Positions 1-64,000 of a stretch of 64,000 nt of DNA are shown here, piece after piece. The stretch spans positions 124,001 through 188,000 of the forward strand of contig NZ_FWFR01000001.1 in the NCBI RefSeq assembly GCF_900172325.1, written 5' to 3'. This DNA comes from Oceanibacterium hippocampi. GTDB lineage: Bacteria; Pseudomonadota; Alphaproteobacteria; Sneathiellales; Sneathiellaceae. Positions within the stretch are counted from its first letter, which is position 1, and each line of letters opens with the position of its first letter. The notes beneath the pieces were generated by a model that was given only the letters and a program-made list of their open reading frames with translations, was not told where the DNA came from and did not search any database. A program made the translations under genes and the position numbers.

Positions 1-1052
1 GTGAGCTTGCCGAAGGCGACATTGAGGCCGTTACGCAGATGCGGATCACTCGCCAGGGCTGCCCGGTAGCCCTTGTTGGCGAGTTTCAGCGTGAACGGCA
101 GGGTCGCGTTGTTGAGCGCCTGGGTCGAGGTCCGGGCGACGCCGCCCGGCATGTTGGCGACGCAGTAATGCACCACGTCGTCGATGACGTAGGTGGGATC
201 GGCATGGGTCGTGGGCCGCGACGTCTCGAAACAGCCGCCCTGGTCGATCGCCACATCGACGAGCACCGCGCCACGCTTCATCGTCGCGAGATCGTCCCGA
301 TGCAGGAGTTTCGGTGCAGCCGCGCCGGGGATGAGGACCGCGCCGATGACGAGATCTGCGGTCCGGACATATTCCTCGATCGCGTCGACCGTCGCGAAGA
401 TCGTGTTGAGCTGCGGGCCGAACTGCATGTCGAGTTCGTTGAGCCGGCGCAGCGACTTGTCGAGCACCGTCACCTTGGCTTCCAGCCCCATCGCCATACG
501 CGCGGCGTTGGTGCCGACAACCCCGCCGCCGAGGATCACCACTTCGGCGGCGGCGACGCCCGGGACACCGCCGAGCAGCATGCCGCGCCCGCCCTGGGTA
601 ATCTCGAGACTGTGCGCGCCGGCCTGGATCGCCATCCGGCCGGCAACTTCGGACATCGGCGCCAGCAACGGCAGCCCGCCGCGATCGTCGGTGACGGTCT
701 CGTAGGCAATGGCGACGCAACCGGATTCCATCAGGCCGCGCGCCTGTTCCGGATCCGGGGCGAGATGGAGATAGGTGAACAGAAGCTGCCCCTCGCGGAG
801 CATCTTCCATTCGTTGGCCTGCGGTTCCTTGACCTTCACGATCATCTCGGCACGGGCGAAAATCTCCTCCGCCGTGTCGATGATCTCGGCACCCGCCGCC
901 CGGTAGTTCTCGTCGTCGAAACCGATCCTCGCGGCGCCGTCCTTCTGGACCAGGACCTTGTGACCGTTGTGAACCGCCTCCCGGACCGCCGATGGCGTCA
1001 TCCCGATCCGGTATTCGTGGGTCTTGATTTCCTTCGGCACTCCGATCAGCAC
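1..1052 (-). CDS. ald: Alanine dehydrogenase (3' end outside window)
   Basis: NAD-dependent oxidative deamination of L-alanine to pyruvate and ammonia in the cytoplasm. The protein opens [20 protein letters not shown], the standard N-terminus of the family. It has the catalytic lysine at residue 75 (in VKVKEP) and the catalytic histidine at residue 96 (in YLHLA), the canonical positions, followed by a Rossmann glycine segment ([15 protein letters not shown]). I chose the GTG start at 1052 because GGGAGG lies just upstream; no ATG fits. About 350 codons are visible and the C-terminus runs off the left edge. It lies 35 bp downstream of the omega-aminotransferase on the same strand. Such an aminotransferase could make alanine from pyruvate and this enzyme would regenerate the pyruvate, so the two probably act together (inference). 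Confidence 0.95.
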
Positions 1053-1087
1053 GAGAACCTCCCGCCTAACTTGATTTCCTGTTGCGA

Positions 1088-2434
1088 CTAATCAACGGCG
1101 CGCAGCACGCCACGCAGCGTTTCGAAGACCTGGTCGATCTGCGCCTTGGAAATGATCAGCGGCGGCGACAAGGCAATGATGTCGCCAGTGGTGCGGATCA
1201 GCAGACCCTTCTCGTAGGCCTTCAGGAAAGCGTCAAAGGCGCGCGCGGTCGGCTTGCCCGGAATGGATTCGAGCTCGATCGCGCCGATCAGGCCGAGATT
1301 GCGCAGGTCGATGACATGCGGCTCGCCCTTCAGCGCATGAACCGCTTCTTCCCAGTACGGGGCGAGCTCGGCGGCACGCTCGAAGAGCCCTTCTTCCTTG
1401 TAGGTGTCGAGGGTCGCGAGTCCGGCCGCGGCGGCCATCGGATGGCCCGAATAGGTATAGCCGTGGAACAGTTCGATGACGTTCTCGGGCCCGTCCATGA
1501 AGGCATCGTAGATCTTCGAATCGAAGGCCACGCAGCCCATCGGGATGACGCCGTTGGTAAGCCCCTTGGCCATCGTCACGATGTCCGGGGTGACACCGAA
1601 GTACTCCGTCGCAGTCGGCGCGCCGAGGCGGCCGAAACCGGTGATGACCTCGTCGAAGATCAGCAGGATGCCGTGCTTGTCGCAGATCGCGCGCAGCTTC
1701 TCCAGATAGCCCTTCGGCGGCATCAGCACGCCGGTCGAACCGGCAACCGGTTCGACGATGACGGCGGCGATGGTCGAGGCATCGTGGAGGGTGACGATCC
1801 GCTCCAGCTCGTCGGCCAGGTGCGCGCCCCATTCCGGGCAGCCGCGGCTGTAAGCCTGCTTCTCCCGGTCGTGGGTATGCGGCAGATGGTCGACGCCGTT
1901 CAGCAGCGAGCCGAAGAACATCCGGTTCTTGACGATGCCGCCGACCGAGATCCCGCCGAAGCCGACGCCGTGATAGCCCCGCTCGCGCCCGATCAGCCGG
2001 GTCCGCGTTCCCTCGCCCCGGGCCCGGTGATAGGCGATCGCGACCTTGAGCGCGGTATCAACCGATTCCGATCCGGAGTTGGTGAAAAAGATCCGGTCGA
2101 GATTGCCCGGCATCATCGCGGCGACGCGGGCAGCCAGTTCGAAGGCCTTGGGATGGCCCATCTGGAAGGCCGGCGCGTAGTCGAGCTCGGCAATCTGCTT
2201 CTGCACCGCCTCGACGATCTTCGGGCGGCTGTGGCCGGCATTGACACACCAGAGACCGGCCGTGGCGTCGAGGATCTCGTCGCCTTCGGCGTTCCGGTAA
2301 TGCATGTCCTTGGCGCCGACCAGCAAGCGCGGCCGGGACTTGAACTGACGATTTGCCGTGAACGGCATCCAGAAGGCATCGAGGTTGTTCGCGGGCGCGA
2401 TCGACTGCTCCGCTGATTTCAGGGCGCTGGACAT
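1088..2434 (-). CDS. Class III omega-amino acid aminotransferase (beta-alanine/taurine:pyruvate type)
   Basis: PLP enzyme of 448 aa, the usual length for beta-alanine--pyruvate or taurine--pyruvate transaminases. Visible motifs are the substrate/PLP segment TNSGSESVDTALK, the PLP-contacting aspartate in FDEVITGFGRLG and the Schiff-base lysine in MAKGLTNGVIP. Start set at ATG 2434 (MSSALKSAEQ), preceded by GGAGGATC; an upstream extension to 2473 is open but lacks a ribosome site. The neighbours, alanine dehydrogenase downstream and a divergent XRE-cupin regulator, support a catabolic role on a small omega-amine such as beta-alanine, taurine or a polyamine product. The exact amine donor cannot be read from sequence. 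Confidence 0.92.
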   Translation of the reverse strand: MSSALKSAEQSIAPANNLDAFWMPFTANRQFKSRPRLLVGAKDMHYRNAEGDEILDATAGLWCVNAGHSRPKIVEAVQKQIAELDYAPAFQMGHPKAFELAARVAAMMPGNLDRIFFTNSGSESVDTALKVAIAYHRARGEGTRTRLIGRERGYHGVGFGGISVGGIVKNRMFFGSLLNGVDHLPHTHDREKQAYSRGCPEWGAHLADELERIVTLHDASTIAAVIVEPVAGSTGVLMPPKGYLEKLRAICDKHGILLIFDEVITGFGRLGAPTATEYFGVTPDIVTMAKGLTNGVIPMGCVAFDSKIYDAFMDGPENVIELFHGYTYSGHPMAAAAGLATLDTYKEEGLFERAAELAPYWEEAVHALKGEPHVIDLRNLGLIGAIELESIPGKPTARAFDAFLKAYEKGLLIRTTGDIIALSPPLIISKAQIDQVFETLRGVLRAVD

Positions 2435-2452
2435 ATCGGGATCCTCCGGCAA

Positions 2453-2476
2453 GCGTTGCTCGCACCCTAGCAACGC
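2453..2476. repeat. 8-bp perfect inverted repeat in the leader of the aminotransferase gene
   Basis: GCGTTGCT (2453-2460) and AGCAACGC (2469-2476) are exact reverse complements separated by 8 bases. The element lies 19 bp upstream of the aminotransferase start codon, in the divergent region shared with the XRE-cupin regulator. It could be an operator or an mRNA hairpin; the sequence alone does not decide. Confidence 0.6.
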
Positions 2477-2538
2477 CTAGTAAAATAGACAAGATCGAAA
2501 GAATCGCCCGCCCAGTTGCGGGATTCGCGCGTTTTGTT

Positions 2539-2554
2539 GTTTAATATATTTAAC
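2539..2554. promoter_or_regulatory. AT-rich pseudo-palindrome, candidate operator of the XRE-cupin regulator
   Basis: GTTTAATATATTTAAC is a 16-bp near-perfect palindrome (only one position per arm fails to match) in an otherwise GC-rich region. It lies 32 bp upstream of the regulator start at 2587 and is far enough from the divergent aminotransferase start to overlap both promoters. XRE-cupin (PuuR-like) repressors bind AT-rich near-palindromes, so autoregulation plus control of the aminotransferase is a reasonable inference. Confidence 0.5.
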
Positions 2555-2586
2555 GTTCTCACGGATTTTGCATCGGCGGACAGAAC

Positions 2587-3135
2587 ATGGAATTCGATCT
2601 CGGCGCCCGCCTCCGGGCTCTGCGCGAAATGCACGGGCTCAGTCAGCGAGAACTCGCCAAGCGCACCGGCGTCACCAACGGCATGATTTCACTGATCGAG
2701 CAGAACCGCGCCAGCCCGGCTGTCGGCTCGCTGAAGAAACTCCTGGACGGGTTTCCGATCTCACTGTCCGAGTTCTTCGCCCATGACTTCACGACCCGCC
2801 AGAAGGTGTTCTACCGGGCCGATGAACTGACCGAGCTTGCCGGCGGCAAGCTCTCCTATCGCCAGATCGGCGGCGACCTGTCGGCGCGGGCCCTGCAGGT
2901 AATTCACGAACATTATGCGCCAGGAGCCGATACCGGGCGTTCGATGCTGAGCCACGCGGGCGAGGAATCCGGCGTCGTCGTGCGCGGCCGGATCGAATTG
3001 ACGGTCGGCGGCGAACGAACGGTTCTGGAGGCGGGCGACGCCTACTACTTCGAAAGCCGATTGCCGCACCGCTTCCGCTGTGTCGGCGACGAGCCGGCTG
3101 AAATCGTCAGCGCCTGCACGCCGCCCAGCTTCTGA
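2587..3135 (+). CDS. XRE-family transcriptional regulator with C-terminal cupin (PuuR-like)
   Basis: DNA-binding regulator of 182 aa. Residues about 6-60 form a helix-turn-helix of XRE type (LRALREMHGLSQRELAKRTG, then NGMISLIEQNRASP). Residues about 105-180 form a small-molecule-binding cupin barrel (GRSMLSHAGEESGVVVRG, then GDAYYFESRLPHRF). This two-domain layout is that of PuuR and related repressors of amine and polyamine catabolism. It is divergent from the omega-aminotransferase (152 bp between starts), which is probably its target along with itself. The inducer is unknown; an amine or its transamination product is the natural guess. Confidence 0.9.
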   Translation: MEFDLGARLRALREMHGLSQRELAKRTGVTNGMISLIEQNRASPAVGSLKKLLDGFPISLSEFFAHDFTTRQKVFYRADELTELAGGKLSYRQIGGDLSARALQVIHEHYAPGADTGRSMLSHAGEESGVVVRGRIELTVGGERTVLEAGDAYYFESRLPHRFRCVGDEPAEIVSACTPPSF

Positions 3136-3320
3136 TCGGCCCAATCGCTGGCATTCCCGTGTACTCGTGTCATAATCTCGCCCGAGACGCGCATTCGGCC
3201 GCCAGGGCCGGACGGGCGCTCACGAATCGAGGCGGGAGACCAAGCGCACAACATCCCGGGAGTCAGAGTTGAACGGCCGGCTGTTCAGGATACCGTGCCG
3301 GAGTGCTGGAGTTTGATTAC

Positions 3321-6300
3321 ATGGCCACCGGGAAATCCGCAAAGGACGCTCGTTCGAGCAAATCCGCGGACCGACTGACCGGCGACGTGGCGGCGCTTGG
3401 CGATGCCCTTGACGCGGTCGGTGAAGGGGTCGTCCTGTTCGACGCCGACGACCGGATCACCTATGCCAATTCGCGTCTGCGTGAACTCCTGCCGGGTCTT
3501 GCCGACATGCTGGTGCCCGGCATCGGCATCGAGGACCTGCTGGCAGCGAAACTCGATCGCGGCCTGCTGTCGGCGACCATCGAGCCAGGCCCGGCGTGGC
3601 TCGAGCGGCAACTCGAGCGCCACCGCAATCCGCCCTCGGAGATCGAACTCGACCTGGCGGACGGACGGATTTTCCGTCTGACCCACCGCAAGTCGGCATC
3701 CGGCGGCAGCGTTTCGGTCTGGACCGACGTTACCGAGCGGCGGGCGGTGCGCAACGCGCTCGACGACAGCGAGCGGCGATACCGCGAATTTGCCAACATG
3801 AACCCCGCCGCCGTCATCGTTCAGGTCGACGGCAAGGTCGCCTTCGCCAACGAAGCTGCCTGCCGGATGTTCCGGGCCGACAGCCCCGCCGACTTGCTGG
3901 GCAGGGAAAGCCTCGACCTGGTAGCTCCCGAAAGCAGGAAACGCGTCCTCGAACGTCGCCGGCATGTCGAGATGACCGGCCAGGCGATCCCCTTCGCCGA
4001 AGGCCGCCACCGCCGCCTCGACGGCGCGATCTTCCCCAGCGAGATGGCCGCAAGGCCGGTCTTCTGGGAGGGAAAGCCAGGCACGAACAGCATCATCTTC
4101 GATGTTACCGAGCGCAAGGAAACCGAGAAGACGCTTCGCGAAAGCGAGCAGCGCTACCGCAGTCTCGTCGAGGGTTCCATTCAGGGCATCACGGTGACGA
4201 CCGAGACGGAGCGCCTGTTCGCCAACCAGGCCTTTGCCGACATGCTCGGTTATGACAATCCCGATGACGTCCTGGCGAATCTCGGCCCGTCCGATCATTT
4301 CCTGCCGGAAGAGCGCGACAAATTCATCGCCCGGCGCGTTGAGCGGATAAACTCCGGTGGCGTCGAGAAGCCTTTCGAAATCCGGATCGTGCGCAAGGAC
4401 GGCACGGTCGTAACCGCGCTCACCACTGGCAAGCAGATCGTCTGGTTCGGCAAGCGCGCCGCTCTTGCGACCTGGGTCGACATCACTGACAAGAAGCGGG
4501 CCGAGGAGGCGCTGCAGGAGCGCGAGCAGTATTTGCGTGAACTTATCGACGGTTCGATCCAGGCCGTATCGGTGTCCGACGGCGAGAAGCGCCTGTTCGT
4601 CAATCGCACCTACGCCCAACTGCTCGGCTATTCATCGCCGGAGGAGGTGCTGGAGAACGTCGGCATCTACGATGTCTTTCTACCGCACAAGGTCGAACGC
4701 ATCAAGGCCCGTCGCGACCGGCGCCTGCGGAAGGGCGGCCAGAGCGGACCGATCGAGCTCGACTATGTCCGCAAGGACGGCACGACGATCACCGCGCTGG
4801 TCGTGAGCAGCCGGATCTCGTGGTTCGGCAAGCCCGCCCTGCTCGGTACCGGCATCGACATCACCGAGCGCAAGCGGGCCGCGGAGGCGCTCAGGACGAG
4901 CGAACGCCGCTTCCGCGCGCTGATCGAGAATGCCCTCGACGTGATCGCCATTCTCGACCGGGACGGCGTGATCAAGTTTGCCAGCCCGTCGGTCGAGGTG
5001 GTGACCGGCTTCGACCCTGACGAGCTGATCGGCCAGAACGGACTGCTTTTCGTCCATCCGGACGACCGGGACGAGGCGCTCGAGCGGCTCATCAGACTTC
5101 ATTCCGTCCCGAATGCGACCGAGGCAATGTCATTCCGTTTTCAGCACAAGGCCGGCGGCTGGCGATACCTGGAGACGGTCGGGCGCAACCTTCTGGACGA
5201 CCCTTCCGTCGACGGCCTTGTGATCAACTCGCGTGACGCTACCGATCGCATCGAGGCCGAGGCAAGCCTGCGCCAGGCCCACAAGATGGAAGCAATCGGC
5301 CAGCTGACCGGCGGCGTTGCCCACGACTTCAACAATCTGCTCGCGGTGATCGCCGGCAACGCGGACCTGCTGCGCGAGACGCTCGACGCCCCGCCGGCAG
5401 AGCGCCTCCCGCTGGTCGACGCCATCACGCGGACGGCCGAGCGCGGCGCCGGCCTGACCCGAAGCCTGCTCGCCTTCTCCCGGAAGCAGGCGCTCCAGCC
5501 GAAGATCATCGACGTCAACGAACAACTGTCCGACCTGTTCGCCATCCTGCGCCGCACGCTCGGCGAGGATATCGAGATCAGGACCCGGACCGCCACCTCG
5601 CTCTGGCATTGCCTTGCCGATCGAGGCCAGCTCGAGAATGCCTTGCTCAATCTCACGCTGAACGCACGCGATGCGATGCCGGGCGGAGGCAAGCTGACCA
5701 TCGAGACGGCGAATGTCACGATCGACGAGAACCAGTCGGACCGGTCGAACGAACTCAAGGCCGGCGAGTACGTGATGCTCGCGATCAGCGACACCGGCAT
5801 CGGCATTCCGGCGGAGCTTCTGCCACGCGCCTTCGATCCGTTCTTCACCACCAAGCCCGCTGGCAAGGGCACCGGGCTCGGCCTCTCGATGGTCTTCGGC
5901 TTCGTCAAGCAATCGGGCGGCCATGTAACGATCTACAGCGAACCCAACGAGGGCACGACGGTCAAGATCTACCTGCCGCGCGCCCGCGGCGGCGGCGAGG
6001 CCGACCGGATCGGCCCGGCATCGGACGAACCGGCGACCCACGGCGAACTGATCCTGCTGGTCGAGGACGATCCGGATCTGCTGGCACTGGCCGCGACCCA
6101 GCTCGACAGTCTCGGCTACCGCGTGCTGAAAGCCGGCGACGGACCGACGGCGCTCGGGATCCTGGAGCGCGAGCCCCACATCGACCTGCTGCTGACCGAC
6201 GTCGTGCTGCCCGGCCAGCTGCGGGGGCCGGCGATCGCGGCGGCCGCGCGCGAGAGCCACCCGAAGATGGCGGTGCTCTACATGTCCGGCTATACCGAGG

Positions 6301-6446
6301 ATGCCATCGTCCACCATGGCCGGCTCGACGAGGGCATCATCCTGCTGCAGAAGCCGTTCCGGAAGATCGACCTCGCCCGGAAGGTCCGCGAGGCCTTGGG
6401 CCGCATCGGCGGAACCCAGGCCGGGAATCCCGGCGCTCAGCGATGA
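3321..6446 (+). CDS. Multi-PAS hybrid histidine kinase with C-terminal receiver
   Basis: Predicted soluble sensor kinase of 1041 aa with no membrane segment or signal peptide. The order is five PAS-like modules over about residues 25-650, a HisKA dimerisation domain with the phospho-accepting histidine at 668 (TGGVAHDFNNLL), a HATPase domain (N box NLTLNARDAMPGGG; G boxes DTGIGIP and GTGLGLSM) and a receiver with the phospho-aspartate at 960 (LLTDVVLPG). PAS 3 and 4 look like a tandem duplication: both carry GSIQ, a LFxN segment, an IxWFGK motif and a VDIT/IDIT ending. I chose ATG 3321 over GTG 3303 because CTGGAG sits upstream of it. Its 3' end overlaps the convergent pyrD by 10 bp. No dedicated output regulator lies next to it and the signal is unknown. 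Confidence 0.93.
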   Translation: MATGKSAKDARSSKSADRLTGDVAALGDALDAVGEGVVLFDADDRITYANSRLRELLPGLADMLVPGIGIEDLLAAKLDRGLLSATIEPGPAWLERQLERHRNPPSEIELDLADGRIFRLTHRKSASGGSVSVWTDVTERRAVRNALDDSERRYREFANMNPAAVIVQVDGKVAFANEAACRMFRADSPADLLGRESLDLVAPESRKRVLERRRHVEMTGQAIPFAEGRHRRLDGAIFPSEMAARPVFWEGKPGTNSIIFDVTERKETEKTLRESEQRYRSLVEGSIQGITVTTETERLFANQAFADMLGYDNPDDVLANLGPSDHFLPEERDKFIARRVERINSGGVEKPFEIRIVRKDGTVVTALTTGKQIVWFGKRAALATWVDITDKKRAEEALQEREQYLRELIDGSIQAVSVSDGEKRLFVNRTYAQLLGYSSPEEVLENVGIYDVFLPHKVERIKARRDRRLRKGGQSGPIELDYVRKDGTTITALVVSSRISWFGKPALLGTGIDITERKRAAEALRTSERRFRALIENALDVIAILDRDGVIKFASPSVEVVTGFDPDELIGQNGLLFVHPDDRDEALERLIRLHSVPNATEAMSFRFQHKAGGWRYLETVGRNLLDDPSVDGLVINSRDATDRIEAEASLRQAHKMEAIGQLTGGVAHDFNNLLAVIAGNADLLRETLDAPPAERLPLVDAITRTAERGAGLTRSLLAFSRKQALQPKIIDVNEQLSDLFAILRRTLGEDIEIRTRTATSLWHCLADRGQLENALLNLTLNARDAMPGGGKLTIETANVTIDENQSDRSNELKAGEYVMLAISDTGIGIPAELLPRAFDPFFTTKPAGKGTGLGLSMVFGFVKQSGGHVTIYSEPNEGTTVKIYLPRARGGGEADRIGPASDEPATHGELILLVEDDPDLLALAATQLDSLGYRVLKAGDGPTALGILEREPHIDLLLTDVVLPGQLRGPAIAAAARESHPKMAVLYMSGYTEDAIVHHGRLDEGIILLQKPFRKIDLARKVREALGRIGGTQAGNPGAQR

Positions 6447-7501
6447 TCGGCGCCGACCGCCTCGCCGATCGAGTTGAATCCGTCGGCGTGAAGCGCGGCG
6501 AGAAGCTCGTCCCCGATGCGCCGGACCAGGCCGGGGCCCTCGTAAACCAGCGCCGAATAGAGCTCGACCAGCGATGCACCGGCGCGGATCTTCGCATAGG
6601 CGTCGCTGCCGGAGGCCACGCCGCCGACCCCGATCAGCGGGATGCGGCCTTCGGTCAACCGGTAGATCTCGCCGAGCAACGCCGTCGACGTCTCGAATAG
6701 CGGCCGTCCACTCAGGCCGCCGCTCTCCGACGCCGCCGGATCGACGAGGCTGTCGGGCCGCGCGATCGTGGTGTTGGACACGATCAGCCCGTCGAGGCCG
6801 GTGGCAAGCGCCACCGCGGCAATGTCCTCCCGGTCGGCGACGGTCAGATCCGGTGCGATCTTGAGCAGAACCGGCACCCTTGCCGCCGCCCCGGCGAGCC
6901 CGGAACGGGCTTCGGCGAGCCGACCGAGCAGATCCTCAAGGGCCGCCCGGTCCTGCAGCGCCCGCAGGCCGGGCGTGTTCGGCGAGGAGATGTTGACCAC
7001 CAGGAAATCGGCGAACGGGGCCAGCCGCGCGAGTCCGGTCACATAGTCTCCGGTCCGGTCGGCGCTTATCTTGTTGGCGCCGAGGTTCGCGCCAACGATG
7101 CCGCCGCGTCCGCGCCGGGCCCGAAGCCGGGCCTCGACCCCATCGAGACCGTCATTGTTGAACCCCATCCGATTGACCACCGCCCGATCGCGGACCAGCC
7201 GGAACAGCCGCGGCCGGGGGTTGCCGGCCTGCGGCAACGGGGTGACGCTGCCCGCCTCGACAAAACCGAAGCCGAGACCCAACATCGCATCGGGCACCTC
7301 GGCATTCTTGTCGAATCCGGCGGCAAGGCCGATCGGGTTGGGAAACTCGAGGTCCCAGAGGCGCTGGGCGAGCGCCGGGCGCGACGCCGGCCGGCGGGAC
7401 AGGGCGGCGACCAGCGGCACCGTGCGCAGCGTCAGGGCATGCGCCGTCTCCGGCGGCAGCGCAAAGACGAGCGGCCGGAGAAACCGGTAGAGTCCGTTCA
7501 T
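6437..7501 (-). CDS. pyrD: Dihydroorotate dehydrogenase (quinone), class 2
   Basis: Fourth step of pyrimidine synthesis, oxidising dihydroorotate to orotate with electrons passed to quinone at the inner membrane. The 354-aa length and the N-terminal helix (MNGLYRFLRPLVFALPPE) mark the membrane-associated class 2 form. The substrate/FMN loop NRMGFNNDG, the catalytic serine context NISSPNTPG, and the FMN-phosphate segments LIGVGGVASGSDAY and LVELYSALVYEGP are all present. The start ATG overlaps the stop of the upstream DUF952 gene (ATGA), so translation is probably coupled. The stop region overlaps the convergent kinase gene by 10 bp. Confidence 0.97.
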   Translation of the reverse strand: MNGLYRFLRPLVFALPPETAHALTLRTVPLVAALSRRPASRPALAQRLWDLEFPNPIGLAAGFDKNAEVPDAMLGLGFGFVEAGSVTPLPQAGNPRPRLFRLVRDRAVVNRMGFNNDGLDGVEARLRARRGRGGIVGANLGANKISADRTGDYVTGLARLAPFADFLVVNISSPNTPGLRALQDRAALEDLLGRLAEARSGLAGAAARVPVLLKIAPDLTVADREDIAAVALATGLDGLIVSNTTIARPDSLVDPAASESGGLSGRPLFETSTALLGEIYRLTEGRIPLIGVGGVASGSDAYAKIRAGASLVELYSALVYEGPGLVRRIGDELLAALHADGFNSIGEAVGADHR

Positions 7502-7857
7502 TCGCCGGCTTCGAAGGGCGGGATCTCGGCGGGGAATTTGTGTCGACCCGCGGCGTCGAGCGACAGCGGCACGACCGAATGAACATGCTCGAGCGACAGC
7601 GGCCCGTAGAGATGCGGAAACAGCGCACCGCCGCGAGACGGCTCATATTGCAGCGCCGGCCCGAGCCCGTCCGGATCGACCGCGACGAGCAGCAGGTCCT
7701 TGACGCCGCGCCGATGCTTCCAGGCGCTCTCGGCGACCTGGACCGCGGTCGAGAAATGGATGAAGCCGTCCCGCGCATCGTCGGCCGAGCCTTCGTAAAC
7801 GCCAGCCTTCTCGGCGCGTCGCCAGTCGGCGGCGCCAACCAGGACATAGATCTTCAT
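7498..7857 (-). CDS. DUF952 family protein
   Basis: Small cytosolic protein of 119 aa. It matches the DUF952 pattern seen in many proteobacteria: KIYVLV near the start, GFIHFSTAVQV in the first third and GALFPHLYGPLSLEHV further on. I chose ATG 7857 (MKIYVLVGA); the open frame extends six codons further. The biochemical function of DUF952 is not established; some members resemble glutathione-S-transferase-like or ADP-ribosyl folds, which I cannot test here. It is the first gene of a two-gene operon with pyrD, joined by an ATGA overlap. Confidence 0.88.
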   Translation of the reverse strand: MKIYVLVGAADWRRAEKAGVYEGSADDARDGFIHFSTAVQVAESAWKHRRGVKDLLLVAVDPDGLGPALQYEPSRGGALFPHLYGPLSLEHVHSVVPLSLDAAGRHKFPAEIPPFEAGE

Positions 7858-8041
7858 CGGCCCACCCCGTCCCATTCCCGCAAATCGATACCTTGCGGCC
7901 GGACCCTAGACCATCGCGCGGCAGATTCAAGCCGCCGTTCCCTTTCCATTGGCAGCCCCTCGGTTGCAATACTATGCTGGACCGCAGTCGCCCGAATATC
8001 GCGCATTCTCGTCGATAGGCGGTTTTTCAAGGAAGGTGGCC

Positions 8042-8887
8042 ATGGCCGGCGTATTTTTCTCTCAGGGCAAGTGGACGGACGAAAATCCGAAGCTGACGGG
8101 TCCGATGGACCATGCCTTCTGGATGTCGACCGTCGTATTCGACGGCGCCCGCTCGATTCGGGGCCTTGTGCCCGATCTCGACCTTCATTGCGAGCGCCTG
8201 GTCCGCTCGACCGAAGCGATGCTGATGAACTCGCCGCTTCCGGCCGACGAGATCGCGGCCCTCTGCCGCGAGGGCATCCGCAAGATGCCGCGCGAGTCCG
8301 AGCTCTATGTCCGGCCAATGGTCTTCGCCCGCGAGGGGTTCGTCTCGCCCGACCCGGATTCGGCGGAATTCGTCCTCGCCGTCTATGACAGCCCGATGCC
8401 GGGCGACGGCGGCTTCTCGGCCTGCTTCTCGAGTTTCCGGAGGCCCGCCCGCGACCAGGCGCCGACCGATGCCAAGGCCTCCTGTCTCTACCCGAATTCG
8501 CAGCGCGCCCTCCGGGAAGCGACGCAGCGTGGTTTCGACAATGCGATCCTCTGCGACCCGAACGACAATATCGCCGAGTTCGCGACCGCCAATATCTGGA
8601 TCGCCAAGGATGGCGTCGCGATGACGCCGGCGGCCAACGGCACGTTCCTCGCCGGCATCACCCGGCGACGGGTGATACAGCTGCTGCGCGACGACGGTAT
8701 CGAGGTAATCGAGTGCCCGCTCCGCCGGCAGGACATCCTGGAAGCCGACGAGGTCTTCAACAGCGGGAACTACGGCAAGGTGATGCCGGTCGTGCGGGTC
8801 GAGGATCGCGACTTCCAGCCCGGCCCGATCACCAAGCGCGCCCACGATCTCTATTTCGAGTTCGCAAACGACGCCTCGGTCTTCTGA
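8042..8887 (+). CDS. Class IV aminotransferase, branched-chain amino acid aminotransferase-like
   Basis: PLP enzyme of 281 aa in the fold-type IV family (BCAT, D-amino acid aminotransferase, ADC lyase). The lysine in TDAKASCLYPNSQRA matches the internal PLP lysine. NSGNYGKVMPV near the C-terminus corresponds to the family's phosphate-side loop, and HAFWMSTVVFDGARS to the N-terminal substrate segment. ATG 8042 has AAGGAAGG upstream; the frame is open back to 7949 but has no ribosome site there. The overall pattern favours a branched-chain transaminase (IlvE type), but class IV enzymes switch specificity easily. It is a single-gene unit convergent with lysS. Confidence 0.88.
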   Translation: MAGVFFSQGKWTDENPKLTGPMDHAFWMSTVVFDGARSIRGLVPDLDLHCERLVRSTEAMLMNSPLPADEIAALCREGIRKMPRESELYVRPMVFAREGFVSPDPDSAEFVLAVYDSPMPGDGGFSACFSSFRRPARDQAPTDAKASCLYPNSQRALREATQRGFDNAILCDPNDNIAEFATANIWIAKDGVAMTPAANGTFLAGITRRRVIQLLRDDGIEVIECPLRRQDILEADEVFNSGNYGKVMPVVRVEDRDFQPGPITKRAHDLYFEFANDASVF

Positions 8888-8924
8888 CCGGGGCGCCGCC
8901 CGCGTTACCCGATCTTCACGACGA

Positions 8925-10520
8925 TCAGGCGGCGGGGACCGACAGATCCTCGCCGGCCAGTGCGCGTTCGATCAGCGCAATCGTCTCCGCGCGCCCATAG
9001 AGCGCGATGAAGGAGCCCATGCGCGGCCCCTGGCTCTGGCCGAGCAGGACTTCGTAGAGGGCCTGGAACCAGTCCCGCAGATTCTCGAAATCGTATTCCT
9101 TGCCCACTTCGTAGACCCGGTTCTGGATCTCCTCCGCCGTCGCCGAGTCGTCGAGATCGCGCAATTCCGCGGCAAGCTGATTGAGCGCCGAGCGTTCGAC
9201 CTCGGTCGGCGTGCGGTAGGCCTTGGTCGGCTTCACGAAATCCCGGTAATAGGCGATCGCGTAGCCCACGAGCCGGTCGAACTCCGGATGGGTCTCGGCC
9301 GTGGCCCCGGGCACGTAGCGGCTGATGAAGCCCCAGAGCACCGACGACTCCTCGGCATTCACCACGGCGGCGAGATTGAGCAGGATGCCGAAGCTGAACG
9401 GCACCCCTTCGGAGGGCGGATTGCCGGCGTGGATATGCCAGACCGGATTGGCATACTGCTGCTTCTTTTCCTGCCCCGGGAAGCGCTCGAGGAAGCCGTA
9501 ATACTCGTCGACCGCCTTCGGGATAACGTCGAAATAGAGCCGCTTCGCCTTGCGCGGGCTCTGGAACATGTAGAGCGAGAGACTTTCCGGCGAGGCATAG
9601 GTCAGCCAGTCGTCGATCGTCAGGCCGTTGCCCTTCGACTTCGAGATCTTCTTGCCGTCCTCGTCGAGGAAGAGCTCGTAGTTGAAGCCGTCCGGCGGCG
9701 GGGCGCCAAGCACCTGGCAGATCCGGCTCGACAGCTTGACCGAATCGATCAGGTCCTTGCCCGACATCTCGTAATCGACGTTGAGCGCGTACCAGCGCAT
9801 CGCCCAGTCCGCCTTCCATTGCAGCTTGCACTGGCCGCCGGTGACCGGAACCTCGATCGTCTCGCCGCTTTCCGGATCGGCATAGAGCACCGTGCCAGAG
9901 TCCGGACGCGCTTCGAGGATCGGCACCTGCAGTACCTTGCCGGTGCGCGGACAGACCGGCAGGAAGGGCGAGTAGCTCTTCTGCCGCTCCTCGCGAAGCG
10001 ACGGCAGCATGATCGCCATGATGGCGTCGTAGTGCTTCAGCACCTCGAGCAGCGCGTTGTCGAACTCGCCGGCGTGGTAGCATTCGGTCGAGCTCCGGAA
10101 CTCGTACTCGAATCCGAACTGGTCGAGGAACGACCGCAGCATGGCGTTGTTGTGATGGCCAAAGCTCTCGAACTTCTCGAACGGGTCCGGGACCTTGGTC
10201 AGCGGCAGGTCGAGATGCCGGGTCAGCATCTCCTGGTTCGGCACGTTGCCCGGGACCTTGCGGAGCCCGTCCATATCGTCGGAAAAGGCGAACAGACGGG
10301 TCGGCAGGTCCGAGATCTCGGCCAGCGCGCGGCGCACCATCGAGGTCCGGGCGACTTCGCCGAATGTGCCGATATGAGGCAGCCCGGACGGGCCATAGCC
10401 GGTCTCGAACAGGACATAGCCCTTGGCCGGCGGTGCCTTCGAATAGCGTTTGACGAGTTTGGCGGCCTCCTGGAAGGGCCAGGCATTGCTCGTCATCGCG
10501 TATTCGGCATCGGTGGTCAT
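8925..10520 (-). CDS. lysS: Lysyl-tRNA synthetase, class I
   Basis: Charges tRNA-Lys with lysine. The protein (531 aa) has a class I Rossmann active site with the HIGH-type motif in [12 protein letters not shown] and the KMSKS-type motif in [10 protein letters not shown]. It has none of the class II motifs of the usual bacterial LysRS. Class I LysRS is typical of archaea and alphaproteobacteria, which is one of the taxonomic clues here. ATG 10520 is preceded by GGGAG. It is divergent from the helicase gene, with about 92 bp between the starts. Confidence 0.97.
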
Positions 10521-10612
10521 TTCGGCGCTCCCGCGCTATTCAGAAAATGGTGTGAACACATATGCGCCGCCGAACACGGCGTCAACGAGAGAACCGAGCG
10601 AATTCCCGCCTG

Positions 10613-13375
10613 ATGACGATGGATATACCGATGACGGCAGCCGAGGCGCTGGCCGATATCCCGGTGCTCGCCGCGACCGCGGCCGGCGCGCTCTGGCTCG
10701 GCCCGGACGGCGTGCCCGAGCCGGTGAGTGCCGGCGACGCCGCACGCCGCGCGGCGGCGTCGCCGCCGCTGCTCGTTCATGGCGTCGCCACGGCACGGCG
10801 CCTCGGGATCGAGGGCTTCGCCGCCTACGACCTGCTGGAACTGTATGCCTTCGTCCGGCCCGCGATGTTCGCCTTGCCGACGCCGGCGGGACTGGTCCGC
10901 GCGGTCGATGCCGGCCGACCCGACACGACCGCCGAGGCCATGCCGATGCTGCGCGAAGCGGCGGCGCGGCTGCTCGGCGAACTCGCCACCGTCGGACACC
11001 GCGAGGGACATCGCGCGGCAGCGATCGCCCTGACCATGGGCCGGGCAGGCTGGCCGTGGGGCGAGCCGGTGCTGGCGGCGCTCAGCACGTTCGAGGGCGG
11101 CGGACGGTTCGGCGGCCTCGATATCTGGAACGCGCTCGAGGAATGGGCCGATTTCGCGCCGCCACCGCCGCCGGACGATCAGCCGGTCAGCGAGGCGGAG
11201 ACGCGCGAACGGCTGTCAGAGCTGCTCGGCGGAGGATCGGAAAGCCGCCCGGCCCAGGCCGACTACGCCGCCGCCGCCTCGTGGGCCTTCACGCCACGCG
11301 ACCAGGCCGGCGAGCCGCGCATGGTGCTGGCCGAGGCCGGGACCGGCATCGGCAAGACGCTCGGCTATATCGCGCCGGCCAGCCTCTGGTCCGAGAAAAA
11401 CGGCGGCACCGTCTGGCTCTCGACCTATACCCGGAACCTGCAGCGCCAGATCGACGGCGAGTTCGACCGGCTCTATCCCGACCCGGCGAAGAAGGCGCGC
11501 AAGGTCGTCGTGCGCAAGGGCCGGGAGAACTATTTCTGCATCCTCAATTTCGAGGAGGCGGTGCAGGGCGGCGCGGCGCGCACGGGCGAGCGGGTGGCGC
11601 TCGGGCTGATGGCACGCTGGGCCGGTGCGACACGCGACGGCGACATGGGGGGCGATTTCCCCGCCTGGCTGATCGAGCTGTTCGGGAGGGCCCGGACCAT
11701 CGGCCTCACCGACCGGCGCGGCGAATGCGTCTACGCGGCATGTCCGCATTACCGGCGCTGCTTCATCGAGCGGTCACAACGCAAGGCGCGCCGCGCCGAC
11801 ACGGTGATCGCGAACCACGCCCTCGTGATGCTGCACGCGGCGACCCGGGGCGACGACCGCGAGATGCCCAGCCGTTATGTCTTCGACGAGGGTCATCATC
11901 TGTTCGACGCGGCTGACAGCGCCTTCTCGGCCCATCTCGGCGGCCAGGAAGGCAACGACCTGCGACGCTGGATCCGCGGCCCGGAGGGCAGCCGGCGCAG
12001 CCGGGCCCGCGGCATCACGCGGCGGATCGGCGACCTGGTGATCGACCGCGCGACCGCCGCCGAGGCGCTGTCGCGGGCTGTCGAGGCGGCGGCCATCCTG
12101 CCCGGCGAAGGCTGGCAGACGCGCCTCAAGGATGGCAACGAGATGGGCCCGGCCGAGGCCTTTCTCGGCCTTGTCCGCCGCCAGGTCTATGCCCGGGCGC
12201 GCGGCGCCGACGGCCCTTACGCGATCGAATGCGGCACGGCCGAGCCGGTGCCCGGCCTGATCGAGGCGGCGCGGACGCTGGCCCAGGCGCTCGACGACAT
12301 TCTGAGCCCCCTGAAGGCGCTCGCCGGCGACCTGGCGGCGCTGATCGAGGACGAGACCGCCGAGATCGACAGTGGCACCCGGGTCCGGCTGGAGGCGGCG
12401 GCGCAGGGAATCCGGCGGCGTACCGAGCATCAGCTCGCTCCCTGGATCGAGATGCTCAACGGCCTCTCGGCGGCCACACCACCGGCCTTCGTCGACTGGT
12501 TCGCGGTCGACCGGATCGGCGGCCAGGACAGCGATGTCGGCTTCCACCGCCACTGGATCGACCCCACCAAGCCGTTCGCCGAAGCCGTGCTGAAGCGCGC
12601 CCACGGCGTCGTTGTCACCTCGGCCACCCTGGGCGACCGCGGGGTCGGCTCGGACGACGACTGGCATGCCGCGGAGGTCCGCACTGGCGCCCTGCACATC
12701 ACCCTTCCGGCAAAACGGGTGAGCATCGCCTCGCCCTTCGACTATGCCGAACGAACCCGTGTGTTCGTGGTCAACGACGTCCGGCGCGACAATGTCGGCC
12801 AGGTCTCGGCGGCCTTCCGCGACCTGTTCATTGCCGCCAATGGCGGCGCCCTCGGCCTGTTCACGGCGATCTGGCGGCTCCGCGCGGTCTACGAACGGAT
12901 GGCACCGGCGCTCAACGCCCACGGAATTCCGCTTTACGCCCAGCACGTCGATGCGATGGATACCGGGACGCTGGTCGACATCTTCCGGGCGGAACGGGAT
13001 TCCTGCCTGCTCGGCACCGACGCGGTGCGGGACGGCGTCGACGTCCCGGGCCAGGCACTGCGCCTGCTGGTCTTCGACCGGGTTCCCTGGCCGCGACCCG
13101 ACATCCTGCATCGGGCGCGCAAGGCCGCCTTCGGCGGCAGCGCCTATGACGACATGCTGACCCGACTGCGGATCAAGCAGGCCTTCGGCCGCCTCTTGCG
13201 CCGGGGCGACGATTACGGCGTCTTCGTCATGCTGGACGCGATGCTGCCGACGCGCCTGCTGAGCGCCCTGCCGCCCGGCGTTCCGGTCGCCCGCGTCGGA
13301 ATCGCGGAAGCGGTTGCCGAGACGCGGGCAATGCTTGACCGGTTCGGCGAGAAGCCTGTATCTGCCGCCAAATAG
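10613..13375 (+). CDS. DinG/Rad3-type ATP-dependent DNA helicase (XPD-like)
   Basis: Large superfamily 2 helicase of about 920 aa. Residues 1-210 are an Ala-rich N-terminal region of unknown role. Walker A is AEAGTGIGKTLGY and motif Ia is LSTYTRNLQRQ. Between them and the Walker B-like box FDEGHHLFD lie cysteines (ENYFC, then CVYAACPHYRRC) expected to hold the Fe-S cluster of this family. The C-terminal RecA lobe ends with the arginine-finger region (RIKQAFGRLLRRGDDYG). The likely role is unwinding damaged or structured DNA. The start is uncertain: ATG codons at 10562, 10613, 10619 and 10631 share the frame and none has a strong ribosome site. Confidence 0.9.
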   Translation: MTMDIPMTAAEALADIPVLAATAAGALWLGPDGVPEPVSAGDAARRAAASPPLLVHGVATARRLGIEGFAAYDLLELYAFVRPAMFALPTPAGLVRAVDAGRPDTTAEAMPMLREAAARLLGELATVGHREGHRAAAIALTMGRAGWPWGEPVLAALSTFEGGGRFGGLDIWNALEEWADFAPPPPPDDQPVSEAETRERLSELLGGGSESRPAQADYAAAASWAFTPRDQAGEPRMVLAEAGTGIGKTLGYIAPASLWSEKNGGTVWLSTYTRNLQRQIDGEFDRLYPDPAKKARKVVVRKGRENYFCILNFEEAVQGGAARTGERVALGLMARWAGATRDGDMGGDFPAWLIELFGRARTIGLTDRRGECVYAACPHYRRCFIERSQRKARRADTVIANHALVMLHAATRGDDREMPSRYVFDEGHHLFDAADSAFSAHLGGQEGNDLRRWIRGPEGSRRSRARGITRRIGDLVIDRATAAEALSRAVEAAAILPGEGWQTRLKDGNEMGPAEAFLGLVRRQVYARARGADGPYAIECGTAEPVPGLIEAARTLAQALDDILSPLKALAGDLAALIEDETAEIDSGTRVRLEAAAQGIRRRTEHQLAPWIEMLNGLSAATPPAFVDWFAVDRIGGQDSDVGFHRHWIDPTKPFAEAVLKRAHGVVVTSATLGDRGVGSDDDWHAAEVRTGALHITLPAKRVSIASPFDYAERTRVFVVNDVRRDNVGQVSAAFRDLFIAANGGALGLFTAIWRLRAVYERMAPALNAHGIPLYAQHVDAMDTGTLVDIFRAERDSCLLGTDAVRDGVDVPGQALRLLVFDRVPWPRPDILHRARKAAFGGSAYDDMLTRLRIKQAFGRLLRRGDDYGVFVMLDAMLPTRLLSALPPGVPVARVGIAEAVAETRAMLDRFGEKPVSAAK

Positions 13376-13451
13376 CTTGGCAATCGAGCCATCCACCCCA
13401 TATGGTCCGCGAAACGGGATACCGGACCAGGAACCAGGAGTAAGAAGCTCT

Positions 13452-13862
13452 ATGTCGACGATCAGCCATCAGACAGCACTGGTTTACACGATGGTGATCG
13501 TGTCCGCTGCCGATCGCAACATGACCGACAGCGAAATCCTGACGATCGGCGAAATCGTCAGGACCCTGCCGGTTTTCCGCGACTACGACAGGGATCTGCT
13601 GCCCACCGCCGCCGCCGATTGCGCGGCGATGCTGGGCCAGGACGAAGGTCTCGAGGCGGTCCTCGGGCTGATCCAGGAGGCGCTTCCCGAACGACTTCGG
13701 GAGACCGCCTACGCGCTCGCCTGCGACGTCGCCGCCGCGGACGAGAGCCTCGGCCAGGAGGAGCTCCGCCTGCTCGAGATCATCCGCCACCGCCTCGACA
13801 TCAATCGCCTGCATGCCGCGGCGATCGAGAAGGGGGCGGCGGCGCGCTACGCGCACGCCTGA
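13452..13862 (+). CDS. TerB-like (tellurite-resistance TerB fold) protein
   Basis: Cytosolic alpha-helical protein of 136 aa. It shows the two-repeat TerB pattern: an early helix pair with an acidic turn (SAADRNMTDSE) and a later one (DVAAADESLGQEE) that would form the acidic metal site. Many such stand-alone TerB proteins have no proven link to tellurite. AGGAG lies upstream of ATG 13452, with an extended open frame before it. It sits 76 bp after the helicase and may be co-transcribed. Confidence 0.82.
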   Translation: MSTISHQTALVYTMVIVSAADRNMTDSEILTIGEIVRTLPVFRDYDRDLLPTAAADCAAMLGQDEGLEAVLGLIQEALPERLRETAYALACDVAAADESLGQEELRLLEIIRHRLDINRLHAAAIEKGAAARYAHA

Positions 13863-13866
13863 TCCG

Positions 13867-14493
13867 CTAGCCTCCGCACGCGGCCAGAAATGCGTCGACC
13901 GCCTCGATCGCGGCAGCCAGGTTATCCGCTTCCGTGAGGCCCGAGGCCTTGCGCGGCCTGAATCCGTGATCGCCGTCGGTCATCCAGGTGAACCGGATCG
14001 CCGGCGATAACGCGTAGCCCTCGACGTCGGCCCTGCCCCCGAAACTGTCACGTTCGCCCTGCACGATTAGGGCCGGCGTGCGGAGCGTTTCCAGGTGCGC
14101 GGTCCGAAGCTTTTCCGGCTTGCCCGGCGGATGGAACGGATAGCCCAGGCAGACCAGCCCGCGCACCCCGCATTCGTCGGCGACGAGGCTTGCCATCCGG
14201 CCACCCATCGATTTGCCGCCGATCACCAGACCGGAGCCGCCCCCCAGTTCGGCGACGATGGCGCGCCAGCATTCGAGCAGCACCGGCTGCCGGTCGGGCG
14301 GCTTTTTCCGGCCGCTCGCACGCCGCTCCACCATATACGGAAACTCGAATCGGGCGACGCGACGGCCGCGCGCGCCGAGGCCCTGCGCGACCGCGGCCAT
14401 GAAGGGGCTGTCCATGGGTGCACCCGCACCATGCGCGAGCACCAGGGTGAACGGCGCATCCTTCGGCCCGTCGAACAGGATTGCGGCGCTCAC
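13867..14493 (-). CDS. Alpha/beta hydrolase, KANL3/Tex30-like
   Basis: Predicted serine hydrolase of 208 aa. Features visible are an oxyanion-side strand (LVLAHGAGAPMDSPFM), the nucleophile elbow GGKSMGGRM, an aspartate after ALIVQGERD and a late histidine in DGDHGFRP that would complete the triad. This arrangement is that of the KANL3/Tex30 (dienelactone hydrolase-like) group. There is no ATG in a suitable place; I chose GTG 14493 because GGGGGAG lies 8 bases upstream. A TTG at 14529 would add 12 residues. Substrate unknown. It is divergent from the peroxiredoxin gene. Confidence 0.85.
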   Translation of the reverse strand: MSAAILFDGPKDAPFTLVLAHGAGAPMDSPFMAAVAQGLGARGRRVARFEFPYMVERRASGRKKPPDRQPVLLECWRAIVAELGGGSGLVIGGKSMGGRMASLVADECGVRGLVCLGYPFHPPGKPEKLRTAHLETLRTPALIVQGERDSFGGRADVEGYALSPAIRFTWMTDGDHGFRPRKASGLTEADNLAAAIEAVDAFLAACGG

Positions 14494-14536
14494 GCCGGCT
14501 CTCCCCCATAACGGCACGGAACGCGGCAAACTATAT

Positions 14537-14573
14537 TTGACATTTTCTTCCTGTTATTCTGTGTATAATACAC
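14537..14573 (+). promoter_or_regulatory. Peroxiredoxin promoter with palindrome over the -10 region
   Basis: TTGACA at 14537-14542 and TATAAT at 14564-14569 form a recognisable promoter, with an unusually long 21-bp spacer (19 if TGTATA is used). The -10 box lies inside GTGTATAATACAC (14561-14573), a perfect 13-bp palindrome in a conspicuously AT-rich stretch. A dimeric regulator bound there would block or remodel the promoter. The regulator is not identifiable from sequence. Confidence 0.6.
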
Positions 14574-14646
14574 CCAGTAGTAGATATCGCAGTTGTGTCG
14601 ACCTATATCACCCTACGATACGAAACTTCAGCGAGGACGTCTGGCA

Positions 14647-15306
14647 ATGACCATTCGAATCAACAGCATTGCGCCCGATTTCAAGGCGGAGACCACCCAG
14701 GGACCGATCAGCTTCCATGACTGGATCGGCGATGGCTGGTGCATCCTGTTCTCACATCCAAAGGATTTCACCCCGATCTGCACGACCGAACTCGGCTTCA
14801 TGGCGGGCCTGGAGGACGAGTTCAAGAAGCGCAACACCAAGATCATCGGGATCAGTGTCGATGGCGTCGGCGAACACGAGAAATGGGCCGGTGACATTCA
14901 GAAGTCCCAGGGCCACAAGGTCAATTATCCGCTGATCGGCGATCCGAAGCTCGAGATCGTGAAGGCCTACGACATGTTGCCCGAGGACGCCGGCTCGACC
15001 GCGGCCGGGCGGACCGCGGCCGACAATGCGACGGCGCGCTCGGTCTTCATCATCGGCCCGGACAAGCGGATCAAGGCGATGCTCGTCTATCCGATGAGCT
15101 CGGGCCGTAACTTCAACGAGATCCTGCGTCTGCTCGATTCCTGCCAGCTCACCGCGAAGGAACAGGTGGCGACGCCGGTCAACTGGCAGCCGGGCGAGGA
15201 CGTCGTGATCCTGCCGTCGGTCTCCGATGCCGATGCGAAGAAGAAATATCCGGACGGCTGGAAGGCACCGCTCCCGTATCTGCGGATCGTGCCGCAGCCG
15301 CGCTGA
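14647..15306 (+). CDS. 1-Cys peroxiredoxin (Prx6 type)
   Basis: Thiol peroxidase of 219 aa that reduces peroxides in the cytoplasm. The peroxidatic cysteine lies in FTPICTTELG, a variant of the PVCTTE motif. The long C-terminal extension ending PDGWKAPLPYLRIVPQP is diagnostic of the Prx6/1-Cys subfamily. Start ATG 14647 is preceded by a weak GAGGA; the open frame extends to 14593 without a ribosome site. Its upstream region carries a palindrome over the -10 box, so expression is probably controlled, plausibly by an oxidative-stress regulator (inference). Confidence 0.95.
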   Translation: MTIRINSIAPDFKAETTQGPISFHDWIGDGWCILFSHPKDFTPICTTELGFMAGLEDEFKKRNTKIIGISVDGVGEHEKWAGDIQKSQGHKVNYPLIGDPKLEIVKAYDMLPEDAGSTAAGRTAADNATARSVFIIGPDKRIKAMLVYPMSSGRNFNEILRLLDSCQLTAKEQVATPVNWQPGEDVVILPSVSDADAKKKYPDGWKAPLPYLRIVPQPR

Positions 15307-15430
15307 GCCTGCGCCGGGCGCTTCGCGGAACCGGGCCGGCTGCACGCGCCGCCGGTCCGGTGCCGGCTTCAGCCGGGAGACATCGAATGACGCACCCGAT
15401 GACTGACGTCGACCCGGAGCCGGTACGCCC

Positions 15431-16255
15431 ATGGATTACCTGATCGCGCACGAGGCAAGTATCCGGCTTTCCGCGTTCGCCGGGATCTTCCTGGTTATGG
15501 CGCTGTGGGAGATCGCGGCGCCGAAGCGCGCCCTGGTCGCCGGCAAGGCGCTGCGCTGGTTCGGGAATATCGGGATCAGCGTTCTCAACACGCTGATACT
15601 GCGTTTCCTCTTCCCGCTGCTGGCGGTCGGCCTCGCGCTGCTCGCCGAGGAACGGGGATTCGGGCTGTTCAACTGGCTCGGCCTGCCGGACTGGCTGGCC
15701 ATCCCGCTCGCCGTCATCCTGCTCGACCTGGTGATCTACTGGCAACATGTCGCCTTTCACCATGTGCCGCTGCTCTGGCGCATGCACCGGATGCATCATG
15801 CCGATCTCGATATCGACGTCACCACGGGCGCCCGCTTCCATCCGCTCGAGATCGCGCTCTCGATGCTGCTCAAGCTCGCTGTCGTCGCGGCTCTCGGCGC
15901 GCCGGCCGTCTCCGTCATCCTGTTCGAGGTGATCCTCAGCGGCATGGCGATGTTCAATCACAGCAATGTCCGCATGCCGACGCTACTCGACAGGTCGCTT
16001 CGCCTGCTCGTCGTGACGCCGGACATGCACCGGGTCCATCACTCGATCCACCGGGACGAACACGACAGCAATTTCGGCTTCAACCTGTCCTGCTGGGATC
16101 GCCTGTTCGGCAGTTACCGCGTCGCCCCGCGCGACGGTCACGAGGGCATGACGATCGGGCTCAGGGCGTACCAGGCGGTGCGCCGCCAGACCCTGCCCTG
16201 GATGCTCTGGCTGCCGTTCGGCCCGCTCCGCCCGGGCAGCGGCGAGGACGGCTAA
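15431..16255 (+). CDS. Sterol desaturase / fatty acid hydroxylase family membrane protein
   Basis: Di-iron membrane oxygenase of 274 aa. About four hydrophobic segments (residues 12-28, 45-72, 88-106, 135-165) surround the three histidine clusters of the superfamily: QHVAFHH, HRMHHAD and HRVHHSIHRDEH, with an additional FNHSN. Bacterial members hydroxylate or desaturate lipids such as hopanoids, ornithine lipids, carotenoids or sterols; the substrate here is unknown. It is followed after 42 bp by the MaoC-like hydratase on the same strand. Confidence 0.9.
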   Translation: MDYLIAHEASIRLSAFAGIFLVMALWEIAAPKRALVAGKALRWFGNIGISVLNTLILRFLFPLLAVGLALLAEERGFGLFNWLGLPDWLAIPLAVILLDLVIYWQHVAFHHVPLLWRMHRMHHADLDIDVTTGARFHPLEIALSMLLKLAVVAALGAPAVSVILFEVILSGMAMFNHSNVRMPTLLDRSLRLLVVTPDMHRVHHSIHRDEHDSNFGFNLSCWDRLFGSYRVAPRDGHEGMTIGLRAYQAVRRQTLPWMLWLPFGPLRPGSGEDG

Positions 16256-16297
16256 CATCGCCTTGTCTTTGCCCCGGGCGGGCGGCAAAGTCCGACC

Positions 16298-17182
16298 ATG
16301 ACCGAACAATCCCGCTACCAGGACTGGATCGGCCGGGCCGAGACGGCGCTCGACGTCCTCGACCCGGTCCGCGTCGCGGCGCTCAACGCCACCATCGGCG
16401 AGACCGGGAAGCCGATGGGGATGCCGGCCGCCGGCGACCCGCTGCCGCCCGGCGCGCAGTGGCTCTATTTCTGGCCGCTCGCGCCGATGTCGGAGGTCGG
16501 CCCGGACGGCCACCCGAAGCGCGGCGGCTTCCTGCCGCCGGTCAGCCTGCCAAAGCGGATGTGGGCGGGCGGGCGGTTGCGCTTTCACCAGCCGCTCATC
16601 GCCGGCGCGCAGGCCACCCGGCGCTCGGAGATCCTGTCGGTTTCCGGGAAGGATGGCCGCAGCGGCCCGCTGGTCTTCGTCACCGTCGCCCACGAATTCC
16701 TGGTCGATGGCAGTCTCTGCCTGCGCGAGGAACATGATATCGTCTATCGCGACGACGCGCCGGCGTCGCGGAAGCCCGCCGCAGCGAAGGACGCGACAAC
16801 CGACCCGGCCGCCGAGGCGCCCGGCGACATCGTTGCCCGCCGCGCGATCGATCCGGATCCGGTCATGCTGTTCCGCTATTCGGCGCTCACCTTCAACGGC
16901 CATCGCATCCACTACGACCGGGACTATTGCCGCGATGTCGAGGGCTATCCCGGGCTGATCGTGCACGGCCCCCTGATCGCCACCTTCCTGATGGATCTGT
17001 GCCGTCGCGAGGGCCCGGCACCGCTCACGGAGTTCGAGTTCCGGGCGCTCCGACCGCTGTTCGACGGGGAGCGCTTCGAGACGATTGCGGTCGCCGCGCC
17101 GGACGGCGGCTGGGCACTCCGCGCGGCGCGACCGGGGAAGGCGCCGAACATGACGGCCACGGCCCGCTTCGGTACACGCTGA
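16298..17182 (+). CDS. MaoC/HTD2-like acyl-CoA hydratase (FAS1-like dehydratase domain)
   Basis: Double hot-dog protein of 294 aa. The second half carries the HTD2-type hydratase signature FNGHRIHYDRDY, followed by EGYPGLIVHGPL, which holds the catalytic Asp/His pair. The first half (LPPGAQWLYFWPL, GGFLPPVSLPKRMWAGG) matches the FAS1-like N-terminal hot dog. Relatives include mesaconyl-C4-CoA and 3-methylfumaryl-CoA hydratases and mitochondrial HTD2. The substrate is probably an enoyl- or hydroxyacyl-CoA. The next gene, a CobW-type GTPase, begins 10 bp downstream, so they are likely co-transcribed. Confidence 0.85.
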   Translation: MTEQSRYQDWIGRAETALDVLDPVRVAALNATIGETGKPMGMPAAGDPLPPGAQWLYFWPLAPMSEVGPDGHPKRGGFLPPVSLPKRMWAGGRLRFHQPLIAGAQATRRSEILSVSGKDGRSGPLVFVTVAHEFLVDGSLCLREEHDIVYRDDAPASRKPAAAKDATTDPAAEAPGDIVARRAIDPDPVMLFRYSALTFNGHRIHYDRDYCRDVEGYPGLIVHGPLIATFLMDLCRREGPAPLTEFEFRALRPLFDGERFETIAVAAPDGGWALRAARPGKAPNMTATARFGTR

Positions 17183-17192
17183 AGGGCGGTTC

Positions 17193-18245
17193 ATGATCGA
17201 TCGGCCGCCCGTTCCCGTCACCGTTCTGACCGGCTTTCTCGGCTCGGGGAAATCGACCGTGATCGGCCGGTTGCTCCGCGACCCGGCGCTCGCCCGCACC
17301 GCTGTCATTGTCAACGAATATGGCGAGGTGCCGATCGATCACGCACTGGTCCGGGCGGCGGAAGAGAATCTGGTGACGCTCAACTCTGGCTGCCTCTGCT
17401 GCACCCTTCGCGGCGACCTGGTCGAGACCCTCGGCGACCTGATCGCTCGCCGCGCCAAGGCTGAGATCCCGGATTTCAACCGCGTCCTGGTCGAGACCAC
17501 CGGCCTCGCCGACCCGGCGCCGATCCTGCACACGCTGATGAGCGAGCCGTTGCTCGTGCGGCATTTCCGTCTCGACGGCATCGTGACGACCATCGACGCC
17601 GTGCACGGGCTGTCGCAGATCGAGCGCCATCCGGAAGCGGTCAAGCAGGCCGCCGTCGCCGACCGGTTGCTGCTCACGAAGGGCGATCTCGTCGATGCCG
17701 CGCGCCTGGCGGCACTGACCGCGAGGCTCGGCGATCTCAACCCGGCGGCCCGCCCGATCCGGGTCGATCACGGCGACGTCGCCGCGGCCGCGATCCTCGA
17801 TGCCGGGCTGTTCGATCCGGCGCGGAAGACCGCCGATGTCCGGGGCTGGCTGCGCGAGGAAGCCTATGCCGCGACGTCCGCCGACGGTCATGCGCACCAT
17901 CATGACCACGGGGCCGGCCCCGCGCACGACGGCAATCACGGCGACGCGGTCGACAGTTTCTGCCTGTTCTTCGACGCGCCGCTGGAATGGGACGATGTCG
18001 CCGCCTGGCTCGACTTGCTGGCCTCTTTGCGCGGCGACGGACTGCTCCGCATGAAGGGCATTCTCGATATCAGGGGCGAGGAGAGGCCGGTGGTGATCCA
18101 CGGCGTCCAGCATCTGTTTCACCCGCCGGCCCTGCTCGATGCCTGGCCCGACGACGACCGGCGGAGCCGCATCGTCTTCATCACCCGCGATCTGGATCGC
18201 GCCGTCGTCACGCAGACGCTGGCGGCGATTCGCGGAGGCGGGTAA
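17193..18245 (+). CDS. CobW/COG0523 family GTP-dependent metallochaperone
   Basis: G3E-family GTPase of 350 aa. It shows Walker A GFLGSGKST, the metal-binding CxCC motif in NSGCLCCTLRGD, a Walker B-type segment VLVETTGLADP and the guanine-specificity box LLTKGDLVD. A histidine-rich insert (GHAHHHDH, about residues 230-240) and a C-terminal CobW_C domain follow. The family delivers Zn, Co or other metals to client enzymes or balances metal stress. Here it precedes an ArsR regulator (9 bp gap) and a DUF318 permease, which points to metal homeostasis; the metal cannot be read from sequence. Confidence 0.93.
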   Translation: MIDRPPVPVTVLTGFLGSGKSTVIGRLLRDPALARTAVIVNEYGEVPIDHALVRAAEENLVTLNSGCLCCTLRGDLVETLGDLIARRAKAEIPDFNRVLVETTGLADPAPILHTLMSEPLLVRHFRLDGIVTTIDAVHGLSQIERHPEAVKQAAVADRLLLTKGDLVDAARLAALTARLGDLNPAARPIRVDHGDVAAAAILDAGLFDPARKTADVRGWLREEAYAATSADGHAHHHDHGAGPAHDGNHGDAVDSFCLFFDAPLEWDDVAAWLDLLASLRGDGLLRMKGILDIRGEERPVVIHGVQHLFHPPALLDAWPDDDRRSRIVFITRDLDRAVVTQTLAAIRGGG

Positions 18246-18254
18246 GCTCGCGCC

Positions 18255-18560
18255 ATGACCACCGACGACGCCGCCAAATGCCTCGAAGCGATCGGCAGTC
18301 CCGCCCGGCTGGAGATCTTCCGCCTGCTCGTGAAGGCCGGACCCGACGGCCTGAAGGTCGGCGATATCCAGCGCACGCTGGACATTCCCGCCTCGACGCT
18401 CTCGCATCATCTGAGGAAGCTCGTGCAGGAGGGGCTGGTTGCCCAGACCCGCGAGGCGACGACGCTCTATTGTTCGGCCGAGTTCGAGCGCATGAACGAT
18501 CTTGTTTCCTTCCTGACCGACGAATGCTGCATCGGCGTGGACGGCCCGTCGCGCGGCTGA
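18255..18560 (+). CDS. ArsR-family transcriptional repressor
   Basis: Small winged-helix metal-responsive repressor of 101 aa. The helix-turn-helix is about residues 35-60 (VGDIQRTLDIPASTLSHHLRKL), preceded by the family's GSPARLEIFRLL helix. A vicinal cysteine pair close to the C-terminus (TDECCIG) could sense As(III), Zn or Cu. It starts 9 bp after the CobW gene and is followed by a promoter with an inverted repeat in front of the permease. It therefore most likely represses the permease. Confidence 0.93.
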   Translation: MTTDDAAKCLEAIGSPARLEIFRLLVKAGPDGLKVGDIQRTLDIPASTLSHHLRKLVQEGLVAQTREATTLYCSAEFERMNDLVSFLTDECCIGVDGPSRG

Positions 18561-18594
18561 GCCGCGACGCGGATCCCGCTGGATCAGACCGCTC

Positions 18595-18642
18595 TTGACT
18601 GGGGGCAGCGCTCGGCCCTATATTTCTATTATTCTGGAAATA
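18595..18642 (+). promoter_or_regulatory. Permease promoter with ArsR-type operator
   Basis: TTGACT (18595-18600) and TATATT (18619-18624) are spaced by 18 bp, a good sigma-70 type promoter directly before the permease gene. An inverted repeat TATTTC (18621-18626) ... GAAATA (18637-18642) with a 10-bp spacer overlaps the -10 box. ArsR repressors bind AT-rich inverted repeats of this kind, and an ArsR gene ends 35 bp upstream. Repression relieved by metal is the simplest reading (inference). Confidence 0.65.
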
Positions 18643-18648
18643 CAGGTG

Positions 18649-19695
18649 ATGTCGATGACCCAGCTCGAATCAACCCTCCGCTCCGTCGCACGACTTGCCT
18701 TGCCGGTCGACCGGGTCGCGGCGGCTTTCCTGGCGGCGGTCGCCCTGCTCGCGGTCAGCGTTCCCGATCAGGCCGTGGAAAGTCTTGAATTCACCGCGCT
18801 GAGCCTGCTCCGCATCGCCCCCTTCATCGCGCTGTCGGTCCTCATCGCCGCCGCGGCGACGGCATCGGGCGCGGACGGCGTGATCGCCCGGGCTTTCGAG
18901 GGCAAGCCGCTCCAGGTCATTGTCGCCGGCGCCCTGGTCGGTGCGCTCTCGCCCTTCTGCGGGTGCGGCGTGATCCCGTTGATCGCCGCCCTGCTTGCCG
19001 CCGGGGTGCCGCTGCCCGGCGTGATGGCCTTCTGGCTCGCCTCGCCGATCATCGACCCGGAGATGTTCGTGCTCACAGCCGCCGGGCTCGGCCTCGAATT
19101 CGCCGTCGTGAAGACCGTCGCGGCCATCGCCATCGGTCTCGTCGGCGGCTTCACGATCCTCGCGCTGAACCGCGCGGGCTATCTGTTCGAGCCGATGAAG
19201 CCGGGCGCCGCGGGCAGCGGTTGCGGCGGTCCGAAACTCGCGGCACGGCCGCACTGGCGGTTCTGGGACATGGAAGAGCGGCGCCGCAAGTTTGCCGTCT
19301 CCGCGCGTGAGGCCGGCTGGTTTCTTGGCAAGTGGCTGGCGCTCGCCTTTCTTGTCGAAAGCCTGATGGTCGCCTGGGCCCCGGCGGATGCGATCGCCGG
19401 CTGGTTCGGCAGCGGCGAAGGCGCCGCGATCCCGCTTGCCGCGCTGATCGGCATTCCGGCCTATCTGAACGGCTATGCCGCGATCCCGACGGTCTCGGGC
19501 CTCATGGAACTCGGCATGGGCAAGGGGGCCGGCCTCGCATTCATGCTGGCCGGCTCGATCACCAGCATTCCGGCCGCGATCGCGGTCTGGGCGCTGGCCC
19601 GGCGCGCCGTGTTCTTCTGGTATCTGGCCCTGGCCTACGTCACCGCGGTGGGCGCCGGCGAGGCCTATCGCCTCTTCGGACAGCTATCCGGCTGA
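18649..19695 (+). CDS. DUF318 / ArsP-SO_0444 family permease
   Basis: Integral membrane protein of 348 aa with about eight hydrophobic helices. The hallmark is SPFCGCGVIPLIAALLAAGVPLPG in the first half, with a related PAYLNGYAAIPTVSGLMELG in the second half, indicating an internal duplication. The family includes organoarsenical (ArsP) and proposed Cu/Zn exporters. A cytosolic loop contains SGCGG, a further possible metal ligand. Start: ATG 18649 or 18655; the frame is open upstream. Control by the neighbouring ArsR protein is strongly suggested by the operator in front of it. Confidence 0.9.
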   Translation: MSMTQLESTLRSVARLALPVDRVAAAFLAAVALLAVSVPDQAVESLEFTALSLLRIAPFIALSVLIAAAATASGADGVIARAFEGKPLQVIVAGALVGALSPFCGCGVIPLIAALLAAGVPLPGVMAFWLASPIIDPEMFVLTAAGLGLEFAVVKTVAAIAIGLVGGFTILALNRAGYLFEPMKPGAAGSGCGGPKLAARPHWRFWDMEERRRKFAVSAREAGWFLGKWLALAFLVESLMVAWAPADAIAGWFGSGEGAAIPLAALIGIPAYLNGYAAIPTVSGLMELGMGKGAGLAFMLAGSITSIPAAIAVWALARRAVFFWYLALAYVTAVGAGEAYRLFGQLSG

Positions 19696-19715
19696 CCGGG
19701 CTCCCGGGCCCAAGG

Positions 19716-20327
19716 TCAGAGGTATTCGCGAATGCCCCTGGCGATCTCTTCCGGCGTCGTGGCATGGCCGAAGGCAGTGATGAACTTGCCATCCCGGCCC
19801 ATCAGATAAAGGAAGGAGAGATGGTCGACGAGATAGTTCTCAGGATCCTTGTCGGGATCGACCTTGCGGAAATAGACGCGATAGCGCTTCGCGACCTCGG
19901 CGACCTGCTCCTCCGTGCCGCGGAGGCCGATGAAGCGGGGTCCGAATGCATCCATATACTCGGCCATCACCTGCTGGCTGTCCCGGTTCGGATCGACAGT
20001 GATGAAGATCGGCGCCACGTCATCGGCGTCGTCGCCGAGGATATCGAGCGCCACCGCCTCGTTCTGCAACGAGGTCGGACAGACGTCCGGGCAGAAGGTG
20101 TAGCCGAAATAGACCAGCATCAGCTTGCCGCGGAAATCGGTGTCTGAGACCGTGTGGCCATCCTGCGCGACAAGCGTGAACGGACCGCCGACATCGGCGG
20201 TTCCCTGTCCCCGGTTGCCGTCATCGGCGAATCGTTGAAGGATGCCGCTTTCATAAACCTGCCAGCCGGCGATCCCGGCGAGGCCGACGACGATGAGGAT
20301 TCCAAGGACAAGGGGGAGATGTTTCAT
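19716..20327 (-). CDS. SCO1/SenC family copper chaperone
   Basis: Periplasmic membrane-anchored thioredoxin-fold protein of 203 aa involved in loading copper into cytochrome c oxidase. An N-terminal anchor (residues 5-22) precedes the SCO domain, which has the copper-binding CxxxC motif in TFCPDVCPT and the conserved histidine in VDHLSFLYLMG. I chose ATG 20327 (MKHLPLVLG), from which a normal signal anchor follows; the open frame continues to 20390. It is convergent with the permease gene (20 bp apart). Confidence 0.95.
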   Translation of the reverse strand: MKHLPLVLGILIVVGLAGIAGWQVYESGILQRFADDGNRGQGTADVGGPFTLVAQDGHTVSDTDFRGKLMLVYFGYTFCPDVCPTSLQNEAVALDILGDDADDVAPIFITVDPNRDSQQVMAEYMDAFGPRFIGLRGTEEQVAEVAKRYRVYFRKVDPDKDPENYLVDHLSFLYLMGRDGKFITAFGHATTPEEIARGIREYL

Positions 20328-20433
20328 GATTCCCGGACGCTGGTGACAGTCAACCCAATATAGGGAACGTCTCGCCGGGTGGAAGGCCACCCTGAATCCG
20401 GTCGCTGCGTCATACCGTCGCTGAATTCAGGAA

Positions 20434-20487
20434 ACCCGGCCGCGGCAGTCACACGTGAGGGGGAAGCCATAGTCGCCGCGGCCGGGT
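20434..20487. repeat. 13-bp perfect inverted repeat in the sco/O-methyltransferase divergent region
   Basis: ACCCGGCCGCGGC (20434-20446) and GCCGCGGCCGGGT (20475-20487) are exact reverse complements around a 28-base loop that contains CACGTG. Just before it is a 10-bp palindrome CTGAATTCAG (20421-20430). The whole 264-bp intergenic stretch 20328-20591 otherwise holds no convincing gene. The hairpin is about 105 bp from both divergent start codons. Confidence 0.65.
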
Positions 20488-20546
20488 CGGCTGGGGGCCT
20501 GAACAGTTTGAATATCGCTGGCGACAAAGGCGATCACATGTTCTCA

Positions 20547-20564
20547 TTGCGGCCATTTTGCGGC
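20547..20564 (+). repeat. Direct heptamer repeats upstream of the O-methyltransferase gene
   Basis: TTGCGGC occurs at 20547-20553 and again at 20558-20564, 11 bp apart, that is, on the same face of the helix. The pair ends 27 bp upstream of the start codon at 20592. This spacing is what a tandem-binding regulator would use, but chance is possible in GC-rich DNA. Confidence 0.35.
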
Positions 20565-20591
20565 AGTTCGCCAGCGACATACGGGGCTTAA

Positions 20592-21257
20592 ATGCGCATC
20601 AAATCCACGGTTCTCGACGACCGCCTCCATGCCTATCTCATGCGCGTCGGCATCCGCGAGACGCCGGCCCAGGAGGCGCTTCGCGCGGAAACCGCGACCA
20701 TGCGCTTCGGCGGCATGCAGATCGCCCCGGAACAGGGCGCCTTCATGCAGTTCCTCGTGCGCCTGACCGGCGCCAGGCGCTATCTGGAGGTCGGCGTCTT
20801 CACCGGCTACTCATCGCTCGCCGTAGCGCTCGCATTGCCCGCCGACGGCCGGATCACGGCCCTCGACCTGTCCGCGGAATATACCGACATCGCCCGCCGC
20901 TACTGGGCCGAGGCAGGCGTCGCCGACCGTATCGACCTGCGACTCGGCCCGGCGCTCGACAGCCTTGCCGCGCTGGAGCGCGACGGCGCCGCCGACAGCT
21001 TCGACATCGCCTTCATCGATGCCGACAAGTCGAACTACGACGGATATTACGAGGCCGCGTTGCGCCTGGTCCGGCCCGGCGGCACGATCCTGATCGACAA
21101 CGTTCTCTGGGGCGGCGCCGTCGCCGATCCGGCGGCCGACGACGAGGACACGCGGGCGATCCGCGCGCTCAACGAGAAGCTGCACCGCGACCCGCGGATC
21201 GACTGCTCCATATTGCCGATCTCGGACGGGCTGACCCTGGCCCGGCGGCGGAGTTGA
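20592..21257 (+). CDS. Class I SAM-dependent O-methyltransferase (caffeoyl-CoA OMT-like)
   Basis: Cytosolic methyltransferase of 221 aa in the O-methyltransferase family 3 group. SAM-binding motif I is YLEVGVFTGYSSLAVA, the acidic loop is ALDLSAEY, and the metal-binding/catalytic segment is FIDADKSNYDGYYE, followed by GGTILIDNVLWGG. These metal-dependent enzymes methylate catechol-type hydroxyls; the substrate here is unknown. The intergenic region upstream contains a large hairpin and direct repeats. Confidence 0.93.
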   Translation: MRIKSTVLDDRLHAYLMRVGIRETPAQEALRAETATMRFGGMQIAPEQGAFMQFLVRLTGARRYLEVGVFTGYSSLAVALALPADGRITALDLSAEYTDIARRYWAEAGVADRIDLRLGPALDSLAALERDGAADSFDIAFIDADKSNYDGYYEAALRLVRPGGTILIDNVLWGGAVADPAADDEDTRAIRALNEKLHRDPRIDCSILPISDGLTLARRRS

Positions 21258-21384
21258 ATCGGCTTGGCATGACGGGATACCCGCGCGCATTGACGCCCGC
21301 CGAAGTCAACGCTAGCGTGCCGTCACCCATCACGTCACAGGGCCCAGCCGGCCAGCGAGCCGCCGGCGCGACGGAACCGGATCC

Positions 21385-22335
21385 ATGAGTGTTTTTCTTT
21401 TCAAGCGGCTCCTCACCTTCATCCTGACCCTGTTCGGCGCTTCCGTCATCATCTTCGCGGCGATGGAGATACTCCCCGGCGACCCGGCCCTGGTCATCCT
21501 CGGCGTCGATGCCTCGCCCGAGGCGGTTCAGGCACTGACCGAGAAGCTCGGCCTCGACCGCCCGGTGCCGGAACGTTATTTCGACTGGATCACCGGCGTC
21601 CTCGGCGGTGATTTCGGGATCAGCTATTCCTACAAGACACCGGTGTCCGAGCTGATCATCGACAGCCTGAAGATCACCGTTCCACTGGCGATCATGGCGA
21701 TGCTGCTGGCGACCGCGATCGCCATCGTGCTCGGCATCTATGCCGCCGCCAACCACAACCGCCCGGCCGATGTCGGCATCATGGGGATCAGCCAGCTCGG
21801 GATCTCGATCCCCAGTTTCTGGCTCGGCATCCTCCTGGTGCTGCTCTTCGCGGTCAATCTGCGCTGGTTCTCGGCCGGCGGCTTTCCCGGCTGGGACCGG
21901 GACTTCTTCGGCTCGTTCCGGGCGCTGATCCTGCCGGCGGTCTCGCTGGCCACTGTGCAGGCGGCGATCCTCGCACGAATCACCCGCTCGGCGGTGCTCG
22001 ATGTCTTCCGCGAGGATTTCGTCCGCACCGCCCGCGCCAAGGGGGTCAGCCGGCGGCGCGCACTCTGGGGGCATGTTCTCAGGAATGCCCTGATCCCGGT
22101 GATCACGATCATGGGACTGCAGTTCGCCAACCTGCTTGCCGGCACGGTCGTCATCGAAAGCGTCTTCACCCTGCCGGGGCTCGGGCAACTGGTGCTGAAG
22201 GCGATCAACAACCGCGACCTGATCATCGTCGAGGGCACGGTGCTCTTGCTCGCCGCGATGGTCGTCGCGGTCAATTTCCTCGTCGATATCCTCTATGCGC
22301 TGATCGATCCCCGCCTGAAGGTGAGCGACATATGA
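21385..22335 (+). CDS. Peptide/nickel-type ABC transporter permease (DppB-like)
   Basis: Inner-membrane permease of 316 aa with the DppB/OppB layout. An N-terminal helix is followed by a periplasmic region containing the family motif PGDPALVILG, then five more membrane segments. The cytoplasmic EAA loop (RTARAKGVSRRRALWGHVLRNALIP) contacts the ATPases. It is first in a tightly overlapping four-gene operon, sharing ATGA with the next gene. No solute-binding protein gene lies on either side in this window. Confidence 0.93.
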   Translation: MSVFLFKRLLTFILTLFGASVIIFAAMEILPGDPALVILGVDASPEAVQALTEKLGLDRPVPERYFDWITGVLGGDFGISYSYKTPVSELIIDSLKITVPLAIMAMLLATAIAIVLGIYAAANHNRPADVGIMGISQLGISIPSFWLGILLVLLFAVNLRWFSAGGFPGWDRDFFGSFRALILPAVSLATVQAAILARITRSAVLDVFREDFVRTARAKGVSRRRALWGHVLRNALIPVITIMGLQFANLLAGTVVIESVFTLPGLGQLVLKAINNRDLIIVEGTVLLLAAMVVAVNFLVDILYALIDPRLKVSDI

Positions 22336-23180
22336 GCGGGCCCGGCGGATCCTTCCTCGCGCGCGCCCTGCGCCATCGCAGCTTCATGCTCGGCGGCGCG
22401 CTCACCGTCGGCATGCTCGGCATGGCGGCAATCTCGCTCTTCTGGACCCCCGGGGAGGCGATCAGCCTGAACGTGGCGCACCGGATGCGACCGCCGAGCC
22501 TGGAATACTGGCTCGGCACCGACAAGTTCGGCCGCGACATCTTCTCGATGCTGATGGCGGGTGCGCAGAACTCGATCACCGTCGGCGTCGTCGCCGTCTC
22601 CATCGGCCTCGTCGCCGGCGTCATCCTCGGCGCCTGGGCCTCGGCCAAACGCGGCTGGATCGAGGAAGCGGTGATGCGCTTCTCGGACTTTTCCTTCGCC
22701 TTCCCGGCGATCCTGTCGGCGATCATGCTGACGGCGATCATCGGGCCGGGCGGCGTGACCTCGATCCTGGCGATCGGGATCTACAACATCCCGGTCTTCG
22801 CCCGCCTGACACGCGGTGTGGCGAACGCCGTCTGGGCCCGCGAATTCGTGCTGGCGGCGCGTGCCGCGGGCAAGGGCGCCGTCCGCATCACCATCGAACA
22901 TGTACTGCCGAACATCCTTTCGATCATCATCGTCCAGGCAACGATCAGCTTCGCGATCGCCATTCTCGCCGAAGCCGCGCTTTCCTATCTCGGCCTCGGC
23001 ACACAGCCGCCGCAGCCGTCCTGGGGACGCATGCTGAGCGAGGCGCAGGCGCTGATCTTCCTCGCCCCGATGCAGGCGATCTATCCCGGCGTCACGATCG
23101 CGCTCTCGGTCTTCGGCCTCAACCTGTTGGGCGACGGGCTGCGCGACCTACTCGACCCCCGTCTCGCGAGGAAACGCTGA
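22332..23180 (+). CDS. Peptide/nickel-type ABC transporter permease (DppC-like)
   Basis: Second inner-membrane permease (282 aa) of the dipeptide/oligopeptide/nickel family. It has an N-terminal helix ([21 protein letters not shown]), the family stretch [20 protein letters not shown] and the EAA loop ([23 protein letters not shown]). The start ATG overlaps the dppB-like stop and its own stop overlaps the next start by one base (TGATG), so the operon is translationally coupled. Confidence 0.93.
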
Positions 23181-24172
23181 TGTCGCTGCTCCGGGTCGAG
23201 AATCTCGAGGTGACGCTGCAGACGTCGGTCGGACCGGCGCGTGCCGTCCGCGACGTCAGCTTCCAGCTCGAACGCGGCCAGAGCCTCGGAATCGTCGGCG
23301 AATCCGGCTGCGGCAAGTCGATGACGGCGCTCGCCCTGATGGGCCTGCTGCCCGAGGGCGCGACGACGGCCGGCCGGGTGATGCTCGGCGAGGACGATCT
23401 GCTGACGATGCCGGAGAATGAGCTCTGCGGCGTGCGCGGGAACCGGCTCGCGATGATCTTCCAGGAGCCGATGACCTCCCTCAACCCGCTCCACACGATC
23501 GGCGCGCAGGTCATGGAACCGCTGCTCCTGCATCGCGGGCTGCACAAGTCGGAGGCCCGCGACGAGGCCTACCGGCTGCTTGACCAGGTCGGCATACCCA
23601 ACGCGAAGTCGCGGCTCGACAATTATCCGCACCAGCTTTCCGGCGGCCAGCGCCAGCGGGTCATGATCGCGCTCGCGCTGTCCTGCGATCCCGACATCCT
23701 GATCGCCGACGAGCCGACGACGGCCCTCGACGTGACGATCCAGAGCCAGATTCTCGACCTGATCGAACAGCTGGTCAGCCGGCTCGGGATGTCGTTGATC
23801 CTCATTTCCCATGATCTCGGGGTGATTTCCGAGAGCGTCGACCGGGTGATGGTGATGTATGGCGGCACGGTCGTCGAAAGCGGCCCGACGCAGTCCCTGT
23901 TCCACGCCCTCGCCCATCCCTATACGCGCGGGCTGTTCGCCTCGATGCCGCGACTGGGCGGCAAGCGGGAACGGCTGACCACCATTCCCGGCACCGTACC
24001 GGATCTCGCCGACCTTCCGACCGGCTGCACTTTCGCCGGCCGCTGCCCCCTGGTGACCGAGGCCTGCCGCGCCGCGCCGCCACCGCGCCTACCCGTGGCC
24101 GACGGCCATGAGGCCGCCTGCATCCATCTCGACCTTGCGACCGCCGCGCGCCCGTCGGAGCTGTTCTCGTGA
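23180..24172 (+). CDS. ABC transporter ATPase (DppD-like)
   Basis: Cytoplasmic ATPase of 330 aa. Walker A is GESGCGKS, the signature is [15 protein letters not shown], Walker B is [12 protein letters not shown], and the H-loop follows in LISHDLG. The oligopeptide-type C-terminal extension has cysteines spaced for an Fe-S or zinc site ([17 protein letters not shown]), as usual for DppD/OppD proteins. It works with the following DppF-like ATPase as a heterodimer (family knowledge). Confidence 0.95.
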
Positions 24173-25164
24173 ATGCCCCCGCGACCGTGCCGGTCCTGGC
24201 CGTGGAAGAGCTGCAGCGTCATTACACGCTGCCGCGCGAGCACCTGTTCCGCGAACCCGGCAAGGTTTACGCGCTGAACGGCGTCAGCTTCGAGATCCAG
24301 CCGGGCAGGAGCTTCGGCGTCGTCGGCGAATCGGGCTGCGGGAAATCCACGCTGGCACGCACCGTGATGGCACTGGAGACGCCGACGGCCGGCACGGTGC
24401 GGATCCTTGGCCACGATCTCTTCGATCTCGACAAGGACGCGCTCCGGGCGCTTCGCCGGCATTTCCAGATGGTCTTCCAGGACCCCTACGGGTCGCTGGA
24501 TCCGCGGCACAAGGTCGGCCGGGTCGTCGCCGAACCGCTGACCGTCTCGGACGAGGTCGGCGCTAGGGATCGTGTCGAGAAGGTTGCCGACGTGCTGCGC
24601 TCGGTCGGCCTGAAGGCCGCCGACATGGACAAGTATCCGCACGAGTTCTCCGGCGGCCAGCGCCAGCGGATCGCCATCGCCCGCGCGCTGGTCACCCGGC
24701 CGGAACTGATCGTCGCCGACGAGCCGGTATCGGCCCTCGATGTCTCGGTACAGGCACAGGTACTCAACCTGATGCGCGACCTCCAGGACAGCTTCGGCGT
24801 CACCTACATGCTGATCAGCCACGATCTCGCGGTCGTCGAATATGTCTGCGACGAAGTGGCGGTCATGTATCTCGGCCGGATTGTCGAGCGCGGTCGGACC
24901 GAAGCCCTTTTCGCGCGGCCATCGCATCCCTATACCCGCGCCCTGCTCGACGCCGTGCCGCGTCCGGGGGTCGGACGGGCAAAACGCGGCGCCGCGTTGA
25001 AAGGCACGGTGATGAGCCAGACCGCGCTCGGCACCGGATGCGCCTTCGCCGACCGCTGCCCGATGGCGAAGCCGCGCTGCCTGGAGGAGGCGCCGCCGCT
25101 CCGCGATCTCGGCGACCATCATCTGTCCGCCTGCCACTATGCCGAGGATGTCCCGGCGGGCTGA
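24169..25164 (+). CDS. ABC transporter ATPase (DppF-like)
   Basis: Partner ATPase of 331 aa. Walker A is GESGCGKST, the signature is FSGGQRQRIAIARAL, Walker B is LIVADEPVSALD, and the C-terminal cysteine cluster (GCAFADRCP, PRCL, ACHY) follows the DppF/OppF pattern. It starts at GTG 24169, overlapping the previous stop (GTGA). It is the last gene of the operon; the next gene, msrB, is convergent. The substrate could be peptides, nickel or opines; the missing binding protein would decide. Confidence 0.95.
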   Translation: MNAPATVPVLAVEELQRHYTLPREHLFREPGKVYALNGVSFEIQPGRSFGVVGESGCGKSTLARTVMALETPTAGTVRILGHDLFDLDKDALRALRRHFQMVFQDPYGSLDPRHKVGRVVAEPLTVSDEVGARDRVEKVADVLRSVGLKAADMDKYPHEFSGGQRQRIAIARALVTRPELIVADEPVSALDVSVQAQVLNLMRDLQDSFGVTYMLISHDLAVVEYVCDEVAVMYLGRIVERGRTEALFARPSHPYTRALLDAVPRPGVGRAKRGAALKGTVMSQTALGTGCAFADRCPMAKPRCLEEAPPLRDLGDHHLSACHYAEDVPAG

Positions 25165-25185
25165 CGGCCGGCCGCCGTCTTGCCG

Positions 25186-25593
25186 TCAGTCGCCGCCCGT
25201 CTTCGGCTTCAGGTCGAGCGACGCCGAATTCATGCAGTAGCGCAGGCCGGTCGGCTGCGGTCCGTCCGGAAAGACATGGCCGAGATGGGCGTCGCAGCGC
25301 GCGCAGAGAATCTCGGTCCGGCGCATGAACAGCTTGTTGTCGGCCTCTTCGGCGACGGCGTCGGGCGACAGTGGTGCCCAGAAGCTCGGCCAGCCGGTAC
25401 CCGAATCATACTTGGTATCTGAATCGAAAAGCGGCGCATCGCAACAGACACAGTGATAAATGCCGGGCGCCTTGGAATCGTTATACTTGCCGGTGAAGGC
25501 CCGCTCCGTGCCCTTTTTCCGGGCCACCTTGAACTGTTCCGGAGTGAGCTTCCGTGCCCATTCCTCGTCGCTCTTCCGGACTTTGTCGGTCAT
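25186..25593 (-). CDS. msrB: Peptide methionine-(R)-S-oxide reductase
   Basis: Repairs the R form of methionine sulfoxide in proteins. The 135-aa protein has the two zinc CxxC motifs (HCVCCD and CARCDA), the substrate loop SGTGWPSFW and the catalytic cysteine in [11 protein letters not shown] chose ATG 25593, with GAGG upstream, over ATG 25614. The cytosolic location follows from the absence of a signal peptide. Confidence 0.97.
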
Positions 25594-25733
25594 TGCCTCG
25601 ATTCCCTTCACCATGCTGGTTGAACACTTTGCTCTACAAGTAGGGCGTCTCTCCGCCGCTGCAAAGCCTCGCGCTTGACGGAACGTGCTCGGTCGGGTTC
25701 ACTTGGCGTGACGGTTCCGTGACGAGAGGCAGG

Positions 25734-26108
25734 ATGAGCGACGTCCTGAGCTTCGACGATCACCCGCCCGCCCGGCCGGTTCTGGCAAACCGCCCGGGAC
25801 GGGATCTGGCCACGATCTTCTTCGATCGACGTGAACTGCGCCTGATCCTCGACATCTACGGCTACATGGTCGCCCGCGGCGAATGGCGTGACTATGCGAT
25901 CGGCCAGCATCGCGATTCCTGTACCTTCGCGGTCTTCCGCCGTACTGCCGACGGCGCGCTCTACCGGATCCGCAAGGAACCGGCGCTGGCCAACCGCCAG
26001 GGTGCGTACAGCGTCGTCTCGGCCAGCGGCCAGGTTCTGAAGCGCGGCCGCGAACTCGCCCAGGTCCTCAAGGTGTTCGACAAGAAGCGGCTTCGCGTCG
26101 TCGACTGA
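25734..26108 (+). CDS. DUF2794 family protein
   Basis: Small cytosolic protein of 124 aa of a family largely confined to alphaproteobacteria and of unknown function. Typical segments are IFFDRRELRLILDIYG, GEWRDYAI and the C-terminal VFDKKRLRVVD. ATG 25734 follows GAGGCAGG. Basic and acidic residues alternate without a recognisable catalytic motif. It is convergent with the TPR gene. Confidence 0.85.
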   Translation: MSDVLSFDDHPPARPVLANRPGRDLATIFFDRRELRLILDIYGYMVARGEWRDYAIGQHRDSCTFAVFRRTADGALYRIRKEPALANRQGAYSVVSASGQVLKRGRELAQVLKVFDKKRLRVVD

Positions 26109-26114
26109 CGCCGC

Positions 26115-27485
26115 TCAGCCGGCCGCGAGCCGTTCGAGCGCCGCCTCGGATTCGCCGACAGCCGCGACATCGCCGGCGGCCCGCGCGGTGTCCCGCAACA
26201 ACCTCCATCCGCTTGCCACCGCCGGGCGGAACTCGGCCCGCCGCCGGCGGATCGCCAGCGCCTCCCGGTGCAGGCCGGCGCGTTCCAGGCAGACGACCCG
26301 GGCCTGCTCGAACAGGTCGCGCTGGGCATGGCTGCCGCCGATCTTCGCGAGAGCGGGGATCGCCATGGCGAAATCGTCGACCGCCTCGGCATCGCGGCCA
26401 CGCGCCTGGGCCAGCACCGCCCGCGCGAGCGGTAGTGCGACCTCGACCCATGCGGGACGGAGATAGGGATCGGCCGCGGCCGCATGCGCCGCCAGCCCCT
26501 CGAGGAAGGCGTCCGCGGCGGCATCCTCGCCAGCACGGGCCAGCGCATAAAGATATTGCACGTCCAGAAACGGCTCGTCGTGCACCAGTTCGCGGGCCGC
26601 GACGTAATCGGCCACGTCGCGCCATCGCCCGCCCACGTCGACGCCCCGCATTTCCAGGCGCCAGAGCATCGAGATCGCCCCGACCTGGTCCTGGCTGTAG
26701 CTTTTCTCCCTCCCCCAGAGCCGTTCGTCGTAGAGACGAAGCGTTTCCGCCACCTCCCCGCGATCGAGATGGAAGAGCGCCAGGTGCCACCAGTTGTGGG
26801 TATACATGAAGGAGTTGCAATCCTCCCACGTGTCGGCGAGGGCGCGCATCCAGGCAATGCCGTCGTCGAGACGACCGCGGGTCTCCATCACATGGGCGAC
26901 CGCGTGATGCGCCCAGGGTTCGCGCCGCAACATCTCTGTCGCCCGCCGCCCGGCTTCCTCTGCCTCGTCCAGCCGGTGGCACTGTTCGAGGCCGAAGGCC
27001 CGCATGCCGTGCGCCCAGGCGCAGTCGCGATGGCGCTCGATCACCTTGTCGGCGAGACGGAGCATGCCGGCATTGTCGCCGACGTTGAAATAGTGCGTCT
27101 GGCCGACCTTGGCCGAGAAGAGGTCGCCCGGATAATCGGCGGCGAGCCGTTCGGCGATCCCGACAGCCCGACCGATCGCCTTGTCGCGGGCGGCGGCGAC
27201 GCTGTCGACGATCCACTGTTCCCGCTCGCTGGCCTTCGGTGCGGCCGCGATCGCCCGGACGAGATGACGTTCGGCGAGCGCAAGACCGGCCCGGTTCTCC
27301 ATCCAGAGGCCGAGCAGCGCGGCATAGGCGTTGGCAAGCGCGCAGTTGGGCTCGGCCTCCGCCGCGGCGAAGATCGGCGCGAAGTCGGTGCCATAGCGGA
27401 GCAGGCTCGTGGTGAAGCGGTCGATCGCCTCGACCGTTTCCGCTCGTGCCGCGGTAACCGGGTTGCCGAAACAATCGGCCCGCAT
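26115..27485 (-). CDS. TTC38-like tetratricopeptide repeat protein
   Basis: Alpha-helical repeat protein of 456 aa resembling the TTC38 family found from bacteria to vertebrates. Repeats run through the whole length, with conserved signature segments WAHHAVAHVMETRGR and YTHNWWHLALFHLDRG in the middle. No signal peptide. The start codon lies one base after the stop of the M81 peptidase gene, so the two are one operon. The molecular role is unknown; partnership with the peptidase is suggested only by the tight linkage. Confidence 0.87.
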   Translation of the reverse strand: MRADCFGNPVTAARAETVEAIDRFTTSLLRYGTDFAPIFAAAEAEPNCALANAYAALLGLWMENRAGLALAERHLVRAIAAAPKASEREQWIVDSVAAARDKAIGRAVGIAERLAADYPGDLFSAKVGQTHYFNVGDNAGMLRLADKVIERHRDCAWAHGMRAFGLEQCHRLDEAEEAGRRATEMLRREPWAHHAVAHVMETRGRLDDGIAWMRALADTWEDCNSFMYTHNWWHLALFHLDRGEVAETLRLYDERLWGREKSYSQDQVGAISMLWRLEMRGVDVGGRWRDVADYVAARELVHDEPFLDVQYLYALARAGEDAAADAFLEGLAAHAAAADPYLRPAWVEVALPLARAVLAQARGRDAEAVDDFAMAIPALAKIGGSHAQRDLFEQARVVCLERAGLHREALAIRRRRAEFRPAVASGWRLLRDTARAAGDVAAVGESEAALERLAAG

Positions 27486-27486
27486 C

Positions 27487-28965
27487 TCAGTACTCGTTGA
27501 TGCGGTCGAGCGGAAAGATCGGCCGGCGCACGTTCTCGTACTCGAGCAGGCTGTTGTCCGAGGTCGTCACGCCCTTGCCGTCCAGCGTCATGGTGTGGCG
27601 GGCGATCGGCGCAAAGCCGGCGCGATAATGGATGCGCGATTTCAGCAGCAGATACCGCTTGTGCTCGGGCTGGATACCGACCGAGGTGAAGACGCCGATA
27701 TCCCAGGGTTCGTGATGACGGGAAACGATGACGATCTGCATCTTGCCGGTGTCGAGCACGGCGGTCGGCCCCATCATCACCTTGACGCCGGTGTACATCG
27801 GTCCGTGCACGACCCATTCGCCGTCGGTCAGAACCTTGACCTTGCCGGTCACCTCGAGCGGCGCACCGGTCTCGTCGATACTCGGCATGTCGGAGCGCCC
27901 GCCGAGCCGCAGGGTCACCGTGGCGCCGACGCCGGCGGCCTGCATTTCGCGCACCGCTTCCGGGTCCCAGACGGCCGCGACGGCGACATCCTCGAGACCC
28001 TGTCGCAACACTTCGGCGATCGCGGTCATGACGTCCTGGGTCGCGCCGGAACCGCAATTGTCGGCATGATCGAGCAGAATGACGGGGCCGTCGGTGATTG
28101 TCTTTGCCTCGGCGACGGCCTCCTCCAGCGGCGTATGCTCGTAGATGAAATCCTCGCGAAGCTCCCAGATCCGCGCCAGGATCCGGTCACGGACCCGGTC
28201 GGCGAGGGCCTTGTCGCCGTCGGTGACGATGATGACCGAACTGCCCGCATCGGGCATGTCGGCGAGCGCGAAGCCGCCGAAGCAGGTGGCGGCGAGCACG
28301 CCCGGCTCGGTTTCCGCATCCCGGCACATGGCAATGATCGACTTCATCGGCTCGTCATCGGTGCCCTGGCGCAGCGTCTGCGACAGCAGCGGCACGTTGC
28401 CCCATGACATCACCGGCCGGCATTCGCCGTTCATGGAACCGATGACGATCTCGGCGATCTGTTTTCCGACCTCGTACATGTCGGTATGGGGGTAGGTCTT
28501 GTAGCCGATCAACGCCGTGCAGTTCTCGACCATGCGGGCGGTCAGGTTGCAATGCAGGTCGAGGGTGACGGCGATCGGCAGGTCCGGATCGATGGCGCGG
28601 ATACGCTCCAGCAGCGTGCCCTCACCGTCCGACGTCGAGCGCGCGACCATCGCCCCGTGCAGGTCGAGGAGAGCGAGGTCGCATCCGGACCGGACCGCAT
28701 CGAGGATCGGCGCCGACAGGCGCTCGTAGGTGTCCGCCTCGACCGGCCCGGACGGCATCGCTTCCGCCGCGATCGGGGTCACGATCTCCGCCCCCATCTT
28801 CTCGGCAAGCTCGATATAGGCACCGGTCGGCATGCCGGTCCCGCGATAGGCGTCAAGCACCGCCGTCCCCTCGTGGCGGCCCCATTCGCCGAACCGCGCC
28901 CAATCCGTCCTGACCGGCGAGAAGGTGTTGGTTTCGTGCTTCATCATCGCGATCAGGACGCGCAT
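27487..28965 (-). CDS. M81 family metallopeptidase (MlrC-like)
   Basis: Zinc-dependent hydrolase of 492 aa related to microcystinase MlrC. The N-terminal domain has HETNTFSP, the candidate metal ligands in LLDLHGAM and TLDLHCNLT, and the YPHTDMYE segment. The C-terminal MlrC_C domain includes LLDHADNCGSGA and HGPMYTGV. Despite the name, most homologues occur in bacteria unrelated to microcystin breakdown and their natural substrates are unknown. First gene of an operon with the TTC38-like protein. Confidence 0.92.
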   Translation of the reverse strand: MRVLIAMMKHETNTFSPVRTDWARFGEWGRHEGTAVLDAYRGTGMPTGAYIELAEKMGAEIVTPIAAEAMPSGPVEADTYERLSAPILDAVRSGCDLALLDLHGAMVARSTSDGEGTLLERIRAIDPDLPIAVTLDLHCNLTARMVENCTALIGYKTYPHTDMYEVGKQIAEIVIGSMNGECRPVMSWGNVPLLSQTLRQGTDDEPMKSIIAMCRDAETEPGVLAATCFGGFALADMPDAGSSVIIVTDGDKALADRVRDRILARIWELREDFIYEHTPLEEAVAEAKTITDGPVILLDHADNCGSGATQDVMTAIAEVLRQGLEDVAVAAVWDPEAVREMQAAGVGATVTLRLGGRSDMPSIDETGAPLEVTGKVKVLTDGEWVVHGPMYTGVKVMMGPTAVLDTGKMQIVIVSRHHEPWDIGVFTSVGIQPEHKRYLLLKSRIHYRAGFAPIARHTMTLDGKGVTTSDNSLLEYENVRRPIFPLDRINEY

Positions 28966-29058
28966 CGACGGTCTCCATGCCTACTGTTTCGTGAAACTCC
29001 CGGAAATCTAGCAGCGGGAACGCGCGAACCCAAGCGAAGCCGACATGCTTCGGAAACG

Positions 29059-29089
29059 AAAAAAGGGCCCGGCGATCGCCGGGCCCTTT
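29059..29089 (-). terminator. Rho-independent terminator of the Bax-inhibitor gene
   Basis: A 28-bp perfect palindrome (29062-29089; core GGGCCCGGCGATCGCCGGGC) is flanked by six A on the plus strand at 29059-29064, giving a U-tract for leftward transcription. It lies 42 bp past the stop of the gene at 29131-29850. This is the clearest intrinsic terminator in the window. Confidence 0.92.
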
Positions 29090-29130
29090 CCTGTCATTGA
29101 ACCGGGTGGGTTCGGCCGGAGGCCGCCCGG

Positions 29131-29850
29131 TTACTCGCGATTGCCGAACAGATGCATCAGCATGATGAACAGGTTGTAGAAGTTCAGGTAGAGCGAAAGC
29201 GCGCCCATGATCGCCGACTTCTGCAGGATTTCGTCGCTGTGCCCGTGATAATACTGCGACTTGATGCGCTGCGTGTCATAGGCGGTGAGGCCGGTGAAGA
29301 TCAGCACGCCAAGCACCGAGACGACGAACTGCAACATGCTCGAGGCGAGGAAGATGTTCACCACCGAGGCGATGACGATGCCGATCAGCCCCATGATCAG
29401 GAAGCTGCCCATGCCGGACAGGTCCCGCTTCGTGGTATAGCCGAACAGGCTCATCGCGCCGAAGGTGCCGGCGGTGATGAAGAACACCCGGGTGATGCTC
29501 TCGGCCGTATAGACAGCGAAGACCATCGCCAGCGACAGGCCCATCAGGGCGACGAACACCCAGTAGAGCGCCTGCAGGGTCGTCGTGCCGAAGCGATTCA
29601 CGCCGAAGCTCATCGCGAAGATGATGGCGATCGGCGCGAGCATCGCGACCATGCCGAGGCCACTGCCGAAAATTGCCTGCATGAGGCTCGGCGACGACGC
29701 GACATAGGCCGCGATCGCGCCCGAAAGCGCGAGTCCCGAACCCATGTAGTTGTAGACCCGCAGCATGTAGGAGCGCAGGCCTTCGTCCATGCGGGCGGAT
29801 TCGCCTGCGCGGGAGGCGACTTGCGCCCTAGTCTGATACTGAGTTGCCAT
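29131..29850 (-). CDS. Bax inhibitor-1/YccA family membrane protein
   Basis: Inner-membrane protein of 239 aa with seven hydrophobic segments. The family signature region LIFTGLTAYDTQRIKSQY lies near the C-terminus. A cytosolic N-terminus of about 30 residues precedes the first helix. Members act as pH-sensitive Ca2+ leak channels or modulators of membrane proteases. The gene is monocistronic with its own promoter and a strong terminator. Confidence 0.93.
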   Translation of the reverse strand: MATQYQTRAQVASRAGESARMDEGLRSYMLRVYNYMGSGLALSGAIAAYVASSPSLMQAIFGSGLGMVAMLAPIAIIFAMSFGVNRFGTTTLQALYWVFVALMGLSLAMVFAVYTAESITRVFFITAGTFGAMSLFGYTTKRDLSGMGSFLIMGLIGIVIASVVNIFLASSMLQFVVSVLGVLIFTGLTAYDTQRIKSQYYHGHSDEILQKSAIMGALSLYLNFYNLFIMLMHLFGNRE

Positions 29851-29892
29851 CGTGTTTGTCTCCGACCGCGGTGGCTGAAAAACGTGATCCTG

Positions 29893-29920
29893 ATATTGTC
29901 GGAAAGTGAATAAAAATCAA
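29893..29920 (-). promoter_or_regulatory. Candidate promoter of the Bax-inhibitor gene
   Basis: On the minus strand TTGATT (29920-29915) and CAATAT (29898-29893) are 16 bp apart in an AT-rich patch, about 43 bp upstream of the start codon at 29850. Confidence 0.45.
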
Positions 29921-29961
29921 GGCTTCCCGGGTAACGTTCGACGAATATGCCGGACAGCGGC

Positions 29962-32505
29962 TCAGGCGTTGCGCAGCATTGGCGCCGGGCGGACCGCGAG
30001 CACCCGCCAGGTGCCGGCCAAACCGAGCAGGACGGTGACCGCCAGCCCGATCAGCGCGGTCCCGACCAGCGTCCAGGGCAGGGCAAACCATTCGGCGCCC
30101 ATCAGTTCGGTCACCACGCCGTAGGCCGCGGCCCAGCCGATCGCACCGGCGACCACCGCGGTAGCGAGCCCGAGAAGGGCATATTCAGTGAGATATGTCC
30201 TCATGATCTGGCGCCGCTCGGCGCCGAGCACCTTGAGGATCACCGATTCGTAGACCCGCCGCCGATAGCCCGCCGCCATCGCTCCGGCGAGCACAAGCGC
30301 CCCGGCCAGCAAGGTAACCGCCGCGGTGGCGCGGACCGCCGCGGCGATATTGTCGAGCAGGTCGTTGACCATGCCGAGCGCTTCCTTCATGCGGATCACC
30401 GTAACGTTGGGAAAGCGGTTGGTAATCTCGCGGAACAGCGCCGCTTCGGCCTCGCCATGCGCCTGGGCCGTGGCGATGAAGCTGTGCGGCGCCGCGCGCA
30501 GGGCGGACGGATTGAAGACCATCACGAAATTGATGCCAAGCGTGGTCCATTCGATGCGCCGTAGATTGGCGATCTCGGCGGTCAGTTCGCGGCCGAGAAC
30601 GTTGACGGTCACCGTGTCGCCAATCTCGAGCCCGAGCGCGGCAGCTATCTCCTCGTCCATGGACACCAGCGGCGGCCCCTGGTAGTCGGCGGGCCACCAC
30701 TGCCCGGCGACGAGCTGGCTGTTCTCCGGCGGCGTCTCGGCATAGGTGAGACCGCGATCGCCGCGCAGCACCCAGGCGGCATCCGGATCGACGGTCATCT
30801 CGGCCGTGGACTGGCCCTTGATCCGCACCAGCCGGCCGCGCAGGGACGGCACGCTCTGGAAATCCTCGACGCCCGACACGGCACGGGCGACGGTCTCGAC
30901 ATCGGCGATCTGGTCGGGCTGGATGTCGATGAAGAAGAAGGCGGGCGCCTCTTCCGGCAGCCGTTCGCTGACCTGACGCGACAGGTTGCCCTCGATCAGT
31001 GCCACGGCAACGAGCAGGCTGAGCCCGAGCCCGAGCGAGAGCACGATACTGCCGGTTTGCGCCCCCGGGCGATGCAGGTTGGCGATCGCCAGCCGGATGG
31101 CCGCACTCCGGGGCGTCGGGGCATGCCTTGCCAGCCAGACGATACCGCGCGCGATCAGCAGGAAGGCGGCGAAGCTCGCGGCCGTCCCGGCGACGAACCA
31201 GATCGCCAGCCGGCGATCGTCCGAGAAGCCGATCGCGAGCGCGACGACGACGGCGAGTGACGCGGCCATCATCAGCAGGTAACCGGGGCGCGGCAGCCCC
31301 CGCGACGGACTGACGATCGAGCGGAACAGGCCGGCGGCCGGGACCTCGCGGGCGAGCGCCAGCGGCCAGACCGCGAAGATGAAGGCAGTCAGCCCGCCAT
31401 AGGCGGCAGCAAGCAGCAGCGGTTTCGGATAGAAACCGGCGACGATCGGGACGGGCAGCAGGTCCGCGACCGCACGCGCCAGCAGGACTGGCACCAAGCC
31501 ACCGAGGACCAGACCGATCGCCGTGCCGAGCGCGCCGAGCGCCAGGATCTGCACCAGGTAGATGCGAAAGATCAGCGCGCCGGGTGCGCCAAGACACTTC
31601 AGCATCGCGATGGTCGCGATCTTGCCGTCCATGTAGCTCTTGACGGCGTTGCCGACGCCGACGCCGCCGACGATCAGCGCCGAGAGACCGACCAGGGTGA
31701 GGAAGACGCCGAGCCGGTCGATGAAGCCCTTGAGCCCGGGCGCCCCGTTGCTACGGTCGCGAATCCGCCAGCCGGCATCGGGAAACTGCGCCTTCAGCGC
31801 CGAGACGAAAGAGGAAATGGCGACACCTGACGGCAACGCCAGCCGGTAGTGATAGCGGATCATGCTGCCGGTCTGCACTAGCCCGGTCGCAGCGAGGCTG
31901 TCCCGGGAGACAAGGACGCGCGGGCCAAGGCCAAGGCCCTCGCCCGCCTTGTCCGGTTCGGCTGCAATCGTGCCGCGGATCTCGAAACTTTCCTCGCCGA
32001 TTGCCAGGCGATCGCCGACCCGGACGCCCAGCCGATCGAGAAGCAGCGACTCGACGACCGCGCCGGGCGCGCCGTCCCCCATCGCGAACGCGGCGTCGGT
32101 ATCCTGTGCCGGGGTCAGGGAGAGCTGGCCGTAGAGCGGGTAGACGCTGTCGACGGCCTTGAGCTCGACCAGCGTCCGCGTGCCCGTTTCCGAGCCGGCC
32201 ATTGCCCGCATCGTGACGCTCTCGGAAACCCGGCCGCGTTCCGCGAGCCAGTCGAGCTGCTCGGCCGTCGCCTCCCTGTGAGTCAGCCTGAGCGAGACGT
32301 CGCCGCCCAGGATCGCCTGGCCGTCCCGGGCCATGCCGGCGACGATCGCCGTCGAGAACGAGCCGACACCGGCGATTGCCGTGACGCCAAGGGCGAGGCA
32401 GGCGAGGAAGACCCGGAAATGGCGGAGCGTGCCGCGCAGGTCGCGCCGGGCGAAGCGGATCGCAAGCGCCAGTCCGGCGCCGCCCCCCGCGCCGTGGTTA
32501 GTCAC
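29962..32505 (-). CDS. ybbP: FtsX-family ABC transporter permease (YbbP-like)
   Basis: Large inner-membrane protein of about 847 aa with ten hydrophobic helices arranged as two FtsX-type modules separated by big periplasmic domains, plus an N-terminal helix (VFLACLALGVTAIAGVGSF). This size and order match YbbP. GTG 32505 overlaps the stop of the ybbA-like gene (GTGACTAA), so translation is coupled; an ATG at 32535 in the same frame would add 10 residues. Together with YbbA it would form a mechanotransmission-type exporter or lipoprotein/envelope remodeler. The adjacent divergent esterase gene is the same arrangement as ybbAP-tesA in E. coli. Confidence 0.92.
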   Translation of the reverse strand: MTNHGAGGGAGLALAIRFARRDLRGTLRHFRVFLACLALGVTAIAGVGSFSTAIVAGMARDGQAILGGDVSLRLTHREATAEQLDWLAERGRVSESVTMRAMAGSETGTRTLVELKAVDSVYPLYGQLSLTPAQDTDAAFAMGDGAPGAVVESLLLDRLGVRVGDRLAIGEESFEIRGTIAAEPDKAGEGLGLGPRVLVSRDSLAATGLVQTGSMIRYHYRLALPSGVAISSFVSALKAQFPDAGWRIRDRSNGAPGLKGFIDRLGVFLTLVGLSALIVGGVGVGNAVKSYMDGKIATIAMLKCLGAPGALIFRIYLVQILALGALGTAIGLVLGGLVPVLLARAVADLLPVPIVAGFYPKPLLLAAAYGGLTAFIFAVWPLALAREVPAAGLFRSIVSPSRGLPRPGYLLMMAASLAVVVALAIGFSDDRRLAIWFVAGTAASFAAFLLIARGIVWLARHAPTPRSAAIRLAIANLHRPGAQTGSIVLSLGLGLSLLVAVALIEGNLSRQVSERLPEEAPAFFFIDIQPDQIADVETVARAVSGVEDFQSVPSLRGRLVRIKGQSTAEMTVDPDAAWVLRGDRGLTYAETPPENSQLVAGQWWPADYQGPPLVSMDEEIAAALGLEIGDTVTVNVLGRELTAEIANLRRIEWTTLGINFVMVFNPSALRAAPHSFIATAQAHGEAEAALFREITNRFPNVTVIRMKEALGMVNDLLDNIAAAVRATAAVTLLAGALVLAGAMAAGYRRRVYESVILKVLGAERRQIMRTYLTEYALLGLATAVVAGAIGWAAAYGVVTELMGAEWFALPWTLVGTALIGLAVTVLLGLAGTWRVLAVRPAPMLRNA

Positions 32506-33250
32506 CGGCGGCAGCCTCGACCACGACGCCGGCATCGTAGCCGTCGTCTACGATCCGACCGTCCTCGATCCGGACGCAGCGGTCGCATTCCGCGGCGAGC
32601 ACCGGATCGTGAGTTATCAGCAGCATGGCGCCGCCGCTCGCCCGATGCAGGTCGAACATCGCGTCGATGATCGCCCGGCCGGTCTTGCCGTCGAGATTGC
32701 CGGTCGGCTCGTCGGCGAGCAGGATCCGGGGCGATCCGGCGACCGCCCGGGCAAGCGCCACGCGCTGCTGCTCGCCACCCGAAAGCTGCGAGGGATAGTG
32801 GCTCAGCCTGTGGCCGAGCCCGACCTGGGCAAGTTTCTCCGCGGCCAGGTCGAAGGCGTCGCGACGGCCCGCGAGTTCGAGAGGCACAGCGACATTCTCG
32901 AGCGCCGTCATCGTCGGCACGAGGTGAAAGGCCTGGAAGACGATGCCCACGTTGTCGCGCCGGTAGCGCGCCAGCCAGTCCTCGTCACGGCCGACAAGAT
33001 CCTGCCCGGCGACCGTGACCTCGCCCGAACTGGCCGCCTCGAGGCCTGCGATCACCGCCAGCATCGTCGACTTTCCGGAGCCCGAGGGGCCGACCAGACC
33101 GACCGCCTCGCCCGCCCCGACGTCGAGGTCGATTCCACGAAGGATGTTGACGGGCCCGGCTGCGCTCATAAGTGTGAGATGGACATCGCCGAGATGGATG
33201 ATGGACTGGCCGGACACGGAACCTGCGATGCGATTGGACGGAAAATTCAT
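32498..33250 (-). CDS. ybbA: ABC transporter ATPase (YbbA/LolD-like)
   Basis: Cytoplasmic ATPase of about 250 aa. Walker A is GPSGSGKST, the Q-loop is FQAFHLVPTMTALENV, the signature is LSGGEQQRVALARA and Walker B is LLADEPTGNLD, which is the LolD/MacB/YbbA type. It drives the following FtsX-type permease. ATG 33250 shares two bases with the ATG of the divergent tesA. GTG 33217, with AGG upstream, is a credible alternative that separates the two genes; both give a full ATPase domain. Confidence 0.93.
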   Translation of the reverse strand: MNFPSNRIAGSVSGQSIIHLGDVHLTLMSAAGPVNILRGIDLDVGAGEAVGLVGPSGSGKSTMLAVIAGLEAASSGEVTVAGQDLVGRDEDWLARYRRDNVGIVFQAFHLVPTMTALENVAVPLELAGRRDAFDLAAEKLAQVGLGHRLSHYPSQLSGGEQQRVALARAVAGSPRILLADEPTGNLDGKTGRAIIDAMFDLHRASGGAMLLITHDPVLAAECDRCVRIEDGRIVDDGYDAGVVVEAAAGD

Positions 33251-33911
33251 GTCTCGATATGGCGTCGCTCGGCGACTTTTCAACGCGGGGCCGCTGCTGG
33301 CGGCACTGATCTGGGTCTGGACGGCCGCGCCGGCGGCGGCGGAAGCCACGGCCGACGACGGCGTCCGCCTGCTGGCGCTCGGCGACAGCCTGACCGCGGG
33401 TTACGGTCTGCCGGCGGACAAGGCGTTCACGACGCAGCTCGAACGCGCCCTGAAGGCGCGCGGCCTGGCCATCGAGGTCATCGATGCCGGGGTCTCCGGC
33501 GACACCAGCGCCGGCGGCAAGGCGCGGCTCGACTGGGCGCTTGCCGACAATCCCGGATACGCGCTGGTCGAGCTCGGCGCGAACGACGCCCTGCGCGGGA
33601 TCGACCCCGCCGACACCCGGGCCAACCTGGACGCCATCATCGGCAGCCTGAAGGCGCGCGGCGTGCGGGTGCTGCTCGCCGGCATGCTGGCGCCGCCCAA
33701 CATGGGCCGCGCCTATGGCGAGGAATTCAACGCGATCTTTCCGGCGCTCGCGCAGAAACACGATGTGCCGCTCTATCCGTTCTTCCTGGACGGCGTCGCC
33801 GCCGATCCGGCCCTCAACCAGGATGACGGCATCCATCCGAACGGCGCCGGGGTCGCCATCATCGTCGACCGCCTCGCCCCCTATATCGAGCGGCTGGTCA
33901 ACGGCGACTGA
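33249..33911 (+). CDS. tesA: Arylesterase / lysophospholipase, TesA type
   Basis: Periplasmic SGNH-hydrolase of 220 aa. A signal peptide (LLAALIWVWTAAPAAA) is followed by block I with the serine nucleophile (LGDSLTAGYGLP), block III (ELGANDALRG) and block V with the Asp/His pair (DDGIHPNGAG). TesA homologues hydrolyse thioesters, aryl esters and lysophospholipids. GGACGG is upstream of the ATG. Divergent from ybbA with no intergenic space if both ATGs are used. Confidence 0.95.
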   Translation: MSRYGVARRLFNAGPLLAALIWVWTAAPAAAEATADDGVRLLALGDSLTAGYGLPADKAFTTQLERALKARGLAIEVIDAGVSGDTSAGGKARLDWALADNPGYALVELGANDALRGIDPADTRANLDAIIGSLKARGVRVLLAGMLAPPNMGRAYGEEFNAIFPALAQKHDVPLYPFFLDGVAADPALNQDDGIHPNGAGVAIIVDRLAPYIERLVNGD

Positions 33912-33980
33912 CCAACGGCATCGCGCCATCGCGCGGCGAAGCCGGACCGCCGACCTTCCCCTGTTCCCGTGGAGCCTTTC

Positions 33981-35021
33981 ATGCACTATCGACCGCTCGG
34001 CCGCACCGGCCTCGACGTCAGCGTCATCTGCCTCGGCACCATGACCTGGGGCGAGCAGAACAGCGAGGCCGACGCCCACCGGCAACTCGACTTCGCAGTC
34101 GACCGGGGCGTCACCTTCATCGACACGGCCGAAACCTACCCGATCCCGCCCGTGGCCGGGACCAGCGGCCGCACGGAAGCCTACATCGGGAGCTGGCTGA
34201 AGGGCCGGCCGGATCGTGACCGGCTGATCATCGCGAGCAAGGTGGTCGGGCGATCGGATCGCGCCTATTTCGGACGGGGTGCGGAAACCCGGCTCGATGC
34301 CGCCAACATCCGTGCCGCGATCGACGGCAGCCTGAAGCGCCTGCAAACGGACCTTATCGACCTCTACCAGCTCCACTGGCCGGACCGGCGCACCAACTTC
34401 TTCGGCCAGCTCGGCTATCGCCACGACCCGGACGACGACGCCATCCCGCTGGAGGATACGCTTCGCGCGCTCGACGATGCCGTCCGTGCCGGCAAGATCC
34501 GCCATGTCGGGGTTTCCAACGAGACCCCCTGGGGCGTCATGCGGTTCGTCCAGCTGGCAGAGAGCCTCGGACTTCCGCGCATTGCCTCGATCCAGAATCC
34601 CTACAGCCTGCTCAACCGCAGCTTCGAGGTCGGGCTCGCCGAAGTGGCGATCCGCGAGGATGTCGGCCTGCTCGCCTATTCGCCGATGGCGATGGGCGCG
34701 CTGTCGGGCAAGTATCTGGACGGCAAGGCGCCGGCCGGCGCGCGCTTTTCACTGTTCGACCGCTTCGTCCGCTACACCACGCCGCTCGCGCACGAAATCA
34801 CGGCAAAGTATGTCGCGCTTGCCCGCAAGCATGGCCTCGACCCGGCGCAGATGGCGCTCGCCTACGTCAATTCCAGGCCTTTCGTCACCGCGACCATCAT
34901 CGGGGCGACCCGTATGGAACAGTTGGAGGCGGATATCGCGAGCATCGATCTCGCGCTTGACGACGATATCGTCAGGGGGATCGAGGCGATCCACGAAGCG
35001 CGGCCGAATCCCTGCCCCTGA
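33981..35021 (+). CDS. Aldo/keto reductase (Tas-like)
   Basis: NADP(H)-dependent oxidoreductase of 346 aa with a TIM barrel. The catalytic tetrad region is visible: DTAETYP (Asp and Tyr), KVVG (Lys) and LHWPD (His). The length and the long GYRHDPDDDAIPLEDTLRALD segment match the Tas subgroup. I chose ATG 33981 after GTGGAG; GTG 33969 is in frame. The carbonyl substrate is unknown. Followed after 21 bp by thpR, probably co-transcribed. Confidence 0.92.
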   Translation: MHYRPLGRTGLDVSVICLGTMTWGEQNSEADAHRQLDFAVDRGVTFIDTAETYPIPPVAGTSGRTEAYIGSWLKGRPDRDRLIIASKVVGRSDRAYFGRGAETRLDAANIRAAIDGSLKRLQTDLIDLYQLHWPDRRTNFFGQLGYRHDPDDDAIPLEDTLRALDDAVRAGKIRHVGVSNETPWGVMRFVQLAESLGLPRIASIQNPYSLLNRSFEVGLAEVAIREDVGLLAYSPMAMGALSGKYLDGKAPAGARFSLFDRFVRYTTPLAHEITAKYVALARKHGLDPAQMALAYVNSRPFVTATIIGATRMEQLEADIASIDLALDDDIVRGIEAIHEARPNPCP

Positions 35022-35042
35022 GCGCGGGCACGGAGCACCCAC

Positions 35043-35591
35043 ATGGACCGGCTGTTCGTCGCCCTTCCCCTGCCCGAGACCGTCGCGGACGCCTGCGTAC
35101 GCCTCTCCACCGGCCTTCAGGGCGCAAGCTGGATGCGGCCGGGCAACCATCACCTGACGCTCCGCTTCATCGGCGAGGTCGATGGCGCGACGGCCCGCAA
35201 CGTCGCGGATGCGCTGGCCGACGTCAACGCGGCGCCGTTCACGCTCGCACTGCGGGATATCGGCGTTTTCGGCGAGCGGCGAAAGGCGCGCGTGCTCTGG
35301 GCCGGCGTCACGGACTCCCCGCCGCTTCTTGCCTTGCAGGCGCGGATCGAGCGGGTCCTGGTCCAGCTCGGGCTAGAGCCCGAACGACGTAAGTACGCGC
35401 CCCACGTGACGCTTGCCCGGCTCAAGGCACCGGCGCCCGCCAGGCTGGTCCGTTACCTGGAGGATCACGCGGGTTTCATGACGACGGCCTGGACCGTCGA
35501 CTGCTTCCAGCTCTATTCGAGCTTCCTCGCCCATGAAGGGGCGATCCACCGGGTCGAGGCGGAGTATCCGCTCGATCTGCGGGTCCGCTGA
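35043..35591 (+). CDS. thpR: RNA 2',3'-cyclic phosphodiesterase
   Basis: 2H phosphoesterase superfamily protein of 182 aa, formerly called 2'-5' RNA ligase. The two catalytic HxTL motifs, NHHLTLRF (about residue 36) and PHVTLARL (about residue 121), are intact. It hydrolyses 2',3'-cyclic phosphate RNA ends and has reversible tRNA ligase activity in vitro. Its 3' end abuts the convergent zincin gene. Confidence 0.95.
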   Translation: MDRLFVALPLPETVADACVRLSTGLQGASWMRPGNHHLTLRFIGEVDGATARNVADALADVNAAPFTLALRDIGVFGERRKARVLWAGVTDSPPLLALQARIERVLVQLGLEPERRKYAPHVTLARLKAPAPARLVRYLEDHAGFMTTAWTVDCFQLYSSFLAHEGAIHRVEAEYPLDLRVR

Positions 35592-35598
35592 GCGGCGA

Positions 35599-35982
35599 TC
35601 AGTCCCGCGCCTCGATCGCCTCCATGTCCTCGTCGGACAGGCCAAAATGATGGCCGATCTCGTGGATCAGGACATGGCGGACGATGGCATCGAGCGGTTC
35701 GCCGGTTTCGCACCAGTAATCGAGCAGCGGACGGCGATAGAGAAAGACGAGATCGGGCTCGGCGCCGCTGTCGAACACGCTCTTGCGGTCGAGGCTGATG
35801 CCGCGATAGAGGCCGAGCAGGTCGAACTGGCTCTCGCAGCCCATTTCCTCCAGCGTCTCGTCGTCCGGAAAATCGACGACCTGGATCACCACGTTCCGGA
35901 CATGGCGGCGCAGCGCCTCCGGGATCGTTTCCCATGCCGCCGCCGCCATCGTCCTGATTTCCTCGCCGGTCGGTGACCGCAT
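35599..35982 (-). CDS. Zincin-like metallopeptidase family protein
   Basis: Small protein of 127 aa with the extended zinc-binding motif [14 protein letters not shown] near the C-terminus. The two histidines and the glutamate of HExxH are intact, and a further acidic residue follows. An N-terminal acidic helix-strand region precedes it ([14 protein letters not shown]). The family is the minimal zincin type common in alphaproteobacteria and actinobacteria, with no proven substrate. I chose ATG 35982 with GAGG upstream; ATG 35997 is in frame. Confidence 0.9.
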
Positions 35983-36114
35983 GCCGCAAGTCCTCATCAA
36001 TGCAGTTGTATCGCGACTCTAGGATTTCGGACTGGCCAGGCCAAGAGGGCGCGCTTGCGCCGGCGCGTCACGCCCGGCATCCTCGACGGCCAAATAACGG
36101 GAGGATCGGGTAAC

Positions 36115-36402
36115 ATGCCCAGACTGGCAGGCGCGGAACGCGCGGCGGCGCTCGACACGCTCGACGGCTGGCGCGAGGTGGACAGCCGGGACGCCATCGC
36201 CAAGCGGTTCCAGTTCAAGGACTTCAACGAGGCTTTCGGCTTCATGAGCCGGATCGCGATGAAGGCCGAGCGGATGGACCATCATCCGGAATGGTTCAAT
36301 GTCTACGGCACCGTCGAGATCACCCTCGCGAGCCATGACGTGGGCGGCGTCAGCGAGCGCGATATCGCGCTGGCCGCCTTCATCGACGCCCTCGGCCGCT
36401 GA
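36115..36402 (+). CDS. phhB: Pterin-4a-carbinolamine dehydratase
   Basis: Recycles the oxidised pterin cofactor of aromatic amino acid hydroxylases. The 95-aa protein has the conserved motif [19 protein letters not shown], which carries the catalytic histidines, and the ending [24 protein letters not shown] lies upstream of ATG 36115. No pterin-dependent hydroxylase gene is visible in this window. Confidence 0.95.
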
Positions 36403-36445
36403 TCCGGCCCGCCACCGGCGAGCCGGACCGCAGCGGCAGGACGGC

Positions 36446-37207
36446 TTACTTCGGCGCCATGCGGATCGCGCCGTCGAGACGGATGGTCTCGCCGTTCAGC
36501 ATGTTGTTCTCGACGATATGCTTGGCCAGCGCGGCATATTCGGACGGCAGGCCGAGACGGCGCGGGAACGGCACGCTGGAACCGAGCGCCGCCTTCACGT
36601 CGTCCGGCAGCGCCTGCATCAGCGGCGTATCGAACAGGCCCGGCGCGATCGTGCAGACGCGGATGCCGAGGCTCGCGAGATCGCGGGCGATCGGCAACGT
36701 CATGCCGACGATGCCGCCCTTCGATGCGGAATAGGCGGCCTGGCCGATCTGGCCGTCATAGGCCGCCACGGAGGCGGTATTGATGCAGACCCCGCGCTCG
36801 CCGTCGTCCAGCGGATCGAGCGTCGACATCGCCTGCGACGCCCGGCGGATCGCGTTGAAGCCGCCGATCAGGTTCACCTCGATTACCTTGCGGAAGGAAT
36901 CGATCGGGTGCGGGCCGTTGCGGCCGACGGTCCGGATCGAGATCCCGATACCCGCGCAATTCACGAGAATGCGCGCGATGCCTTGCGCCGCGGCCGCCTT
37001 CTCGAAGGCGGCCTCGAGCTGATCGTCCTTGGTCACGTCGACCACGCAGGCCACGCCACCGATTTCCTTGGCCATCGCTTCGGCCGCGTCCTTGTTCAGG
37101 TCGAAGACTGCAACCTTCGCGCCAGCCTCGGCGAGTGCCCGTGCCGTCGCCCCACCGAGTCCCGACGCGCCGCCGGTAACAACCGCGGAAATTCCGGAAA
37201 TCTGCAT
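36446..37207 (-). CDS. Short-chain 3-hydroxyacyl-CoA dehydrogenase (HSD17B10-like)
   Basis: NAD(H)-dependent SDR of 253 aa. The cofactor motif is [16 protein letters not shown] is present as NCAGIG, and the catalytic YxxxK is YSASK. The long inserted loop ([14 protein letters not shown]) and the end [16 protein letters not shown] match type II 3-hydroxyacyl-CoA dehydrogenases. ATG 37207 has AGGAG 8 bases upstream; ATG 37213 is too close to it. Probably acts in branched-chain or fatty acid breakdown. Confidence 0.92.
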
Positions 37208-37334
37208 TCTCATCTCTCCTGTTGAATTCGTCGGGTCTTTATCAGATCGGACGCGCCTGCGCCAGAATGCCGGGCACCGCCTTGCAGGCCGTCCGGCACC
37301 GAGCCATATCGATGGGAAGGAGCGCCGAGACGAC

Positions 37335-37757
37335 ATGCCGAAAGAGACGGATTTCGACCCCGGAAAACTGGCCGCCGACAAGAAGCTGGTCGAGCGCGAT
37401 TTCTGGACCAAGCTGCGCACCAATCTTGGACGCATTCCCTTCGCCCAGGACGTGCTGGCCGGGTTCTATTGCGCGACCGATCGGGCGACGCCGGCCTACG
37501 TAAGGGCGCTTCTGTTCGGCGCGCTGGCCTATTTCATCGTACCGACCGATGTGATCCCGGACTTCATCGCAGGTCTCGGCTTCACCGACGACGCGAGCGT
37601 GATCGCGGCCGCGCTTTCGGCTATCGGCCGTTACGTGAAGCAGGAGCATCGGGAGCGGGCCCGGCACTGGCTGTCCGATCACCGGGACAAGCTTGCGCCG
37701 ACGGACACGGAAGCAGCGGACGAGAAAACCGCGGACGACGAAAAGCCGGCGGCCTGA
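37335..37757 (+). CDS. YkvA family (DUF1232) membrane protein
   Basis: Protein of 140 aa with a DUF1232 core: [32 protein letters not shown] contains a hydrophobic hairpin and the conserved P-x-D-x-I-P-D turn. Charged tails on both sides. AAGGAG lies upstream of ATG 37335. Function unknown across the family. It ends 4 bp before the convergent DMT transporter gene. Confidence 0.9.
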
Positions 37758-37761
37758 GGGC

Positions 37762-38721
37762 TCAGCCGATGGTCGGCGGCACCCGCCGTTTGCCCAGCCT
37801 GGCCTCGCGATAGGCGATGTAGAGGGTCGAGCCGACGATTACCAGCGCGCCCACGATCGCCCAGCGATCGGGGATCTCGGCGAAGACCACGTAGCCGATC
37901 AGCCCGGCATAGAGCAGGCGGCCATAGTCGAATGGCGCCACTGCCGTTGCCTCGCCGAAGGTGAAGCCGCGGATCATGCAGCTTTGCGCCGCGGTGCCGA
38001 GGAAGCCGGTCAGGATCAGGGCACCGAACTCGATCGGGGTCGGGTTCTTCCAGACCAGCAGCGCCGGGACCAGCGAGAGCGTGGTCACGATCACGCCGAA
38101 ATAGAAGATCATCGAGACCTGTGTCTCGGTTGCCGACATGCGCTTGATCAGCACGGCGACGCACGCGACCAGGAAGGCACCGGCCAGGGCGACGAATACC
38201 GCCGGATCGATACCGGTATCGGGGCGCATGATGATGAGCACCCCGAGAAAGCCGACCGCCGTGGCGCTCCAGCGGCGCCAGTTGACGGCCTCGCCCAGGA
38301 ACAGCACCGCAAGCACGATCAGGAACAGCGGCTTGGTGAAGGTCAGCGCCGTCGCGTCCGCCAGCGGCAGCTGGGTCAGGGAATAGAACAGGCAGCTCAT
38401 CCCGGTAAGGCCGAGCACGCCACGGACCAGATGGATGACCGGCCGCCGGGTGCGGAGCGAGCGCCGTCCGCCACGTATGACGAAGGGCATCACGGCAACC
38501 AGACCGAAGGCCGAGCGGAAGAAGACGATCTGGGCGCTGTCGATGCGCGTGCCGACCAGCTTGATCAGCATCCCCATCAGCGAGCCGAGAATCCCCGCGG
38601 CGATCACCCACAGGGCGCCGCGGACGTTCGGCGCGAGCGCAAGCCATCCGACGCGGGCGCGGGCCATCCTGCCACCGCCGCCCCGCGTACCGGCGAACTC
38701 GTCACTCTCGGCGTCATCCAT
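37762..38721 (-). CDS. DMT superfamily (EamA) transporter
   Basis: Inner-membrane transporter of 319 aa with ten predicted helices in two EamA repeats (about residues 35-165 and 180-305). Typical segments are FFRSAFGLVAVMPFV, LPLADATALTFTKPLF in the first half and FTFGEATAVAPFDYGRLLYA in the second. The family exports amino acids and related metabolites. ATG 38721 (MDDAESDEF) is preferred; the frame is open to 38805. Confidence 0.9.
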   Translation of the reverse strand: MDDAESDEFAGTRGGGGRMARARVGWLALAPNVRGALWVIAAGILGSLMGMLIKLVGTRIDSAQIVFFRSAFGLVAVMPFVIRGGRRSLRTRRPVIHLVRGVLGLTGMSCLFYSLTQLPLADATALTFTKPLFLIVLAVLFLGEAVNWRRWSATAVGFLGVLIIMRPDTGIDPAVFVALAGAFLVACVAVLIKRMSATETQVSMIFYFGVIVTTLSLVPALLVWKNPTPIEFGALILTGFLGTAAQSCMIRGFTFGEATAVAPFDYGRLLYAGLIGYVVFAEIPDRWAIVGALVIVGSTLYIAYREARLGKRRVPPTIG

Positions 38722-38861
38722 GGAAAGCGAGCCTAACAGGTTCGTAATATTCCAACAGCGGCATTGCGACAGGAGAGACTTGCGCGACACGCACCGCTGG
38801 CACATCTTTCCGACGCGCGCCCGCTCGCGAGCGCATCGCCCAATCCCGAAGGAGTAGTCTC

Positions 38862-40817
<1,956 letters not shown>

Positions 40818-40821
40818 GGCC

Positions 40822-42069
40822 TCAGCGCCTGAGCAGCATCAGGTTGAGGCCGTTGAGCAGGTTGTAGACCGGCTCGAAGCGCTCGAAGAAGGTCGCCCGG
40901 TCAAGCCCGGCGAGCTTCTGCAACTCGCCCAGGCTGCGCTTGCCGTCCACGAGGGCGACGATCTCGGCCGCGCCGGTGGGGATCGGCAACCGCATCTCGG
41001 CGCCGTCGAAGGTCACCTTCAGGTTGCCGCCCTTGGCCATCAGCCGGGCCAGCGCGCGCGGATCGCCCTCACGCAGGAACGGCACGACCAGCGGCTTGTC
41101 GAAGCGGGCAGCGGCGCGCTCGGCGCGTTCGGACCTGACCGCGTAGAAGACGTGGGTCTTGAGATTGCCGGCGAGATTCTCGGCCAGTGCCAGCCGCTCC
41201 GGCCAGGCGAGTTCGGCGGCCCGCTCGCGCAACAGCGGGTCGGTGAGATAACTCAGCGGATCGTAGCGAATCGGCTCGATGAAACCACTCGGTGCCAGGC
41301 CCGCCTGCCCGCACAGGTCGAAGATCTCGGGCACCCGGTAGCTCCGGTCGCGGGGATGCAGCAGGAGATCGAAGAGCGCCGCATCGGCGCCGAGCAGGTG
41401 ATCGCCGAGCGCCTGGTTCTTGCGAAACCAGTTGCTCTCCGGCAGCTCGCCGAGCAACGCCCGGGCAGCCGCGATGCGGGCGTCCAGCGGATCGTCGCCG
41501 ACCAGGCTGCGGAGCGCCTCCTGCAACGGGTAGACGCCGTTCCGGCCGAGGGTGCCATAGAGCATCAGCCCCATCCCGCCGTTCTCGTGCAGGACCGCGG
41601 CCAGCGCCTTCAGCCCGGCCAGCGGATCGGCAAGGTGGTGCAGCACGCCGCAGCAATCGATGTAGTCGAAGCGGCCGAGACCGAGTTCCGGCAGATCGAG
41701 CAGTGACCCCTCGACGAAGCGGATGTTGGTGAGGCCACGCGCCGCGGCACGGGCCTCGGCGATCTCCCGGGAGGCGGCGGAGATATCGAGATAGGTGACC
41801 GAGCCGGCCCGACCCGCGTCGGCCAGTTGCTGGGCCAGCATGATCGCCGCGTCGCCGGTTCCGCCGCCGGCGACCAGCGCCCGGAAGGAGCGCCGGAAGT
41901 CCCGGCTGCCGGCGAAGACATAGTGATTGAGTTCGGGAAGCTGGCTTGGCGAGCCGGTGATCAGCCGCCGTGCCTCGTCCGCCGGATCGCGCGGCGGATA
42001 AGGATAGAGCTCGTATTGCTGGCGTACCGCGCCATCGCCGCTCTCCGGCCCATCCGCCGCCGATGCCAT
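40822..42069 (-). CDS. SAM-dependent methyltransferase with C-terminal winged-helix-like domain
   Basis: Protein of 415 aa. Residues about 65-180 form a class I methyltransferase fold: a glycine-rich motif I ([15 protein letters not shown]), an acidic residue in [10 protein letters not shown], and [16 protein letters not shown], a typical post-II motif. The region 180-330 is helical. The last 85 residues ([19 protein letters not shown]...) resemble the small winged-helix tail of some peptide- or cofactor-modifying proteins. Substrate unknown. Its start is one base after the stop of the quinone oxidoreductase gene. Confidence 0.85.
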
Positions 42070-42070
42070 G

Positions 42071-43051
42071 TCAGTCGCGAACCGTGACCACGACCTTGCC
42101 CGTGGCCTTGCGGTTCAACAGCGACTTCAGGGCGTCCGCCCCCTTCTCGAGCGGGAAATGCATCGAGACATGCGGCTTGATCTTGCCATCCTCGTACCAT
42201 TTCAGCATGGCTTCGAAATTGGCCCGGTTGGCAGCCGGATCGCGGCTGGCGAAGGCGCCCCAGAAGACGCCGACCACCTGACAGCCCTTGAGCAGCACGA
42301 GGTTGGTCCGGAGCTCGGGAATCCGGCCCGAGGCGAAGCCGATCACGAGCAGGCGGCCGTTCCAGTTGATGCAGCGCATCGACTGGTCGAAGGCGTCGCC
42401 GCCGACCGGATCGTAGATCACGTCGGCGCCCTTGCCGTCGGTCAGCTCCTTGACCCGGTCCTTGATGCTTTCCTTGGAATAATTGATGACATGCTCCGCG
42501 CCGTACTCACGCACGATGTCCGCCTTGGCATCCGAGCCCACGGTGCCGATCACCCGGGCGCCGAGATTGCGGCCGAGTTCGACCGCGTTCAGGCCGACGC
42601 CACCGGCCGCGCCGTGCACCAGCAGAACTTCGCCGGGCTGCAGGTTGGCCCGGTCGACGAGCGCGTGATAAGTCGTGCCGTAGGTCACCGGGAACGCCGC
42701 GGCCTGGTCGAAGGGCATCGAATCGGGGATCTTGTAAACGTTGGTCGCGGGCGCCACGACCTCTTCGGCGAAGCCGCCGACGCCATGGCTCGCCATCACC
42801 CGGTCACCGACCTTGAGACCGCTGACGCCGTCGCCGACCTCGGCGACCACGCCGCTGCTTTCCATGCCGGGCGCGAACGGGAACGACGGCTTGAACTGAT
42901 ACGTGCCGGCGATCATCAGGGTGTCGGGGAAATTGCAGCCGACGGCATGGATCCGGATCCGGACCTGGCCCTTGCCGACCTTCGGCGCCTCGATCTCATC
43001 CATCACCAGGATGTCTGGATCGCCAAATTCCTTGCAGAGCAACGCTTTCAT
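42071..43051 (-). CDS. NADPH:quinone oxidoreductase family protein (zinc-free MDR)
   Basis: Medium-chain dehydrogenase/reductase of 326 aa without the zinc ligands of alcohol dehydrogenases. Motifs are GCNFPDTLMIAG, FAPGMESSGVVAEVG, the cofactor loop VHGAAGGVGLNAVELG and YDPVGGDAFDQSMR. These are typical of the quinone oxidoreductase group that reduces quinones or enones. Upstream gene of a two-gene operon with the methyltransferase. Confidence 0.92.
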   Translation of the reverse strand: MKALLCKEFGDPDILVMDEIEAPKVGKGQVRIRIHAVGCNFPDTLMIAGTYQFKPSFPFAPGMESSGVVAEVGDGVSGLKVGDRVMASHGVGGFAEEVVAPATNVYKIPDSMPFDQAAAFPVTYGTTYHALVDRANLQPGEVLLVHGAAGGVGLNAVELGRNLGARVIGTVGSDAKADIVREYGAEHVINYSKESIKDRVKELTDGKGADVIYDPVGGDAFDQSMRCINWNGRLLVIGFASGRIPELRTNLVLLKGCQVVGVFWGAFASRDPAANRANFEAMLKWYEDGKIKPHVSMHFPLEKGADALKSLLNRKATGKVVVTVRD

Positions 43052-43128
43052 TGGTCCTGTTTTCCTCCTGATACGCCGCCGATACCGTCCATCGGGTTTC
43101 GCTCAATAGCCGCTTGTCCGGTCCGTCG

Positions 43129-44178
43129 TCAAATGGGCTGAACGATTTCACGGTCGGACAGCGCCAGGCCGATCCGCCCGACCTCGATGCCGTTCCGGTT
43201 GCGCAGCACCGGCGCGGCGAAGCTGCGCAACCGTTCCAGTTCGGCATCCGTGATATAGCCGAACCGGGCGAGCACGATGGCCAGCGCCGCCTCGGCGGCG
43301 CGCGTGGTGCCGTCCTCGCTCTTCAGCGCGATTCCCACGCCCGCGTCCGGAACAAAGGCGAGATAGCAGCCCTCGGCGCCGACCTTGGCAAGGACCCGCC
43401 CGCCGGTCGCGGCGACCAGAGCGCTGCACATCCGGCCCGAACCGGCGATCATCTCCGGCGCCGCGGCGATCGCGGCGGCGATGCGGCGACAGGCGGCGGC
43501 GCGCGTCGCCGGCAGCCGATCGGGCGCGGCGAAGCGGGCGGCGGCAAGCGCCGCGGCCCGGGCCGGGAAGGCAATCGTTGGGATCGAGCAGCCGTCGGTG
43601 CCGGACGGCGCCCGGTCGAGCGCCATCCCCGCCAGGTCGGACAACACCCCGGTCACCCGGCGCTGGACACTGTGTTCGCGTCCGACATAGCCCCGCGTCT
43701 CCTCCTTCAGGAAATGCGCAGTGGTCAGCATGCCTGCGTGCTTGCCGGAACAATTGTTGTGCAGCGTCGTCGGCTCTTCTCCACGGCGCGCCATCGCCCG
43801 CACGCTCTCCTCGTGATAGGGCCAGTGACAGCCGCATTCGAGATCGCCCTTGCCGAGTCCGACCCGGGCGAGCCAGGCACCGACTGCCTCGACATGCATC
43901 GCCTCGCCGTTGTGGGAGGCGCAGGCCAGTGCGATCTCCCGGTCGCCGAGGTCCGAGGCCTCCGCGGCGCCGCTTTCGAGCAGCGGGATTGCCTGTATCG
44001 GCTTGATCGCCGAGCGCCAGAAGATCGGCCGGTCGATGTCGCCCCAATGGGCCCGGAGCGCCCCGGTCGCATCGACGATCGCGCCCGACACGGCATGCGT
44101 GCTTTCGACCAGCGGACCACGGGTCACGCCGATGCGGAACGGGGCCGGATCTGATTCAGGAAGCGGAAGCTTGCTCAT
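43129..44178 (-). CDS. Type II asparaginase (Rhizobium ReAV-like)
   Basis: Asparaginase of 349 aa belonging to the rhizobial/thermolabile family, unrelated to E. coli AnsA/AnsB. Signature segments are SAIKPIQAIPLLESG (Ser/Lys), CGCHWPYHEESV, and HNNCSGKHAGMLTTAHFL, with CSIPTIAFPA and GSGRMCSALV further on. The Ser-Lys pairs and the cysteine of CGCH correspond to the proposed catalytic and metal sites of ReAV. ATG 44178 is preferred; the frame extends to 44277. A GC-rich hairpin lies in its leader. Confidence 0.92.
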   Translation of the reverse strand: MSKLPLPESDPAPFRIGVTRGPLVESTHAVSGAIVDATGALRAHWGDIDRPIFWRSAIKPIQAIPLLESGAAEASDLGDREIALACASHNGEAMHVEAVGAWLARVGLGKGDLECGCHWPYHEESVRAMARRGEEPTTLHNNCSGKHAGMLTTAHFLKEETRGYVGREHSVQRRVTGVLSDLAGMALDRAPSGTDGCSIPTIAFPARAAALAAARFAAPDRLPATRAAACRRIAAAIAAAPEMIAGSGRMCSALVAATGGRVLAKVGAEGCYLAFVPDAGVGIALKSEDGTTRAAEAALAIVLARFGYITDAELERLRSFAAPVLRNRNGIEVGRIGLALSDREIVQPI

Positions 44179-44484
44179 CGACACACCCAATCGCTCGCTT
44201 CGGGGCCGACCGGACGGCCCCGCCCTTCGTCTCGCGCCGCGCCGGCAGGCCGCAGATCGCGGCCCCCTGTTTCGCATGGGCCACGGTCACCGCGCCAGAG
44301 GCGAATTCGATCCCGGCGCGCCTTTCACCTTGCGGCAGGGCTGCCGGCGGCGGCGGTTCGCCGGGCAAACCGGCCGCGCCGAATCGACAATCACGGGCAT
44401 GGCCCGGACGAATCCGGACTGTGACGGCCGACATCCAGTTCACCTATGGAAATCGCGCCCAGCCAACGCTATCTTCTGATCGCC
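44179..44484. other. 306-bp intergenic region between asparaginase and ialB
   Basis: No gene or clear promoter is visible in this divergent spacer. It contains the hairpin at 44202-44221 and an in-frame ATG at 44446 that would lengthen the IalB protein. Confidence 0.5.
44202..44221 (-). repeat. GC-rich hairpin in the asparaginase leader
   Basis: GGGGCCG (44202-44208) and CGGCCCC (44215-44221) form a 7-bp perfect stem with the 6-base loop ACCGGA. It lies 24 bp upstream of the asparaginase start. No T-tract follows on either strand, so it is not a typical terminator. Confidence 0.5.
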
Positions 44485-44997
44485 ATGCTGAAAATCGCTC
44501 TTCTCCCCCTCCTCGCCGTCGTGCTCGCGTTCGCCGGCCCCGCTTCCGCCCAGACGCCGCCGCAGTCGATCGGCAGTTTCAGGGACTGGACCGCCTATTC
44601 CTGGGTCAAGGACGGCGAAAAGATCTGCTACATGATCAGCCGGCCGAAGTCGTCAGAGCCCAAGGGCGCCAACCGGGGCGACATCTACATAATGGTGACC
44701 CACCGCCAGGCCGCCGGCGCCAAGGAAGTCGTGAGCCACAATACCGGCTATCCCTACGACAGCGCGGTTCCGGTCCAGGTCACGGTCGACGGCAAGAGCT
44801 TCCAGCTCACCCTGATCAGCGACGAAACCGCCTGGGCGGCCGATTCGACGACGGATGCTACCATCATCGACGCCATGCGTCGTGGCGCGAAAATGAGTGT
44901 CGTCGGCGTCTCGACGCGTGGTACGCGTACCACCGACACCTATTCGCTGCTCGGCTTCAGCGCCGCCCAGGGTGCAATTCGTCAGTCCTGCCGCTAG
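44485..44997 (+). CDS. Invasion-associated locus B (IalB) family protein
   Basis: Secreted protein of 170 aa. A signal peptide ([17 protein letters not shown]) precedes a beta-rich domain with the family markers [29 protein letters not shown] and a late cysteine (RQSCR) that probably pairs with the one in KICY. IalB homologues are widespread in free-living alphaproteobacteria, so a link to host invasion should not be assumed. ATG 44485 gives an ideal signal peptide; ATG 44446 is in frame. Confidence 0.92.
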
Positions 44998-45025
44998 GCG
45001 GCAGCCGTTTGGAAAGGCCAGGCAC

Positions 45026-46177
45026 ATGACCATCGTGCCGGAATACCGTGCAACTGGGCGCGTCGAGCGCCCCGTCGACGGGAAGATTAATCTCGTCGGC
45101 CTGACCCGGGAGGAGATCGCCGAGGCGCTGGTCGCAATCGGTGAACCCGCCCGCGCGACCCGCATGCGCGCGAACCAGCTCTGGCACTGGATCTATTTCC
45201 GGGGCGTGCGGGACTTCGCGCTCATGAGCACGATCTCGAAGACCCTGCAGGCGCGGCTTGCCGAGCATTTCGTCGTTGCCCGGCCCGAAATCACCTCGGC
45301 GCAGCTTTCCAGCGACGGCACGCGGAAATGGCTTGTCCGGTTTCCCGACCGCCAGGAAGTCGAATGCGTCCATATCCCGGAGGAGGATCGCGGCGCCCTC
45401 TGCGTCTCGAGCCAGGTCGGCTGCACGCTGACCTGCACCTTCTGCCATACCGGCACCCAGAAGCTGGTGCGCAACCTGACGCCGGCCGAGATCGTCTCGC
45501 AGATGATGGTCGCCCGCGACGCGATCGGCGAATGGCCGTCGCCGACCGGCGAGCGCATGATCTCCAACATCGTGATGATGGGGATGGGCGAGCCGCTGCT
45601 CAATTACGAGAATGTCGCCAAGGCGCTGAAGATCGTCATGGACGGCGAGGGTATCGCGCTCTCGAAGCGGCGAATCACGCTCTCGACGTCCGGTGTCGTG
45701 CCGATGATCGAACGCTGCGGCGCCGAGCTCGGCGTCAACCTGGCGATTTCGCTGCACGCGGTGAACGACGAGCTTCGCGATGTCCTGGTGCCGATCAACA
45801 GGCGCTATCCGATCAAGGAACTGCTGCAGGCCTGCCGCGACTACCCGGCCGCCAACAACGCCCGGCGGATCACCTTCGAGTATGTCATGCTGCGCGACGT
45901 CAACGACAGCCCGGCGGACGCCCGCGCGCTCGTCCGCCTGCTCGACGGCCTGCCGGCCAAGGTCAACCTGATCCCGTTCAATCCGTGGCCCGGCGCCCCG
46001 TACGATACCTCGACCCACGCCGCCACCAAGCGCTTCGCCGATATCGTCCTCGACGCCGGTTACTCCTCGCCGGTCCGGGTGCCGCGCGGCCGCGACATCA
46101 TGGCCGCCTGTGGCCAGCTCAAGTCGGCGAGCGAGAAGGAACGGGTGAGCAAACGACTGGCGCTCGCCGAAGGCTGA
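45026..46177 (+). CDS. rlmN: 23S rRNA (adenine2503-C2)/tRNA methyltransferase
   Basis: Radical SAM enzyme of 383 aa that methylates C2 of A2503 in 23S rRNA and of A37 in some tRNAs. The cluster-binding motif is [11 protein letters not shown], the methyl-carrying cysteine lies in [10 protein letters not shown] near the C-terminus, and [10 protein letters not shown] is the SAM-binding GxP segment. ATG 45026 begins [10 protein letters not shown], 28 bp after ialB, so the two may share a transcript. Confidence 0.97.
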
Positions 46178-46213
46178 CCCCCGAACCGCCGAGAATCGCG
46201 GCCATCTCGGCAA

Positions 46214-46241
46214 TTGCACCCGAGGCCGCTTGCCCTATACT
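46214..46241 (+). promoter_or_regulatory. Candidate argG promoter
   Basis: TTGCAC (46214-46219) and TATACT (46236-46241) are 16 bp apart, 54 bp upstream of the argG start codon. Confidence 0.5.
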
Positions 46242-46295
46242 CCGCGCCCGTCTCCGGCGTCATCCGGATGGGAAAGCTGAACGAAAGCCTGTTTC

Positions 46296-47504
46296 ATGAG
46301 CGCTCAGATCAAGAAAGTCGTGCTCGCCTATTCCGGCGGCCTGGACACCTCCGTCATCCTGAAGTGGCTTCGCCAGACCTATGACTGCGAAGTCGTCACC
46401 TTCACCGCCGACCTCGGCCAGGGCGAGGAGATCGAACCGGCCCGCGCCAAGGCCGAGATGCTGGGCGTGAAGGAGATCTTCATCGAGGATCTGCGCGAGG
46501 AGTTCGTCCGCGATTTCGTCTTCCCGATGTTCCGCGCCAACGCCCTCTACGAGGGGGTCTACCTGCTCGGCACCTCGATCGCCCGGCCGCTGATTTCCAA
46601 GCGCCAGATCGAGATCGCCAGGGCGGTCGGCGCGGACGCCGTCGCCCATGGCGCGACCGGAAAGGGCAACGACCAGGTCCGCTTCGAACTCAGCTACTAT
46701 GCGCTCAATCCGGACATCAAGGTGATCGCGCCCTGGCGGGAGTGGGACCTGAATTCCCGCACCAAGCTGATCCGCTTCGCCGAGGAGCACCAGATCCCGA
46801 TCCCCCGCGACAAGCGTGGCGAGGCACCGTTCTCGGTCGACGCCAACCTTCTGCACATCTCGGCCGAGGGCAAGGCGCTCGAGGATCCCTGGGAGGAGGC
46901 CGGCGAGTACGTCTATTCGCGCACCGTGGCGCCGGAGGACGCGCCGGACAAGCCGCGCTATGTCGAGATCGATTTCGAGAAGGGTGACCCGGTCGCCGTC
47001 GACGGCGAGCGGCTGAGCCCGGCGGCGCTGCTCACCCGGCTCAACGAGCTCGGCGGGGCGAACGGCATCGGCCGGCTCGACCTGGTGGAGAACCGCTTCG
47101 TCGGCATGAAGAGCCGCGGTATCTACGAGACCCCGGGCGGCACGGTACTGATCGCTGCCCATCGCGGGATCGAGAGCATCACGCTGGACCGCGGCGCTAT
47201 GCATCTGAAGGATGAACTGATGCCGCGCTACGCGGAGCTGATCTATTTCGGCTTCTGGTTCTCGCCCGAGCGCGAGATGCTGCAGGCGCTGATCGACAAG
47301 AGCCAGGAGAATGTCACCGGCACGGTCCGGCTCAAGCTCTACAAGGGCTCGGTCAGCGTCGTCGGCCGCAAGAGCCCGCAATCGCTCTATTCGCTCGACC
47401 ATGTGACGTTCGAGGAAGACACCGTCTACGATCAGCGCGACGCGGCCGGCTTCATCAAGCTGAACGCGCTCCGCCTGCGCCTGCTCAACCGCCAGCGCGG
47501 CTGA
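46296..47504 (+). CDS. argG: Argininosuccinate synthase
   Basis: ATP-dependent condensation of citrulline and aspartate in arginine synthesis. The 402-aa protein has the PP-loop [12 protein letters not shown], the GTSIARP segment, [14 protein letters not shown] and [12 protein letters not shown], all standard for type 1 ArgG. A promoter-like pair sits upstream. No other arginine genes are in the window, so it is not in an arg operon. Confidence 0.98.
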
Positions 47505-47537
47505 TCGGCAGCACCGGCACATCCGCGCGGCGCCGGT

Positions 47538-48041
47538 TCAGGGATCGGCGTTGCCGGACGGCTTTCGTCCCCGGACGAGACGGCGATAGGCGCTGACGAA
47601 GCCGCCAACGTCGCCGGCGCCTGCCCGCGTGTTGTAATGGAGTTTCCAGTAATGGCCCAGCGCCTCGGCGTCGTCCGCCGCCGGCAGCGGCTCGGCGACG
47701 CGGAAGTAGTGCACCCGGCACATCGCGGTCGCGTAGGCGAGGTTCCAGATCAGCTGCAGATGGCGTTCCGGTGACGGGCCCTCGCCGACAAGGAAGCCCC
47801 GGACCATCGAGCGGAGCCTCGAGCGATAGGCGAGAAAGCGGTCCCAGATATCGCGCTCGGTCGTCGGCTCCATCTGGTAGAGGCCGAGTGCCGGCCCGCC
47901 GTTCAGCTGCCGGAGATAGCGAAAGCGACTTTCGACCGCAGCGGTGCCAAGCAGGAGATTCTGCGCGGCCGGGCTGTTGAGGCCAAGCGCGGTCAGCACC
48001 GGGACAACGACACTGCTGCGAAACTGGTCGACATCAAGCAT
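47538..48041 (-). CDS. Lysozyme/transglycosylase-like orphan protein
   Basis: Protein of 167 aa without a signal peptide. The segment GTAAVESRFRYLRQLNGGPALGLYQMEP places a glutamate (E37) in the SLT-like context ...ES...GGPALGLYQ, resembling small phage or phage-derived proteins with a lysozyme-like fold. No holin, spanin or other phage gene is nearby, so this may be a domesticated relic. A role in cutting peptidoglycan is inferred from the motif only. Downstream of folD on the same strand. Confidence 0.65.
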   Translation of the reverse strand: MLDVDQFRSSVVVPVLTALGLNSPAAQNLLLGTAAVESRFRYLRQLNGGPALGLYQMEPTTERDIWDRFLAYRSRLRSMVRGFLVGEGPSPERHLQLIWNLAYATAMCRVHYFRVAEPLPAADDAEALGHYWKLHYNTRAGAGDVGGFVSAYRRLVRGRKPSGNADP

Positions 48042-48095
48042 CCGTTTGCCCTCTCTCGAGACGTCCGGATAAATGCCCGCCCGCGCGGGACGTCG

Positions 48096-49001
48096 TCAGA
48101 CCTCCGGCGGAGCCAAGCCGGCCTGCCGGCATGCGGCGGTTACCGTGTTGACGAGCAGGCAGGCGATCGTCATCAGGCCGACGCCGCCCGGCACCGGCGT
48201 GATCGCGCCGGCGACCTTCGCCGCCTCGGCGAAACAGACATCGCCGACCAGGCGGTTCTTGCCGTTCTCGCCCGGGATCCGGTTGATACCGACATCGATC
48301 ACGGTCGCACCCGGCTTCACCCAGTCGCCTCGGACCATCTCCGGGCGGCCGACCGCGACCACCAGGATATCGGCACGCCGGCATTCCTCGGCAAGCTCCC
48401 GGGTGCGCGAGTGGGCCACCGTGACCGTGCAGTTCTCGGCCAGAAGGAGCTGGGCCATCGGCTTGCCGACGAGCAGCGAGCGGCCGAGCACCAGTGCCCG
48501 CTTGCCGGTGAGGTCGCCGAGCCGGTCCTTCAGCAGCATGAGGCAGCCGAGCGGCGTGCAGGGCACCATGCCGTCCTCGCCGGCGACGAGACGGCCGGCA
48601 TTGACGACGCTCAGCCCGTCGACATCCTTGACCGGATCGATGCAGGCCAGCACCCGCTGCTCGTCGATATGGCCGGGCAGCGGCATCTGCACGAGGATGC
48701 CATGTATGCCCGGATCGGCATTCAGTGTCTCGACAGCGGCGATCAGGTCCGCCTCTGGCGTGTCCGCCGGCAGGCGGATCTCTTCCGACCGCATGCCAGC
48801 CTCGCGCGTCAGTTTACCCTTGTTGCGGACATAGACCTGGCTGGCCGGGTCCTCGCCGACCAGCACGACGGCCAGGCCGGGGGTCAGGCCCTGCGGCTTG
48901 AGGGCCGCGACCTGCGCGGCGACGCGCGCCCTGATGCCGGCGGCGAACGCCTTGCAGTCGATGACGTTGTCCGCCGGGGCGGTTGCTTTCGCTTCGCTCA
49001 T
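48096..49001 (-). CDS. folD: Methylenetetrahydrofolate dehydrogenase/cyclohydrolase
   Basis: Bifunctional enzyme (301 aa) interconverting methylene-, methenyl- and formyl-tetrahydrofolate for purine and formyl-Met supply. The catalytic Tyr-Lys segment is [10 protein letters not shown], the folate segment QMPLPGHID, and the NADP loop [17 protein letters not shown] 49001 is taken as start; GTG 49034, with GGGAG upstream, is a real alternative that adds 11 residues. It probably shares a transcript with yggU and yggT upstream. Confidence 0.97.
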
Positions 49002-49052
49002 ATCGCTCGGTTCCGCTTCGTTCTGTCGGCCCACTCGGGCTCCCGCCGGGGC

Positions 49053-49385
49053 TCAGTCGCCCTGGGCGCGGAGCCAGTCTCTCAGCCGCGGGGCGAGCGT
49101 GGCGGGCTCGCCGGCGACATGAAGTGTCTTGTTTCGGTCCCTGGCGCCGGCAACCAGTGTGATCTCGCCTTGCGGCATCCGCCACTGGCGCGCGAGAAAG
49201 CGGATCAGCGCCGCGTTCGCCTTGCCCTTTTCGGGCACCGCCTTGACCCGCAGCTTCAGCCGTCGCCCGCCCTCGCCGTCATCGACGATGCCGTCGACCG
49301 CGTCGCGACCGCCCTTCGGTATCAGCCGGATCGCGAGCCCGATACCGTCAGGCAGCGTGAAAAACGGCCCCTTCGCGTCAGACAA
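49053..49385 (-). CDS. yggU: DUF167 (YggU) family protein
   Basis: Small cytosolic alpha/beta protein of 110 aa. The DUF167 core (LKLRVKAVPEKGKANAALIRFLA) and the following ITLVAGARDRNKTLHV are well conserved. Function unknown. It overlaps the end of yggT by 8 bp, the usual bacterial yggT-yggU pairing. Confidence 0.93.
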   Translation of the reverse strand: MSDAKGPFFTLPDGIGLAIRLIPKGGRDAVDGIVDDGEGGRRLKLRVKAVPEKGKANAALIRFLARQWRMPQGEITLVAGARDRNKTLHVAGEPATLAPRLRDWLRAQGD

Positions 49386-49656
49386 GATACTCGAACATGA
49401 GATTGCGCACGAAGATCAACCCGAGGATCAGGATGATCGGTGAGATGTCGATGCCGCCCAGGTTGGGAAGGATGCCCCGGATCGGCCGCAGCACCGGTTC
49501 GGTCACGCGATAGAGGAAATCGCCGATCACGTAGACGATCCGGTTCTGGGTGTTGACCACGTTGAAAGCGACCAGCCAGCTGAGGATCGCGGACCCGATC
49601 AGCATCCAGATATAGATCGTGATAATCGTGTCCACGAGCTGGAGAAAAGCAATCAT
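49378..49656 (-). CDS. yggT: YggT family membrane protein
   Basis: Small inner-membrane protein of 92 aa with two hydrophobic segments, about residues 5-28 and 68-88, around a conserved cytoplasmic loop (DFLYRVTEPVLRPIRGILPNLGG). YggT proteins are linked to osmotic tolerance and cell division in some bacteria. First gene of the yggT-yggU-folD cluster. Confidence 0.93.
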   Translation of the reverse strand: MIAFLQLVDTIITIYIWMLIGSAILSWLVAFNVVNTQNRIVYVIGDFLYRVTEPVLRPIRGILPNLGGIDISPIILILGLIFVRNLMFEYLV

Positions 49657-49751
49657 CGGCCACCCCGTCCTGTCGAATTCGGCCTAGATGTAGTCGTCCA
49701 CCGGCCGAAGGGCAAGCACCGGATCGCCGCGCCGGACGGCCGGAAAGCCGC

Positions 49752-49781
49752 TTGACAGGCAGCGACGCCGATCCCTATATG
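49752..49781 (+). promoter_or_regulatory. tRNA-Ala promoter
   Basis: TTGACA (49752-49757) and TATATG (49776-49781) are spaced by 18 bp, and the tRNA begins 36 bp after the -10 box. The consensus -35 box suits a strongly transcribed stable RNA gene. Confidence 0.7.
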
Positions 49782-49816
49782 ATCGCCGCACGGCCCGCCT
49801 CAACGGGTCGTCCTGT

Positions 49817-49892
49817 GGGGCCGTAGCTCAGTTGGGAGAGCGCGACGTTCGCAATGTCGAGGTCAGGGGTTCGATTCCCCTCGGCTCCACCA
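49817..49892 (+). tRNA. tRNA-Ala (anticodon CGC)
   Basis: A complete 76-nt cloverleaf with encoded 3' CCA. The acceptor stem is GGGGCCG/CGGCTCC with the G3:U70 pair that identifies alanine tRNA. The anticodon stem CGACG/TGTCG holds the loop TTCGCAA, giving anticodon CGC, which reads GCG. The T arm is AGGGG-TTCGATT-CCCCT. Confidence 0.97.
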
Positions 49893-50081
49893 ATTTCCCC
49901 CTTCCCGGATCCTGATGCCGCGCAGACGGATTTCCGTACGCCGGATCCCGTCCGGCCGGATGCCGTGACGTTGCTGCCGGTATTCCGCGTGGCCAGGCCG
50001 GTCAGCGTCATTCCATGCCGAATCCCTGATTTTCTGACGTCAATTTGATGGAACTTGAGCATTTGAAGTAACCTGCCGCCA

Positions 50082-50130
50082 CCCCACGTCTTCTCCTCGC
50101 GCCATTCAGGGAGGAGAAGACACGGTGGGG
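50082..50130 (+). promoter_or_regulatory. Stem-loop sequestering Shine-Dalgarno and GTG start
   Basis: GTCTTCTCCTC (50088-50098) pairs perfectly with GAGGAGAAGAC (50111-50121) across a 12-base loop. After a 3-base bulge (ACG), CCCCAC (50082-50087) pairs with GTGGGG (50125-50130). The 3' arm contains the Shine-Dalgarno GGAGGAG, and GTGGGG contains the start codon of the gene at 50125. A translational switch or a temperature-sensitive hairpin is possible (inference). Confidence 0.7.
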
Positions 50131-50595
50131 CTATCCAGTTTCGATTTCGCCGGCACGGGCGCATACAGGTACCTGCTCGTCCTGCTGGCGGCGGGCGGGA
50201 TCGGTGAAGTCGTCCTCGAACTGCTCTCCTGGTGGGTCGCCCCGACCGTTCTCGGAATGGCCATGCGCCCGGACATCCTGGTCAGCGCGCTCGCCCACGT
50301 CCAGTTCGGGCTGGAGATCCCGGTGAAGCTCGCGGTAAGCATCCACTTGGCGCTCGGACTGCTCGGCTTTCCCCTGCTCTTCGCGCTCGTCAGAGCCGTT
50401 TCTGGCGCCCGCTCGAGCGTGGCGCCCGCGCTCGTCACCGGCGTCGCCCTATGGGCGATCGCCCAGGCAATCCTGGCGCCGCTCGCGGGGCGCCCCTTCA
50501 TGCTCGGCTTCGGTCCCTATACTTGGGCGTCCCTGGTCGTTCACGTGGTCTACATGCTTGTCGTCGCACGCACGGTGGACGTCCTGAGACGATAA
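50125..50595 (+). CDS. Hypothetical four-helix membrane protein
   Basis: I do not recognise the family. The 156-aa protein has four hydrophobic segments (about residues 15-43, 63-90, 98-118 and 130-152) with short loops. The first hydrophobic helix ends with EVVLELLSWWVAP. A GTG start has an excellent GGAGGAG Shine-Dalgarno, but both are buried in a long hairpin, so expression may be conditional. No obvious partner gene; the tRNA-Ala lies 232 bp upstream. Confidence 0.7.
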   Translation: MGLSSFDFAGTGAYRYLLVLLAAGGIGEVVLELLSWWVAPTVLGMAMRPDILVSALAHVQFGLEIPVKLAVSIHLALGLLGFPLLFALVRAVSGARSSVAPALVTGVALWAIAQAILAPLAGRPFMLGFGPYTWASLVVHVVYMLVVARTVDVLRR

Positions 50596-50612
50596 GCCGG
50601 CCCGGGTGTGAC

Positions 50613-50639
50613 GGCCCTCACGGTCCGGTTCGCAGGGCC
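50613..50639 (+). terminator. Possible terminator after the membrane protein gene
   Basis: GGCCCT (50613-50618) and AGGGCC (50634-50639) form a 6-bp stem 17 bp past the stop codon, followed by only three T. Weak by intrinsic-terminator standards. Confidence 0.35.
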
Positions 50640-50652
50640 TTTCGCGTTGGCA

Positions 50653-50882
50653 ATCCGTCCCTATCTATGGGCCTGTGACGGATGGGAACCGGAAGACGGT
50701 CGCGAACGACCGCCGGAACCGGAACGCCCGAGGACAATGGGCCGGTCGGTCACGTCCGAATCACCAAGGATTCACGGGCCGTGGCGACAATGGTCGGCGA
50801 TGTCCGCCAGAACCCCAACCGGGGGAGGCGGATAGCCCGCCACCAGGGTCGCGAATGCGCCGAAGAGAAGGAGACGCGAACG
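50653..50882 (+). ncRNA. Structured leader or small RNA candidate upstream of a 54-aa gene
   Basis: Several hairpins follow one another: ATCCGTC (50653-50659) with GACGGAT (50677-50683); CGGTCG-CGAA-CGACCG at 50697-50712; a CCCC/GGGG hairpin around 50813-50825; and GGCGG/CCGCC around 50828-50841. No protein-coding signal is convincing, although one frame is open through to the 54-aa gene. I do not recognise a known RNA family. Confidence 0.35.
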
Positions 50883-51047
50883 ATGTCGATCAGTAATGAC
50901 CTCCGCACCCTGCTCCTTGCCATCGCGCTGGCGGCCGTCGCCGCCTTCACGATCTTCGATGAAAGCGCCGATTACAGGCTGCCCAAGGGCGAAGCCGTCA
51001 GCCTCGACAGGCCCGCGGCCGCCGTCGCGCCGTCACCGAACGCCTGA
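50883..51047 (+). CDS. Small single-pass membrane protein (54 aa), unknown
   Basis: Starts MSISNDLRTLLLAIALAAVAAFTIF, a single membrane helix or signal anchor, followed by a polar tail ending APSPNA. AAGGAGA lies 7 bases upstream of the ATG, a strong ribosome site. The frame is open further upstream to 50682, but that extension is Arg-rich and looks like non-coding DNA. Function unknown; the tail would be periplasmic. Confidence 0.65.
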   Translation: MSISNDLRTLLLAIALAAVAAFTIFDESADYRLPKGEAVSLDRPAAAVAPSPNA

Positions 51048-51178
51048 TCGTCGGTCGCGGACCCACCGATATCGATTGTTGCCCCCGCGGCACCGCTCCG
51101 TCGCCGCCGATCCGCTTGCCAAGAGCCGTGCCGATGGCCGATGGTCAGGATCGGAGCGACACTGACGCGGGGCGCGGA

Positions 51179-51532
51179 ATGCGCGACATTGGCGAGATCA
51201 CGGGCTATCACGCCCATATCTATTACGAAGCGGAGACGCGGGCGGGCGCTGCCGCCCTGCGGCGCGCCATCATCGAAGCCTTCCCGGTCGCGCTCGGTCG
51301 CTGGCGCGAAAGCCCGGTCGGGCCGCATGCGCGCGCGATGTACCAGGTTGCCTTCACGCCGGACCTGTTTCACCGCTTCGTCCCATGGCTGATGCTGAAC
51401 CGGGGCCCGCTGGCGATCCTGGTGCATCCGGAAACCGGCGACGATGTGGCCGATCACAGCAACAATGCCCTCTGGCTCGGCGAGAAGCTGCCTGTCGACC
51501 TGAATTTCCTGCGGCGCGTCGCCAACGGCTGA
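51179..51532 (+). CDS. DOPA 4,5-dioxygenase family protein
   Basis: Small protein of 117 aa of the DOPA-dioxygenase fold. Histidines that could bind metal are in GYHAHIYYE, PVGPHARAMYQVAF, FHRFVPWLM and LVHPETGDD, and the DHSNNALWLGEKLP ending is the family signature. Bacterial members open catechol rings or are uncharacterised. The start is ambiguous: ATG 51179 fits the domain best, ATG 51134 is in frame. Confidence 0.9.
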   Translation: MRDIGEITGYHAHIYYEAETRAGAAALRRAIIEAFPVALGRWRESPVGPHARAMYQVAFTPDLFHRFVPWLMLNRGPLAILVHPETGDDVADHSNNALWLGEKLPVDLNFLRRVANG

Positions 51533-51668
51533 GCATCGCCCGGTCGATGACTTGCCCGTCTGGCCGTGAAATCCTCGCCGGAAACGCGAACGGGCCGGTA
51601 TGGCATGTCGCCACCCGACCCGTCTTCATCTGTTGCCGGCCGCCATCCGACGGCCCTCGCCGGCCCGT

Positions 51669-51995
51669 TCAGGCCGCGGCGCTGTCCCGGTTCTGGTAAG
51701 CCAGATTGCAGTGATGCACGCAATAGGGCTTTCCTGCCGCCGCCTCCTTGTTGCAGAAGCGGAAGTCCGGTTCACCGGGATGGCCGATCGGCCACTGACA
51801 GGGCCGCTTTGCCGACGGCTCCGCCCGAACCGACGCAGGCTTGGCCTCACCCTTGGCTGACAGGTTCAGCCGGTTGGCCTTTCCGATCACCGCGTTACGG
51901 GTCACGCCGCCCAGCGCTTCGGCGATATCCGCCGCTGTCTTGCCGTTTCCCCAAAGCTCTTTCAGCAGTTCGACGCGTTCCTCGGTCCAAGTCAT
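51669..51995 (-). CDS. gcrA: GcrA cell-cycle regulator (short form)
   Basis: Sigma-70-associated regulator that in Caulobacter activates promoters carrying methylated GANTC sites. The N-terminal HTH (MTWTEERVELLKELW, then GVTRNAVIGKANRLNL) and the C-terminal Cys/His motif (CQWPIGHPGEPDFRFC, then YCVHHCNLAYQ) are both intact. The protein is 108 aa, clearly shorter than the roughly 170 aa of Caulobacter GcrA, because the linker is only about 20 residues (AKGEAKPASVRAEPSAK). ATG 51995 begins MTWTEE; ATG 52007 is in frame. Confidence 0.9.
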   Translation of the reverse strand: MTWTEERVELLKELWGNGKTAADIAEALGGVTRNAVIGKANRLNLSAKGEAKPASVRAEPSAKRPCQWPIGHPGEPDFRFCNKEAAAGKPYCVHHCNLAYQNRDSAAA

Positions 51996-52182
51996 TCCCG
52001 TGCCCAAATCCCAGCTTGCAGTTCAATATCCAGTACGGCGGCGCCCATACCGCGCAAGATATACGCCGCACACCACGTTTTCACAGTTCGTCCCCGAAGC
52101 TTTGTATACTCCGCCAAACGGCGTAAAAGCTCAACCTGAAATCAAGCCCGCGACACCTTTGGAGAGGCCCCCGGGCCAGTGG

Positions 52183-53436
52183 TCACTCGCCGCGCCAGGC
52201 GATCCGCCAGACCGTCCCACCGGTGTCGTCAGCCACCAGAAGCGCACCGTCCGCGGCCACGGCGAGCCCCGCCGGGCGCCCCCAGACGCGCGCCCGGTCG
52301 CCGTCGCCGAGTCGGAATCCCAACGCGAAATCAACGTAATGTCCGAGCGGGCGGCCGTCCCGGAACGGCACCCTGACGATCTTGTAGCCGGTCGGTCGGG
52401 CGGCATTCCACGACCCGCGCAGCGCCACGAAGGCATCGCCGCGATAGTCGGGTGGAAACAGGCTGCCATCGTAGAACGCGAGGCCGATCGGCGCCGAATG
52501 GGCCTGGAAAAGAACGTCAGGGCGAACCGTCGCCGCGACCTTCTCCGGCGCACGATCGCCGTAGTCCGGATCGGGAATGCCGCCGGCATAGGCATAGGGC
52601 CAGCCGAAGAACTCGTCCTGCCGGATACGCGTCAGGAAGTCGGGCACGAGATCGTCGCCATAGCCGTCACGTTCGTTCACGACGACATAGACGTCGCCGG
52701 TGTCGGGGTGGCGGGCGATCCCGACCGGATTGCGCAAACCGTCGGCGAATGTCCGCTGACCGTCGCCGCCCGCATCGAAATGCTGGACGCTGGCGCGAAC
52801 CGGGTCCTCCTCGCCGACATTGCCGCGACTGCCGACGGTGACGAGAAAGCCACCGCCGTCCGCGTCGAACAGGAGATTCCGCGTCCAGTGGCCGCGTCCA
52901 TCGCCGAGCGCGCCGTCGCCGGTCACCGGCTCAGGCGAGCCTGACACCGCGTCGTCGCCCGGCGCATAGCGCATCCGCACGATCCGCCGCGGCTCGCCGA
53001 CATAGAGCCAGCCGTCGCGCCACGCCATGCCATGCGGGCGATCCAGCCCGTCCGCGATGATCCGGCGAACCTCGGCCTTGCCGTCACCATCGCCGTCACG
53101 AAGCAGCGTGATCCGCGACGCCTTCGGTTCCGAGACGAGCACGTCGCCGTTGTCGAGAACCAGGAACCAGCGCGGATGCTCCAGCCGATCGGCGAAGATC
53201 GACGCCGTGAAGCCTGCCGGAACCGTGAGCCCGGCGAAAGTCGGGCGGGCGACCCGCGCCGGCGAATTGGCGACGCTCTCGCTCGCGAACGGCGCCGGCA
53301 GTTGCTCGGGCAGGATCAGATGCCGGACGCCAACCGCCTCGACCTGGTCGTCTGCCGCCACCGCGAGGCCCGGCACGGTCCAGGAAACCGTTGCCAGCGC
53401 CAGCAGCGCGAAGATCCCCGGCCATCGTCTGTCCAT
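52183..53436 (-). CDS. PQQ-dependent sugar dehydrogenase-like, secreted
   Basis: Periplasmic beta-propeller protein of 417 aa related to soluble glucose/aldose sugar dehydrogenases (YliI/Asd type). A signal peptide (IFALLALATVSWTVPGLAVAA) is followed by repeated blades such as FLVLDNGDVLVSEP, GLDRPHGMAWRDGWLYVGEP and GLRNPVGIARHPDTGDVYVV. GGAGAGG lies upstream of ATG 53436. PQQ binding is a family property and was not verified residue by residue; no pqq synthesis genes lie nearby. Confidence 0.88.
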   Translation of the reverse strand: MDRRWPGIFALLALATVSWTVPGLAVAADDQVEAVGVRHLILPEQLPAPFASESVANSPARVARPTFAGLTVPAGFTASIFADRLEHPRWFLVLDNGDVLVSEPKASRITLLRDGDGDGKAEVRRIIADGLDRPHGMAWRDGWLYVGEPRRIVRMRYAPGDDAVSGSPEPVTGDGALGDGRGHWTRNLLFDADGGGFLVTVGSRGNVGEEDPVRASVQHFDAGGDGQRTFADGLRNPVGIARHPDTGDVYVVVNERDGYGDDLVPDFLTRIRQDEFFGWPYAYAGGIPDPDYGDRAPEKVAATVRPDVLFQAHSAPIGLAFYDGSLFPPDYRGDAFVALRGSWNAARPTGYKIVRVPFRDGRPLGHYVDFALGFRLGDGDRARVWGRPAGLAVAADGALLVADDTGGTVWRIAWRGE

Positions 53437-53649
53437 CGCTGCCTCTCCTTCCGCTTTCTGCCATGCCTGGTCCCTGCCCGGATCGGCAACAGGCATGAGC
53501 AATAGATGGAGGCCGGCGGCGCCCTGTAAACCGCTCGCGCTGAATTCACGGCAACACCGGGCAGCGTCCTTGCCCTCGGGAGCGCGGTCGTTAGACTGTC
53601 GCCGCCGCGCCGAACGGCGGCGGCGCACTCCAGCAACGGGCGGACCCTG

Positions 53650-54639
53650 ATGAAAGCGGTACAATTCTCGAAGATCGGCGCACCGGAAGAGGTCTGCGAC
53701 ATTGTCGAGCTCGATGAGCCCCCCGCACCGGGCAAGGGCGAGGTTCTGCTCGAGGTTCTCTACAGCCCGATCAATCCGGCCGATCTTCTCCTGCTGTCAG
53801 GTCGTTACGGTTCGTCGTTGCCGAAACTGCCGCTGATCGCGGGTGGCGAAGGGCTCTGCCGGGTCGCCGCGCTCGGCCCCGGCGTCGACAGCTTCGCCGT
53901 CGGCGACCTGACGCTGTTTCCCGGTCGCGGTGCCTGGCGCGAGCGGATCGTCGCGCCCGCCGCCGCCCTGGTCCATCTCCCGGGAGACGGCGACCCGGCA
54001 CAGCTCGCGATGCTGCGGGTCAATCCGGCAACGGCCTATCTGATGCTCAAGCAGTTCGTCGAGCTGACGCCGGGCGACTGGGTCATCCAGAACGCCGCCA
54101 ATTCCGGGGTCGGCCACGCGACGATCACGCTCGCCCGCGAAATGGGCGTGCGTACGCTCAACGTGGTCCGCCGCGACGACGTCGAGGCGGAGCTTGGCGC
54201 CCTTGGCGCCGACGCCGTCCTGGTCGACGGCCCCGATCTCGCCGAACGCGTTGCCGCGATCGTCGGCGACGGCAAGGTGAAGCTCGCCCTGGACGCGGTC
54301 GGCGGGGAAGCGACCGAACGCCTGGCAAGCGCGCTTTCCGACGGCGGCACGGTGGTCAATTACGGGCTGCTCTCGGGCGAGAATTGCCAGCTTTCGAGCC
54401 GGAACGTGGTGTTCCGGAATATCGCGCTGCGCGGCTTCTGGCTCGCCCCCTGGTTCGGCACCGCCTCGGCCGACGAGATCAGCACGCTTTATATCGAACT
54501 GGCCCGTTACGTCGCCGCCGGCACGATCCATGTGCCGGTCGAGAAGATCTATCCGTTCGAGGAACTCGGCGACGCGCTTCGCCATGCCGGTCGGCCGGGA
54601 CGGGGCGGCAAGATCCTGCTCCGTTTCGCTGCCGCCTGA
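53650..54639 (+). CDS. MECR-like enoyl reductase / quinone oxidoreductase (zinc-free MDR)
   Basis: Medium-chain reductase of 329 aa. The segments [25 protein letters not shown] and [18 protein letters not shown] correspond to the mitochondrial trans-2-enoyl-thioester reductase group (NPPTAY... and QNxANSxVG). It probably reduces enoyl-thioesters or related enones with NADPH. It is followed after 26 bp by an SDR on the same strand, suggesting a shared pathway. Confidence 0.9.
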
Positions 54640-54665
54640 AAACAGTAACAGGGAGAACGATCGAC

Positions 54666-55427
54666 ATGGGACGGGTCGCAGGAAAGATTGCGCTGGTCAC
54701 CGGCGCCGCCGGGGGGCTTGGCGCGGCAATATCACGAATGCTGGCGGCCGAAGGCGCCAAGGTCGTGCTGACCGACATCGATCGCGCCGGGGCAGAGCGT
54801 GTCGCCGCCGGGATCGGCCCCGACAATTGCCTGGCTCTTGGTCACGACGTGACGAGCGAGGACGACTGGAAGGCCGTACTCGAGGCAACGAAAGAGCATT
54901 TCGGCGGCTTGAGCATTCTCGTCAACAACGCCGGGATCGGCGGCGGCGGCGATATCGAGGCGGTCGAGTTCGAAACCTGGAAGCGGGTTCACGCCATCGA
55001 TCTCGACAGCGTCTTCTGGGGCTGCAAGCTCTCGCTCGCCTACATGCGCGACAACGCCCCCGGATCGATCGTCAACATCTCATCGATCGCCGGCATCATC
55101 GCCGGCCACAACATGGCGTCCTACAATTCCGCCAAGGCCGCCGTCCGTCACCTGAGCAAGTCGGTGGCCCTGCACTGCGCCCGGCAACGCTACGAGATCC
55201 GCTGCAACTCGGTCCATCCGACCTTCATCAAGACGCCGATTCTCAACCGTTACGTCGAGAAATTTGGCCGCGACGAGGCCTATGGAAAACTTGCCCGCCA
55301 GGTGCCCATGGGACGGATCGGCGACCCTGACGACGTGGCCTACGCGGTGCTCTACCTGGCCTCCGACGAGTCGAAATTCGTCACCGGCGCCGAGCTCGTC
55401 ATCGATGGCGGCATCAGTGCAATGTGA
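54666..55427 (+). CDS. Short-chain dehydrogenase/reductase
   Basis: Classical SDR of 253 aa. The cofactor motif is [13 protein letters not shown], with DIDRA after the second strand favouring NAD; NNAG is in [10 protein letters not shown], the catalytic serine in NISSIAG and YxxxK in YNSAKAA. The typical ending [14 protein letters not shown] is present. GGGAGA lies upstream. Resembles cyclohexanol-type or 3-oxoacyl reductases; the substrate is unknown. Confidence 0.93.
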
Positions 55428-55472
55428 GCCGACGCTTGCCGGAATGCGGACGGCTTCTTATCCTCGGCGCCC

Positions 55473-56234
55473 ATGATTCCAGCAAAGTCGTCGCCGAAGA
55501 TCCTGCTGATCGTGCACCAGCGCTACTCCGACCCGGGTCGCGTCGGTCTCAGGCTGCGCACCCATGGCATGGACCTTGAGATCCGCCGGCCGGCCTGCGG
55601 CGATTCCCTTCCCGACAGCATGGACGACTACGCGGGCGCCGTGGTCTTCGGCGGCCCGATGAGCGCCAACGACGACCATGAAGCCTTCATCCGCGACGAA
55701 CTTGCCTGGATCCCCCGGGCGGTCGAGAGCGGCAAGCCGTTTCTCGGCATCTGCCTCGGGGCCCAGCTCCTGGCGCGCACGCTCGGCGCAACGGTCACGC
55801 CGCATGCCGACGAGATGGCCGAGATCGGCTATTTCCCGATTTGCCCGACCGCAGCCGGCCGGGATCTGTTCGAACCCGGCTTCCACGTCTTCCAGTGGCA
55901 TGTCGAGGGTTTCGGCGTCCCCGATTCCGCGGAGCTTCTGGCGACCGGCGACATCTTTCGCAACCAGGCCTTCCGCTATGGCCGGAACGCCTACGGCCTG
56001 CAGTTCCATCCTGAAGTGACCGAGGCGATGAACCGGCGCTGGACCATCAAGGGCGCCGCCCGGCTCAGCAACAGGGGCGCGCAGAGCGCCGAGGAACAAC
56101 TCGCCGGCCGGGCCCGCCACGACAATCGCATGTCGCGATGGCTCGACCGCTTCATCGTGCACTGGCTCGATCAGGAGCAGGCCCCGGTAAAGGTGGCCTC
56201 CGCGGAACAGCCGGCCCTGGTCGCGGGCGACTGA
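55473..56234 (+). CDS. Class I glutamine amidotransferase
   Basis: Stand-alone GATase domain protein of 253 aa. The nucleophile elbow GICLGAQLLA carries the cysteine, and YGLQFHPEVTEA carries the catalytic His and Glu. The oxyanion-side segment VVFGGPMSANDD is also typical. Such proteins act on gamma-glutamyl compounds or as GMP synthase-like amidotransferases of unknown acceptor. Third in a row of plus-strand genes after the SDR (45 bp gap). Confidence 0.9.
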   Translation: MIPAKSSPKILLIVHQRYSDPGRVGLRLRTHGMDLEIRRPACGDSLPDSMDDYAGAVVFGGPMSANDDHEAFIRDELAWIPRAVESGKPFLGICLGAQLLARTLGATVTPHADEMAEIGYFPICPTAAGRDLFEPGFHVFQWHVEGFGVPDSAELLATGDIFRNQAFRYGRNAYGLQFHPEVTEAMNRRWTIKGAARLSNRGAQSAEEQLAGRARHDNRMSRWLDRFIVHWLDQEQAPVKVASAEQPALVAGD

Positions 56235-56240
56235 GCGCCC

Positions 56241-57428
56241 CTAGACCGCGCCGGCAGCGCGCAGCGCGCCGATTTCGTCCGCCGAGTAACCCAGTTCACC
56301 GAGAATCTCGTCGGTATGCTGTCCGAGCGTCGGGGCGGCGCGCTGGACGGCGCCCGGCGTTTCCGAAAGCCGGATCGGAACCGGCGCGACCGGAACCGGC
56401 TTCTCGATCCCCGGATAACGGCAGGTTTCGAACATGCCGACCGCGTTCACATGGGGATCGTCGATGAGCTGCTGCGTCGTGTAGACCGGGCCGGCGGGAA
56501 TGCGAGCGGCGTCGAGCTCGGCCAGGGCCTCGGCGGTCGTCCGGGTCGCGCACCATTCGGCGGTGCGCGCGCTCAGGATGTCGCCATTGTCGCCGCGCGC
56601 CTGGTCGTCCTTGAAGCGCGGGTCGTCGAGCCAACGCTCCGCATCGCCCATGAGACGCGCCCAGCGCTTGAAGAGCTGATTGCCCACGCATTGCACGAGG
56701 ATCGCCCCGTCGCGCGTCGGGAAGGCGTCGGTCGGGCCGGCATTCTGGCCGCGGTTGCCGGAACCGACCCGGTTCACGCCGGTCAGGGCCTGCTCGATCA
56801 GGTAGGCGCTGTTGAAATTGACCGCGGTGCCGAGGAGCGACGCCTCGACCTGCTGGCCGCGGCCGCTCTTCTGGCGCTCCATCAGGGCGGCCAGCGTCGC
56901 GAAGGCAGAGAGGCTTGCCGTACCGTAATCGACCCAGGGCGTCATGGTCTTGCGGGGCTCGCCCGGGGTTCCGGCAAGATGCATCGCGCCGGACATCGCC
57001 TGGCCGATGCCGTCGAAGCCGACGCGTTCGCTGTAGGGACCGCTGTGCCCGAAGGCCGAGGCGGTGGTCAGGATGATATCCGCCTTGATCGCCCGAAGGC
57101 TCTCGTAGTCCAGCCCCATCGCCTTCAGCGTCGCCTGCGGCAGGTTGGCGACCACGACGTCGGCGGTGGCGACGAGGCGCCGCACCACGTCCTTGCCTTC
57201 CGGTTTCATCGGGTCGAGGGTCAGGCCGCGCTTGTTGCGGCCGATCTGCAGATACATCGCGCCGACGCCGTCGTCAGCCACCGGCAGAAGATAGCGGTCC
57301 TCGCTGCCGTCGAGCTTCTCGACGCGGATCACCTCGGCGCCGAAATCGCCGAGCAGGGTCGCGCAGTAAGGGCCGGCGATATAGCGGCCGAAATCCAGCA
57401 CGCGAATGCCGTCGAGAATACCGGGCAC
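56241..57428 (-). CDS. CaiB/BaiF family (type III) CoA transferase
   Basis: Enzyme of 395 aa that moves CoA between carboxylic acids. The N-terminal IRVLDFGRYIAGPYCATLLGDFGAEVIRVE, the segment NKRGLTLDPMKPEGK and the aspartate in TPWVDYGTASLS, expected to form the acyl-enzyme, match the family. GTG 57428 is chosen, with GGAGGGA upstream; TTG 57431 is adjacent. Substrate pair unknown. Confidence 0.93.
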   Translation of the reverse strand: MPGILDGIRVLDFGRYIAGPYCATLLGDFGAEVIRVEKLDGSEDRYLLPVADDGVGAMYLQIGRNKRGLTLDPMKPEGKDVVRRLVATADVVVANLPQATLKAMGLDYESLRAIKADIILTTASAFGHSGPYSERVGFDGIGQAMSGAMHLAGTPGEPRKTMTPWVDYGTASLSAFATLAALMERQKSGRGQQVEASLLGTAVNFNSAYLIEQALTGVNRVGSGNRGQNAGPTDAFPTRDGAILVQCVGNQLFKRWARLMGDAERWLDDPRFKDDQARGDNGDILSARTAEWCATRTTAEALAELDAARIPAGPVYTTQQLIDDPHVNAVGMFETCRYPGIEKPVPVAPVPIRLSETPGAVQRAAPTLGQHTDEILGELGYSADEIGALRAAGAV

Positions 57429-57575
57429 CAAATCCCTCCCACTTGTCTACCAGACGAGCATCCAGGCCGCGCGTCGGCGGGACAGGCTACTCCCTTGCGA
57501 ATTTCCTGAAGACTAGAGCAGTGGAATGCCCAGTACCAGCGTGACCCCGTCACATCGGGTCACCAGCGCCGCAAG

Positions 57576-58889
57576 TCACGGTTGGTTGATCTCTCCGTTG
57601 CCGAGGAAGGCGCCGACACCGAAATAGTCCTGTCCCCTGCTGATCTCGAAAGAGCCCGTGGGAATGAGTTCCTGCGTCGTCTCGATGAACTGGTTAAGGA
57701 AAACGCCGCTCGCCTCCCCGGTCATCGGCGGCGAGGAAATGAGCGCGGTCGAGGTGAAGGACGTTTTCGTCAAGTCGTCGCCGGCGACATCGAACGAGAA
57801 GTTCATGCCGTCGAAATCGGCGATATCGAGCGCACCGAGATTGGTGCCGAAATTGTAGGTCAGGTTGAACGTCGAGCCCGAGGTCTGCCGGAACGACTGG
57901 CCATCTATGACATATCCTTCGACCGCGCCGGCATAGGTCGCAACGCCGCCGAAATTGCCGAGATCGGTCGGGACGCCGACCTCAACGGCAAGATCGGAAA
58001 TCTCCTGCAGCAGGCCGTTGTAGGCCACGGCGAGATTGGGATCGAAGATGAAGTCGTCGTCCGGGCTGGAGATCGGTTCGAATGCCGTATTCTGGGCGGC
58101 ATTGTCGACTTCGCTCTCGTCATCGAGGACAAGCGTCTCCGTCGGGCCGGAGTCGTTGTCCTGGTTCGGATTCACGCCATTCGGGCCGATCGCCGAATTG
58201 AAAGCGGCAATCGCGTTGACGAGTTCCGGATCGACCACGAGCAGGCGGACATTCTCGAGCAGCGACGGCGATGCCTCGAGCCCGCCCTGCCAGTCGGCAA
58301 GGCGTTCCGGCGGCAGTCGACGGATCGCGGAAATCTGCCCGTCGACGATCTCGACGTAGAAGCCCGGCCGGGTAATCCGCTGGATGCTGTTGCCCACTCG
58401 GACGATCATCTCGCGGCCATAGAGGAAGGCGGCACGTACCGTCGCCCCCGCCTCGATGATGCCGACCCCGCCGCGAATACCGATGGTCGCGCTACCGACG
58501 TTGAGCGTGACCGGGTTCGCCTTGCTGATCCGGCCGCCCACGAAACGGAACAGGCCCTTGGTCGCCGAGAGCGCGAGATCGCCGGTCTTGGCCTCCGGGT
58601 CGTAGACGTAGCGATCCAGCAGGAGATCGGAATTCGGGCCGATGGTGAGCGATGAGCCGTCATTGAAGAGCAACTGGGTGCGTCCCAGTCCGCCGGTCTC
58701 CACCCGCTCCTCCTGGACCATCCGCGTGCCCGTCTCAAGCAGCCGGGGCGCCTTGGAAGGTGGCGTACCCTGGGCGTCGGGTTGCACGGCGGTGGAGACG
58801 CCGATCGATCCGTCCTCTCCGGCCGCCAGCGCACCGGTCGCAGAGGAAAGCAGCAGTAACGCGACAAGCGGCAGGGCGGTCATGCGCAT
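57576..58889 (-). CDS. Secreted FecR-domain protein with C-terminal barrel-like domain; candidate Slam cargo
   Basis: Exported protein of 437 aa. Residues 1-23 are a signal peptide ending TGALAA, with no lipobox cysteine. Residues about 60-180 form a FecR domain (TQLLFNDGSSLTIGPNSDLL, then KGLFRFVGGRIS and VGSATIGIRGG). Residues 200-310 are an acidic linker. Residues about 315-430 are Gly/aromatic-rich strands (VATYAGAVEGYVIDG, NLTYNFGTNLG, GEASGVFLNQF, GVGAFLGNG), the texture of an eight-stranded barrel as in TbpB-type or hemophilin-type cargo. GAGGAA precedes ATG 58889. The gene starts 10 bp after the TPR/barrel gene, so they form an operon. The FecR call is firm; the cargo call is inference. 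Confidence 0.85.
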   Translation of the reverse strand: MRMTALPLVALLLLSSATGALAAGEDGSIGVSTAVQPDAQGTPPSKAPRLLETGTRMVQEERVETGGLGRTQLLFNDGSSLTIGPNSDLLLDRYVYDPEAKTGDLALSATKGLFRFVGGRISKANPVTLNVGSATIGIRGGVGIIEAGATVRAAFLYGREMIVRVGNSIQRITRPGFYVEIVDGQISAIRRLPPERLADWQGGLEASPSLLENVRLLVVDPELVNAIAAFNSAIGPNGVNPNQDNDSGPTETLVLDDESEVDNAAQNTAFEPISSPDDDFIFDPNLAVAYNGLLQEISDLAVEVGVPTDLGNFGGVATYAGAVEGYVIDGQSFRQTSGSTFNLTYNFGTNLGALDIADFDGMNFSFDVAGDDLTKTSFTSTALISSPPMTGEASGVFLNQFIETTQELIPTGSFEISRGQDYFGVGAFLGNGEINQP

Positions 58890-58899
58890 CGGGTATTCC

Positions 58900-60240
58900 T
58901 CAAAAGCGATACATCGCGCCGAGCGTAAGCGCGATATTGCTGAATTCGTAATTGGGCAGCGACGAGTCGATATCGCGGACAGAAGCGCTGCCGATGGCGT
59001 TCCAGCTCTCGGCGAACGGGACCACGAGGGTTGCCGCCAGCCGGGTCTCGCGGTCCACCCGCTTGACGTTCGGGTCGACGACGGGGTCGGGTGAATCATA
59101 GTGGGTAACGAACAGCCCGCCCGAGACCATTACCGTCCAGGGCGCGGGCGTCAGGGCGAACTCGGGCCGGAAATTGTGGGTCGTGGAGAGCGTGAAGCCA
59201 TGCGTGCGGCTCTCCTCGTGATCGACGTCGGCACCCTCGAAGATGAACAGGGCCGAACCCGAAACCCGGGTATCCGGGCCGACCCGGTGATGGACGTCCA
59301 TCTTGGCCGTCCATTCCTCGCCGTCCTGGTCGCTGTTGCTGGTCCGGTTGGCGCCGTCCGAATACTGCCGGGAACGGACCATGCCGGTGAAGCCCATCTG
59401 GAAGAGCGGGGTCACCGTCGCGTCGAGGCCGACACCGCCGCCGAACATGGTGGAATATTCATGATCGTCGAGCCGGATGTGCCCCGCCGTCACGAACGGC
59501 CGGACCGAGAGACCCACGAGGTCGCCGGCGGGCAGCGGAATGCGCGGGCCGGTGTCGGCATCGAGCAGGATCAGGTTCAGCTGATCCTCCTGGTCCTGCA
59601 GCGTCCCGTAGGCGGTCAGGTTGCTTTCGAGCGTGACACCGTTCTGGGCCTCGAAATCGTAGACATGGCCGAGATTGAGAATGCCGAAGAGGTTGGTGTC
59701 GTCCTGTTCGCTGAATTCGTCATCCAGTCGCGCATTCAATCCGAAAAGCCGGACGTCTCGCGATTCCGGACCGGCATTCGCATTGGTCTGGTATCGCAGG
59801 CCGACAATGGCCGATCCGTCGAAACGGTTGCTCGCGAGGCGCTTGTCGATGGCCGCGAGATAGCCCTGGACGCGAGCCGCCAGCGGTCCCGGCAGGCGAT
59901 CGTCCTCGGCAATCTCGAGCAGGTATCCCTTCGCCGCGACGTAGGATCCGAGCCGGAAATAGAGCACGCCGAGTTCAAGGCGGACCTGGGGAAGATCCGG
60001 ATTGAGCAGCAGCATCCGCTCGAGCGTGCCGATCGCGCCTTCGAAATCGTCGACCGCGATCGCCGCCCGGGCATGGGCGAAAGCCTTCTCGAGGTCGGCG
60101 GGATCGGCCAGCATGGCCTCGAAACTGGATTGGTAGAGCGCCTCGGCGGCGGCATCCGGTTCGGCCGCCACCGACGACATGGCAGTACCGAGAAGTAATC
60201 CAGCAGCAAAAAGCACTCGGTAAAAATACGGAACGCGCAC
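58900..60240 (-). CDS. TPR plus outer-membrane beta-barrel protein (Slam/DUF560-like translocon)
   Basis: Outer-membrane protein of about 446 aa. Residues 1-26 are a signal peptide (VLFAAGLLLGTAMSSVAA). Residues about 30-135 hold TPR-like helices (ARAAIAVDDFEGAIGTLERM, then LPQVRLELGVLYFRLGSYVAAKGYLL). From about residue 148 an amphipathic strand-rich region begins with GLRYQTNANAGPES and runs to a C-terminal phenylalanine (TLGAMYRF), the outer-membrane signature. This is the layout of Slam/DUF560 proteins, whose barrel starts with a similar N-x-N motif. GTG 60240 with GGGGGG upstream is preferred; GTG 60276 is in frame. It heads an operon with the FecR protein. Confidence 0.8.
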   Translation of the reverse strand: MRVPYFYRVLFAAGLLLGTAMSSVAAEPDAAAEALYQSSFEAMLADPADLEKAFAHARAAIAVDDFEGAIGTLERMLLLNPDLPQVRLELGVLYFRLGSYVAAKGYLLEIAEDDRLPGPLAARVQGYLAAIDKRLASNRFDGSAIVGLRYQTNANAGPESRDVRLFGLNARLDDEFSEQDDTNLFGILNLGHVYDFEAQNGVTLESNLTAYGTLQDQEDQLNLILLDADTGPRIPLPAGDLVGLSVRPFVTAGHIRLDDHEYSTMFGGGVGLDATVTPLFQMGFTGMVRSRQYSDGANRTSNSDQDGEEWTAKMDVHHRVGPDTRVSGSALFIFEGADVDHEESRTHGFTLSTTHNFRPEFALTPAPWTVMVSGGLFVTHYDSPDPVVDPNVKRVDRETRLAATLVVPFAESWNAIGSASVRDIDSSLPNYEFSNIALTLGAMYRF

Positions 60241-60432
60241 GCCGGGCCCCCCAGGGTCGTGATCGGATCGCCGCACGGGTGCATACGATCCTGCTCAGGG
60301 GAGCATTAACATTATGTGTTTTCGATGGAAACGCCAAAATGCGCGTTTGGTTGGGAGGTCGACCCGGCAACGGAGGGTTAACTGTTCAGTGATTATCGTG
60401 CAGATTGCCGACACGAGACTGAAGCGTAAAGA

Positions 60433-62664
60433 GTGCCAGTGCGAGACGACCCAGGATCCACGGACAAGCCCATGCCGGCCGAACAGGACGTTGCAACCGG
60501 GCGAGGCGTCGAGCGTCGTCGATGGAAGCCGATCGGCATCAGGACGGTCCTGTTCAGCATCATGCTGGCCAGTGTCGTTTCAACCTGTCTCGGCATCGTC
60601 GGCTTCCTCGGCATTGTCCTCTACCAGGTCGGAGTCGCACGGGTCGACCAGATCCTCGAGGATCGCCAGCTCACGCAGAACAAGATCCTGCAGGCGCACC
60701 TTCATAACGCCACGACGGTTCTCCAGGGGATGTACCGCGGGATGGCAACCGAACCGGTCGTCATCGACTTGGAGGGGCACCCGTCCTGGTCCAGCCTGTT
60801 CGCCGACTGGTCAGGCACGTTGCGGAAAAGCGGCGTTGCCTTCATCAGGCTCGTTGACGGCGACGGCCGGGACCGCGGCGGGTTTGGCACCCGCCCTGTC
60901 CTGCCGCCGATACCGATCCTGCCGGACAGGGTCGGGATCGCGAACGGCGTCTGGTCGCCGGCCTTCGACCAATCGACGTCGGAGGTGTACGCGGTCTTCC
61001 GCGCCCGCATCACCGACCACGGCGTTGGCGGCAGCACCGATTCATCGCTGCTGACGATGACCATGGGTCTGCCGATCGACAAGTCCCTGCTCCGCGAGAT
61101 TGCCGACGCGCTTCGGGCGGAATCGGTGATGGTCGTCTTTGCCGGACAGGCCGGCGCGCGCATCGGGCCGGATATCCCCGACTTCCAGCAGGTGGAACGG
61201 ACGACGACTCTCGACTGGGGCGACCGCAGTCTCACGGCGCGGCTTTCCGTCAAGGGCATTCCCGGTCTTGCCGGGATCGACACCATCACCGTGATACCGG
61301 CCTTCGCCCTCAGGGTGCTGCTGGACAAGGGGGCGGTCGTGGTCCTGCTGCCCTTCATCTTCCTGTCGGGCTTCGGGATCGTCGGATTCCTGCTGTTGCG
61401 TCGCTTCGTCACACTTCCGGCCAAGCATCTGCGCGAATTCGCCCGGGCGATCGTCCGGAGCGGTTCCGGCGAAGTCTACAAGCCGGGCCCGGTCGTCGAG
61501 TTCAACGACGTCGGCCGGGCGCTTTCGGACACCGTTCGCGCCCTGGCGGAAAGCGAGCAGCGCTTTCGCGATTTCGCGGCGGCAGCGTCCGACTGGTTGT
61601 GGGAAGCCGACGAGGGCGGCCGTTTCACCTATGTTTCGCGCAACGCCCAGCCGATCTTCGGCACTGCGGCAAGGGGCGCACTCGGCCGCACGATGTTCGA
61701 GATCGCCGTCGACGATCAGGATACCGCCGAATGGCAGCGATACCGCGAGCGCCTGCGCCAGCGCCGGTCCTTTCGCGATCTCGTCTTCCAGTATGATTCC
61801 GGCGACGGACGGGTCCATCACATCCGGGCCAGCGGCCGACCGGTCCATGACCGGAACGGCAACTTCCGCGGCTATCGCGGCACCGGCTCGGATGTTACGG
61901 AGGAGACCGAAAGCAAGCGGCGCGCGGAAGCCGCCGAGAAGGCCCTGCGTGAATCCCGCGAGATCGAGACCCTGGGCGCGCTGACCGGCGGCGTCGCGCA
62001 CGACTACAACAACATGCTCGGGGTCATCATCGGCAACCTGGAACTGCTGCAGGACGAACGCCCCGACAACGAGGAGATTCAGGCCGCCATCGAACCGGCA
62101 CTCAGGGCCGCCAATCGCGCAACCGAGATGACCCAACGCCTGCTCGCCTTCGGTCGGCGGCAGAATCTGGCACCGCAGCGCATCGATATCGCGTCCGCCC
62201 TGCGCGAGGTCGAGCCGCTGCTGCGCCAGGGCCTCGGCGCTCGCCACGACCTGTCCATCGAGACCGAACCCGACCTTTGGCCCTGCCGGATCGACCCGAA
62301 CCAGTTCGAACACATGCTGGTCGGGCTGGTCGTGAACGGCCGCGATGCCATGCCGCTCGGCGGCACCCTGCTGATCCGGGCCGCGAACCGCGGATCGATG
62401 CGGCACGAGGCGGACGGGACGACGGAGCCCGACGAGGGCGATTTCGTCTGCCTCAGCATCGCTGACAGTGGTCGCGGCATTCCGCAGGACGAGATCGAGC
62501 GGATCTTCGAGCCCTATTTCACCACCAAGGGCCGATCCGGCCATCGCGGCCTGGGACTGTCCATGGTGCACGGCTTCGTCAAGCAGTCGGGCGGGCATCT
62601 GACCGTGGAGAGCGAGGTCGGGCGCGGCAGTCGCTTCGACATCTACCTGCCCCGGGCAGCCTGA
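60433..62664 (+). CDS. Membrane PAS histidine kinase
   Basis: Sensor kinase of 743 aa. Two membrane helices (about residues 37-67 and 300-325) enclose a periplasmic sensing domain of about 230 residues. A HAMP-like linker, a PAS domain (SDWLWEADEGGRFTYVS) and a HisKA domain with the phospho-histidine at 523 (TGGVAHDYNNML) follow, then a HATPase (NGRDAMPLGG, DSGRGIP, GLGLSMVHGFVKQSGGH). No receiver is fused and no response regulator lies nearby. GTG 60433 and ATG 60472 are both possible starts. It is divergent from the TPR/barrel-FecR operon and could sense envelope state for it (inference). Confidence 0.92.
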   Translation: MPVRDDPGSTDKPMPAEQDVATGRGVERRRWKPIGIRTVLFSIMLASVVSTCLGIVGFLGIVLYQVGVARVDQILEDRQLTQNKILQAHLHNATTVLQGMYRGMATEPVVIDLEGHPSWSSLFADWSGTLRKSGVAFIRLVDGDGRDRGGFGTRPVLPPIPILPDRVGIANGVWSPAFDQSTSEVYAVFRARITDHGVGGSTDSSLLTMTMGLPIDKSLLREIADALRAESVMVVFAGQAGARIGPDIPDFQQVERTTTLDWGDRSLTARLSVKGIPGLAGIDTITVIPAFALRVLLDKGAVVVLLPFIFLSGFGIVGFLLLRRFVTLPAKHLREFARAIVRSGSGEVYKPGPVVEFNDVGRALSDTVRALAESEQRFRDFAAAASDWLWEADEGGRFTYVSRNAQPIFGTAARGALGRTMFEIAVDDQDTAEWQRYRERLRQRRSFRDLVFQYDSGDGRVHHIRASGRPVHDRNGNFRGYRGTGSDVTEETESKRRAEAAEKALRESREIETLGALTGGVAHDYNNMLGVIIGNLELLQDERPDNEEIQAAIEPALRAANRATEMTQRLLAFGRRQNLAPQRIDIASALREVEPLLRQGLGARHDLSIETEPDLWPCRIDPNQFEHMLVGLVVNGRDAMPLGGTLLIRAANRGSMRHEADGTTEPDEGDFVCLSIADSGRGIPQDEIERIFEPYFTTKGRSGHRGLGLSMVHGFVKQSGGHLTVESEVGRGSRFDIYLPRAA

Positions 62665-62716
62665 CGCCGGGCACGAGGCCCGGCGCCTGACGTTTCGAGA
62701 CCCGCCCTGTGAGTGA

Positions 62717-64000
62717 TCAGCCCGGGTTGCGCGTCGCCCTGGCGGCCAAGGGAAATTGTGTGATCAGCGTGTCGATGCGGCTCTTCAATCGTGTTGTGAG
62801 ACCGACCTTGTCGGCAGCATAGACGGTATCGTTGAGATCATCGGCGGCGACATCAGGTATCACGGCGTCGCGGTTGCATTGCCAGCCGGCACCGGCCGAC
62901 TTCTTCGCATAGTATTTGCGCGCCATCACCCTGAGAGGATCGTCGAAGATTCTTTTGTAATTGCCGTTCTGAATTTTCACAGCCGCACGCTCTCGCGTGT
63001 AGTCTGCAGTCAGAATCGGGATATACGGGTCGAGATTACCGAGATACGCGCCGCCGCTCGGCGGTGATAAAGAGTCGCTTCCCCAAACGAAGCGAACCGA
63101 CCAGTCGTTCGTTGGGTCATTCATCGCGGCCAGCCATTCCGTGGTATCGGGTTCGTTTCCAACATCCACCACGTTCGTCAGGAACTTGGCGACATAGTCC
63201 CATGAAATGTCGAACGCGACATGCTTCAAGTCCTGGTCCGCAATGATTTTCTTCAATCGATCGAGATGCTTCGCAACCACCGCCTTCGAACGCGTCTGCG
63301 GTGTGAAGCGGCCGACGCCCGTGTGCGCCCAGATCACGCCAGGCGTCTGGTAATCCGCAAAATACTGTTTCGTCTTCGCGAGAAAGTTGTAGGTCGCGTC
63401 GAAATATGCGGCTGTGTTGACCGCATTGCTGTCAAGGAAGTCGTACATGTCGCTGTGCAGGATCACGACGAGCCCAAGTGCCGCGGCGGATCGGAACACC
63501 TGGTCGAGCGCACCGTCGTCGAAGCTCGGCCGTGCGCCGGCAACCTTTGTCGAGACGACTTCCTTGTGCACGGTGAATTCGCCAATGCCACGGAAGACGC
63601 CGGGATAGACCGCCATCATCCGCATCATGTGGTCCACCGCATGGACGTCGGCCGGGTTGAAGCCGGTAATCATCGGGTCCCAGAATGAGATGCCATTTGG
63701 CCCCGCCGTCAGACCAGTCGTATCCGAGCAATAGGCGGCGGCGATCAACGGATCGACACCGGAATAGTAATAAAGCTCAGGATGGGTATCGAGATAGTAG
63801 AACGGATGTCCAGCGCCGACGTTCGGATCAATATTCGTGGCAGTCCATGTAATGTTCGTCCCCTTGGCCGGCATTCCCGATAGCGCGGACGGGTCCCAGC
63901 GCTGCTGCAGCGGGATACCGAAAAGTGTGGAGCGCGAAATACGGTAGGAAGTGCCATTGATGACTTTCCCGGCCTTCATCGCCTCTCTGAGCGGGCGGAT
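62717..64000 (-). CDS. Amidohydrolase-like protein (5' end outside window)
   Basis: Protein of which 427 residues are visible; the reading frame is open to the window edge, so the true start lies beyond 64000. It resembles metal-dependent amidohydrolases with a TIM barrel: IGEFTVHKEVVS, LVVILHSDMYDF, GVIWAHTGVGRF, HVAFDISWDY and the late RFVWGSDSLSPP supply His, Glu and Asp in family-like positions. The gene has visibly lower GC than its neighbours (about 48-52% in sampled 60-base lines against about 70% just upstream), suggesting recent acquisition. Substrate unknown. Confidence 0.7.
   Translation of the reverse strand: MRPLREAMKAGKVINGTSYRISRSTLFGIPLQQRWDPSALSGMPAKGTNITWTATNIDPNVGAGHPFYYLDTHPELYYYSGVDPLIAAAYCSDTTGLTAGPNGISFWDPMITGFNPADVHAVDHMMRMMAVYPGVFRGIGEFTVHKEVVSTKVAGARPSFDDGALDQVFRSAAALGLVVILHSDMYDFLDSNAVNTAAYFDATYNFLAKTKQYFADYQTPGVIWAHTGVGRFTPQTRSKAVVAKHLDRLKKIIADQDLKHVAFDISWDYVAKFLTNVVDVGNEPDTTEWLAAMNDPTNDWSVRFVWGSDSLSPPSGGAYLGNLDPYIPILTADYTRERAAVKIQNGNYKRIFDDPLRVMARKYYAKKSAGAGWQCNRDAVIPDVAADDLNDTVYAADKVGLTTRLKSRIDTLITQFPLAARATRNPG

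Follow-up and report, generated by a model that had tools for sequence, protein, structure and literature searches.

A stable predicted hairpin over the ribosome-binding site of a DUF6789-like gene downstream of tRNA-Ala in Oceanibacterium hippocampi

The locus and its inverted repeat

The window analysed here is a 64,000-nucleotide stretch of the Oceanibacterium hippocampi genome (contig NZ_FWFR01000001.1, positions 124,001 to 188,000), and all coordinates refer to it. A tRNA-Ala (CGC) gene lies on the plus strand at 49817-49892, and the same strand encodes a 156-amino-acid DUF6789-like protein at 50125-50595; 182 bases separate the tRNA from position 50075, the first paired base of the hairpin described below. 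The tRNA adjoins yggT, and none of 21 relatives' yggT loci contains a tRNA. The strongest tRNA among the matches listed in a search of the family (L024, 95% identical) is also CGC, while the four other typed tRNAs are GGC (L025-L027 and L048, the last from the source genome). A tRNA-integration scar was rejected, as the tRNA 3' end is not duplicated anywhere in the window. A GANTC site lies upstream of the gene (50020-50024) and gcrA (Pfam GcrA) downstream of it (51669-52007); GcrA is linked to GANTC methylation. A composition profile revealed nothing bearing on the hairpin.

The gene looks real, judging from homologues at 27-61% identity (each search's own measure), mostly in Alphaproteobacteria; its reading frame is intact and conserved residues are kept. 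The assignment draws on those homologues, on a match to Pfam PF20587 (DUF6789; E 9.7e-5, 22.9 bits, and so below the curated cut-off of 27.1) and on an AlphaFold2 model built from 17 sequences, which has four long helices (mean pLDDT 91.2). The product is predicted to be a small, DUF6789-like membrane protein. Searches of PHROGs and NCBIfam with the protein gave zero matches, a PDB fold search with the model had a best E of 1.3, and the single paper listed for DUF6789 concerns nematode receptors. An in-frame stop occupies 50056-50058, and GTG 50125 is the sole ATG, GTG or TTG from there to the homologue-aligned region.

An inverted repeat can be read directly at 50082-50130, exactly where the initial annotation had placed a hairpin. 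Its inner 5' arm GTCTTCTCCTC (50088-50098) is complementary to the Shine-Dalgarno region; a 12-nt loop GCGCCATTCAGG (50099-50110) leads into the inner 3' arm GAGGAGAAGAC (50111-50121), which is followed by an ACG bulge (50122-50124) and by the outer 3' arm GTGGGG (50125-50130), which includes the GTG start codon. Both the 11-bp inner stem and a 6-bp outer stem joining CCCCAC (50082-50087) to GTGGGG are entirely Watson-Crick. The Shine-Dalgarno sequence GGAGGAG (50110-50116) had been described as wholly paired; six of its seven bases are, and the first G, 50110, sits in the loop. Folds and sequence together give the outer 5' arm (50075-50087) two alternative registers, GCC/CCACC or CCCCAC. The GTG is closed in both, as had been claimed, but the minimum-energy fold does not use the register originally proposed: it pairs CCACC (50079-50083) with GGTGG (50124-50128) and GCC (50075-50077) with GGC (50129-50131). 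The hairpin ranks seventh among the matches listed in an inverted-repeat search (25 of 47). Because the 5' arm repeats the Shine-Dalgarno-GTGGGG segment in inverted form, the minus strand of the palindrome (50085-50117) contains a mirror GAGGAG-N5-GTG, which by reading opens only short frames.

Predicted closure and the transcripts it would affect

The hairpin is predicted to be very stable. Folding 50070-50145 gave -36.4 kcal/mol (z-score -4.97; 0/200 shuffles as good). The predicted energy of 50075-50131 was -35.2 kcal/mol, against -29.0 for the exact structure first proposed; the inner stem and loop alone reached -21.3 kcal/mol, and 50030-50160 reached -46.1. In silico the hairpin was still closed at 70 C, with start-codon bases at most ~7% unpaired and a Shine-Dalgarno accessibility no higher than at 10 C. 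For four RNA start sites between 49893 and 50082, start-codon accessibility was predicted at 0.004 to 0.08 and that of the Shine-Dalgarno at 0.14. These predictions support near-complete occlusion of both elements in any transcript starting at or before 50082. An RNA starting late in the 5' arm, at 50096, was predicted to be more accessible (Shine-Dalgarno 0.28, start codon 0.33), and one starting at 50104 left the ribosome-binding site just partly open (0.44 and 0.31).

The best match to the alphaproteobacterial (Caulobacter-type) promoter consensus, taken from an excerpt of PMC8144410, is a weak TTGATGG-N13-GAAGTAAC on the plus strand at 50045-50072, with a start predicted at ~50078-50080; it agrees at 10/14 positions, a score reached by 300/1000 shuffles and hence not significant. 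One of the two next-best matches, at 9/14 where those 300 shuffles reach 10, predicts a start at 50096-50098. No sigma-70-like promoter was found. A leader peptide was rejected as well: the 7-codon frame at 50048-50071 (ATG to TAA) has no recognisable Shine-Dalgarno sequence and lies 5' of the best predicted start site. An intrinsic terminator was likewise discarded, with 0 sites on either strand of 49600-50700 and no T run after the stem on either strand; the scan covered intrinsic terminators with loops of 3-8, a type of search to which Rho-dependent termination after the tRNA is invisible.

The initial annotation had proposed a translational switch, possibly controlled by an upstream leader. 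Within the 182-nt leader the best pairing with the 5' arm was -5.0 kcal/mol and with the other arm -7.0, compared with -18.2 for arm on arm; neither arm has a strong upstream competitor. Within the coding region, the 5' arm finds one partner stretch, at -11.3 kcal/mol. A riboswitch or other known leader family was rejected, as the whole window gave only a tRNA match at Rfam gathering scores. With neither a good upstream competing partner nor an Rfam leader match, the switch proposal is not supported.

Conservation among relatives and chance expectation

No homologue of the protein was found in the 24 other genomes of the family (17 of them at least 90% complete); the order-level search comprises the same 25 genomes, and the source genome is the sole one of its genus in the comparison. 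Of 384 class genomes sampled, 7 besides the source genome carry a homologue, as do 11/17 genomes of one other family; a named-genome scan added 16 loci and a plasmid collection one. A scan of viral contigs returned zero relatives, and so did an initial scan of genome contigs queried with this one protein.

We compared 20 + 16 homologue leaders (36 rows, 35 distinct, L078 and L003 being the same locus), with start codons picked by hand from the Shine-Dalgarno sequence and the alignment. The Shine-Dalgarno region and the start codon were both closed in 0/36 (35 distinct). Among these leaders the Shine-Dalgarno region (-16 to -5) had a mean unpaired probability no lower than 0.37, against 0.08 here; in the closest relatives it was 0.53 (L073, 61% identical over the matched part), 0.81 (L074, 57%) and 0.50 (L075, 50%). 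In five leaders (L013, L022, L077, L080 and L083) two or three start-codon bases are mostly paired while the Shine-Dalgarno region is open (at least 0.53). In L003/L078 an 11-bp stem covers the nominal Shine-Dalgarno region, with the first two bases of the start codon open; we counted it as lacking the feature because its start is open and it has no clear Shine-Dalgarno sequence. The leader of the 57% homologue (L074:1361-1387) has a GGCTC/GAGCC stem that would show its Shine-Dalgarno sequence in the loop.

The initial annotation had named a lack of stem conservation in relatives as grounds for refutation, and the stem is missing from 36/36 homologue leaders. Because those homologues are distant (27-61% identity), this counts as a weak refutation. 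A family-wide leader of this kind appears absent among the relatives seen, in a comparison that is a weak test of a genus-specific element. At the level of DNA, a search of the 25 family genomes, which scored at most 20 candidates in each, gave matches to the tRNA portion or to short pieces of coding sequence and never to the intervening leader. With 9-bp arms the motif has a single place in its own genome, and the pattern with a start codon was found in 1/289 sampled class genomes, namely the source genome; a looser, 6-bp version ahead of a start codon has one further place in the genome (control 0). We rejected a repeat or mobile element, given the single genomic place of the motif and the lack of similar DNA in plasmid and phage collections.

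How readily might such a structure arise by chance? As background we used 366 gene starts predicted across the window and a further 400 kb of its genome (464 kb, 67% GC); this set is approximate because the starts come from a simple script (GC by codon position plus Shine-Dalgarno) and not from a gene finder. The leader energy of this gene is the second lowest of the 366, and its 11-bp perfect stem over the ribosome-binding site is the longest, a length shared with one other start. That script-called start (L062:1726, minus strand) pairs GGGGCCTCCGG with CCGGAGGCCCC around a 33-nt loop over the Shine-Dalgarno region.

Shuffles permuted the bases upstream of each real Shine-Dalgarno sequence while keeping its own Shine-Dalgarno and start; per-genome expectations assume ~4,500 genes, an estimate. 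A stem of at least 11 bp over the ribosome-binding site arose in 1,905/4,880,976 shuffles (~1.8 expected per genome), and 11 bp plus an outer stem of at least 6 bp (bulge at most 4) in 21/9,152,562 (~0.01). At least 17 pairs over the Shine-Dalgarno and start appeared in 78/9,152,562 (~0.04), and an energy of -36.4 or lower with both elements occluded in 19/174,370 (~0.5). The original argument that 17 pairs are too many for chance thus holds for one gene taken singly (78/9,152,562) and is weaker for a scan of the genome. Occlusion of both elements is by itself common: it occurred in 3,312/174,370 shuffles and at 11/265 real starts with a Shine-Dalgarno match of at least 4 bases (this one included), against 5.0 expected. 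When the plus strand of the window was folded in 65-nt windows, 33 separate places were at least equally stable, the hairpin itself among them.

Candidate roles of the hairpin

The most likely functional reading, to which we give a probability of roughly one in three (0.35), is that the hairpin silences transcripts that carry its 5' arm, most simply those reading through from tRNA-Ala. In such RNA the inverted repeat would fold into a very stable hairpin with the DUF6789-like gene's ribosome-binding site shut inside it; being too stable to breathe open, it would leave these transcripts in effect untranslated. RNA reading through from the tRNA 182 bases upstream would thereby be kept silent, a form of insulation, and the protein would be made only from RNA that lacks the 5' arm, through an internal start site or processing. 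With no passive opening in silico and no good upstream partner for either arm, the deciding factor would be which RNA carries the 5' arm. We infer, rather than observe, that the RNA exists, that the hairpin blocks its translation, that transcription does read through from the tRNA and that selection has favoured the arrangement.

Four results argue for a block on read-through: firstly, no intrinsic-terminator-like site (loops 3-8) lies in 49600-50700; secondly, the tRNA is on the same strand; thirdly, upstream-initiated RNA is predicted to be closed; fourthly, the layout is rare at any single gene in shuffles. The sigG precedent, and the effect of Shine-Dalgarno pairing on translation in a thermometer leader, both described below, point the same way. 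Against it stand the lack of a significant promoter for RNA beginning within the 5' arm, the ribosome-binding site that is still only partly open in silico in RNA from 50104, the 0/36 homologue leaders with the hairpin, and the tRNA-yggT neighbourhood, which is not conserved (0/21).

A palindrome with no selected function is, in our judgement, marginally likelier than a read-through block, while still falling short of an even chance. Drift or one template-switch event would have produced the inverted copy of the Shine-Dalgarno-start segment, and the gene would be poorly expressed or its RNA 5' end would avoid the arm. This fits the absence of the hairpin from 36/36 homologue leaders, the single genomic place of the 9-bp-arm motif and its occurrence with a start codon in 1/289 class genomes, the ~0.5 cases per genome expected for energy with occlusion, the 32 other plus-strand places in the window that fold as well, and the 5' arm's being an inverted copy of the Shine-Dalgarno-GTGGGG segment; perfect stems can come from a single template-switch event, according to an excerpt of PMC8794818. 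It sits less easily with the rarity of at least 17 pairs over both elements (78/9,152,562 shuffles only), and a lasting block on a gene with an intact frame and conserved residues should be selected against.

It is rather unlikely that the hairpin is a switch opened in trans, whether by an sRNA (for example one antisense to the palindrome), a protein or an RNA helicase acting under some condition. Since the hairpin is predicted to be closed too tightly to open by itself, any regulated translation would depend on a factor that actively opens it, and for ISPpu9 antisense-RNA activation of a structured leader has been proposed, in the portion of PMC8450116 considered here. Against this, no sRNA candidate is known; the window matches at Rfam gathering scores are to tRNA only, the hairpin is not conserved among homologue leaders, and the upstream region offers no good competing sequence, though the coding stretch noted above offers the 5' arm a pairing of -11.3 kcal/mol.

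Improbable, too, is a lineage-specific choice between transcripts, silent with the 5' arm and active from a start inside the arm or after antisense opening, which would couple the membrane protein to tRNA transcription. We consider slightly less probable still a DNA-level operator, in which the perfect 11-bp inverted repeat with its 12-bp spacer would bind a dimeric repressor. The inner repeat is perfectly palindromic in DNA, but it is single-copy in the genome (the looser 6-bp pattern with a start codon has its one further place), the 3-nt offset of the outer pairing suits an RNA structure better than it does a symmetric binding site for a protein, and among six neighbouring proteins scanned the sole regulator family was GcrA, more than 1 kb downstream.

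Thermometers typically reside in conserved leaders of heat-shock or virulence genes. The RNA thermometer suggested in the initial annotation is very unlikely because the hairpin is closed at 70 C in silico and far more stable than working ones: although the Shine-Dalgarno and start codon are predicted to be occluded at low temperature, the structure is predicted to have neither marginal stability nor an opening in the physiological range, its Shine-Dalgarno stem has no internal mismatch, the DUF6789-like family is not a heat-shock family, and the leader is not conserved in the 36 homologue rows. Its energies, -21.3 kcal/mol for the inner stem-loop, -21 to -35 for the hairpin and -46.1 for 50030-50160, compare with thermosensing hairpins of -4.1 to -7.6 kcal/mol in the conserved leaders of Pseudomonas ibpA (excerpt of PMC3669281). 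The same excerpt reports that entire thermometer leaders, with energies of -15 and -21.5 kcal/mol, kept a heat response, that 1.4 kcal/mol corresponds to about a tenfold loss of translation, and that perfect pairing of the Shine-Dalgarno sequence in a thermometer leader abolished reporter expression.

Comparison with known leader hairpins

The hairpin is either a lineage-specific translation block or a sequence accident. If the block is real, a tight leader hairpin beside a tRNA gene would decide which transcripts get translated, and judging the downstream gene by its RNA levels alone would overestimate its expression. Should the hairpin instead be an accident, it illustrates how readily GC-rich genomes yield convincing ribosome-binding-site hairpins by chance (11/265 Shine-Dalgarno starts occluded).

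Occlusion of a ribosome-binding site by a leader hairpin is already a known kind of arrangement. ROSE-like RNA thermometers likewise hold the Shine-Dalgarno sequence within a stem; their hairpins, as described in the consulted part of PMC3669281, are marginal, imperfect and conserved, whereas here the Shine-Dalgarno stem is perfect, the energy is -21 to -35 kcal/mol and none was seen in relatives. The tisB ribosome-binding site is also closed in structure, and the excerpt of PMC7708055 gives tisB features of its own, namely a single-stranded standby region lying upstream and a pseudoknot at the 5' end. Palindromes attributed to template switching share with this one a short, nearly perfect inverted repeat whose arms are separated by a small indel (PMC8794818, in part).

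The read-through block has its nearest parallel in Bacillus subtilis sigG, a GTG gene for which a hairpin of 20+ bp has been proposed to block read-through transcripts (PMC5942855, in the part considered here). The two share a long hairpin over the ribosome-binding site of a GTG gene lying 3' of another transcription unit. According to the same excerpt, sigG has its own promoter, which yields RNA unable to form the large hairpin, whereas both promoter and read-through are putative here; and a separate 5-bp ribosome-binding-site hairpin of sigG is common in Bacilli, whereas conservation was not found in the 36 leaders compared with ours.

Follow-up and report, generated by a model that had tools for sequence, protein, structure and literature searches.

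The window, a 64,000-nucleotide stretch of the Oceanibacterium hippocampi genome, carries on its minus strand (57576-60240) a pair of genes, the first for a predicted outer-membrane translocon and the second for a FecR-domain protein (Table 1). Both open reading frames lie where an earlier model reading of the DNA (the sequence-only reading) had placed them, and its gene layout and tight operon were correct: 10 bases separate the translocon stop from the FecR ATG, and a ribosome-binding sequence overlaps the translocon stop codon. Thus, translation of both genes is probably coupled. A scan for promoters and terminators at the locus gave nothing above chance. A PAS histidine kinase gene with an apparent periplasmic sensor region (60433-62664, plus strand) is divergent from the translocon gene, with start codons about 190 bp apart, and is a possible regulator or signalling partner of the pair. 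Elsewhere in the window, the start of a minus-strand open reading frame (51669-52007) resembles, by eye, the cell-cycle regulator GcrA.

Table 1. Features of the translocon/FecR gene pair (window coordinates)
Feature	Position	Strand	Details and basis
Predicted outer-membrane translocon gene, T11SS (Slam/DUF560-like)	58900..60240	-	446 aa, GTG start
Translocon signal peptide, residues 1 to ~26, SPI type, SVAA/EPD	60163..60240	-	read from sequence; residues 1-25 low confidence in model
Periplasmic TPR helices, residues 30-135	59836..60153	-	Pfam TPR matches; six helices in model
14-stranded beta-barrel, residues 138-446, C-terminal Phe	58903..59829	-	model; CymA/OmpG folds; SlipAM barrel homology
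GAGGA ribosome-binding sequence, overlaps translocon TGA stop, 7 nt before FecR ATG	58897..58902	-	read from sequence
FecR-domain protein gene, proposed T11SS cargo	57576..58889	-	437 aa, ATG start
FecR-protein signal peptide, residues 1-22, SPI type, no lipobox	58824..58889	-	read from sequence
FecR/cell-surface-signalling domain, residues 58-207	58269..58718	-	PF04773; PupR fold match
Disordered linker, residues 208-313	57951..58268	-	low pLDDT; hydrophobic residues scarce
C-terminal eight-stranded TbpB/NHBA-type barrel, residues 314-434, presumed T11SS targeting domain	57588..57950	-	profile and model

The structure of the 446-aa protein was predicted with 59 aligned sequences at a mean pLDDT of 93.5, and the model showed six TPR-type helices after the signal peptide followed by 14 main strands that end at the C-terminal Phe, a residue present at this position in all 81 members of the translocon family. 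The nearest solved folds were the 14-stranded CymA (Z 22.2 over 277 residues) and OmpG (Z 20.6); no Slam structure for a direct fold comparison was found in the PDB. The 14-stranded barrel expected by the sequence-only reading was therefore borne out by the model, together with SlipAM homology over the barrel alone. Pfam searches of the protein returned TPR_9 (1.8e-7) and TPR_19 (4.6e-7), and TPR_Slam (PF24575) matched weakly at an E-value of 0.0053, under its cut-off.

The expected match of the 446-aa protein to DUF560/Slam models was absent in its direct form, as SlipAM/DUF560 (PF04575) gave no Pfam match at E-values up to 1; true SlipAM proteins do match the family profile. The direct SlipAM search of the O. 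hippocampi genome was empty, but so were 14 control genomes, which makes that search uninformative. Because the 446-aa protein has no direct Pfam match, membership in the Slam family rests on intermediate sequences. One relative found by the translocon-family profile passed the SlipAM cut-off (E 5.4e-7). Two genuine SlipAM proteins, which cover nearly the whole Pfam model (E 1.1e-29 and 7.1e-33), scored 5.9e-35 and 9.9e-35 against the translocon profile, and both were recovered by a profile of the barrel only (3.7e-23 and 1e-20), to which no decoy, reversed or shuffled, gave a match. Judged by these intermediates, which match over the barrel, the 446-aa protein is probably a distant relative within the Slam/DUF560 family. 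Upstream of one of the two SlipAM proteins (L239), an open reading frame ends in what by eye is a typical TbpB-type barrel sequence.

The second protein was described in the sequence-only reading as exported and carrying a FecR domain, and both points were upheld by the signal peptide and by a PF04773 match at residues 62-152 (E 7.5e-7; 29.9 bits against a gathering score of 24). The N-terminal domain fits the PupR cell-surface signalling domain (6ovk) with a Z of 15.8 over 136 residues, so that it shares the fold of the C-terminal signalling domain of the FecR/PupR anti-sigma proteins. Unlike those proteins, however, the 437-aa protein lacks the cytoplasmic anti-sigma N-terminus and the inner-membrane segment; a signal peptide for export and a short unstructured stretch precede the FecR domain, and a cargo-type barrel follows at the C-terminus. 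The model of the whole protein was of moderate confidence (mean pLDDT 63), with most of the two domains at 70-90. In the linker between them, pLDDT fell below 50 at residues 207-291 and 304-308, and an uncertain helix was drawn at residues 284-303. A hydrophobic-poor segment follows the FecR domain in all family members, and 61 of 64 have no lipobox-like motif ahead of that domain. The window protein contains no cysteine.

The structure prediction placed eight strands at residues 316-434, and a comparison of residues 306-435 with the PDB gave NHBA (Z 14.5, 22% identity), fHbp (13.5) and TbpB (12.8). A profile built from the C-termini of 24 FecR-barrel proteins was searched against all PDB chains, and NHBA came first (1.3e-5), then HpuA (0.0084) and fHbp. 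From general knowledge and the T11SS literature we take these three to be Slam-dependent or to belong to a class that holds Slam cargo. When the window protein was left out of the profile, its residues 314-431 were still recovered at an E-value of 3.4e-14 (with Z fixed at 5000) and 501 decoys gave no score, so the Gly/aromatic C-terminal region goes beyond chance. Matches to TbpB_B_D and FHBP_C appeared in some relatives, below the curated cut-offs. The structure prediction, the fold matches and the profile matches thus agreed with the sequence-only reading that this region is a TbpB-like barrel.

The distribution of the pair was surveyed with the translocon alignment only, which was scanned against 84,980 species genomes and yielded 80 loci; the alignment held the closer members, since a version with distant members was too diverse for scanning. 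Pairing was counted at the 77 loci with at least 300 bases downstream. Although the query was blind to FecR, a FecR gene lay immediately downstream on the same strand in 58 of the 77, typically at a distance of 2-50 bp. All 19 genomes without a local FecR gene had a cargo-barrel match elsewhere, with a best E-value of at most 3e-12 in each, and every complete open reading frame examined in them carried a FecR domain; a few were cut by contig ends or stop codons. A FecR domain was found in the same frame in 64 of 69 barrel open reading frames, the exceptions being three cut frames and two apparently split genes. The survey of homologous loci that the sequence-only reading had called for therefore found the genes mostly together and, where apart, in the same genome. 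Among 385 genomes sampled evenly from the class, the translocon was present in 76, the cargo barrel in 37 and both in 32 (hypergeometric P ~1e-20, with kinship ignored), and the five barrel genomes that lacked a translocon had weak barrel matches only, at 4.5e-8 or worse.

The cargo family comes in two forms. The short form, to which the window protein is similar, has about 100 residues between the FecR domain and the barrel (19/64), and in most proteins of the longer form (45/64) the middle region, which is unlike the barrel, measures 450-690 residues. A second TbpB-like barrel in this middle region was looked for with HHalign and was not found. Ahead of the barrel, 24 of the 64 proteins, all of them long members (e.g. 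L059:8604-11447 and L148:7343-10201), carry the conserved motif C-x-C-x2-[LFMY]-x-W-G-x-W, which is possibly a disulfide or metal site and is missing in the window protein. Distant translocons (L233, L235-L238 and L241) adjoin FecR proteins of 400-540 aa that gave no match to the barrel profile, and the C-terminal domains of these proteins may represent a different cargo type. The O. hippocampi genome has a second locus (L059:8604-15642) with genes for a FecR protein (947 aa), a translocon (460 aa) and another FecR protein (919 aa). This locus is paralogous to the window pair, and both of its FecR proteins are of the long FecR-barrel type. In another genome, a translocon homologue (G050:C9:23241-24587, L062 region) has one in-frame TAA and is a pseudogene or an assembly error; a FecR-barrel gene lies elsewhere in that genome (L063).

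A gene for a CHASE2-adenylate cyclase was found in 16 of the 80 near loci, among them L128, L088, L110, L119, L150, L140 and L139 (18 matches in all; two weak ones, to the later part only, were left out). It is often the next gene after FecR, 9-83 bp away, and several loci have the order translocon, FecR, CHASE2. In the distant translocon clade, 6 of 12 loci (L230-L234 and L241) had the same kind of gene, and Pfam confirmed both the CHASE2 and the cyclase domains in two of the neighbours. The O. hippocampi genome has four CHASE2 genes; with a few such genes per genome, we estimate about one chance locus in 80, with no correction for kinship. No other recurrent neighbour family was found beyond the synteny of close relatives. 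The recurrence suggests a three-gene signalling module with the translocon/FecR pair. At the window locus, a CHASE2 gene is absent and the PAS histidine kinase gene adjoins the pair instead. Elsewhere in the same genome (G000:C6:382797-384333), a CHASE2 gene has as its direct neighbour a FecR gene whose open frame spans 236 aa.

The pair shares with the Slam/type XI translocons of Neisseria, Haemophilus, Acinetobacter and Xenorhabdus the order of signal peptide, periplasmic TPRs and 14-stranded barrel, as well as a neighbouring gene whose cargo product ends in an eight-stranded barrel, and the translocon barrel is homologous at the profile level. It differs in the silence of the direct Pfam SlipAM search, in forming an alphaproteobacterial subfamily and in the FecR domain of the partner. 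The C-terminal barrel has the fold of, and detectable sequence similarity to, those of NHBA (GNA2132), fHbp, HpuA, TbpB and hemophilin/HphA, and the FecR protein is non-lipidated like hemophilin-type cargo. In place of the handle domain of TbpB-type cargo, the N-terminus carries a FecR domain, which a disordered linker joins to the barrel, and the signal peptides are mostly of the SPI type across the family.

Taken together, the two genes very probably code for a Slam-type export channel in the outer membrane and for the protein that it is predicted to export, and we consider it likely that they form a type XI (Slam-like) secretion unit of one translocon and one cargo. The translocon-cargo relationship proposed in the sequence-only reading is thus supported by the folds, the homologies and the conserved pairing, and none of its refuting tests that were run spoke against it. 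Sec would carry both proteins across the inner membrane. The 446-aa protein would form a 14-stranded barrel in the outer membrane, and its TPRs would lie on the periplasmic side. Recognition of the eight-stranded barrel at the C-terminus of the FecR protein would fall to the TPRs and barrel of the translocon, and at least this eight-stranded barrel would be moved through to the cell surface. The cargo would be a non-lipidated protein with a FecR/cell-surface-signalling-type domain at the N-terminal end of a long disordered tether, and this domain probably binds a ligand or another protein and reports it. The sequence-only reading had proposed a surface sensor or scavenger, and the CHASE2 cyclase neighbours favour sensing as the presumed role.

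Where the FecR domain would end up bears on how such a unit might work. By analogy with other cargo, the domain may be exposed at the surface. FecR domains of known function are periplasmic. Together with the neighbouring CHASE2 genes, the lack of a lipid anchor and a linker that resembles a tether, this location speaks for a domain that is kept in the periplasm. The barrel would then be exported through the Slam-like channel, and the FecR domain would stay behind on its linker and report to an inner-membrane sensor, the CHASE2 cyclase in relatives and possibly the divergent PAS histidine kinase in the window. The translocon would double as the exporter and as the outer-membrane part of the receptor. 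This trans-envelope arrangement is a special case of the type XI unit and compatible with it, and we regard it as tentative and on balance unlikely. The recurrence of CHASE2 cyclase genes beside the pair in near and distant loci argues for it, as do the hydrophobic-poor linker found family-wide and the pairing of LysM-FecR proteins with CHASE2 kinases elsewhere (PMC5192318). As a lipid anchor is absent, the protein would need to be held in some other way. However, known T11SS cargo is thought to be exported whole, and the FecR domain could be exported like other N-terminal cargo domains. Furthermore, the window locus is among those that lack the cyclase gene, and the CHASE2-adjoining FecR gene in the same genome is a separate open reading frame and not a cargo gene.

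The eight-stranded domain could also be a transmembrane anchor of the OmpX/Ail type that holds a periplasmic FecR domain in the outer membrane, next to a separate 14-stranded channel. OmpX (Z 14.6) and Ail (Z 13.6) fit the cargo barrel too, so the fold alone cannot separate a soluble cargo barrel from a membrane anchor. The sequence decides for the cargo barrel, because the profile finds NHBA, HpuA and fHbp and its PDB list contains no outer-membrane barrel. An aromatic final residue was present in none of the 64 FecR-barrel proteins, as opposed to the terminal Phe of the translocons, and the GxFxGxK-like ending resembles that of TbpB and NHBA. We therefore consider the anchor very improbable. 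Least credible of all is that the pair combines a polysaccharide exporter laid out like BcsC, PelB and PgaA with an unrelated periplasmic FecR regulator: BcsC and PelBC do turn up in the fold search, but the barrels of that group have 16 strands as opposed to the 14 here, the best fold matches are 14-stranded, the sequence links lead to SlipAM, no polysaccharide synthesis gene is among the open reading frames adjoining the pair, and the translocon co-occurs strongly with the TbpB-type barrel.

The word FecR is absent from the main text of the two main type XI surveys, of 2021 (PMC8406197) and 2025 (PMC12282271), in line with the expectation of the sequence-only reading that a cargo with a FecR domain would be unusual. 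In a literature search that covered the article text of mostly open-access papers, nothing was found that links FecR to type XI secretion, DUF560 or Slam. The FecR signalling domain makes this protein unlike any T11SS cargo that we found described. FecR-CHASE2 neighbourhoods without a translocon were already known: the operon for a LysM-FecR protein and a CHASE2 histidine kinase in Burkholderia contaminans (PMC5192318) has in common with part of the family an exported FecR protein beside a CHASE2 sensor, but its sensor is a kinase and not a cyclase, its FecR protein carries LysM and not the barrel, and no Slam-like translocon is mentioned. In Sinorhizobium meliloti, CHASE2 cyclases and the outer-membrane protein NsrA control infection, and among the targets studied for the same cyclic-AMP regulator is the FecR protein SMc02177 (PMC5498481, PMC7529298). 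The gene for MtxA (PMC4439547) adjoins a CHASE2 cyclase gene; FecR is unmentioned there, and no link between MtxA and the translocon/FecR family was found.

The verified type XI translocons number only seven, all in the animal-associated cluster 1, and the marine cluster 3 rarely has recognisable cargo (PMC12282271). The translocon/FecR pair recurs across alphaproteobacteria, often adjoining the gene for a cyclic-AMP-producing membrane sensor. The family is a large environmental set, with many genomes of Reyranella, Rhodospirillales and Hyphomicrobiales, whose sequences allow each cargo to be matched to its translocon, and it adds a cargo type with the fold of a signalling domain. The recurring CHASE2 cyclase gene provides a testable link between the export of outer-membrane proteins and cyclic-AMP signalling. 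If the trans-envelope receptor were true, type XI secretion would be a part of cyclic-AMP surface sensing in alphaproteobacteria.
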